Assembly (NCBI GenBank): GCA_003224755.1
Contig: QHZR01000075.1
Coordinates: 27,170 to 63,381, forward strand
Reading direction: 5' to 3'
From: Acidobacteriota bacterium
GTDB lineage: Bacteria > Acidobacteriota > Terriglobia > Terriglobales > Acidobacteriaceae
DNA length: 36,212 nt
Position 1 is the stretch's first letter. Each line of letters starts with the position of its first letter. This document shows positions 1 to 36,212 of the stretch, one piece after another. The position numbers and the translations under genes were made by a program. The notes beneath the pieces are model-generated. The model saw only the letters and a program-made list of their open reading frames with translations. It made no database searches and was not told the origin of the DNA.

Positions 1-1
1 T

Positions 2-208
2 GACGACGAGGTCGTCCAACAGGCCAGACGCCGTGCGGAAGCTATGGGCAAAAGTGTGAATCAGCTCGTACGGGAATACCTTGAGCAGCTTGCCGGCAAA
101 TCAGATCGTGAGGCGCATATAGCGGAGCTCGGGGAGCTGACACGCAACTCGACTGGTAACTCTCGTGGTTGGAAGTTTAATCGCGAAGAGATCCATGAGC
201 GCAGATGA
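2..208 (+). CDS. VapB-like antitoxin, 3' part only
   Basis: The open frame entering from the left edge encodes the last 68 residues of a small protein; its start lies outside the window. It begins DDEVVQQARRRAEAMGKSVN and continues with QLVREYLEQLAG, the pattern of a ribbon-helix-helix antitoxin whose helices follow an N-terminal DNA-binding strand. The tail (GWKFNREEIHERR) resembles the toxin-binding region of VapB antitoxins. Its TGA overlaps the ATG of the PIN-domain toxin by four bases (ATGA at 205-208), the usual arrangement for a translationally coupled toxin-antitoxin operon. By family knowledge it would bind its own promoter and neutralise the toxin. The role is inferred from position and helix pattern; the DNA-contacting N-terminus is not visible. 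Confidence 0.7.
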   Translation, partial: DDEVVQQARRRAEAMGKSVNQLVREYLEQLAGKSDREAHIAELGELTRNSTGNSRGWKFNREEIHERR

Positions 209-621
209 GCGCCCTCGCCTTCTTCGACACCAGCATACTGGTCTATCAAGACGATACTTCCTCACCCGCCAAGCAACACTGTGCGCTCGCCGTTTTTTCG
301 GAGCATTTCAAGAAAGGCACTGCCGTCCTTTCGCTTCAAGTTCTTCAGGAGTATTTCAACGCTGCTACGCGCAAATTGAACCTTGATCCTGAACGGGCCC
401 AGCGACGAGTAGAAATTTTCGCCCTTGCAAACATCGTGCGGTTTGAAGTCACTGATGTTATTGCAGCCATCGAACTGCACCGGTTGACTCACATTTCCTT
501 CTGGGACGCCCTGATCATTCATGCTGCACGCATCAGCGGCGCAACCGTTGTGTACAGTGAAGATTTCCAGCACGGATCGGTCCTGGCCGGTGTGCGCATC
601 CGAAATCCATTTATAGCTTGA
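205..621 (+). CDS. VapC-type PIN-domain ribonuclease toxin
   Basis: A 138-residue protein, the normal size for a PIN-domain toxin. The acidic residues that bind Mg/Mn in this family are present: D8 in FFDTSIL, E49 in VLQEYF, D101 in FWDALII and E119/D120 in YSEDFQHG. PIN toxins are metal-dependent endoribonucleases, often cutting tRNA or rRNA, and are held inactive by the cognate antitoxin encoded just upstream. The start at 205 overlaps the antitoxin stop, supporting co-translation. The protein is full length, so the pair may be functional. The stop is only about 60 bp from the inferred left end of the IS110 element, but the toxin gene is not interrupted by it. RNA target unknown. Confidence 0.85.
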   Translation: MSALAFFDTSILVYQDDTSSPAKQHCALAVFSEHFKKGTAVLSLQVLQEYFNAATRKLNLDPERAQRRVEIFALANIVRFEVTDVIAAIELHRLTHISFWDALIIHAARISGATVVYSEDFQHGSVLAGVRIRNPFIA

Positions 622-685
622 GAGAGCTTCGGTCGAACTCACCTACGATGGGATTTAGGGGTAACTGCCCTCTCTGTCATCCTGG

Positions 686-912
686 AGCATTTGACCCGCT
701 TTGGGCGGGTTAAAAGGAAATGAACATGCGGCCTATATGGGCTGTGCAGGCGAGGTGCGGCGGCGATTATCCTGAAGGGCGATCGTGGTACGGGAAGTAA
801 ACCGAAGCCGCAATGGTGCGTAAGAGCCCGTTACTGAGCATGGTTCCAAGCTTCGTGATTGAAACCGTGGTGACGCTGTTGTGCTGTACAGCAGCGATCC
901 CGTTTAGGAGAG
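686..912 (+). ncRNA. Candidate IS110 bridge RNA
   Basis: This non-coding stretch upstream of the transposase can be folded like the bridge RNAs described for IS110 elements. A 10-bp stem-loop lies at 690-699/705-714 (core ACCCGC/GCGGGT). A 6-bp stem 756-761/807-812 (TGCGGC/GCCGCA) closes a 45-nt loop, the putative target-binding loop. A second strong hairpin of 10 pairs lies at 874-883/887-896. Inside the first loop, TTATCC (767-772) matches the left target half-site TCATCC with one wobble, and TACGGG (789-794) is the exact complement of CCCGTA at 2411-2416. Donor guides are weaker: TGGTTCC (841-847) against the right end of the element and TTTAGG (903-908) against the left end, each needing G-U pairs. 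RNA ends are estimates; the folding was done by eye. Confidence 0.5.
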
Positions 913-950
913 TACTTTTGGAGAAGACGACTTGGCCCGCCCATGATCCT

Positions 951-956
951 AGGAGG
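951..956 (+). promoter_or_regulatory. Ribosome binding site of the IS110 transposase
   Basis: A perfect AGGAGG lies five bases before the ATG at 962. It fixes the start of the transposase and separates the coding region from the upstream RNA region. Confidence 0.8.
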
Positions 957-961
957 AAGGG

Positions 962-2344
962 ATGAGTCAGAGACGCAAGAAACAGAAACGTGCTGGTCAA
1001 GGTGGTGGTGCAGTTCCCAGTCTCAGTTGCATCGAGCCCAATGCAGCAGGAATCGATGTGGGCGCGACCGAGATTTTCGTGGCCGTCCCGCAGGACCGAG
1101 ATCCTAGCCCGGTTCGCAGTTTTGAGACTTTTACCGAGGATCTGCAGCGGCTGAAAAACTGGCTACAGCAATGTGGCATCACTACCGTAGCCATGGAGTC
1201 CACCGGAGTGTACTGGATTCCGCTGTTTCAGATTCTAGAGAAGGCGGGCATGGAAGTGTGTCTGGTGAATGCCCAACATGTTAAACACGTGCCCGGACGC
1301 AAGAGCGACGTAATCGACTGCCAGTGGCTGCAATACCTGCACTCGGTGGGGCTGCTGCGCGCCTCGTTCCGGCCGGAAGAGCGGATTTGCGCCATCCGTT
1401 CGTTGCTCCGTCACCGCGACAGTCTAGTGCAAATGGCCGCTGCGCACGTGCAACACATGCAGAAAGCACTGACCCAGATGAATCTACAGTTGCATCACGT
1501 TCTCAGTGACATCACCGGGCAAAGCGGGCTGGCCATTCTCGACGCCATCTTGGCGGGAGAACGCAATCCCGCAGTTCTAGCTCAATTGCGCCCCGCGCGA
1601 GTGCAGGCGAGCGAAGAGATCATCACCAAATCACTGGTGGGAGACTATCAGCGGGAACATCTATTCACCTTGCGGCAGTCCTTGCAGGCCTATCGTTACT
1701 ACCCAAGCTTGATCACCGCCTGCGACCAGGAGATTGAGGAACAACTGCAGAACCTGGACAGCCGAACTCCTCCTGATGCATCCCCCTTGCCGCCGGAGCG
1801 CTATCCCCACCGGCCACGCAAGAACGAATTTCGCTTTGACATGCGCAGCGAACTATATCGGATTTACGGCACAGATCTGACAGCCATCCCCTCCATCAAC
1901 GCGCTTACCGGTTACACCGTCCTGGCCGAAGTGGGTACGGATTGGTCCAAGTTTCGAAACGGGGATGCTTTTGCTTCCTGGACGTGCCTCTGTCCCCAAA
2001 ACAAAAAGAGCGGAGGTAAGATTCTCTCTGCCCACACCCGCAGGAGCGCGAGCCGGGTGAATCGCGCCCTGCGCTTGGCCGCCCAGACCCTAGAAAGGAG
2101 CACCTCTTACCTAGGCGCTTACTATCGAAAAATGCGTGCCCGCCACGGAGCCCCCGCGGCCATCACGGCTGCAGCCCATAAACTCGCGCGCATCATTTTC
2201 CATCTGGTCACCACAAGAGAAGCTTATGACGAAAGTCTTTTCGCCGCAGAAGAGCAACGTCAGCGCAAACGAATGGAAAACAAACTCAAACGTACCGCCA
2301 AGCAGCTAGGTTACCAACTAATTCCGTTGCGGCAAACTGCATAG
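962..2344 (+). CDS. IS110-family transposase (DEDD/serine recombinase)
   Basis: A 460-residue protein, slightly long for the family. The N-terminal RuvC-like DEDD domain shows D32 (AGIDVGA), E79 (AMESTGVYW), and D116 and D119 (GRKSDVIDCQW). A helical linker spans roughly 150-265. The C-terminal domain (about 300-415) carries the conserved block around CPQNKKSGGK, in which S350 is the likely catalytic serine. In characterised family members the protein binds a bridge RNA and recombines target and donor DNA through the DEDD and serine sites. All key residues are present and the frame is intact, so the enzyme could be active. Start chosen from the AGGAGG at 951. It is read in the same direction as the candidate RNA upstream. 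Confidence 0.93.
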   Translation: MSQRRKKQKRAGQGGGAVPSLSCIEPNAAGIDVGATEIFVAVPQDRDPSPVRSFETFTEDLQRLKNWLQQCGITTVAMESTGVYWIPLFQILEKAGMEVCLVNAQHVKHVPGRKSDVIDCQWLQYLHSVGLLRASFRPEERICAIRSLLRHRDSLVQMAAAHVQHMQKALTQMNLQLHHVLSDITGQSGLAILDAILAGERNPAVLAQLRPARVQASEEIITKSLVGDYQREHLFTLRQSLQAYRYYPSLITACDQEIEEQLQNLDSRTPPDASPLPPERYPHRPRKNEFRFDMRSELYRIYGTDLTAIPSINALTGYTVLAEVGTDWSKFRNGDAFASWTCLCPQNKKSGGKILSAHTRRSASRVNRALRLAAQTLERSTSYLGAYYRKMRARHGAPAAITAAAHKLARIIFHLVTTREAYDESLFAAEEQRQRKRMENKLKRTAKQLGYQLIPLRQTA

Positions 2345-2387
2345 CGTACTGCAAGCGGCATCCTTCTTGTTCATTAGGAGGGAAGCA

Positions 2388-2411
2388 GAATCGTTCGCTC
2401 GCGAGCGATTC
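2388..2411. repeat. Perfect hairpin at the inferred right end of the IS
   Basis: GAATCG pairs with CGATTC, followed by a T-G pair and TCG/CGA, leaving a CTCG tetraloop: ten pairs in 24 nt. It ends at the inferred right end of the IS110 element. No T-run follows, so it is not a typical intrinsic terminator. It may be a recognition structure of the element end or part of the pre-existing repeat. Confidence 0.6.
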
Positions 2412-2612
2412 CCGTAGTCGAAGGACCTGCTGTTTGCGTGCCCCATCCGAGGCGCTTCAGCTGATTCCCACACGCGACCTCGCCGGTCCTCTTCTTACGC
2501 GAAAATCTTCACCGACCCAGAAGAACGTTTACCTACCGAGGTTCGTCTCCAAAGCCCAATCCCTAAAGCACAAAGCCGCTTTTGTTGCTGGAAGGTCGTC
2601 ACTCGGCTGCGC

Positions 2613-2618
2613 TACAAT
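2613..2618 (+). promoter_or_regulatory. Possible -10 box of the Oar-like receptor
   Basis: TACAAT in the context GCTACAATCT lies 44 bp before the receptor ATG. No convincing -35 hexamer sits at 16-18 bp spacing, so this is only a candidate. The rest of the spacer 2413-2661 shows no gene; the reading frame is open from 2434 but that part has no ribosome binding site and no protein-like features. Confidence 0.3.
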
Positions 2619-2661
2619 CTGTGACCGGCATCAATCAATTCTCCATTCGCAAGGAGCCGTC

Positions 2662-5600
2662 ATGAAAACGCGGTTGAGTGTCCTGCTCTGGTTGCTGCTC
2701 TTTTCGACTTCTTTGTTGGCGCAAACTTTCCGTGGGACAATTCTCGGCACCGTTATCGATCCGCAAGGCGCAGTTGTGGCCGGCGCAAAAGTCACCGTTC
2801 ACAACGTGAACACCGGACTCGAACGCACCACACAGACCAGCGCTGATGGCAGCTACTCACTGCCTGAGCTTCCAATCGGCACCTATACGGTCACGGTGAC
2901 ACAAAGCGGCTTTCAGACCGCAGTCACCAGCAACGTCGCCGTGAACGTGGCGGCCGAAAGGCGGGTGGACGTCGTCTTCAGGACTGGCAAAGTCTCCGAA
3001 ACGGTCGAAGTCTCCGGCGAAACGCTGCCGTTGGTGGAAACCACAAACGATACCTTAGGCGGGATCTTGACCCAAGACACCGACAAGGACTTGCCCATCA
3101 ATGGTCGCGACTACACCAAATTGATCTACCTGAATCCGGGTGTTGCCGGTTCGCCTGATCAGATTACCGATTCTCCCGGATCATTCGGCGAGTTCTCAAT
3201 GAATGGCGCGCGGGGACGCTCGAACAACTTCTTACTCGACGGCACCGACATGAACGACGGCTATCGCAACAATCCCGCAATCAACGAAGCGGGCGTGTTC
3301 GCCACACCAGCAACCATTCTGCCGATTGATGCCGTTTCCGAAATGAACGTGTTGTCGAATTACAAGCCTGAATACGGAAGGAACGGCGGCGCTATCGTCA
3401 ATATCGTGACAAAGAGCGGAACCAACGCACTGCATGGAAGCCTGTTCGAGTACTTCAGGAACAATGCGCTCGACGCTCGCAATTACTTCGATAACGCCCC
3501 TGCCCCGAAAGCTCCATTTCACAACAATCAGTTTGGCGGTTCGGTGGGTGGACCTATCGTCAAGGACAAAACGTTCTTCTTTTTGGATTATGAGGGCCAA
3601 CGCGAAAACGTAGGAGTGGTGTCGCTGGATTGCGTGCCTACGGCGGCCTTCATCCAACAGGCGACTGCGACGGCTTTGGCGTCTCCGAGCGGTCTAAGTC
3701 CCGTCGGGCAGAAGCTGCTGGATTTTTTTCCGCACAACCCCGCGAATTATATTCCGGGCATCGCCGCGAGCGATTCCGGCTGTTTTAATGCTCGCAATCA
3801 GTTCGCTCCTGACTACATTGCGAACGCGCCCTCATTCAACAATCTAAGCAGCGTGATCGCGAAGATTGACCACACTATCAATAGTCACAATAACCTAACC
3901 GGTCGCTACTTCTTCGGCGACAGCACACAGCAGTTTCCGCTCGCGCTGAACGCCACTGGCGGCCAGCTGCCTGGCTTCGACACCGTTACCCCCACCCGCG
4001 TTCAGGTCGTATCTCTTTCTTTAGTCAGCGTACTCTCGCCAACCACGGTGAACGAGCTTCGATACGGTTGGAATCGCTTTGCGGAGGGATTCTTCCCGCA
4101 GGACCAGAATTTCGATCCCAGCTCGATCGGGCTCTGCAATGTGCCGGTCACGGCATCGAGCTGCAGTTCTTCCGGTCTGCCCATCGTTCTCGTATCGCCG
4201 ACACCAACTGGAGCTTCTGGATTTTTCTCGCAACTCGGAGCCACCTCAGGAGATCCGCGCCAACGCGTGGACACGAACAACCAGCTCCTCGACAGCTTCT
4301 CCTGGAAGATGAACAAGCACGATCTGAAGTTTGGCTTTGAATTTCGTCGGACGAGTATTCAACAGCGATTTGATAAGTATTCACGCGGACGGATTAGATT
4401 CAATACACTTGCCGACCTGCTTCAAATGACGCCGCAGCTTCCTTCCCAATCGGGATTTGGAGTTTTTAACTACAGCGGAAACACGCTGCGTCACACTCAC
4501 CAAAACGGCATCGGCTTCTACGCTCAGGACGACTTCCGCCTGACGCCGAGGATCACTCTGAATTATGGCTTGCGCTGGGACTACAACGCCCCGGTTGCGG
4601 AGAAGGACCATCTCTTTTCGGATTTCGTTCCGACCTCGGCGACGGCTGGGAATCTCATTCAGGTTGGGCCTGGTGGTCTTTCGAATCTCTACAACCCCGA
4701 CCACAAGGACTTCTCGCCGCGGGTCAGTGTCGCGTGGGATGCCACGGGTAAGGGAAAAACTGTCATTCGCGCGGGATACGGTCTTTTCTTTGACTCCTGG
4801 TCCCAGGATATGGCTCTCGGTCATCTGCCCTATCCCACGTTCTACGCGCCTGGACCAGCCTACAACCCGATCGGTCCCGCTCCGGTACAGATGGGACAGC
4901 TCAATCCAGCCGCGGTGGATGGCAACGGAGCATACATTGCGAACACACCGCTCTATGATGTCCCCGGTTGCTCATTCGAGTGCGACATTTTCTCGTTCGA
5001 TCGAAACATCAAAACGCCATACATCGAGAATTACAACCTGAATATTCAGCAACAGATTTCCAATAAGGTAGTGCTGCAGGTTGGCTACGTGGGATCGCAA
5101 GGACACCGGCTATTGCGATTCTTCGATATCAATCAGCCGAGCCAGGCGACCATTGCGTCAGAAGATCTGGCTTGCAATTGCATCAACGACGTCAGCGTGT
5201 CTCGTAACTATGGTTTTCCGAACGGCGCGTTCTACATCTTCCAGCAGAACTCTACCGGCAGGTCCAATTATCACTCCCTCCAAACCAGCCTGCATGTGAA
5301 CAACTACCACGGTTTCATGTCCATCGTGAATTATGTGTGGTCGAAGTCTTTGGACAACTCCAGCGATGGCGAGGATTTCGTCGTAAACGCGGCGCAGCCT
5401 CAGGACAGCAACAGTCCCGAACGCGAATACGCGCGCTCGAACTTCAATGTTCCACATCGTTTCGTCTGGATTGCGGGCTATCAATTCCCAAAGATGTCCG
5501 GTTCGTGGCCGCGGCTGACGAGCGGATGGGGAGTCGACAGCACGATTACTCTGCAAAGCGGCCAGCCCTTTACGCTTAACTACAATTTCGAGGACGACTT

Positions 5601-6123
5601 CAGCGGTGGCGGCGATGGCTTTGATCGCCCCGATGTTGTCGGTCCAATCGCTTACGACAAGCACAACCCATTCAATTACCTGCAACTAAGCTCGTTTGCC
5701 ATGCCGTGTACAGAAGCGGCCGGACAGTTCTCTGGCTTTGCCTCCGATTGCATTCCGGGTACGCGTCACTACGGCAACCTGGGAAGAAACTCTTTAGAAG
5801 GTCCGACCTTCAAGCAGTGGGACCTTGCAATTTATAAGAACACCGCCATCAGCGAACGCCTTTCAGTCCAACTCAGGGCGGACTTCTTCAACCTTCTGAA
5901 TCACCCAAACTTTGCGAATCCCGAACTGCCGGCGTTCATCTCTGATCCTGCGGCAAACATAAACCTGAGTTGCGGGTGCGGTTTCGTGCAGGGTCCGAAT
6001 AATCGGGAAGTTGGAAACGGCGCGCTTGCAATCTCTGCCACCGGCGACGTTGGAATCGGCAACCCATTCCTCGGTGGCGGCGGGCCGCGAGGAATTCAGT
6101 TGGCGGCAAAATTTACTTTCTGA
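2662..6123 (+). CDS. Oar-like TonB-dependent receptor with N-terminal regulatory domain
   Basis: A 1153-residue outer-membrane protein. The frame is open further upstream, but the start at 2662 is chosen because AAGGAG lies five bases before it and a signal peptide follows at once (MKTRLSVLLWLLLFSTSLLA). After cleavage comes a carboxypeptidase-regulatory-like Ig-fold domain (about 24-105), then a plug domain (about 115-245) with DLPINGRDYTKLIYLNPGV and NGARGRSNNFLLDGTDMND, then a long beta-barrel. The chain ends RGIQLAAKFTF, with the terminal aromatic residue expected for BAM-inserted barrels. These Oar/SusC-like receptors are hugely expanded in Acidobacteriota and are thought to import polymers or chelates or to act in secretion; the substrate cannot be told. 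No SusD partner is adjacent. A strong terminator follows. Confidence 0.92.
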   Translation: MKTRLSVLLWLLLFSTSLLAQTFRGTILGTVIDPQGAVVAGAKVTVHNVNTGLERTTQTSADGSYSLPELPIGTYTVTVTQSGFQTAVTSNVAVNVAAERRVDVVFRTGKVSETVEVSGETLPLVETTNDTLGGILTQDTDKDLPINGRDYTKLIYLNPGVAGSPDQITDSPGSFGEFSMNGARGRSNNFLLDGTDMNDGYRNNPAINEAGVFATPATILPIDAVSEMNVLSNYKPEYGRNGGAIVNIVTKSGTNALHGSLFEYFRNNALDARNYFDNAPAPKAPFHNNQFGGSVGGPIVKDKTFFFLDYEGQRENVGVVSLDCVPTAAFIQQATATALASPSGLSPVGQKLLDFFPHNPANYIPGIAASDSGCFNARNQFAPDYIANAPSFNNLSSVIAKIDHTINSHNNLTGRYFFGDSTQQFPLALNATGGQLPGFDTVTPTRVQVVSLSLVSVLSPTTVNELRYGWNRFAEGFFPQDQNFDPSSIGLCNVPVTASSCSSSGLPIVLVSPTPTGASGFFSQLGATSGDPRQRVDTNNQLLDSFSWKMNKHDLKFGFEFRRTSIQQRFDKYSRGRIRFNTLADLLQMTPQLPSQSGFGVFNYSGNTLRHTHQNGIGFYAQDDFRLTPRITLNYGLRWDYNAPVAEKDHLFSDFVPTSATAGNLIQVGPGGLSNLYNPDHKDFSPRVSVAWDATGKGKTVIRAGYGLFFDSWSQDMALGHLPYPTFYAPGPAYNPIGPAPVQMGQLNPAAVDGNGAYIANTPLYDVPGCSFECDIFSFDRNIKTPYIENYNLNIQQQISNKVVLQVGYVGSQGHRLLRFFDINQPSQATIASEDLACNCINDVSVSRNYGFPNGAFYIFQQNSTGRSNYHSLQTSLHVNNYHGFMSIVNYVWSKSLDNSSDGEDFVVNAAQPQDSNSPEREYARSNFNVPHRFVWIAGYQFPKMSGSWPRLTSGWGVDSTITLQSGQPFTLNYNFEDDFSGGGDGFDRPDVVGPIAYDKHNPFNYLQLSSFAMPCTEAAGQFSGFASDCIPGTRHYGNLGRNSLEGPTFKQWDLAIYKNTAISERLSVQLRADFFNLLNHPNFANPELPAFISDPAANINLSCGCGFVQGPNNREVGNGALAISATGDVGIGNPFLGGGGPRGIQLAAKFTF

Positions 6124-6148
6124 GTATCGGCCAGCAAATGGACAAGAA

Positions 6149-6173
6149 AAACGCGGCCCACCGGGCCGCGTTT
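6149..6173. terminator. Bidirectional intrinsic terminator
   Basis: An 11-bp perfect stem (CGCGGCCC/GGGCCGCG extended by AAA/TTT) with loop ACC, preceded by an A-run and followed by TTTCTCATTT. It lies between the convergent receptor gene and the GYD-domain gene and could serve both. Confidence 0.85.
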
Positions 6174-6192
6174 CTCATTTGCAGGCAGGCGC

Positions 6193-6534
6193 TTAAGCGG
6201 CGCGAGTCGTAACTTCTGCTGGCCGATAGCCGGATTCAGCTGCTTTCTTCATCGCCTGTACTGCTTCTTCCGCTGAAAGCAACGGTGTTGTCTGCACAGT
6301 CTTACATGCGCCGCCTCCGGCGAATGCGATGGCGATGGCCGCGGCGCTGACGTTGTCGGGCATTTCTGTGATCACTATTACGTCGTATTCTCCGAAAGCG
6401 AACCAGGCGTTTGTGATCTTGCCGCCTAGCCGCTCAATCGCAGGACGAACAGCTTCAATGCGGTTCTGAGGCTGGGCGAGCAGGGCTTGCCAGCCCTCGC
6501 GTGAGTAGGCCACTTGATGGAGATAACTTGGCAT
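6193..6534 (-). CDS. GYD-domain protein
   Basis: A 113-residue protein of the GYD family, named after its conserved Gly-Tyr-Asp; here the motif is FGEYDVIVITEMPDN (around residues 47-61). The start at 6534 (MPSYLHQVAYSREGWQALL) is chosen because AGGAGG precedes it with a short spacer, although the frame is open further upstream. The fold is expected to be a small ferredoxin-like alpha/beta barrel that forms oligomers. The biochemical role of the family is not established. The C-terminal part (LSAEEAVQAMKKAAESGY) is a typical helix for the family. It precedes nothing obviously related and is a single small gene on the minus strand. Confidence 0.85.
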   Translation of the reverse strand: MPSYLHQVAYSREGWQALLAQPQNRIEAVRPAIERLGGKITNAWFAFGEYDVIVITEMPDNVSAAAIAIAFAGGGACKTVQTTPLLSAEEAVQAMKKAAESGYRPAEVTTRAA

Positions 6535-6596
6535 AAAACCTCCTTGGGGCAAATTCTTTCGCTTCGAGCCGGAGGAATTGTACACCGGCTGCTCAG

Positions 6597-7208
6597 CTAT
6601 TTCTCGGCTCGGCCGAGGCACCCGGCACGAAACGAACGATCATCCAGCCGATGCAGCCGCTTGCCCATTCCCCGCTTTAGCAGCGCAAAGTGCCGAATCG
6701 TGAATAGATATTCGGCGACAAACCAGAGCGGCTGATCAGTCGTCATCCAATCGAGACGATCGAATCGCGCCAGGTTCACGGGATGCGAAAACGTCCGCAA
6801 CGTCCGCTCCCGCCGCAAATTGAAATAAACCTCGAAGTAGCTCATCGCAAGTTCCCGCAGAGTGCGATAGACCGGCTCACGGTAGCGGCACCCGGTGTAA
6901 TTCGATTTCGCGATTGCTCCCCAATGGCCGTGCTGCTTATACACGGCAATCACGTGGTCAGTGTCGTGCTCGGCTTCGAGGTCAATGATTAGCGGCGGGT
7001 ATCCGTTCATGCGCAGCGCCGCTGCCGCGAACAAGGCGCCTTCAAAACAATGCGAGGTATTTTCGCGCAAAACTCGACGCGGAGACGAGGCTGTGTCCGC
7101 CAAGTGATACGGCTGATCGTCAAGCAATCTTTGGATTCCGTGCGGATTTTTGAGACTCCGCAGCATGCGAAGCTCGGCAGGCGTGAATGCCCCATACGAG
7201 TCGTTCAT
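6597..7208 (-). CDS. Transglutaminase-like superfamily protein
   Basis: A 203-residue protein starting MNDSYGAFTPAELRMLRSLK. The pattern of a transglutaminase/papain-like fold is visible: a nucleophile-like cysteine C54 in TSHCFEGALFAAAALRMNGY at the start of a helix, followed by an Asp-rich strand (PLIIDLEAEHDTDH) with H85 in DHVIAVY, then HWGAIAKSNYTGCRYREP. This is the Cys-His order of the superfamily; the third catalytic residue is not clear. Such proteins in bacteria may act as proteases, peptide N-glycanases or acyltransferases, and the substrate here is unknown. The frame is open to 7376, but the residues before 7208 look like translated non-coding DNA. The start has no strong ribosome binding site. 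Confidence 0.7.
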   Translation of the reverse strand: MNDSYGAFTPAELRMLRSLKNPHGIQRLLDDQPYHLADTASSPRRVLRENTSHCFEGALFAAAALRMNGYPPLIIDLEAEHDTDHVIAVYKQHGHWGAIAKSNYTGCRYREPVYRTLRELAMSYFEVYFNLRRERTLRTFSHPVNLARFDRLDWMTTDQPLWFVAEYLFTIRHFALLKRGMGKRLHRLDDRSFRAGCLGRAEK

Positions 7209-7376
7209 TGAACCGAGTCTAATGGAGGGACGGGCGAGAGAGGTTAACTGCAGAGGGCACAGGTGCGTTGCTGATCCTGTAATCGCCGGAGGTAGTGTGA
7301 TCGCATCGCAAGGTCCCTCTCGGCGCTGACACGCGGTTCGGGATGACATGAAGAAATGTTTCGAGGCAAGAAGCAA

Positions 7377-8060
7377 TCATGAGAACAATTGGGCGAGTTC
7401 TTTCGGGCTTGCGACAGTTACATCCGGCGGCGCTTCGCATAGCGTGTGTGGAGCGAATCCATATGTCACGCCGCATGTGGCAATGCCGGCATTGCGTCCC
7501 GTGAGCACGTCAACAGACGAGTCACCAACGATCATGGCGTTCTCCCGGGCCGTTCCTGTTTCTCTCAGCAGCGTTTCCACACCCAACGGATCAGGCTTCT
7601 TGGTTTCAAAACTGTTGCCGCCATACACCCGCACGAAAAACTGCGCCAAGCCTAAAGCTTCCACGATGGCACGAGATGGATTCACCGGCTTGTTAGAAAG
7701 CACGGCCATTTTCCGAGACGCCCCATTCCCGTGAATCTGGCTCAATGCCTCCAGAATTCCCTCATACACAACCGTGTGGTCGAGCTTGTGTTCGCGATAG
7801 TACGCAAGAAAAAACTCCAGCGCATCTTTGAAAAATTTCTCGTCATCGGGATCGCCCAGAGCGCGCCGAACCAGCATGGGAGCTCCGTCGCCGACGTAGG
7901 AAGCCACAACTTCGCCCGGAAGCTCGGAGTGCTTGACGTGCCGAAGCATAGCATTAACTGAATTAATCAGATCCAGACGGGAATCAATCAGCGTGCCATC
8001 AAGGTCGAAAATCACGAGCTTGATATCTCGCGGATCGAACGGATGGTTGAGGCGGGGCAC
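7377..8060 (-). CDS. gph: HAD hydrolase, phosphoglycolate phosphatase-like
   Basis: A 227-residue HAD-superfamily phosphatase. Motif I is IFDLDGTLIDS (nucleophile D19, acid/base D21), motif II is VLSNKP, motif III lysine lies in ETKKPDPLG, and motif IV is IVGDSSVDVLTG. The cap between motifs I and II is helical (LINSVNAMLRHVK to YYREHKLDHTVVYEG), as in the Gph/PGP subfamily. The expected reaction is removal of phosphate from 2-phosphoglycolate, a product of oxidative DNA repair; related HAD enzymes act on other small phosphates, so the substrate is a family-level guess. It is transcribed away from the E1 gene; the spacer between them holds heptamer repeats. Confidence 0.85.
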   Translation of the reverse strand: MPRLNHPFDPRDIKLVIFDLDGTLIDSRLDLINSVNAMLRHVKHSELPGEVVASYVGDGAPMLVRRALGDPDDEKFFKDALEFFLAYYREHKLDHTVVYEGILEALSQIHGNGASRKMAVLSNKPVNPSRAIVEALGLAQFFVRVYGGNSFETKKPDPLGVETLLRETGTARENAMIVGDSSVDVLTGRNAGIATCGVTYGFAPHTLCEAPPDVTVASPKELAQLFS

Positions 8061-8108
8061 GAATCAGAATACCGCACGCCGTCATTGGTGGTTTGCCGGT
8101 TTGGCCGA

Positions 8109-8187
8109 CGACCCACGACCAACGACCAACGACCAACAACCCAATGGCGAATGTACTGACGGCTGATGGCTGACCGCTGATGGCTGG
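8109..8187. repeat. Two back-to-back heptamer tandem repeats
   Basis: Positions 8109-8136 hold four 7-bp units, CGACCCA followed by three CGACCAA. Positions 8161-8187 hold a second set: GGCTGAT, GGCTGAC, CGCTGAT, GGCTGG. Both have exactly the same 7-bp period but different sequence. They sit in the divergent spacer between the HAD gene and the E1 gene. TACAAT at 8190-8195, just after the array, could be a -10 box for E1. Confidence 0.8.
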
Positions 8188-8241
8188 TTTACAATACCTT
8201 GCGGCGCCGGGACTTTTTGAACTCGCGCCCCTCTGACGCGA

Positions 8242-10449
8242 ATGCCGACCAGGTCTCACGGAAAATCGGGCGCAGTTGCCGAGGCGAACAAAGCGGGCAA
8301 GACCTACGAAGGCCTGTCGCGGCAACAACTCATCGATGCCTACCGGCTAATGTACACCTCGCGGCGGCTCGACGACCGCGAGATCATGCTGAAGCGCCAG
8401 CAGAAAATCTTTTTTCAGATTTCCGGCGCTGGGCACGAGGCGGTTACGGTTGCTGCAGGCCTCGCCATGAAACCCGGCTACGACTGGTTCTTTCCTTACT
8501 ATCGCGACCGCGGATTATGCCTGGCGCTGGGAGCGACACCCCACGAAATGTTGCTGGGCGCAGTCGGAGCCGCTGAGGACCCGAGTTCCGGCGGCCGCCA
8601 GATGCCCTCGCATTGGGGCTTCAAACGCCTGAATGTAGTCACACAGTCGTCCTGTACGGGCACCCAAATTTTGCATGCGGTCGGCTGTGCCGAAGCCAGC
8701 CGCTATTTCATGTTGCATCCGAATGCGGGGCAGAAGTTCGCGGGTGATTACCGCGAGTTCAAAGACGTGCAGTTCCAGGGTGACGAAGTCACATACGTGT
8801 CGCTCGGCGACGGTACTAGTAGCGAAGGCGAATTCTGGGAGGCGATGAATTCTGCCGCGAACCTTCGCTTACCCATTGTCTTCCTCGTCGAAGACAACGG
8901 TTACGCGATCTCCGTCCCCGTTGAAGTACAAACGGCGGGCGGAAATATTTCGCGCTTGGTTTCTGGCTTCCCCAATTTTCATTTTGAGGAGATTGATGGT
9001 ACCGACCCCGTGGTCAGCTATGGGGCGTTGTCGCGCGCCGTAGCGCACTGCCGCGCCGGAATTGGCCCATCGTTCGTGCACGCGCATGTGATTCGCCCAT
9101 ACTCGCATTCGTTATCCGATGATGAAAAACTTTACCGCCCTGACGTCGAGCGCCAGCGCGATGCCGCTCGCGATCCCATTTCGCGAATGCAAATGTTTCT
9201 GATCCGCGAAGGCATTCTCGACGAAAAAGGAATCAATCGTCTTGAAAAAGATGTGGATGACAGCCTGCAAGCTGCAGTGGACCAGGTTTTGGCAGCACCG
9301 CTGCCGCAGCCGGAAACCATAAAGCAGTATTTGTATTCGCCCGATCTTGATCCCTCCTCGCCGGCGTTCGATACGCAGGTTGCCGTGGCCGAGCATTCAA
9401 CTCAAGAAAAGAAGCCCGCGCCCAAAACAATGGCGGACCTCATCAACGCCACTCTGCGCGATGAGATGAAACGCGACGAGCGCGTCGTAATTTTCGGCGA
9501 AGACGTTGCCGACTGCAGTCGCGATGAGTATCTGAAGCAGAAGATGGTCAAGGGCAAGGGCGGCGTCTTCAAGCTGACCGCAGGACTGCAGTGCGATTTC
9601 GGTTCGGAACGCGTCTTCAATTCTCCAATCGCTGAAGCAAGCATCGTGGGGCGGGCTGTAGGAATGGCGGTGCGTGGCCTGAAGCCGGTCGTGGAAATTC
9701 AGTTCTTCGACTATATTTGGCCCGCAATGATGCAGCTCCGCAATGAGCTTCCGGTAATGCGCTGGCGCTCGAATGGCGCATTCTCTTCGCCCTGTGTGGT
9801 GCGCGTCGCAATCGGAGGTTATCTCACCGGAGGAGCAATCTATCACTCGCAGTGCGGCGAGAGCATTTTCACCCACACGCCCGGAATGCGTGTGATCTTC
9901 CCTTCCAATGCTCTCGATGCGGTCGGACTTCTGCGGACTGCGATTCGCTGCGATGATCCGGTCATGTTTCTCGAGCACAAGCGGCTCTATCGCGAAACGT
10001 ATTTACGCGCTGCCTATCCTGGGCCCGATTACATGATTCCGTTCGGCAAAGCCAAAGTTGTTCATCCCGGCACCGATTTAACCGTGATCACTTATGGCGC
10101 TGTTGTCCCTCGCGCTTTGCAGGCCGTGCAGAGGCTCGATCGCGAACAGGGAGTGAAGATTGAGCTGATTGATTTGCGTTCGCTGAATCCGTATGACTGG
10201 GAAACGATTGCTGCATCCGTTCAGAAAACTAACCGCGTGATCGTCGCTTACGAGGACACTCTGAGTTGGGGCTATGGAGCAGAGATTGCCGCGCGAATCG
10301 CCGGAGAATTATTCGAGCATCTCGACGCCCCAGTAAAGCGCGTCGCCGCCAAAGACACCTTCATCGCTTATCAGCCAGTGCTCGAGAGCGCCATTCTGCC
10401 GCAGGTTCAGGATTTGTATTTGGCAATGAAGGAAGTAGTGGAGTACTGA
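8242..10449 (+). CDS. 2-oxoacid dehydrogenase E1, alpha and beta fused
   Basis: A 735-residue thiamine-diphosphate enzyme with both E1 subunits in one chain. The alpha part (about 25-375) carries the ThDP motif [19 protein letters not shown] (from residue 189) ending in EDNGYA (217-222), and the phosphorylation-loop-like region [15 protein letters not shown]. The beta part begins near residue 395 ([15 protein letters not shown]), with [14 protein letters not shown], the [18 protein letters not shown] block and a C-terminal transketolase domain with [16 protein letters not shown]. Sequence style is closest to the branched-chain 2-oxoacid (2-oxoisovalerate) type, but pyruvate cannot be excluded. 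It would decarboxylate the oxoacid and acylate lipoyl-E2. No E2 or E3 gene is adjacent. Weak ribosome binding site; start taken at the first ATG giving a plausible N-terminus. Confidence 0.88.
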
Positions 10450-10492
10450 AATTGCGCTCAAGGCCTGGTCTCTTATCAGCCTCCCTCCCATC

Positions 10493-10691
10493 TGTCATTC
10501 CGACCGAAACCGGATCATTCGCTTGGCGAATGATCTTGTGAAGTGGAGGAACCTGTTGTCTTATTGGAGCCGTTCCTCACACTATGTTGGAGCACAAGCT
10601 TGACACGCACGTCCTGACCCAAAAGGACAACAGGTTCCTCGACTGCGAAGATGATTCGCATTGCGAATGATCTTCTTCGCGCGGAATGACA
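10493..10691. repeat. 199-bp palindromic intergenic element
   Basis: The outer ends are a perfect 10-bp inverted repeat: TGTCATTCCG (10493-10502) and CGGAATGACA (10682-10691). Inside is a perfect 15-bp inverted repeat, GAGGAACCTGTTGTC (10546-10560) and its complement (10626-10640). Each arm carries its own hairpin: GATCATTCGC/GCGAATGATC at 10513-10535 (perfect, loop TTG), and a 13-position stem with one mismatch at 10647-10675. No reading frame of note lies inside. It resembles a non-autonomous MITE- or REP-type element and lies between the E1 gene and the convergent barrel gene. Confidence 0.85.
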
Positions 10692-10739
10692 CTAACGGGG
10701 ATAAGTCTAAGAGGAGTTCTTTAGAGCCTAAAGCGAAGT

Positions 10740-12431
10740 TTAGAAGCTGAACGCCACGCCGCCCCGCACAGCCCGCGCCGACTGTACTAGATACACCGTC
10801 CGCCCATCCTGGCTGAACACCGGCACATAACCCTGCGCTAGCAGGTTGCGGACTTCAAGCACCACGTCCATGTGTCCAGGCAGTCCGCCGGTTCCAGGAA
10901 CCGGCTGGCGGAAGAAGAAATCGAGGAATGGATCTGCCTGCCCGGCCGAGGCGTTGAACATGTCCACGGGAGTAAGAGTGCGGCCACTGGTCCAGCCGTA
11001 AGAAGCCATCCAGCGCGTCTTGGTGCCTGGAGTCGTACCCGTCAGCTTGGCCGAAATCGCATGACGATTTCTGGTGACGCTCTCGCCGCGCACGTCTTCG
11101 AAATTATGCTGCTCCCCATCCTTCAGGTCCAGCGCGCCACCATAGCTATAGTCCATGGTGGCAGTGATGTCGGAAGCCAACTTCTGCTCCAGCACCAGCC
11201 TCATGCCCCGGGTTTCAAGATCGCGTCCCTGGTAGGTGAACGTTCCCGAGTAAATGTCCGGCAGTACCTCGCCATTGATCGAGGCAAATTCACCGACGCC
11301 GGTGAGTGCAGGGTCGCCTATCCGGTCTGAATAAACCGCCGCCTGCATGCTGGTCTTGCCTTCGCGATGTGAAAACGCAATTTCCTGATGATGGGCCCTT
11401 TCCAGTGCCGGCATGAATCCCGCCATGCTGACTCGTGGGTCCGTCTCGCTCAAATCCGCCGGGGAGGTTTCGAAGCCCTTTTGCGCTCTGCTGTCCGGAC
11501 GTGATGTCGCGTAGCGATATTCAATCATAGTATCCGGAGACAAGTGAGCTGAAACAGAGCCAAAGGGACGAAACGCAGTCACTTTGCCCAGGAACTGGAT
11601 CGTCTGCAATTCACTGCCGAACTTCAATTCCAGCACGTCGCCGAGAGAAACACTGTCCCCCACGCTCAACGCCAGCGCCTGCAATTCCGCGTTATGCTGC
11701 CCAATCATCAACGGTGACGTCAGCTTCCGCAGCGTGAAAGCGATTTCGGGAGTAGATCCATTCGGGATCTGGTGTTTGAACGATGCCCGCACAACCGCGT
11801 TCGGAACGCTCGCACCGTATCCAACATTTCCGTTGAACGTTAACGTCCCGGTCGAGAGCAGCGACTTCTCAACCCGGAAACCTGTGCTCATATCGGAGAT
11901 CGCTCCGAACCCGTTCGCAGGCGCCCCGGCAACGAAGGAGAGCGTGCCCTTCAAGTCTCGCCTCGATTGCTCGCCCTTGGCTATAACGACAGGAGAGCCG
12001 TCAGGCAAAAGACGCAACACTGGCCGGGTCGAAGCCGATCGCAATACCCAGTCCCAATCCCCGTCGTCGGTGCCTTCGCGGCGTGGGGCAAACTGAATGA
12101 CGTCGAAAATGGTCGAAAGGGTAAGGTTCAGCAGCACTCCAGCCCCCGCCTTCAGACCGATTTTCTCGCGGAGCGTAGGTAGGAAAGAAGGGGCAGAAAC
12201 CTTGATACTGTACACGCCCGGAATAAGTCCGGAGGCGCTGAAGAACCCTTTTTCGTCGGTGAAAACTCTGAAGTTCTCGAACGCCGATCCCAACACTTCA
12301 ACCACTGCGCCCATCTGCGGTGCACCCTCAGCATTGCGGACGAAGCCCGAAATTGTGGCCGACCGTTCTGCGCACCACCCCGGCAATACCACACCGAGCG
12401 CAATTACGATCAGGCCGAGCTTACGCAGCAT
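10740..12431 (-). CDS. Outer-membrane barrel with N-terminal regulatory-like domain
   Basis: A 563-residue exported protein: signal peptide MLRKLGLIVIALGVVLPGWC, then a carboxypeptidase-regulatory-like Ig domain (about 24-110; SGFVRNAEGAPQMGAVVEV, GLIPGVYSIKVSAPSF), then beta-rich repeats ending in VRGGVAFSF with a C-terminal phenylalanine, typical of outer-membrane barrels. Unlike the Oar-like receptor at 2662, no TonB plug domain is recognisable and the protein is half the length. It starts 17 bp after the stop of the GWxTD gene, with GAGG six bases before the ATG, so the two are almost surely co-transcribed. Function unknown; an outer-membrane partner of the GWxTD protein is the simplest inference. 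Confidence 0.75.
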   Translation of the reverse strand: MLRKLGLIVIALGVVLPGWCAERSATISGFVRNAEGAPQMGAVVEVLGSAFENFRVFTDEKGFFSASGLIPGVYSIKVSAPSFLPTLREKIGLKAGAGVLLNLTLSTIFDVIQFAPRREGTDDGDWDWVLRSASTRPVLRLLPDGSPVVIAKGEQSRRDLKGTLSFVAGAPANGFGAISDMSTGFRVEKSLLSTGTLTFNGNVGYGASVPNAVVRASFKHQIPNGSTPEIAFTLRKLTSPLMIGQHNAELQALALSVGDSVSLGDVLELKFGSELQTIQFLGKVTAFRPFGSVSAHLSPDTMIEYRYATSRPDSRAQKGFETSPADLSETDPRVSMAGFMPALERAHHQEIAFSHREGKTSMQAAVYSDRIGDPALTGVGEFASINGEVLPDIYSGTFTYQGRDLETRGMRLVLEQKLASDITATMDYSYGGALDLKDGEQHNFEDVRGESVTRNRHAISAKLTGTTPGTKTRWMASYGWTSGRTLTPVDMFNASAGQADPFLDFFFRQPVPGTGGLPGHMDVVLEVRNLLAQGYVPVFSQDGRTVYLVQSARAVRGGVAFSF

Positions 12432-12448
12432 TCATGACCTCAAACCTG

Positions 12449-14218
12449 CTATTCCACAGCGAAGGTCGCCGACGGATCCAGTGTCTGCTTAGAAATATTA
12501 TCGTTCACTTTGATCTGAATACGATACACCCCAGGATCAAGCTTTGCAGATGCTACTGCCTTTTGCAACGTGACCTGATCCCCAAGATTGCCCATCGTGT
12601 CCGAATAATCTACGGCATGCACGACAGCCTTATTACTCGCCGCGTTCACAATGTCATACTCGAAAGTCGCCGAGGGCTTGTGGGTCTTTTGATCCACCGC
12701 AAGATTATAGACCTGCATCCAGAAATTCACCTTCTGGCCACGCTTGAATACCACAGGCTTGCCGTCGGACGGTGAAACCCGAGGACGCACCTTAGTGGTA
12801 CCGATTACAAACATCCCTGTGCCAATACTATTCGTTGGCACCGGTTGCACTTCGTCGGCCACGATCAGTGTGGAGCTCGCCAGCTTGTCTTCATCAAACG
12901 CCGGAACAATAATACCCCGGCTCCAGGTTCCCATCCGATCACCGTTCACGTCCTTCACCACCACGTCCAGCTTGTAACGGCCTGCACGGAGCGGCACCGC
13001 CTTCCAATAAATTTTGGAATTCTCGACTTCCTTCGGCAGTAGTTCTGCCGGAACGTCCGCAGTTACGGTGTCTTCAAAGGTCTGCGCGACTTTGCCCGTA
13101 AGGGTCGAGAGCCGGCCGAAGATGTTGACTACCCCATGCTGCACGCCATCTTTATCAGCGAACGTAATATCGCGATTTTTGATCTGTACTGTCACCGGCA
13201 CCAGAACCGTATCGTTCGTAATTCTGACAAAGTCAGTGCGAACGTCGAAAGGCATCAGGTTGTAGGAAATGTGAGTCCTGACCACCTCTTCCAGATCCTT
13301 GAATTTCACCGGCGGTGCTTGGTTGAGTTTTGAAAACTGTTCCAGGCGATCAAACTCTTTGCTCTGGTTGTATGATGCCCCCATCGGGCCGTTTCCGATG
13401 CGCTCCAGGCCATTGCCTCCCGTAAAACGGTCTGCTTTGTTGGCCCTCCCCATCTGTTCGTACATCGTCAAGCCCGCGTTCGGGACCATCAGCAGTGCGT
13501 CTTTCTTACTGCGATCCATGGTCATCTCATACGCGCCGCACATGCAGTCGTCCACGAATTCAATAATTACTTCTTCCCCGATTCCATCAATGTGCCGGTA
13601 ACGCCAATCCTCAAAGGGATAGGTGGACGTCTCTCCACCACCTTCTTCCATGGGTCGTTCATAGCTGCCACCTGAAGGATGAGATTCGACCTCATCCGGA
13701 GGTCCATAGACAATGTAAATCCGGCCACGATCAGTCATCCACCCCGGCTTCCCTGCGTAGTAATGTTCATTGGCATACTCTATCCGGCGGTAATGCTCGT
13801 CCTTGAATGCGTTGTCTTCGCTGTCGGGATCTGGATTGCGTCGGTCCCAGAATGACTCGATGAACTTCTCGCGCTCTTCCTCGTTGGAGAGCTGCATGAA
13901 AGCCTTGCGCTCATCGTCGGTGATGATCCATCGCACGTCTTCGTTAAGCCACTTCTTGTCGTCCACACTCAGTTCATGCTTAAAGGACTTCGCGTTCTCT
14001 TTCCTGCGCTTCTCGCTGATGGGTCGCTTAAGCGGATCGCCAGATTGGTCTTCTGTCTGGTCCACCTTTGCCGGGCTGGCCTGAGATGGGTCGGCCGCCG
14101 AACTCCCAGCCTTGTCCTGTTGCGCAATCGCCTCAGGTGCCACCGTCAGGCCAAAGATTGGCAGACCGAGTAGCACGATTGGCGTAGCGAGGCGACTCAA
14201 CAATTCGGAACGGGACAT
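12449..14218 (-). CDS. GWxTD domain-containing exported protein
   Basis: A 589-residue exported protein with an N-terminal signal sequence (LLSRLATPIVLLGLPIFGL, cleavage probably after AIA). A charged, disordered stretch (40-80) is followed by the GWxTD domain: FIESFWDRRNPDPDSEDNAF, then GKPGWMTDRGRIYIVYGPPD with G159-W160-M161-T162-D163. The C-terminal half is beta-rich, with Ig-like segments (VPLRAGRYKLDVVVKDVNGD, LDPGVYRIQIKVND). The domain is common in Acidobacteriota and Bacteroidota and its function is not known. It is the first gene of a likely two-gene operon with the barrel protein downstream. AAGGAG lies 11 bases before the start, a rather long spacing. Confidence 0.85.
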   Translation of the reverse strand: MSRSELLSRLATPIVLLGLPIFGLTVAPEAIAQQDKAGSSAADPSQASPAKVDQTEDQSGDPLKRPISEKRRKENAKSFKHELSVDDKKWLNEDVRWIITDDERKAFMQLSNEEEREKFIESFWDRRNPDPDSEDNAFKDEHYRRIEYANEHYYAGKPGWMTDRGRIYIVYGPPDEVESHPSGGSYERPMEEGGGETSTYPFEDWRYRHIDGIGEEVIIEFVDDCMCGAYEMTMDRSKKDALLMVPNAGLTMYEQMGRANKADRFTGGNGLERIGNGPMGASYNQSKEFDRLEQFSKLNQAPPVKFKDLEEVVRTHISYNLMPFDVRTDFVRITNDTVLVPVTVQIKNRDITFADKDGVQHGVVNIFGRLSTLTGKVAQTFEDTVTADVPAELLPKEVENSKIYWKAVPLRAGRYKLDVVVKDVNGDRMGTWSRGIIVPAFDEDKLASSTLIVADEVQPVPTNSIGTGMFVIGTTKVRPRVSPSDGKPVVFKRGQKVNFWMQVYNLAVDQKTHKPSATFEYDIVNAASNKAVVHAVDYSDTMGNLGDQVTLQKAVASAKLDPGVYRIQIKVNDNISKQTLDPSATFAVE

Positions 14219-14718
14219 AAAGATGGGTACTCCTTGGGACGTGCCCGGGGCATCAATATTTTATGTCTTGCCGAACCGGAACACAAGAGATCCTGGATTT
14301 TAAGCAGCATAAGGGCCGAAAAACCCCTAACTGCCAAGATTCCGTATACCTGTCGAATGGTTGTCTCAGGATTGTCAAAAGCTGCACAGCCTCTGAGAAA
14401 TGTGGGGACAGCCGCCCTCGGCTGTCCGGTCGAGCGCAGCTCGAAACCAAACCGAACCAGCTTTCGGGGGTAGTGCTCCGTTGCCGAAATTCACCTCCCC
14501 GCCGCACTCACCTCTCTGCCGCTTACGCTATATAATCGCAAAGCCCCTGCTTCAGGAACTTTTCCCAGCGACCCGTCGTACCTTCCAGTGCGAGCTTGCG
14601 GACGTTACGGCAAAGGGCAGACGGGGCCTGATATTTTCTAACGAATGCCCGTGTGGTTCGTCCAAGAGCACAAGGGACTCGGAGCGTTCAGTTGTCCCAG
14701 TTTGAGCAGGAGAAAAGC
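14219..14718. other. 500-bp spacer between divergent genes, no gene seen
   Basis: The spacer separates the GWxTD operon (leftward) from the ABC ATPase (rightward), so it should hold both promoters; I could not place either with confidence. It contains the 14406-14427 hairpin. Short open frames cross it on both strands, but none has a ribosome binding site or a protein-like composition. The frame of the ATPase is open from 14653, but its likely start is 14719. Confidence 0.6.
14406..14427. repeat. Perfect 9-bp hairpin
   Basis: GGACAGCCG (14406-14414) and CGGCTGTCC (14419-14427) form a perfect stem with a 4-nt loop CCCT. It lies within GTGGGGACAGCC sequence and has no T-run. It looks like a REP-type repeat unit rather than a terminator. 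Confidence 0.7.
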
Positions 14719-15462
14719 ATGGCCACTGCAGAAGTAATCAACATCTCCCAACCCCACGTGTCGGCTCCTCCCGAGTCCTGCATGATCTTCACTTCGGACC
14801 TCTGGAAGACCTACGACATGGGATCCGAGCAGCAGGTTCACGCTCTTCGTGGTGTCAATCTTCAGATTCGCCGCGGCGAATACATCGCCATCATGGGGCC
14901 TTCGGGATCAGGCAAATCAACCCTGATGAACCTGATCGGCTGCCTCGACTCTCCCAGCCGGGGCCAGTACTGGCTCAACAGCCAGCTTGTCAGCGAGCTT
15001 GATGACGACGAACTGGCCCGAATTCGCAACAAGGAAATCGGCTTCGTCTTCCAAACGTTCAACCTGCTGGCCCGCGCCACCGCTCTGCACAATGTCGAAC
15101 TTCCGCTGATCTATGCCGGAATGCCCGCATCCGAGCGCGTCGAGCGGGCCAAGGACGCCCTCACCGCCGTCGGCATGGAATCGCGCATGAGCCACAAGCC
15201 CAACGAGCTCTCCGGAGGACAGCGGCAACGCGTCGCCATCGCCCGCGCCCTGGTGAACCGGCCGTCAATCATTCTCGCCGACGAGCCCACCGGCAACCTC
15301 GACTCGCAGACCGGCAACGAGATCATGGCCCTCTTCGACCGCCTGCATTCCGAAGGCAACACCATTGTTCTCGTCACCCACGAGCACGACATCGCCGAGT
15401 ACGCCCACCGCATCGTCTTTATTAAGGATGGCGTGGTGGAGCGGGATGAAGTGAAGAGATAA
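14719..15462 (+). CDS. ABC transporter ATP-binding protein, LolD/MacB type
   Basis: A 247-residue ATPase. Start at 14719 ([10 protein letters not shown]) is chosen because GCAGGAG lies just before it. Walker A is GPSGSGKST (60-68), the Q-loop is VFQTFNLL (Q112), the signature LSGGQRQR begins at 164, Walker B is [12 protein letters not shown] (184-195), and the H-loop histidine is H221 (VTHEHD). The LNRIGCLD-like [15 protein letters not shown] segment is typical of the LolD/MacB/FtsE group, which couples to FtsX-like permeases for lipoprotein release, efflux or mechanotransmission. No permease gene is present on either side; downstream lies a gene-poor, repeat-bearing stretch, so a partner may have been lost or may be encoded elsewhere. 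Confidence 0.88.
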
Positions 15463-16161
15463 TTCCACCGAATCGGAAATGCTCCACGGTTGGAAAAACC
15501 GGGAAGAGTGAGGGCAAGGCTCAGTTGGGTGGCTCAATTGCAGGAAAATTCAAGAAGGGTGAGCCAGCTGGCCAAATCACATCCTAATCTTCATCGCTCG
15601 GCTCCTTTCTTCGGAGCCTTGATACGTTTTGAGCGCAGCAAGTCTACTCGCCCGCAAAGAGCCGACACGTATCTAATCAGCCCAAAGGGGAGCGCTGAAG
15701 TCGAGGAGCATGGTAGTGCCACGAAGGGTGTCTAGGGAAACAGGTATTTACCCGAGAGAAAGCCGCCGATCGAGCAGGCTACGGTCAGTGCCCAGAAACC
15801 CTTCTTTCTTGCAGCGGACACTCGCATCGTAAGAAAAAATAGAGAAGTTACGAAAGGTGCCAGCAAAAATGCGATCGGCGCCTCAGAATGTGACTCTCAA
15901 GCAGCATGATCGCTATCGCCATCCCGAGCCTTTGTGCAACAAAGGCTCGGTCATCATTACTATCCAAGTAAACACTCCTCAAACTGTGAAATTCATGAGC
16001 TAACTGGGAAGCTAGGCTATGGATGCCCCACAGTTGGCAAGTATAAATTGGTGCAGTTTGAATACCCAGCCGCCAACCCAGCCTCAGCGCCGAAGAGCTG
16101 TGAGGTTGGCGGGTGGCCTACTTCTCCTGCATGGTCGGTAAGTATATCCCGACTCTAGTAA
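15463..16161. other. 700-bp stretch without a recognisable gene
   Basis: No open frame here has a ribosome binding site or a recognisable protein pattern. It holds a strong hairpin at 15925-15951 and ends at the broken start of a REP-associated transposase. It may be the residue of lost genes downstream of the orphan ATPase; this is an inference. Confidence 0.5.
15925..15951. repeat. Perfect 11-bp hairpin near the RAYT remnant
   Basis: CCGAGCCTTTG (15925-15935) and CAAAGGCTCGG (15941-15951) pair perfectly around TGCAA. No T-run follows. It lies about 210 bp upstream of the truncated REP-associated transposase, and could be a REP-type target of that enzyme family. Confidence 0.65.
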
Positions 16162-16557
16162 AAACTGATTAGTGAATCGGAAAGAGCCAACCCCTCCGTC
16201 GTGATCCAGGCTATTAAGTTGGGCGTGGCCCGCCGTATTTTGTCAGCCCACAAGCGATGCGAAAAACGAAAAGCCGCGCAGGAAGGACTTTGGTTGAATC
16301 CAGTGCCACAGCATACCTGGCAAGCTCGCTTTTACGATTACAGGGCCGGACGCAAACGGCTGGAAAAGCTACGCTATATTCACCGCAACCCGGTTCGCCG
16401 AGGATTAGCAGAGAACCCCGAGCAATGGCGCTGGAACAGCTTCCGCGCTTATGCCTATGGAGAAACCGGACCGGTGCGAGTGAATGACTGGACCGTGCTC
16501 AAGATGAAAATCCGCGAACCCGTGACTTTTACGAATTCGAAATCCAAAACCGCCTAG
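16162..16557 (+). pseudogene. 5'-truncated REP-associated tyrosine transposase (RAYT)
   Basis: The frame opens right after a stop at 16159 with KLISESERANPSVVIQAIKL, which corresponds to the middle of RAYT/Y1-transposase proteins just after the HUH histidines (normally ...HVHLLISEPER...). It continues with WQARFYDY, KRLEKLRYIHRNPVRRGL and WRWNSFRAYAYGETGPV, the conserved C-terminal half. The N-terminal part with the metal-binding HUH motif is gone, and a few residues seem missing between FYDY and RKRLEKL. The catalytic tyrosine region cannot rescue activity without HUH, so this is a dead fragment. RAYTs are thought to mobilise REP palindromes, in keeping with the many hairpins in this window's spacers. 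Confidence 0.85.
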
Positions 16558-16620
16558 GGTTGGGGAAAGCCGACGAAACCAACTCGAAACCGATGACAGG
16601 TTATCATCCTTCTCCGAACT

Positions 16621-16646
16621 AAAAAGGCCCCGCATAGGGGCTTTTT
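16621..16646. terminator. Bidirectional intrinsic terminator
   Basis: GCCCC/GGGGC stem with loop GCATA, flanked by five A on the left and five T on the right. It serves the minus-strand transpeptidase gene (stop at 16668) and could also end plus-strand transcripts from the RAYT remnant. Confidence 0.85.
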
Positions 16647-16667
16647 CGGGTTTCTGCAGGCGGAACC

Positions 16668-17909
16668 TTAATCGGTGCTGCTGGTCTTCCGGGCTTGTGC
16701 CGGAGTTATGGGTTTCTCAGCAAAGAAGTCGTGATCATACAAACCGCGATACATTCGGCCTGCAATTTCCGCGGCCTTCGGACCGAACGTGGGACGCCCA
16801 CCCTCGAGAAAGACGACAACGACGACGCGACCGTAGTTGGTGTTGGCGTAGCTGGCAAACCAGCCGAAACGCGTGCCGGCGTGAGAGCAGGTGCCGGTCT
16901 TCCCTAAAACTGATTCCTCATTGAAATTCACCAGCAGCCGCCGCGCCGTACCATATTCGACCGCGCCCGCCATTCCGTCTGAGATTTCAGGAATCATGCC
17001 GGCGATATCGAGGTGCCGCTTCACGATGGGCTGAAAATTGGCAACTTCGTCCGCCGTCGTCGGATGCTGCAGGTAATACATGGTGCCGCCGTTTGCGATC
17101 GCCGTAACCAGCGATCCCAACTGTAGCGGCGTCATTGAAATCCCTTCGCCGAACGAGCACATCTTCCCCACGCCGCCGAGCTTCGCCGAGATTTCTTCAT
17201 CCGGATAGACACCTGCCTGCTCGCCTGCAATGTGATAGCCGGCTAGTTCTCCGAGACCGTAAGTGTGGGCATAATGTGCGACCTTCTCGAACCCGAGCTG
17301 ACGTCCCAATGCTTCGAAATACGCGTTGTTCGAATGGGCCAGCGCAAGAGTGAGGTTCATGTGGCTGCGTCCGCCCAAGCGAACCTCGGTTTCTTTGGTG
17401 ATGATTCCTTCGCTCAGGGCTGCCAGTGCGACTGACAATTTGATCGTCGAACAAGGCTGGGCGCCACTCGAGAGCGCGAGCTTCTGATTCACCATCGCCA
17501 GGACCCGCCCGCTGGTTGGTTCGATTGCGAGGACGGTCCCGTTCATGTTGCCGAGTGCATCAAGCGCGGCCTGGCGCACCACCGGATCTTCCCCGGCCGT
17601 CACATCGCTATCGGTAATGTCCTTTGCATAAGAACTGGCATAAAAGCGCTCGTAATAATGATGCCGCTTCAGCGAAGCAACGGTCCGCGATCCCACCCTG
17701 CGGCTGCGCGCCAAATGCCGCATGTGCCGGCGCGCGCGGGGACTCTCAGCGACAGTGCGTGATTTGGACTTGGAAGTCAGCGGCCGCGTGCTGATAGTCG
17801 CAGCAATACCGGCTTGAGCGAGCAGAATGATGGAAGCAAACGAAACCACGACGCGAATGGTTCTTGATCCAGTAACGGTCACTTCGCTGGTCCTGTCGTC
17901 GGAATTCAC
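16668..17909 (-). CDS. Penicillin-binding transpeptidase-domain protein
   Basis: A 413-residue, membrane-anchored or exported serine transpeptidase. A hydrophobic N-terminal segment (about 18-38, VRVVVSFASIILLAQAGIA-like) is followed by a basic linker (45-85, many R/S/H) and then the transpeptidase domain. The three active-site motifs are present: SxxK as S154-T-I-K157, SxN as S193-N-N195 and KTG as K337-T-G-T340. FGEGISMTPLQLGSLVTAIANGG is a classic FtsI/PBP2-type segment. There is no glycosyltransferase domain and no N-terminal dimerisation domain, so it is a short, mono-functional class-B-like PBP or a relative of class D beta-lactamases. It would cross-link or edit peptidoglycan in the periplasm. 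Specific role unknown. Confidence 0.85.
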   Translation of the reverse strand: MNSDDRTSEVTVTGSRTIRVVVSFASIILLAQAGIAATISTRPLTSKSKSRTVAESPRARRHMRHLARSRRVGSRTVASLKRHHYYERFYASSYAKDITDSDVTAGEDPVVRQAALDALGNMNGTVLAIEPTSGRVLAMVNQKLALSSGAQPCSTIKLSVALAALSEGIITKETEVRLGGRSHMNLTLALAHSNNAYFEALGRQLGFEKVAHYAHTYGLGELAGYHIAGEQAGVYPDEEISAKLGGVGKMCSFGEGISMTPLQLGSLVTAIANGGTMYYLQHPTTADEVANFQPIVKRHLDIAGMIPEISDGMAGAVEYGTARRLLVNFNEESVLGKTGTCSHAGTRFGWFASYANTNYGRVVVVVFLEGGRPTFGPKAAEIAGRMYRGLYDHDFFAEKPITPAQARKTSSTD

Positions 17910-18264
17910 ATCTACTTAGATTGCACGAAGAGTGCCAGCGGCTCTATCTCTAACAACTCTGGTGCAATTTTTTGATTTTATGGGAGTTAGCGTGAAGCAC
18001 GCAATGATAATTTGCTAATGCAGGTAACATCGCACATATCTGGTAAACACATGAGACGAGACAATTTAGTCGGGTTTGAGCTTAAAGGACGCGGACTTTG
18101 GTAATGACTGGGATGATTACCGCGACGTCGATAGATGTGAAATGAAGTTCACATTTCTCAACCGAAAAACAGCCGCGGATTTCGCGGACGAACGCGGATA
18201 AATCTCTTCTTATCGGGCACTCCCTTGCTCGCTAAACAAGTGCGATAGCTGCAAATTATAGAGG
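17910..18264. other. 355-bp spacer with operator-like and GC-rich repeats
   Basis: No gene is seen. It is more AT-rich near the transpeptidase start. An inverted repeat ATGTGAA/TTCACAT (18135-18141 and 18148-18154, 6-nt gap) looks operator-like but does not have CRP spacing. CGCGGA occurs three times at 9-10 bp steps (18174, 18183, 18193), a spacer repeat. The region should contain the promoter of the transpeptidase. Confidence 0.5.
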
Positions 18265-18840
18265 TTACTTCACCTCTTCCGCCGATTCTCGATATATCCC
18301 GAATTTCTTCGCCACCGGCTTCAGCGTCGGATAAAACTGCACGAACGAGTGCTCGACAGCGGCGTTTTTCTCATGACATGAGAAGCACGCTCCCTTGGGA
18401 TTCGCGGCAGCACTCTTGTTCTCGTCAAAATTGAAGTACGCCCACTTATCGGGAAGATTCGAGTCTTTTACTTCCACCCCAATACCCATCAGTTCCGTCG
18501 TCTGAAAGTTTCCATGCTTATTGATGGAGCCCTTGGTTTGAGCGCCGCGCTCCTCGACTACAAACGTGGTCTTGTCTGGCCACTGTCCCGATTTCAAAAA
18601 TTCTTTGTACGCCCATTGCGGCACGAACACATTAGTGAACATATCGTGACTGCCAGGCGCGGGACTGTAATTCATGCCGAGGCCGGAAGAAAGAAATATC
18701 CATTCGCGATAGTTCTCCGGTCTAAGCAATTCTCCGCCTTTGTTGTACTGCGGCTTCTCGGATGGCTCTTCAGGTGAAGCGGCAATCATGGCAATTCCAA
18801 AAACAAATGTGATCGCAAGCACAAGCCGGTGTCTCGTCAC
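18265..18840 (-). CDS. Cytochrome P460 domain protein
   Basis: A 191-residue exported protein. Start taken as GTG at 18840, with GGAG eight bases upstream and a signal peptide right after (VTRHRLVLAITFVFGIAMIA, cleaved near AS). The mature part fits the cytochrome P460 family: NYREWIFLSSGLGMNYSP, then MFTNVFVPQWAYKEFLKSGQWPDKT-type strands, then the haem c-binding motif CFSCH (C152, C155, H156) near the C-terminus. P460 proteins bind a haem c cross-linked through a lysine, and known members oxidise hydroxylamine or bind NO; many homologues have unknown function. A longer frame upstream (to 18912) lacks a good ribosome binding site. Periplasmic. Confidence 0.85.
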   Translation of the reverse strand: MTRHRLVLAITFVFGIAMIAASPEEPSEKPQYNKGGELLRPENYREWIFLSSGLGMNYSPAPGSHDMFTNVFVPQWAYKEFLKSGQWPDKTTFVVEERGAQTKGSINKHGNFQTTELMGIGVEVKDSNLPDKWAYFNFDENKSAAANPKGACFSCHEKNAAVEHSFVQFYPTLKPVAKKFGIYRESAEEVK

Positions 18841-18927
18841 GTCGATTTCTCCGCGCAAAGAGTAGCGCAATGTTAGTGACGCACTTACATAACAATGGTG
18901 AGCAATAACCATCGCATTTGTGGGCTC

Positions 18928-19365
18928 TTACTGTTTCTTCTTTCGTGCCTCCGCCATTGCCTGGAACTGCGCCTGCATCCGGTCCCATGTCGGTTGAAGT
19001 TGTTCCGCATCGCGTATTGTGTTCAGGAATACAAGGCGAACATCCCCTTGGAGTGGAACACCGCCAAAATTGCGCTGAGCGGCTGGAGTGGGTGGTCGGT
19101 CGGGACTACCCTGCGCAGGAATACTCGCCGGAAGATGAAACGCGTACATACTGCCGCCGGCCAACGGCTGGTGCGGATACTGGAGAAGCCAAAGACAATT
19201 GTGGCCGTCTTCGATCATTCCGGCCGAGACAACGGCCCATTGCCCTGCGTCTGAAGCGGTTGGCTCCTGGCAGTTCCAGAACTGTGCCTTTGGAACGTAA
19301 ATCTCAGGTTTCGAGAATCCATACTCATCCACCAACACACTCTTCCCACGAAATGGTCTTTGCAT
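18928..19365 (-). CDS. Hypothetical protein, possibly coupled to an addiction-module gene
   Basis: An unrecognised frame of up to 145 residues. It overlaps the end of the addiction-module gene by 41 bp when read from the ATG at 19365, which has no ribosome binding site; GTG codons at residues 10 and 12 lie close to the upstream stop and could be used instead. The protein has a Trp/Gln-rich centre (QFWNCQEPTASDAGQWAVVS, NCLWLLQYPHQPL) and a basic end (AMAEARKKKQ). It does not look like a RelE/ParE toxin. A longer plus-strand frame over the same DNA looks like a shadow. Existence is uncertain. Confidence 0.4.
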   Translation of the reverse strand: MQRPFRGKSVLVDEYGFSKPEIYVPKAQFWNCQEPTASDAGQWAVVSAGMIEDGHNCLWLLQYPHQPLAGGSMYAFHLPASIPAQGSPDRPPTPAAQRNFGGVPLQGDVRLVFLNTIRDAEQLQPTWDRMQAQFQAMAEARKKKQ

Positions 19366-19546
19366 TGCCAGAATCGAGTTCGGCTATTCGTTTGGCGACC
19401 TCCGCTTCCCACGCGGCTCCTACGCCTTCATCCACCTTGCCGCCGAGATTGGAGATGAGAGATTCGGCCAACGCTTCCTGTTCCTCAACTGACAAGGACA
19501 GTGCCCTTTCCAACAGTTTGGAGACTTCAGTAGTCGTCTGAGCCAT
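19325..19546 (-). CDS. Putative addiction module component (antitoxin-like)
   Basis: A 73-residue protein, MAQTTTEVSKLLERALSLSV-, with EEQEALAESLISNLGG and a C-terminal AAWEAEVAKRIAELDSGNAK followed by TISWEE. This matches the small addiction-module protein family (RelB/StbD-like antitoxins, TIGR02574/PF09720) over its whole length. Such proteins normally precede a RelE/ParE-type toxin gene that overlaps or closely follows. Here the following frame (18928-19365) shows no RelE-like pattern, so the antitoxin appears orphaned. It sits just downstream of ftsZ on the same strand. Confidence 0.8.
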   Translation of the reverse strand: MAQTTTEVSKLLERALSLSVEEQEALAESLISNLGGKVDEGVGAAWEAEVAKRIAELDSGNAKTISWEECVGG

Positions 19547-19587
19547 AGGTTACTACCCAGTCTATTGTAGGCGGAAGGGCCACGCTC

Positions 19588-20799
19588 TTACGCCGTGTCA
19601 CCCCTTTTTCTCAGGAACGCTGGCACGTCCAAATCAGCCTGCTCGAAATTGGCGATCATGGCGCTCCGCATGTTGTCGAGGGAGATCACCTCGGCGGAAG
19701 CCGCCGGTGCAGGCTGAGCAGATTCCATCACCGTTGGTGAAGACGCCGGTTCCGAGTCGAAGTCATCTGCGCCGCGATCAATCGTGAAACCTGTGGATTC
19801 GGTTCTGCGCCGCGGACGGTCTTCTTCCTTGAATCCAGTCGCGATGACCGTGATTTTTACCGCATCTTTCATTTTTTCATCGAGCACCGCCCCAAAGATA
19901 ATGTTGGCGTCTTCGTGCGCAGCACTTTGAATGATGCTGCATGCCTCCTGCACCTCCGCCAGCTTCAACGACGCCGATCCGGTGATGTTAATCAGGATGC
20001 CGCGAGCGCCATCAATAGCTCCTGCCTCAAGCAGCGGGGAAGCAATCGCTTTCTGCGCAGCCTCGGTGGCGCGGCGCGATCCATTCGCGTTCGCCGTCCC
20101 CATCACCGCATATCCCATGCGCGCCATGATCGCCTTCACGTCAGCGAAGTCGCGATTGATGATGCCGGGAATCGTAATGATGTCGGAAATTCCCTGTACG
20201 CCCTGGCGAAGGATGTCGTCAGCTACGCGGAAGGACTCGAAGAAGCCGGCGTCCTGCGCGACCGCAAGCAGCTTCTCGTTCGGGATGACAATCGTCGTGT
20301 CCACCGAGTCCATCAACTCGGCGACCCCGCGATCCGCCTGCTGCATGCGCCGCTTGCCTTCAAATGCAAACGGCTTAGTCACGACGGCAACCGTGAGCGC
20401 GCCCATCTCGCTCGCCAATGAGGCAATGATCGGCGCCGCACCTGTGCCGGTGCCGCCGCCAAGGCCGGTGGTCACGAAGACCATGTCCGCGCCTTCGAGT
20501 GCCTCAATGATCTTGTCGGAATCTTCGAGGGCCGCTTTCCTCCCCACCTCCGGATTCGCTCCGGCGCCGAGGCCGTTCGTCAGTTTCACGCCAAGTTGAA
20601 TCTTCGTGGCTGCGCGCGACATTCGTAGCGCCTGCAAATCCGTGTTGGCAACAATGAACTCGATGCCGTCCATACCTGCTTCGATCATGCGGTTGACGGC
20701 GTTGCCACCCCCGCCGCCGATGCCGATCACCTTGATGCGAGCGTCGTTACGGGAATCGTCTGTGTAGTTGATGCGAATTTCGTTGGATTCTTTTTTCAT
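19588..20799 (-). CDS. ftsZ: Cell division protein FtsZ
   Basis: A 403-residue tubulin-like GTPase that polymerises into the division ring. The N-terminal Rossmann GTP-binding core has [20 protein letters not shown] and the tubulin signature GGGTGTG (114-120). The T7-loop region and GTPase-activating part ([26 protein letters not shown]) are intact. A variable linker (about 330-375) leads to the conserved C-terminal peptide DVPAFLRKR, which binds FtsA. Start supported by GAGGTG nine bases upstream. It follows ftsA on the same strand after 143 bp that hold heptamer repeats, so separate promoters are possible. Confidence 0.98.
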
Positions 20800-20863
20800 G
20801 TAATCACCTCGTTAAAAATCGACGTTCGTCGTTGGCCCTTGCTCCGTTAACAATCCCAGTTAT

Positions 20864-20936
20864 GAGCTACGAGCTGTGAGCGTCAAGCAATCGGCCTTCG
20901 CAGAAACGCTTGCTCGTTTCTCATAGCTCAACGCTC
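20864..20936. repeat. Inverted heptamer-phased GAGCnnn repeat, ftsA-ftsZ spacer
   Basis: The left arm is GAGCTAC, GAGCTGT, GAGCGTC (20864-20884), then AAGCAAT. The right arm, in the opposite orientation, is CTTGCTC, GTTTCTC, ATAGCTC, AACGCTC (20909-20936). All units are exactly 7 bp, so the arms form an imperfect palindrome. The same family occurs at 25696-25757. Confidence 0.8.
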
Positions 20937-20942
20937 GATGCT

Positions 20943-22151
20943 TCACCCCACCAGCATCGCTTTCAACTTCGAACTCCACCGCTCATCCTGCCCGCCCCGG
21001 GCTGTTCTCGCTCGATGCCCATAGACAACCATGCCCAGCACGGTCGCGAACTCCGGCTCGGCCAGTGACGACGGCATCTTCGCGATTGGCGAAGGCCAAG
21101 CCATTCGCACTGGTTTGCGCAGCACCGAATCGGCAATGTCCATCAATCCCGGTAGCCGCGACCCTCCGCCGCTCAACACCACTCCCGCAGCACATACTTC
21201 CAGCATGCCCGCGTGCCGCAGATTTTCTCGCAGCATCTCGAACAGTTCACGTGCCCGCGGCTCCAAAATCTCTCCCACCATACGTTGCGAAACCAGGCGC
21301 GAAGGACGATCACCTACCGAGGGAACTTCGACTTCGTTTCCTTCCGGAATCAGCGTCACAATCGCGTTTCCGTATGACTTCTTGATCTTCTCGGCTTCTA
21401 CGAGTGGCGTGCACAGCCCGACTGAGAGATCGCTGGTGAAGTGGTCCCCGCCGACCGGCAACACCGCGCTGTGCGCAACCGCACCTTCCTGAATCACAAT
21501 CACATTCGTTGAACCTGCGCCGACGTCCGCCAGGCAGATTCCCAACTCGCGCTCATCCGAGCGCAGCACCGAATCCGCGCACGCCAGTGGCTCGAAGACG
21601 GTGTCGTCCACATGCACGCCCGCACGGTTCACCGCGGTGATCACGTTCTGCGCCGCCGATCTCGCAGCCGAAATCATGTGCACGCGCACCTCAAGCCGGG
21701 TCGCAATCATTCCCAGCGGATCATGCACTCCGTGCTGCTCGTCCAAAATGAATTCCTGAGGCAATAAGTGAAGAACGTCACGATCCGGCGGCAGCGGAAT
21801 GGCACGGGCCTTGTCCACCGCCATACGGATTTCTTCGCGGCCAATCTCCCGTGCACGATTGAAGACCAGGCCGCCATGCGTATTGATCCCGCGCACATGC
21901 GATCCCGCAATCCCCAGAAGTGCGTGCTCAATGGGAAATCCGCAACTGTCCTCGGCGCGCTCGGCCGCCTTCTGGATCGAAGCCACAGCCTTCTCCAGGT
22001 CAACAATGATGCCCTTGCGCGACCCTCGCGAATCTGCCAGGCCGTGCCCGCGATAACGCAACCCGTTGTCCGTGGTCTCCGCCACCAGGACGCAAGTCTT
22101 GGCGCTTCCTACATCAATCGCAGCCAGAAAGTTGTCGTTCGCCTTTGCCAT
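20943..22151 (-). CDS. ftsA: Cell division protein FtsA
   Basis: A 402-residue actin-like ATPase that anchors FtsZ to the membrane. The phosphate-1 motif is AAIDVGSAKTCVLV (near residue 10), phosphate-2 is LADVGAGSTNVIVI, and the adenosine motif is GVVLSGGGSRLPGL. The FtsA-specific 1C domain lies between (EHALLGIAGSHVRGINTHG). The C-terminus (ERWSSKLKAMLVG) is an amphipathic helix, the membrane-targeting sequence of the family. It starts two bases after the ftsQ stop, with a purine-rich ribosome binding site inside ftsQ, so it is co-translated with ftsQ. Confidence 0.97.
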   Translation of the reverse strand: MAKANDNFLAAIDVGSAKTCVLVAETTDNGLRYRGHGLADSRGSRKGIIVDLEKAVASIQKAAERAEDSCGFPIEHALLGIAGSHVRGINTHGGLVFNRAREIGREEIRMAVDKARAIPLPPDRDVLHLLPQEFILDEQHGVHDPLGMIATRLEVRVHMISAARSAAQNVITAVNRAGVHVDDTVFEPLACADSVLRSDERELGICLADVGAGSTNVIVIQEGAVAHSAVLPVGGDHFTSDLSVGLCTPLVEAEKIKKSYGNAIVTLIPEGNEVEVPSVGDRPSRLVSQRMVGEILEPRARELFEMLRENLRHAGMLEVCAAGVVLSGGGSRLPGLMDIADSVLRKPVRMAWPSPIAKMPSSLAEPEFATVLGMVVYGHRARTARGGQDERWSSKLKAMLVG

Positions 22152-22153
22152 CG

Positions 22154-23482
22154 TTAGCGGCTTTCCTGTCCTTTCGGGATTCCAGGGCTCGGTTTGTGTG
22201 CTCCAATCGCGGATTGCGCCTTCGCGCTGACTGTCGGTGTATGCGCCACCGGTGCAGCGGCGTGCTTAGCCGGATTCCACCGTTTATGCCAGCGGGTGAC
22301 CTTTGCCGGATCTTTTTTCGTTGCGGACTTCGAAGAGAGACCTGAGGCCGGATCCTTCTTGCTGCTGGTCGCCGGCACAGACGAGGGTGCCCCATTCTTG
22401 CGCGCATTTTGCGCAAGAGCCTGCCCGGAGCCTGCCCAAGGGGTGGGCAGCACAGAAGGATGCGCAACAGGGATTCTCGCGATTAGCGCGGTCGGCTTTA
22501 CTCCCGCAGCGATGGCAGCCCTCGCCGCCGCGGCAGAAATCGCCGGTTGCCGCGCTGTCCCACGCAGATCGGGATTCACCACGATCTGGCGGTCATATCT
22601 CAAATCAACTGACTCCAATTTCTCAAACTGCTGCCGCCACTCCCGCAGGTGCGCAACATAAACTTTGAAGCGATCGAGATAATCCGACGATCCGAGGTGC
22701 ACCAGCACCTCTCCGTCTGGATCGTTGGTCAGAATCTTCACGTCCTCCGGATCAGTCAGGTCCACCTCGCTCAACTCCTGTGAGTAATGCGTGCCGCCGG
22801 AATCGAGTTCGCGAAGTACGTCGTTGTAGATCTTCATCCTCGCGGCGCGGGTAGAAAGCGGTTCGCCAGAGTTCATGCCAACGATCACTGGGAAGGAATA
22901 TTTTTTCTTGGCGGAAAGCTCCATGAGGACGCCGCCCGGGTCAATCAGAGAGATTTTGGAACCGATCCGCGCAAACGCTACGGGCGTGCGCTCGTGTATC
23001 TGAATCTTGATCCGGTCCGGGGCGAAGCGCATGACGCTTGCCGACTCCACCCATGGAATCTGCTCAAGCTGTTTTTGGCGTTCATCGAGGGGAATGTAGA
23101 AGACGTTGCGGCCGATGTCCCCGCCCATCACTTCCATCACTTGGGCACGCGTCACATTGCTGATCCCGGCCATTTCGATGTCGTCGCTCGACTGCAGCCG
23201 GAAACGCCAGGAGTGTTCTCCATAATGGTAGAGCGCAGCCGCGGCGATGGAACCAAGCGCAGCAACAACAATCGCTACGATTGCCCACAGCAACCGTGCA
23301 GCAGTTTTCTTTGGGAGCGGGCCCCGGCGTGCTGACACGCGTTTTTGTGCCCGCAGGAATGGCGATTCCTTCTCCGCGTCCAAGTCGAGCAGGCGAGCGT
23401 CGTCAAGTTCTTCGCGCGCCGGTCCGTCGGCCGTGGAGTACAACTCTTCCTGGATGGTGGAGCCACTTCTTCTCGCCATCAA
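22154..23482 (-). CDS. ftsQ: Cell division protein FtsQ (DivIB), extended C-terminus
   Basis: A 442-residue bitopic membrane protein. A cytoplasmic N-terminus (1-58) precedes one membrane helix (about 60-88, RLLWAIVAIVVAALGSIAAA). The POTRA domain follows (SSDDIEMAGISNVTRAQVMEV to the early 160s, with NVFYIPLDERQKQLEQIPWV), then the beta domain (FtsQ/DivIB C-terminal) ending near LRYDRQIVVNPDL. Beyond residue 315 the protein carries a 125-residue Ala/Pro/Lys-rich tail of low complexity, unusual for FtsQ (normally about 260-330 residues). It would act in the divisome as a FtsB/FtsL partner. It starts the ftsQ-ftsA-ftsZ block; no murC, murB or ddl gene precedes it. Confidence 0.92.
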   Translation of the reverse strand: MMARRSGSTIQEELYSTADGPAREELDDARLLDLDAEKESPFLRAQKRVSARRGPLPKKTAARLLWAIVAIVVAALGSIAAAALYHYGEHSWRFRLQSSDDIEMAGISNVTRAQVMEVMGGDIGRNVFYIPLDERQKQLEQIPWVESASVMRFAPDRIKIQIHERTPVAFARIGSKISLIDPGGVLMELSAKKKYSFPVIVGMNSGEPLSTRAARMKIYNDVLRELDSGGTHYSQELSEVDLTDPEDVKILTNDPDGEVLVHLGSSDYLDRFKVYVAHLREWRQQFEKLESVDLRYDRQIVVNPDLRGTARQPAISAAAARAAIAAGVKPTALIARIPVAHPSVLPTPWAGSGQALAQNARKNGAPSSVPATSSKKDPASGLSSKSATKKDPAKVTRWHKRWNPAKHAAAPVAHTPTVSAKAQSAIGAHKPSPGIPKGQESR

Positions 23483-23744
23483 CAGGTCAGTTGTCGTGGG
23501 AACCGCTGAGCAAATTCACTATAACTTTTCTGCCCTGCGAGAGATAGAGAAAAGTTGATACGTTTTGCACAGGCGGGAAAGCAGCTGCCGGCTGCTGGCT
23601 CTTGGCTCTCCGCAACTCCTCTTGGAACTTGGTCATCCCGTCTATAACGACGACGGCGTTGTCAAGAGACACGAGGGTGTAGGCGGCTCGGGTGTTATAG
23701 GAGCGCCATTTCGCTCTCGTGGAAAAAACTCAGAGTGCCAGCTG

Positions 23745-24743
23745 ACCAAGGCTCGTGCTCATCCGTTCCCGATCAAGAGCAGCCTCGCTTTGATTGTTTC
23801 CTGATGCTGCTGCCGTTTGCAGTTTTCCCGGCAGCGGGTAGAGCACCGCAGGGAATTACGTTTCTCACCGTTCCCGCGCTGATCTATCTGGCCGTAGCGA
23901 TGGCTTCCAGGATGAACATTGGGGTACGCCACATCCTGCCCATTTTCCGTTCCTTTTTGCACTCGCAGGGCGGGCCGCGGCCAAACTAATCGAGCGCCGC
24001 CGCAGTTGGGCTTACATTGTCGCCATGCTTCTCGTATTCGATATCGTCTCTTCGCTTCGCGCGTTTCCGGTTTATATCGCATACGCGAACGAACTCTGGG
24101 GAGGCCCCGCAAGCACCTACGAATATCTCAGCGATTCGAATGCCGACTGGGCCCAACAACTCAAAGCCGTAAAAAAATATCTCGACAGCCACGGCGTGAA
24201 GAACTGCTGGTTCGCATATTTTGCGAAGTCGTTGCAGACCCTTCTTACTACGGCATTCCCTGCGAACCGCTCACGACCATAGCGTCGGTTTGGCTGCAGC
24301 CCTCGATCGACGTCCCCGCGCACATTGACGGGCCAGTGGCCATCAGCGCAGGCGTGCTGTCCGGTTATGAGTTTGGCCCTGATTCGCTCAACCCCTATGA
24401 TCAGTTCCAGCGAATTCGCCCCACGGCAGCGATGGAGCACGGCATCTTCGTTTTCGATGGACACTTCGATATTCCGTTGGCGTCAGCGCTGAATCATGTC
24501 ACTCAAGCGCAGTTGCTGATGAAACAGAGCCGGCTCGATCAGGCACTCTCCGAGACGCAACTGGCGGTTGCGCTCGCGCCCGACTCAATTCAGACGCAGT
24601 CCGGTTTCGGCTACCTTCTCCTCAAATTGAAACGGCCAGACGAAGCTCGCGAACATCTTCAAAAGGCACTGGCCCTGGCGGAAACGGTGCATCCCGAATT
24701 TCGCGACGAAATTCCCGGTTTGAAGGGTGCGTTGGGCCAGTAA
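23745..24743 (+). pseudogene. Decayed glycosyltransferase-39-like membrane protein with TPR tail
   Basis: A continuous protein can be assembled only by shifting frame three times, each as if one base were missing: near 23802 (IKSSLALIVS to LMLLPFAVF), near 23943 (IGVRHILPIF to PFLFALAGRAAAKLIERRRS) and near 24222 (GVKNCWFAYFA to EVVADPSYYGIPC). The assembled sequence has hydrophobic segments typical of dolichyl-phosphate-mannose-type glycosyltransferases (NIGVRHILP is a family hallmark), then STYEYLSDSNADWAQQL, and ends in TPR repeats (AQLLMKQSRLDQALSETQLA, KRPDEAREHLQKALAL). The N-terminal catalytic half with the DE motif is missing. Boundaries are approximate. The three lesions lie in short homopolymers or nearby, so assembly error is a possible alternative, but the missing N-terminus argues for decay. 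Confidence 0.8.
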
Positions 24744-24817
24744 TCGGACACCAACTCAGCCAACATTGCCGGGCGTCTCTGCACTCCTCTGCACCGCTGT
24801 GGTTAAATTCGTAGCGC

Positions 24818-25684
24818 ATGCGCGCTGCGGCCATCCTCGGACCAGGGAATTTCCACAAGCATCTCGCAAAGTTCAGGAACATTGGCGGCGCTGATTGGAC
24901 GGTCGGCGCGCTCGACCTTCCCGATCAGGCCGAAGTGGCAGTAATTTTTGGAGGAGATGGTACGATTCATCGCCATCTTTCGACCCTAGTCAATCTGCAA
25001 ACGCCGGTTCTGGTCGTTCCGTGCGGCAGCGGTAACGATTTCGCACGGGCGCTGAACTTGCACAGCGTTCGCGATGCGCTAGTTGCCTGGCGGAAATTCC
25101 TCGATACCAGAAGTAATGTTCGCGCGATTGATCTCGGCGTGATACGCGAAATGATAGGCGAGCCGCCTGCCCCACGTGAGCATTATTTCTGCTGCGTTGC
25201 TGGGATTGGGATTGATGCTGAAATTACACGTCGGGCCAACGATCTGCCCAAGTGGCTCCGAGCACGTGGCGGATACGCGCTCTCGGCTCCACGCGAATTT
25301 CTGCGCTTCGCGCCATTTCCGATGAGTATCTCCAGCGATGGAAATCCAGCTAGCCAATTTCGGCCAACCATCCTCGCCGCACTCGCCAATGCGCCCACGT
25401 ACGGGGGCGGAATGAAAATCGCGCCGCAAGCAAGACTCGACGACGGCAAACTCGACCTCTGCGTGGTTCGCGCCATGGACGTATTCAGGCTCTTCTGCCT
25501 CTTTCCCACGGTTTATTTCGGCCGCCATCTCGGTTTAGAAGAAGTTGAATATGGGCAAACAACGAGCGTGAAGATCGAAACCGAGCATCCTTTCGACGTC
25601 TATGCCGACGGCGAGTTCGTCTGCCAAACTCCAGTGGAGTTCCAAGTGGCGCGGGACGCTCTGAAGGTGATCGTGCCGACTTAG
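24818..25684 (+). CDS. Diacylglycerol/lipid kinase family protein (YegS/DgkB-like)
   Basis: A 288-residue kinase with a DAGK catalytic domain. The nucleotide-binding motif GGDGT is at 45-49 (VIFGGDGTIHRHL), followed by PCGSGNDFAR (68-77), both diagnostic. The C-terminal domain includes CCVAGIGIDAEITRRAN, TYGGGMKIAPQARLDDGKLDLCV and FDVYADGEFV, matching the lipid-binding half of the family. The enzyme is expected to phosphorylate a diacylglycerol or related lipid at the inner membrane face. Substrate not determinable from sequence. Located between the decayed glycosyltransferase gene and sppA; a heptamer repeat separates it from sppA. Confidence 0.9.
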   Translation: MRAAAILGPGNFHKHLAKFRNIGGADWTVGALDLPDQAEVAVIFGGDGTIHRHLSTLVNLQTPVLVVPCGSGNDFARALNLHSVRDALVAWRKFLDTRSNVRAIDLGVIREMIGEPPAPREHYFCCVAGIGIDAEITRRANDLPKWLRARGGYALSAPREFLRFAPFPMSISSDGNPASQFRPTILAALANAPTYGGGMKIAPQARLDDGKLDLCVVRAMDVFRLFCLFPTVYFGRHLGLEEVEYGQTTSVKIETEHPFDVYADGEFVCQTPVEFQVARDALKVIVPT

Positions 25685-25695
25685 CAGTGAACGGC

Positions 25696-25757
25696 GAGCT
25701 TCGAGCTCTGAGCACTCAGAGCGCTTCAGATTGCTCCAGGCTCATAGCTCGACGCTC
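25696..25757. repeat. Inverted heptamer-phased GAGCnnn repeat, dagK-sppA spacer
   Basis: Left arm: GAGCTTC, GAGCTCT, GAGCACT (25696-25716). Right arm in opposite orientation: ATTGCTC, CAGGCTC, ATAGCTC, GACGCTC (25730-25757). It shares CTCATAGCTC with the element at 20864-20936 (16 of 17 positions at 25741-25757 versus 20920-20936). Confidence 0.8.
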
Positions 25758-25825
25758 ACTGCTTGTGCAAAGTCCTTGTTGATAGCGCAGGTCTCCCGCG
25801 CAAGTGCTAAACTTACTGGACATTT

Positions 25826-26740
25826 ATGGCGGAAAACGCACGCTCGCGCGTCTGGCTCTGGGTGCTGATCGGAGGAGGGGCCTTCTTCCTGTTTGTGCTG
25901 GCCGTGTTCACCATGGTGTACGTGGCACTGCACGCGGGCGGCCAGCAGGCGGGAATCCACGCCTTCGGGGACAAAATCGGGGTGGTGGATCTCGATGGTG
26001 TGATTCTCGACCCGAACGAAGTTGTGGATGAGCTGCGCAAGTTCGCTGAGGACGATTCGATCAAGGCTATCATCATCCACGTGAACTCGCCCGGCGGCGG
26101 AGTGGCCGCGTCAGAAGAGATTTATCGCGAAGTCAAGCGGGTCCGGGACGAGAAACACAAACGCATTGTGGCTTCCATCGAGACGGTCGGCGCCAGTGGC
26201 GCATACTACGTCTCTTCCGCCACAAATAAGATCTATGCCGATAGCGGCAGCGTAGTGGGGTCGATCGGCGTGATTGCGGAATGGGTCAACTACGGCGATC
26301 TCATGCGCTGGGCGAAATTGAAGCCGGAGATCCTCAAGGTAGGCGAATTCAAGGACACCGGCGACCCGACCCGCGAACTGACTCCTGCCGAGCGCCAGTA
26401 CATGCAAGGATTGATTGACAATATGTACCGCCAGTTCGTACAGGCGGTCGCTGATGGGCGGCATTCGAAGGTGTCGGACATTAAACCGATTGCCGACGGC
26501 CGCGTCTGGACGGGGGAGCAGGCGCTGAGCATGCACCTGATCGACCAGATTGGCGATTTCCGGACCGCGGTGCAGGACACTGCCAAATCAGTCAACATCA
26601 GCGGCGAGCCGGTGCTGGTGCATTCTGAACGGGAGCGCAAGTCGCTGCTGGATCTGTTGTTCGGAGATGTGACGCCCTGGCTTCCCACCAAGGAAAAGCT
26701 GCTCGACCAGCACACGGGTTTTTACTACCTGTGGAAGTAG
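25826..26740 (+). CDS. sppA: Signal peptide peptidase SppA
   Basis: A 304-residue, single-domain SppA. An N-terminal membrane helix (about 9-36, VWLWVLIGGGAFFLFVLAVF) anchors the protease in the inner membrane. The S49 fold is clear: VVDLDGVILDPNEVVDEL, IIIHVNSPGGGVAASEEIY, nucleophile S124 in ETVGASGAYYVSS and general base K176 in VGEFKDTGDPTREL. It is expected to degrade cleaved signal peptides with a Ser-Lys dyad. The length matches the short bacterial type, which works as a ring of subunits. The start has no strong ribosome binding site. Confidence 0.93.
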   Translation: MAENARSRVWLWVLIGGGAFFLFVLAVFTMVYVALHAGGQQAGIHAFGDKIGVVDLDGVILDPNEVVDELRKFAEDDSIKAIIIHVNSPGGGVAASEEIYREVKRVRDEKHKRIVASIETVGASGAYYVSSATNKIYADSGSVVGSIGVIAEWVNYGDLMRWAKLKPEILKVGEFKDTGDPTRELTPAERQYMQGLIDNMYRQFVQAVADGRHSKVSDIKPIADGRVWTGEQALSMHLIDQIGDFRTAVQDTAKSVNISGEPVLVHSERERKSLLDLLFGDVTPWLPTKEKLLDQHTGFYYLWK

Positions 26741-26920
26741 AATAAGTTTTTGGGTGAGGCGAAAAGTGGCTCTTGCCAACAACCCCTGAAATTTGAGAAG
26801 GTTATGCGAGTGGGGTTCTTGGAACGCGTGCTTTTCGAGTAACCATGACAGGAAGGCCCCAACCCTAGGGGCCGGGGCGATGGACCCAGGAAAATTAATA
26901 CTTAGGGGAGCGAAGAGGCT

Positions 26921-27238
26921 ATGACAAAAGCGGACTTGATTGATGAAGTCTCCCGTCTGGCGGAATTAACGCGCAAAGACAGCGAAGTGATCGTCGAGAC
27001 GATTTTCGACAGCGTCGTGCGCTCCCTGCGGGCTGGCGACAAGATCGAGATCCGCGGATTTGGCAGCTTTCGGACGCGCCAGCGCAAGCCGCGGGTGGGA
27101 CGCAACCCAAAGACCGGCGACCGCGTGGAAGTTCCCGCAAAGAAGATCCCTTTCTTCAAGCCCAGCAAAGAGCTGAAAGATCTGGTTAATGGAGAGGCCG
27201 GGACACATGCTCAAGCCACTCCATCGCCGGCGATGTAG
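26921..27238 (+). CDS. HU/IHF-family DNA-binding protein
   Basis: A 105-residue histone-like protein: MTKADLIDEVSRLAELTRKD- dimerisation helices, then the hallmark GFGSFRTRQRKPRVGRNPKT and EVPAKKIPFFKPSKELKDLVN, which bend DNA by inserting the Pro of the arm (RNPKTG). A short C-terminal tail (GEAGTHAQATPSPAM) extends past the usual HU end. It is closer to IHF-beta/HimD than to HU by the arm sequence. It follows sppA after 180 bp and probably has its own promoter there, since nucleoid proteins are normally highly expressed. AGAGG precedes the ATG. Confidence 0.93.
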   Translation: MTKADLIDEVSRLAELTRKDSEVIVETIFDSVVRSLRAGDKIEIRGFGSFRTRQRKPRVGRNPKTGDRVEVPAKKIPFFKPSKELKDLVNGEAGTHAQATPSPAM

Positions 27239-27255
27239 GTCTGTCAGCAATCAAC

Positions 27256-27513
27256 ATGTTTTCCCGGAAAATTCGCGTGGAATATGAACACGAAGGGGGG
27301 CGCGTGCCTTGCCCTTTGAAATGGCTCGACAGTTTTTCTATGCGCAACTTCACCAATGCCAGCATTTTCGATGACACATTGCCACTTGCTGACGGCCTCA
27401 TGGAAATTGGTGAGCGTGTGCCTGTTGATGAACTACGCGATGCGATGCAGGCCTGGTTCCGCCGCAAGGGCTATTTGACACGAGATGCAGGGCTCGCGCT
27501 GCGACTAGTTTAA
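27256..27513 (+). CDS. Hypothetical protein, 85 residues
   Basis: An unrecognised small frame, 17 bp after the HU-like gene on the same strand. Its sequence has an ordinary protein-like composition (MFSRKIRVEYEHEGGRVPCP near the start, DELRDAMQAWFRRKGYLTRD near the end) and no signal peptide or membrane helix. No ribosome binding site precedes the ATG, so it may be a fragment of a former gene or may be read through from the HU transcript. Function unknown. Confidence 0.4.
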   Translation: MFSRKIRVEYEHEGGRVPCPLKWLDSFSMRNFTNASIFDDTLPLADGLMEIGERVPVDELRDAMQAWFRRKGYLTRDAGLALRLV

Positions 27514-27530
27514 GAGCGTCAGGTGCCGGG

Positions 27531-27794
27531 TCAGTTCGGCAGATGAAACAGGAGATTCATCGGGTCTCGTGCACCTTCGACTCTTATCCAAGCTAAGTGG
27601 CCGCACGCGACGATCTTCACTTCATCTGCGGGTAGCTTCGCCGCATAGCTCGAAATGATTCGCGTCATGTCCTGGGGCGCCTGCGCACCTGTGAACTCCT
27701 TTTCCAGCGGCACTGACTGCTGCTCCATCCGTTCAAAGGCGGCTTGAAGGCCAGATGAAGTTGTCAGGCAAGCTTGCGTTTTGCAGCCCACCAT
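27531..27794 (-). CDS. Hypothetical protein or gene remnant, 87 residues
   Basis: An unrecognised frame. It remains open some 50 bases upstream of the first ATG (IAFADDIEYSALVAIEE before the start), which suggests either a different start or a 5'-truncated remnant. The end reads IVACGHLAWIRVEGARDPMN. It lies next to a decayed response-regulator gene, which adds to the suspicion that it is a remnant. No domain recognised. Confidence 0.3.
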   Translation of the reverse strand: MVGCKTQACLTTSSGLQAAFERMEQQSVPLEKEFTGAQAPQDMTRIISSYAAKLPADEVKIVACGHLAWIRVEGARDPMNLLFHLPN

Positions 27795-27880
27795 CTCCTC
27801 GATTGCAACCAGTGCGGAGTATTCGATGTCATCGGCAAAAGCGATCTAACTGCCGAAGTTGTCGCATGCCCGCCATGCGG

Positions 27881-28515
27881 CTAGGCGAAAGCCTGTGGCG
27901 CGGCCAGCACCTCTGTGACGCGCAATCCAAAATTCACGTAGACGTCAATTACATTGGTTCCAGTATCAAAAGAAAGATTCCACACGTGTTCAATGATCAT
28001 GGCTCGCGTTACCCGCCGGCCGGCATTCAACGTGAGATATTCCGCAGCCCAAATTCTTTCGACGTCAACTCAATTCGCTTGCCGGCACGTTCGACTCGGC
28101 GCTCGACGCGATCAATTTTTAGATCAGCAACCGAAAGCACTGCGGCAGCGGGCAAATGGCTCCTGCGCAATAGCGCGCGAATCCGCGCCGAGAGTTCCGC
28201 GAATGAAAAAGGCTTGCCCATGTAGTCATCGGCGCCGAGATCAAGACATTGCACACGGTCTTCAACTCGGTTCCGGCTGGTCAGGACCAGAATAGGCAAA
28301 CTGGGCTTGCGGGTGCGAAGATGCCGCAGAATCGTGACTCCGTCCACGCGCGGAAGGTTTAAATCCAGCATGAGCAAGTCATAATCAAGTTCGCCGGCCA
28401 TGGCACGCGCCTGCTCTCCATCGGTGGTCACATCCACCGCATAGTGTTCAGCTTCCAGGCCCTTGCGCACAAAGCTGGCCAAGGCGGGATCATGTTCAGC
28501 AATTAGAACTCTCAT
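27881..28515 (-). pseudogene. OmpR-family response regulator, frameshifted and 3'-altered
   Basis: The receiver domain is intact: MRVLIAEHDPALASFVRKGL, phosphoacceptor region LLMLDLNLPRVDG, ILVLTSRN and the lysine in YMGKPFSF. The winged-helix domain begins (LSVADLKIDRVERRVERAGK, IELTSKEFGL) but the frame breaks near 28044: one base appears missing in CTG-C(T)GG. In the next frame the text continues as YLTLNAGRRVTRAMIIEHVW, NLSFDTGTNVIDVYVNF and then turns into unrelated sequence ending at the stop at 27881. So about 30 C-terminal residues with the DNA-binding wing are missing. No histidine kinase follows. The start is 28515; GGAAG is a weak ribosome binding site. A dead or truncated regulator is the best reading. 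Confidence 0.8.
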
Positions 28516-28670
28516 AAGGTGTGCCTTCACTTCCAAGACAGGTAACCCTTTGGAGCAAGACACGAATGGCTCCGGAGTCATCGAAGCAAGCTCGGCCCTT
28601 GAATTCAGCATTGAACCTCTAATGTCACTCGCACATCGGTCATCATCGCCGGAGGATAATTGAGCCAGCC

Positions 28671-29893
28671 ATGGAGTTATTGACCAAAAAGAGTTTGAAC
28701 TCCTTATTTCTCCCCGGCGGGGTCATCCTGCTCGGCTCGATACTGCTGCTCGATACGAAATGGATCGCACTTTCGCAGTCCGGAGTAACCTTCTTTTATT
28801 ATGCGGCGTTCGTGGCTGCCGGACTCCTGGCCTGGAGATTTCACTCAACCCGAATTCTGTTTTCGGTCGTTGTGCTCCTAATTGGCCATCACGCAGTTCA
28901 GTTCTACGCCCAACGAGGAGCCGGGCTGGGGTTGGTAGCTTTTGAAGCCATTGCGTTGCTCATCCCACTAAATTTTGCATTCCTTACATTTTTTACCGAG
29001 CGCGGAGACGAAGGCCGTACGCTGCTCTGGTTCCTGATACTGTTATTTTTCGAATCGGTGTTCGTGGCTGCGGCGGCGCGCCCCGAGCAACCTGCGCCCT
29101 CATTCCTGCACTTTGCATTCATTCGTAGCTACCATTCACACCTGCCACAGCCGGCAATTCTGATGTTCGCTGCCTCGCTATGTCTTCTTCTGGTTCGGTT
29201 TGTGCAGTTTCATCGCGCCATTGATAGCGGCATGTTCTGGTCTCTCATCATGGCCTGGTTGGGCTTTCAGGCTGGCGCGACGGGCAAGCCCGGCACGGCA
29301 TACTTTGGCGCTGCGGCTTTGGCTCTGGCTGGCTCGATCATCGAAAATACCTATTCACTCGCTTATAACGACGAGCTCACGGGTCTTCATTCCCGGCGGT
29401 CATTCAATGACGCGTCGTTTCGCCTGAAGCCACCTTATGCTGTCGCGGTCGTGGATATAGACCACTTCAAGAGCATCAATGACAATTACGGGCACGATAC
29501 TGGCGATCAGGTGCTTCGGCTCGTTGCTTCGAAGCTGGCCCGCGTGGGTGGAGGCGGAGAGGCCTTCCGAGTAGGCGGATGCGACTGAATATTGAGAACT
29601 CCGCCTTCCGCGTCCGCAGCGGACAGGAACGCCGCAAAATCTCGCGCCCTGCCGATCGTCGCAAGGGCACAAACGGCAGAGCCCCGGCCAACAGCAGAAC
29701 TTCCACTTTCATATCAGTGACGGTAAGCATCGGGGTTGCTGAATCGAGGTCAAAGGCAAGTATGGATGAAATCATCGAAGAAGCGGACCAGGCTCTCTAT
29801 CGTGCCAAAAAAGGAGGGAGAAACAGAATTGAAATCACAGCCCCGCCCAAACAGACCAAGCCAATCCGATCCAAGAGGGCTGTCCGCCGCTAA
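28671..29893 (+). pseudogene. Membrane diguanylate cyclase with the GGDEF centre deleted
   Basis: The N-terminal half is a membrane domain of about six helices (28690-29340). The GGDEF domain then starts normally (NDELTGLHSRRSFND, VVDIDHFKSINDNYGHDTGD, FRVGG) but at the signature itself the frame reads GGCD and stops at 29588. The domain resumes in another frame with RLNIENSAFRVRSGQERRKI and SVTVSIGVAESRSKASMDE, ending near 29893. Compared with intact members about 22-25 residues (DEF and the following strand) are missing, with a net shift of frame, near 29578. The GTP-cyclising glutamate is gone, so c-di-GMP synthesis is not possible. A deletion of this size cannot be a sequencing error of one base. 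Confidence 0.88.
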
Positions 29894-30933
29894 GCTGTCG
29901 AAGACTTTGTCCTGATCTTGCCACGGTGCGCGGCGAGTTCCACGATCTCGCCTATCAGTTGTGTGTAGTTCCTGCCCGATTTCTTAGCTGCCATGGCAAA
30001 CTCGTGCTTGCTCGAGAGCCACGGATTCGGGTTTGCCTCAATCACATATACTTCGCCTTCAGGCGTGAGACGCATGTCAATGCGTCCATAATCGCGGAGT
30101 TTCACTGCACGATAAGCCGCGAGTGCCGTGTCCGAGAGTTTCTGGACAGTCGCTTCATCGAGATCGTCCGCAATTTTGGATTTAGTCAGCTTGTAAGCCC
30201 GCGACTCTCTCTCGAACTTCACATCGCGGCTGGCAATTTTCGGCGTTCCTTCCGGAAGCTTCGACAAGTCCAGCTCGACTAACGGGAGCACCTCCGTACG
30301 CTCGTAGCTGCCGAGAATCGCTGCGTAAATTTCTCGTCCCTCGATGTACTCCTCAATAAGGGCTGGTGAATCGAACTCGTTCTGAACATATTCCACGCGT
30401 TCCATCAACTCCTTTACGCCGTTTACCACTGCCTCGGCGTCGATTCCGATGGAGCCATCCTCCAGCTGGGGCTTAACAATCAGCGGAAACTTCACGTCAT
30501 GAGCATGATCAATGTTTCCGCGATACGCCGTCGCAAAATATGGCGTACGAATGCCATGAAACGCAAACATCTTCTTGGCCGTTCCTTTGTCCTGCGCCAG
30601 AAAGTGCGCATGCGGCCCAGCACCCGTGTACGGGATCCCCAGCAGATCCATGTACGCGGCGACGTTCATCTCCTTGGTATCGTCGCCGGCATAGGATTCT
30701 GTCAGATTGAAGATGAGGTCGGCACCGCATTTTCCCAAGCCATAAAGCGATTGCGGCCGCCCATCGAGCACGTGATAGAACGGTTCATGACCGAGCTTCG
30801 TCAGAGCGTCGGTGATTTCCTCACGGTCTTCTTTTATTTTTCGCTTGCGCCCCGCGTCAGCGGCATCGGTCTCGACAGCTTCTTCTTCTGCCCAGACGTC
30901 GTACAGCACAGCGACTTTCAGTTTGTCGCCCAT
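29890..30933 (-). CDS. ATP-grasp protein, D-Ala-D-Ala ligase-like
   Basis: A protein of about 347 residues starting MGDKLKVAVLYD at 30933, where GGAGG lies four bases upstream. An ATG at 30954, overlapping the upstream stop as TAATG, is a possible alternative start. Features of the Ddl fold: N-terminal Rossmann-like segment (VLYDVWAEEEAVE), GADLIFNLTESYAGDDTKE, ATP-grasp loops (FPLIVKPQLEDGSIGIDAEA, ALIEEYIEGREIYAAI), and the metal-binding end DYGRIDMRLTPEGEVYVIEANPNPWL. It ligates a carboxylate to an amine or thiol through an acyl-phosphate, but the substrate is unknown. It lies directly after the zinc peptidase gene on the same strand, so the two are probably co-expressed. Confidence 0.85.
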   Translation of the reverse strand: MGDKLKVAVLYDVWAEEEAVETDAADAGRKRKIKEDREEITDALTKLGHEPFYHVLDGRPQSLYGLGKCGADLIFNLTESYAGDDTKEMNVAAYMDLLGIPYTGAGPHAHFLAQDKGTAKKMFAFHGIRTPYFATAYRGNIDHAHDVKFPLIVKPQLEDGSIGIDAEAVVNGVKELMERVEYVQNEFDSPALIEEYIEGREIYAAILGSYERTEVLPLVELDLSKLPEGTPKIASRDVKFERESRAYKLTKSKIADDLDEATVQKLSDTALAAYRAVKLRDYGRIDMRLTPEGEVYVIEANPNPWLSSKHEFAMAAKKSGRNYTQLIGEIVELAAHRGKIRTKSSTA

Positions 30934-30953
30934 TCCACCTCCAGCGTAATTCA

Positions 30954-31958
30954 TTACGCTTGAAAAAACCTGTACCGCGCCAGATGATTCATTACCAAGG
31001 TGGTGGCAAACACCGTAAACGCCGACAGGTGCTCCGCCTCTTTTCTACTGTCAATCAGCAATCCCAGTTCTGCGCTTCGCTTCTCTATGGCCTCCATCAG
31101 TCTGCGCACCTGCGGGCGCGGCATTGCCGTCCAACTGGCAATCTGATCTACCAGAACTTTGCGGTTCTTCTGCAGAAAGGGTCCCGCTGGCACCGCGGTC
31201 TTTGATTTCTTCGGCGCATTCAAGATTGTCGCCAGATCGCCATCCTGCGTGACCTCAAGCAGCGGGACCTGTTCGGTGGAATTACGATAAAACTCCTCAA
31301 CCGTCATTTCCATCTCCGCCACAGTGACGTCTGGCGTGCCGCGCTTGCGGAGTGGATCTACACTGCCGAGTTCTTTCCCGATCCGATCCATGTAATGGAG
31401 CTTCGCCATCGCGCCCCACCCACGATACTTCTTCCGCCAACTGGAGCGCGGCGTCATCCACACCGCGAACGTCTCAGCAAAGTCCTCATCGGGATGCTTC
31501 TGCGCATACCAACCCGGCAGGTAGCGCACGTAGTCTTTCGAAAACAGCACTGGGCGATAGTTCTCGCGGTACGGTCTGCGATATGGTCCAAACAACTGCT
31601 TCCACTGTGGCGTGCGGTGCAGCCGGTAAGCGTAATTGAAAGCATGCCCTGCTTCGTGGCGCAAATACATCATGACTTCGCGATCGGTCTCGAGATCATT
31701 GTTCTCTCTCTCAATTTGGCCGAGGTCCGCTCGAGCAAGATAAAACGGAATTCCAATCACCGGCTCGCCCGACGGGCATCCCCATTCGTCGGTCAAGTAA
31801 ACTCCGGGCCGGAACTTCACGATCCTTTTCTGTTCCAGCTCCCGGTAAAGCTGCTGCACGAATTTTTCGACCTGCGAGCCGTCCATCTTCAGCCCCAAAT
31901 CGCAGATTCTGGTCGCCAGCAACGACGGCGGGTCGGGATGTGGCTGCTCGAGGTCCAT
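30954..31958 (-). CDS. Putative zinc-binding metallopeptidase
   Basis: A 334-residue protein with a gluzincin-like zinc site: H101-E102-A-G-H105 (LRHEAGHAFNYAYRLH) and a third ligand candidate E162 in HPDEDFAETFAVWMTP. No signal peptide is seen, so it is probably cytoplasmic. It matches the putative zinc-binding metallopeptidase family (peptidase Mx1-like, PF15890) in its motif and the GWYAQKHPDEDFAETF block. C-terminal to the catalytic part (after 225) lies a helical region, including a 30-residue stretch RKVLVDQIASWTAMPRPQVR-. It is co-directional with the ATP-grasp gene and 20 bp apart at most. The substrate is unknown. Start codon ATG at 31958 has no strong ribosome binding site. Confidence 0.82.
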   Translation of the reverse strand: MDLEQPHPDPPSLLATRICDLGLKMDGSQVEKFVQQLYRELEQKRIVKFRPGVYLTDEWGCPSGEPVIGIPFYLARADLGQIERENNDLETDREVMMYLRHEAGHAFNYAYRLHRTPQWKQLFGPYRRPYRENYRPVLFSKDYVRYLPGWYAQKHPDEDFAETFAVWMTPRSSWRKKYRGWGAMAKLHYMDRIGKELGSVDPLRKRGTPDVTVAEMEMTVEEFYRNSTEQVPLLEVTQDGDLATILNAPKKSKTAVPAGPFLQKNRKVLVDQIASWTAMPRPQVRRLMEAIEKRSAELGLLIDSRKEAEHLSAFTVFATTLVMNHLARYRFFQA

Positions 31959-32043
31959 GTTTAACTAGAGTGTATTAGTAGGGTGGGTTGGAGCAAGAGG
32001 AAGGGAGCCGGTTCGCCAACTGGCACTCACTGAGATCGGGAGG

Positions 32044-32063
32044 GGCATCGCTTCAGCGATGCC
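32044..32063. repeat. Perfect 8-bp hairpin, REP-like
   Basis: GGCATCGC and GCGATGCC pair around TTCA. It lies in the spacer upstream of the tRNA-Ser gene, without a T-run. Confidence 0.65.
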
Positions 32064-32191
32064 GAACTTGCGTCCTTTCAATTGCGCCTTTTGGCTGACC
32101 CTGTTTCGGATTTTGCCGCGCCCTTTTCGAGATGTTTCCACGCCCAACAATTCTTTCGCAAGAGCAGGTGATAAACTGTTCCCATGCCGCC

Positions 32192-32285
<94 letters not shown>

Positions 32286-32371
32286 GAATTCTGCTAGTTG
32301 AAAGATGGAATACTGCCGTTCCTATTCCGTTCTGTCTTTAAGAAATTGGCGGTTCGATTCAGAATAGGCAA

Positions 32372-33166
32372 ATGCGGCAGTTCAGAATTGCGCTCCGCGC
32401 TACGATCATATTTCTCTTCGCAGGCGCATTCTCGCCGTACATTCGTGCGCAAGACGATCTCACTGCAGTTCCTAATCGCCCAACGGTTTCAACTACCGCA
32501 CAGCCAGTGCAGCCGGGAGTGCTCGAAACCGAGTGGGGAATTGACGCTGCGGCTTCGCACCAGGATATCAACGGCCTACTCAAGTTCGGGGTCAACAAGA
32601 ACTTCGAATTGCGTTTTACCAACAATCCCTTCACTGCGGACTCCGGCACTCATGGTGTCGGCGATACCGCTCTCGGTTTCAAATATCGCCTGACGCAGGA
32701 TTCAGGTCACGAACCTTCGATCGCATTGATGTACATGACGAAGCTTCCGACCGCGGGAGATGTACTGGGCTCAGGAGAGGCCGATCACGTGTTCACTCTA
32801 CTGGTGAGCAAGGATCTCGGCAAACACCACTTCGACTTCAATCTGGTAGCGAATCTTCTCGGGAGGCCGCCGGGTGGGTTCGATCGGACCTATCTCAACG
32901 CGCTGGCGTGGTCTCATCCGCTTCGCGGGAAGTGGGGAGCCACTGCCGAGCTCTCTGGCATCACTTCTCCAAATGTGTTCACGCCAGGCAGCGCGCAGTT
33001 TATCGCCTCTGGGACTTGTACCGCGCGGCCGCGTCTGGTTTTTGATTTCGGAATGATGGGCCGCTTCACCGGTAACATTCCAGACGCAATGTTCGTCGCC
33101 GGAGTCACCTATTCGATTGCCGAGCTATACCGTCACCATCGAGAAAGTGTGGCAGCCGCGCACTAG
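32372..33166 (+). CDS. Outer-membrane beta-barrel protein of the MetA/phenol-degradation transporter type
   Basis: A 264-residue exported protein. Signal peptide at residues 1-26 (IALRATIIFLFAGAFSPYIRA), then short alternating beta-strands: VLETEWGIDAAASHQDINGL, FELRFTNNPF, VGDTALGFKYRL, IALMYMTKLPT, FDFNLVANLL, GATAELSGIT, LVFDFGMMGRFTG. This layout fits the 'MetA pathway of phenol degradation' / putative outer-membrane transporter family (PF13557), whose members are thought to be porin-like barrels; no substrate can be assigned. It is followed by the glucosidase gene after 79 bp, possibly unrelated in function. The cysteine at residue 212 is isolated. Confidence 0.7.
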   Translation: MRQFRIALRATIIFLFAGAFSPYIRAQDDLTAVPNRPTVSTTAQPVQPGVLETEWGIDAAASHQDINGLLKFGVNKNFELRFTNNPFTADSGTHGVGDTALGFKYRLTQDSGHEPSIALMYMTKLPTAGDVLGSGEADHVFTLLVSKDLGKHHFDFNLVANLLGRPPGGFDRTYLNALAWSHPLRGKWGATAELSGITSPNVFTPGSAQFIASGTCTARPRLVFDFGMMGRFTGNIPDAMFVAGVTYSIAELYRHHRESVAAAH

Positions 33167-33245
33167 AGATACGGCAAGAATAACGATTTTCTACAGCTGA
33201 CTATGCTACACTGTCGATCTCGCAAATCTCCGCAAAGGACGACCT

Positions 33246-35507
33246 ATGTTTCACTCTCCCAAACTGTGTCTTGCTCTTGTGTTGCTATTCGCTTCTGCGC
33301 TTGTCTCCGCTCAGAAATTGTCTGATCAGGAAATTGAGCAGCGTGTGAACTCGCTTCTGCAGCAAATGACGCTGGAAGAGAAAGCCGGGCAGCTTACGCA
33401 ATTCGTGGGAAACAATCCCCAGACCATGGAGATGATCAAGCAAGGAAAGGTTGGATCGTTGCTTGGAGTGCTGGGCGCGGAACAGGCGAATGCGGCACAA
33501 CGCGCAGCCGTCGAAGCCTCACGTCTGAAGATTCCTTTGATTCTTGGCTACGACGTGATCCACGGTTATCGCACTATTTTTCCCGTGCCGCTCGCGAGCG
33601 CCGGAAGTTTCGATCCACAGTTGATTGAACAAGCCGAGCGAGTCGCCGCAAAAGAAAGCACTGCTTCGGGCGTGAAGTGGGTGTTTGCGCCGATGGTGGA
33701 TATCGCGCGCGATCCACGCTGGGGGCGCATTGTCGAAGGCGCAGGGGAAGATCCGTATCTGGGCTCGGTGATCGCCGCGGCCAAAGTGCGCGGCTTTCAG
33801 GGTAAGGACATAGCCGATCCAGAAAGCGTCGTCGCATGCGCCAAACATTACGTTGCTTACGGCGCGGTTGAAGGCGGTCGCGATTACAACACAGTAGATA
33901 TTTCGGAGCAGTTGCTACGCGAAATTTACCTTCCTCCTTTCCATGCTGCGGTTGAGGCGGGTACGGGAACTCTGATGTCGGCATTTCAGGACCTGAATGG
34001 CGTTCCCGCCTCTGCCAACCATCACACGTTGACTGAAATCCTTCGCGGCGAGTGGCACTTCAATGGTTTCGTGGTGAGCGATTGGAGTGCAACTCACGAA
34101 TTGATCGCACACGGCGCAGCCGCAAATGATTCTCAAGCCGCATTTCGCGGAGTGATCGCTGGCGTGGACATGGACATGGTTGACGGCGCGTATCTGAGCT
34201 CGATTCCTGCGCTGGTGCAGTCAGGAAAATTGCCTCAAAGCGTCGTGGATGAAGCCGTACGGCGCGTGCTTCGAATCAAATTCAAGGCAGGATTGTTCGA
34301 GCGCCCCTACGCCGATCCCAAGCGTGAGAAGACAGATATCCTGACGCCGGAAAATCGTGAAGTGGCGCGGAAGTTGGCATTCGAGTCTCTTGTCCTTCTG
34401 CAAAACATGAACAACGTGCTGCCACTCAACCGCAACCAGACCATCGCTGTAATCGGGCCGCTCGCGAATGACAAGTCATCGCAACTCGGCCCCTGGGCGG
34501 GAAATGGTCAAGCCGGCGACGCGATTACGCCACTCGCCGCTTTCCGTCAAAAAATGGGTGACGATCACGTGCGGTACGCGAAGGGTGTGGACATCCCGCC
34601 CTTCGAGAGCGGGCTCGCCGCAGGAGTGGCCGCGCCTGCGCCTCCGTCGGCAACTGGTGTGGAGAATGCGGAGACCGAAAGCAGACCGGCAAGTATTGAT
34701 GATGCGTTGGCAACCGCGAACAAGGCGGATGTTGTTGTGCTTTTCGTCGGTGAACTCGCAGGGATGAGTGGTGAGGCAAGCTCGCGCGCATCGCTCGATC
34801 TGCCCGGCGATCAAATGAAGTTGATTGATGCGGTGATCTCAACCAGAAAGCCTGTCGTGCTGGTTCTCGAAAGCGGACGACCGCTGAACATCAGCTGGGC
34901 GCCTGAAAGAGCCTCCGCGATCGTGCAGGCGTGGTACTTAGGAGTTGAAGCGGGGAATGCGATAGCGCATACGCTGCTGGGTGATGCTTCGCCCAGCGGG
35001 CGGCTGCCTTTAAGCTGGCCGCGTTCCGTCGGGCAAATTCCGATTTACTACAATCACAAAAATACTGGGCGGCCTTCAGCTCCCGACCGCTGGCACACCG
35101 GATATCTCGACCTGGCTAAGGACCCGCTGTTTCCGTTTGGCTACGGGCTCAGCTACACGACATTCAGCTACCGAAATCTGAAAGCAGATTCGCGAGTGCC
35201 TCAGGACGGTACGTTGCATGCGAGCGCCGAAGTTGAGAACACCGGGAAGCGTGAAGGCACAGAGGTGGTGCAGTTGTACGTGCATGATCGAGTGGCTCCC
35301 ACGTCGCGGCCGGTCCGCGAGCTCAAGGGATTCCAACGGGTCACGCTGGCAGCGGGAGAACACAAGGCGGTAGAGTTTACGGTCAAGGTAAACGATCTCG
35401 GATCTTATGATCCGAATATGCACTGGATCGTCCCCACAGGAACTTACGATGTTTGGGTCGCACCGGACTCCGCCAGCGGACTGCAGGGAACGTTTGAGGT
35501 GAAGTGA
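33246..35507 (+). CDS. bglX: Glycoside hydrolase family 3 beta-glucosidase
   Basis: A 753-residue secreted GH3 enzyme with a signal peptide (MFHSPKLCLALVLLFASALVSA). Domain order is GH3 N-terminal TIM barrel (about 35-345), alpha/beta sandwich (about 380-610), and fibronectin III-like C-terminal domain (about 665-745). The catalytic nucleophile is D279 in GFVVSDWSATHEL; the substrate site also has GYDVIHGYRTIFPVPLA, WVFAPMVDIARDPRWGRIVE, and CAKHYVAYGAVEGGRDYN. The order and wording match periplasmic BglX. It cleaves non-reducing beta-glucosides (cellobiose, gentiobiose and similar). AAGGA precedes the ATG by six bases. An ATG-proximal TACACT-like sequence near 33206 might be its -10 box. Confidence 0.93.
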   Translation: MFHSPKLCLALVLLFASALVSAQKLSDQEIEQRVNSLLQQMTLEEKAGQLTQFVGNNPQTMEMIKQGKVGSLLGVLGAEQANAAQRAAVEASRLKIPLILGYDVIHGYRTIFPVPLASAGSFDPQLIEQAERVAAKESTASGVKWVFAPMVDIARDPRWGRIVEGAGEDPYLGSVIAAAKVRGFQGKDIADPESVVACAKHYVAYGAVEGGRDYNTVDISEQLLREIYLPPFHAAVEAGTGTLMSAFQDLNGVPASANHHTLTEILRGEWHFNGFVVSDWSATHELIAHGAAANDSQAAFRGVIAGVDMDMVDGAYLSSIPALVQSGKLPQSVVDEAVRRVLRIKFKAGLFERPYADPKREKTDILTPENREVARKLAFESLVLLQNMNNVLPLNRNQTIAVIGPLANDKSSQLGPWAGNGQAGDAITPLAAFRQKMGDDHVRYAKGVDIPPFESGLAAGVAAPAPPSATGVENAETESRPASIDDALATANKADVVVLFVGELAGMSGEASSRASLDLPGDQMKLIDAVISTRKPVVLVLESGRPLNISWAPERASAIVQAWYLGVEAGNAIAHTLLGDASPSGRLPLSWPRSVGQIPIYYNHKNTGRPSAPDRWHTGYLDLAKDPLFPFGYGLSYTTFSYRNLKADSRVPQDGTLHASAEVENTGKREGTEVVQLYVHDRVAPTSRPVRELKGFQRVTLAAGEHKAVEFTVKVNDLGSYDPNMHWIVPTGTYDVWVAPDSASGLQGTFEVK

Positions 35508-35516
35508 ATCAGGCTT

Positions 35517-35603
35517 GAAAGTTTCAAGGTTTCACACATGTTTCAGTCTCAAGGTAAAGCCTCCCGGCAAACGCGGAAACCTTGAAACGTTGAAACTTTG
35601 AAA
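35517..35603. repeat. Inverted GAAAC repeats after bglX
   Basis: GTTTCAAGGTTTC (35521-35533) is the exact complement of GAAACCTTGAAAC (35576-35588). The right arm is a tandem array of 8-bp units: GAAACCTT, GAAACGTT, GAAACTTT (35576-35599), then GAAA. It separates bglX from the convergent MotB-like gene and could act as a weak terminator. Confidence 0.75.
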
Positions 35604-35624
35604 TCTGCGAAACGAAGACAATGG

Positions 35625-36212
35625 CTACTTCTTTTCAGTTTGCTCCCGGCTCTTCACCGTCTCGGCTGTCCTCGCCTCCTGCGCATCGCTCGGGTCGATG
35701 TACTGGACGATCAGTGAAATCCGCCGATTCGATGGATCAACCGCATTCTCAGGCTTGCGCAGAAGCTGGTCGGCAAAGCCGCGCACTTGGGCAATCTGTT
35801 TCTCTCCCAGCCCTTGTTGCTGCATCAGGCGGCGCGCGGAGTTGGCGCGATCAGTTGAGAGTTCCCCAGTTTGCATAGTTCCTCTTCCCGCTATAAGGCT
35901 TGGAATCCGTGTGACCCTCGATGGAAATCTTATTGGGCAGTTTGCCCAGCTCGCCGGCTAGCAGATCGAGCAACTCTTCGCCGTTCTGGTTCGGCTTTGG
36001 GCTGCCGAGATCAAAAAAAGTTCCCTTTGCTGATTCTAGCAGCTCGATTCGTAGCCCTTCCGGGTGACTTTGATCTCAATCTGGTCTTTTAGCTTGTCGA
36101 AGTTTGGCATGTGGCTGATGGCTTTTTCGATTTCCTCTTTCAGCTTCGACATGTCGTCCTTGGCGACCACGACCTGCGCACCTGGTCCTGCCGTGCTGGT
36201 GCCTAACTTGCC
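35625..36212 (-). pseudogene. MotB-like OmpA-family protein, frameshifted, start outside window
   Basis: The 3' part of a flagellar/motor-type protein enters from the right edge. The first piece (GAQVVVAKDDMSKLKEEIEK, SHMPNFDKLKDQIEIKVTR) ends at 36056 in a stop. In another frame the sequence resumes as LRIELLESAKGTFFDLGSPK, LPNKISIEGHTDSKPYSGK, up to NYANW, then a third frame gives ELSTDRANSARRLMQQQGLG and VDPSNRRISLIVQYIDPS to the stop at 35625. The OmpA-like motif (IEGHTDSKPYS, RANSARRLM) is intact in the joined product. The two lesions compensate: one G missing in the GGAAGGG tract near 36056 and one extra G in the GGGG tract near 35867. Either decay or sequencing error; the TM segment lies beyond the edge. 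Confidence 0.8.

Follow-up and report, generated by a model that had tools for sequence, protein, structure and literature searches.

Acidobacteriota abound in soil, and the biology of their envelope is, to our knowledge, little studied. Among outer-membrane proteins, the barrels of TonB-dependent transporters have 22 strands, and the OprD/Occ and AlgE channels are 18-stranded. Sensor kinases of ComP topology carry a PDZ domain after the first transmembrane segment (TM), followed by a polytopic membrane part and the histidine kinase. PDZ kinases are known as the ComP type, with HisKA_3 named in a figure legend (PMC6411480), and a second paper reports that the PDZ domain of AlgW binds the C-termini of mislocalised outer-membrane proteins (PMC8545111). 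Our literature searches on GWxTD terms returned no relevant paper, and none was found by a search on Acidobacteria with the GWxTD domain.

The two genes at issue lie on the minus strand of a 36,212-nt stretch of acidobacterial DNA, the whole of which we call the window. The upstream gene (12449..14218) encodes a protein of 589 aa, predicted to be exported, that scores 125.2 bits against TIGR04514 (cut-off 28) and 62 bits against PF20094 (cut-off 26.9). It begins with a hydrophobic, signal-peptide-like N-terminus; the GWxTD domain spans residues ~88–208 and contains the literal motif as PGWMTDRGR (GWMTD at residues 159–163), and C-terminal to it are beta-rich, beta-sandwich-like segments that are probably Ig-like. 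This protein is the single member of the GWxTD family found in its own genome. Its mature form has only two cysteines, both in a CxC motif (DCMCG, residues 225–227) shared by 79 of the 91 rows for paired-type GWxTD proteins and by 0 mature proteins among 22 outgroup rows. Searches of solved structures by sequence gave nothing convincing for it. Modelling the GWxTD protein and its neighbour as one read-through chain gave a poor model (pLDDT 55, pTM 0.34), which speaks neither for nor against the complex proposed in the original prediction. Among the PDB hits of this linked model were pilin chains and multi-domain Ig-like chains, all with poor rmsd, so that we draw no GWxTD fold from it; the same search matched a carboxypeptidase D domain at rmsd ~3.1 over 84 columns. 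A defence-system reading was rejected, as neither protein had a PADLOC match.

Between the GWxTD stop codon and the ATG of the next gene are 17 bp (12432..12448, minus strand), with a GAGG sequence resembling a ribosome-binding site shortly 5′ of the ATG. The downstream gene (10740..12431, minus strand) encodes 563 aa, of which residues 1–25 form a hydrophobic, signal-peptide-like N-terminus (12354..12431). Residues 26–106 (12114..12356) match the carboxypeptidase regulatory-like domain CarboxypepD_reg (PF13620) at 53.4 bits against a cut-off of 32.3, as do all 52 of the 52 family members compared. Up to E = 1 the window protein gave no other Pfam match, and among its 52 relatives no plug or TonB barrel family, and no OprD family, was matched at E 0.01. 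An AlphaFold model built from 80 sequences (mean pLDDT 67, pTM 0.59) has the regulatory domain well modelled at residues 4–84 (pLDDT ~88), a disordered linker at 90–136 in place of a plug, and 18 long strands, by our count, at mature residues 139–541 (10743..11954), ending in a C-terminal Phe within a conserved C-terminus. Because no plug family matches and the model holds 18 strands without an ordered plug, the term plug-less barrel is supported, at the moderate confidence of the model. The original prediction had described an exported protein with a GWxTD domain, a barrel with a regulatory domain and no TonB plug, and a 17-bp gap with a ribosome-binding site, and each of these descriptions agrees with what we found.

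The solved structures closest to the barrel model, in a comparison limited to the chains ranked highest by Foldseek and hardly covering the CarboxypepD_reg domain, are OprD/Occ channels and AlgE, at Z ~16–18 (maximum 18.0, to Occ), rmsd ~3.5–5 and sequence identities of 5–12%. Searches of solved structures by sequence recovered the CarboxypepD_reg fold only.

Conservation of the pair had been set beforehand as one of its tests. In a first sample of 61 genomes (the window's own and 60 relatives; classes and families in this and the following counts are kinship labels, and the window's class is called Terriglobia after the titles of named loci), comparison of coordinates placed the GWxTD gene directly 5′ of the barrel gene on the same strand in 50, and fetched stretches added three more (G027, G048 and G029). 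Five genomes, where a gene falls at a contig end, could not be scored (G001, G005, G042, G049 and G050), leaving the pair in 53 of the 56 decidable relatives; the exceptions have the barrel only (G010), the GWxTD gene only (G019), or neither, yet with the kinase described below present (G025). The pair recurs in 25 of 27 further genomes of the class, 24 of them read by eye from match listings and one (G251) seen on its own stretch, the two exceptions having the GWxTD gene only (G328) or neither gene (G169). Among the best 80 of 306 named loci, 78 have the GWxTD gene directly upstream of the barrel, with one gene in broken frames in four of these, and the other two begin at a contig end. These three samples overlap partly and are not independent. 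At the 95 loci where the gap between the genes was measured, its median is 27 bp; it is at most 50 bp in 86 and negative (overlapping frames) in 13. The pair is conserved under each of the eleven family labels that the 61-genome set covers in the class. With its order kept in 53/56 relatives and 25/27 further genomes, the pairing is more than chance; it is not obligate, since a single partner is present in three genomes and both are missing from two.

The surroundings of the pair vary. Upstream of the GWxTD gene, in the window (14653–15462, plus strand) and in relatives, are divergent genes for a MacB-type ATPase and an HlyD protein. Farther off in the window, an IS110-type transposase gene (962–2344, plus strand) lies beside a gene for a 1229-aa Oar-like TonB-dependent protein (2434–6123, plus strand). 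At the close relative L063 an Oar-like gene stands directly after the barrel, and in comparison with that locus the block of the window from the Oar-like gene to an E1 dehydrogenase gene appears inverted. The pair in a record titled Ignavibacteriae (L121) looks like any other acidobacterial copy, and the assembly is possibly misnamed.

Outside the class the two genes mostly part company. We picked 34 outgroup barrel loci among the matches listed, taking open frames of ~560–635 aa, and their barrel homologues measured 561–632 aa; the GWxTD gene was directly 5′ of the barrel in only one of them (L181). At 20 outgroup GWxTD loci, taken from the top of the match list (one locus of each type served to check the families), the neighbour was TatC in 10, LptF/LptG in three and otherwise other genes. 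In this set (L211–L230) GWxTD genes adjoin TatA/TatC or LptF/LptG; the GWxTD gene of L230 was not displayed by the gene calling used for the outgroup neighbourhoods. Some genomes hold up to 15 GWxTD matches.

The barrel has a different constant companion across the phylum. A histidine kinase gene lies directly downstream of it at 31 of the 34 loci picked among the matches listed from other classes; two of the other three stop at a contig end (L180 and L196), and one is truly without it (L185). At 26 of these 31 loci the kinase is followed by a sigma-54 response regulator, composed of a receiver, a sigma-54 activator domain and a Fis-type domain (a gene counted as a kinase at a profile score of 400 bits or more and as a regulator at 250 bits or more). 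The kinase consists of a first TM, a PDZ domain, several further TM segments, and then GAF, PAS, HisKA and HATPase domains; the position of PDZ between the first TM and the polytopic membrane region was found with PDZ_6 and hydropathy in three proteins (L251, L188 and L181), and the dimerisation domain is HisKA (PF00512) rather than HisKA_3. GWxTD, barrel, kinase and regulator genes stand in a row at ten loci (L181, L232, L235, L237 and L240–L245), L181 belonging to another class and the other nine to the window's class, in families different from that of the window. The original prediction had cast the pair as a two-gene outer-membrane complex; the pairing is kept in the class, but two genes are too narrow a frame, the most widespread neighbour of the barrel in the phylum being the PDZ kinase.

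The kinase is matched at E ≤ 1e–90 in 59 of the 61 genomes and is directly 3′ of the barrel in 16 of the 61, though in none of the 37 that belong to the window's family (compared by eye). There the kinase and regulator genes sit apart from the barrel, upstream of genes for MlaE and an ABC ATPase, and on another contig of the window's own genome (L251, 5847–11930) they are directly upstream of this couple. After the regulator, the 12 family loci where that gene is complete have MlaE and the ATPase (10), the ATPase alone (one) or neither (one); L266, whose kinase is hidden by an overlapping false frame, was uncounted, and the regulator of L267 is cut by the contig end. On a tree of 70 barrels the neighbourhood state changes 11 times, vs. 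32.2 for shuffled labels, with kinase neighbours on both sides of the midpoint root; we infer that barrel and kinase genes became neighbours long ago and that the window's family has since lost this arrangement.

Before the kinase gene there is a sigma-54-like site (TGGCA...TTGC), scoring at least 15 in 17 of 31 outgroup loci, where 0.1 were expected from shuffled sequences and 0 were found on the reverse strand, and at least 14 in 13 of 18 other loci. Before the GWxTD gene such sites are not enriched (21 of 83 loci at scores of at least 12, vs. 26.8 expected), and before the 34 outgroup barrels the counts are not convincing: eight at 13 or above vs. 4.0 expected, two at 14 or above vs. 1.1, and none at 15 or above. 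Regulation of the GWxTD–barrel pair by sigma-54 therefore lacks support, with no enrichment before GWxTD and none clear before the barrel. The site before the kinase, with nothing comparable before GWxTD or barrel, leads us to think that the kinase–regulator pair probably has its own promoter, perhaps autoregulated, and that the GWxTD–barrel pair is probably a separate transcript. Genome-wide, the sigma-54 pattern gave 14 matches in the window's own genome vs. 14 in the control, and a comparison of 13 loci revealed no inverted repeat shared by the sequences upstream of the kinase promoter.

Our preferred reading, held tentatively, is that the pair is operon-like and acts in the envelope within a larger acidobacterial unit of GWxTD protein, barrel, PDZ/GAF/PAS histidine kinase and sigma-54 response regulator, the kinase monitoring the barrel. 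The pair would supply the periplasm with a GWxTD protein and the outer membrane with a plug-less, 18-strand barrel whose N-terminal regulatory domain would be periplasmic, and the two would cooperate in the envelope, perhaps in direct contact. The kinase would sit in the inner membrane with its PDZ domain probably facing the periplasm, monitor the barrel or its state of assembly, and switch on sigma-54 genes, its own operon included. Counting against this unit are the poor linked model, the genomes that lack one partner or both, the separation of kinase and barrel in all 37 genomes of the window's family, the different neighbours of GWxTD genes outside the class, and the sigma-54 counts before the pair and in the window's own genome. 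The idea of PDZ sensing comes from the report that the AlgW PDZ domain binds C-termini of mislocalised outer-membrane proteins (PMC8545111). We take the set for an envelope unit not described before, and think that its PDZ kinase probably monitors both GWxTD protein and barrel. A bolder version, to which we lend little credence, is a phylum-wide two-component sensor where the periplasmic PDZ would read the conserved C-terminus of a dedicated barrel, the GWxTD protein would gate or escort the barrel, and the sigma-54 output would adjust outer-membrane lipid transport through MlaE and its ATPase. For the GWxTD domain these results provide a partner that is conserved and a signalling context open to testing, and the unit of barrel and PDZ kinase is retained through the phylum. 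As the pair is kept across the class and the barrel elsewhere in the phylum adjoins a gene-switching sensor, these genes may together form a surveillance system for the cell surface that has not been described.

The strongest competitor, which we still regard as unlikely, would have the barrel be an OprD/AlgE-like channel for uptake or export, the GWxTD protein a periplasmic helper that delivers or holds its substrate, and the kinase a mere neighbour. The top structural matches are indeed specific channels, and the beta-sandwich-like segments in the C-terminal part of the GWxTD protein and the LptF/LptG or TatA/TatC neighbours of GWxTD genes in other classes point the same way, but likeness at such low identity tells little about substrate, and a mere neighbour fits poorly with a kinase retained at 31/34 outgroup loci. 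We find it improbable that unrelated envelope genes simply stay together in a region that rearranges little: the divergent genes for HlyD (48/61 loci) and the MacB-type ATPase (47/61) are likewise retained, but the pair has a median gap of 27 bp, with overlaps, and is kept over all eleven sampled family labels while other neighbours change. Least probable to us is that the pair is an accessory, helping in the window's family to build or dock the large Oar-like TonB-dependent protein whose gene usually comes after the barrel. An Oar-like gene, mostly of ~1100–1200 aa, does lie 3′ of the barrel on the same strand (median 288 bp) at 63 of 71 loci (leaving out eight that end too early and L119, with a broken barrel frame) and the window has its own copy (2434–6123), but that copy is not directly downstream of the barrel, the kinase takes this place in other classes, and Oar-like genes are so numerous that the cluster used is broad.

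Returning to the tentative unit of pair, kinase and regulator, its parts compare with described systems as follows. The window's GWxTD protein belongs with those defined by TIGR04514 and PF20094, exceeding both curated cut-offs and having the literal motif, and differs in that its type is tied to a barrel gene and has the CxC motif. With TonB-dependent transporters and Oar-like proteins that carry CarboxypepD_reg, the barrel protein shares this N-terminal domain, an outer-membrane barrel and a C-terminal aromatic residue, but it is plug-less, about half as long, and has 18 predicted strands rather than 22. OprD/Occ channels and AlgE, the top structural matches of its model, have the same strand number, whereas the window's barrel lacks an OprD Pfam match, has CarboxypepD_reg and is encoded in linkage with genes for GWxTD proteins and kinases. 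The neighbouring kinase resembles the ComP type in the order of its parts, the first TM being followed by PDZ, a polytopic membrane region and the histidine kinase, and differs in its HisKA (PF00512), GAF and PAS domains, its NtrC-type sigma-54 regulator and the adjacent outer-membrane barrel. Finally, sigma-E-type sensing by DegS/AlgW (PMC8545111) is alike by analogy only, in that a periplasmic PDZ domain would read the state of outer-membrane proteins; PDZ binding is carried over here by that analogy, and a kinase stands in place of the protease.
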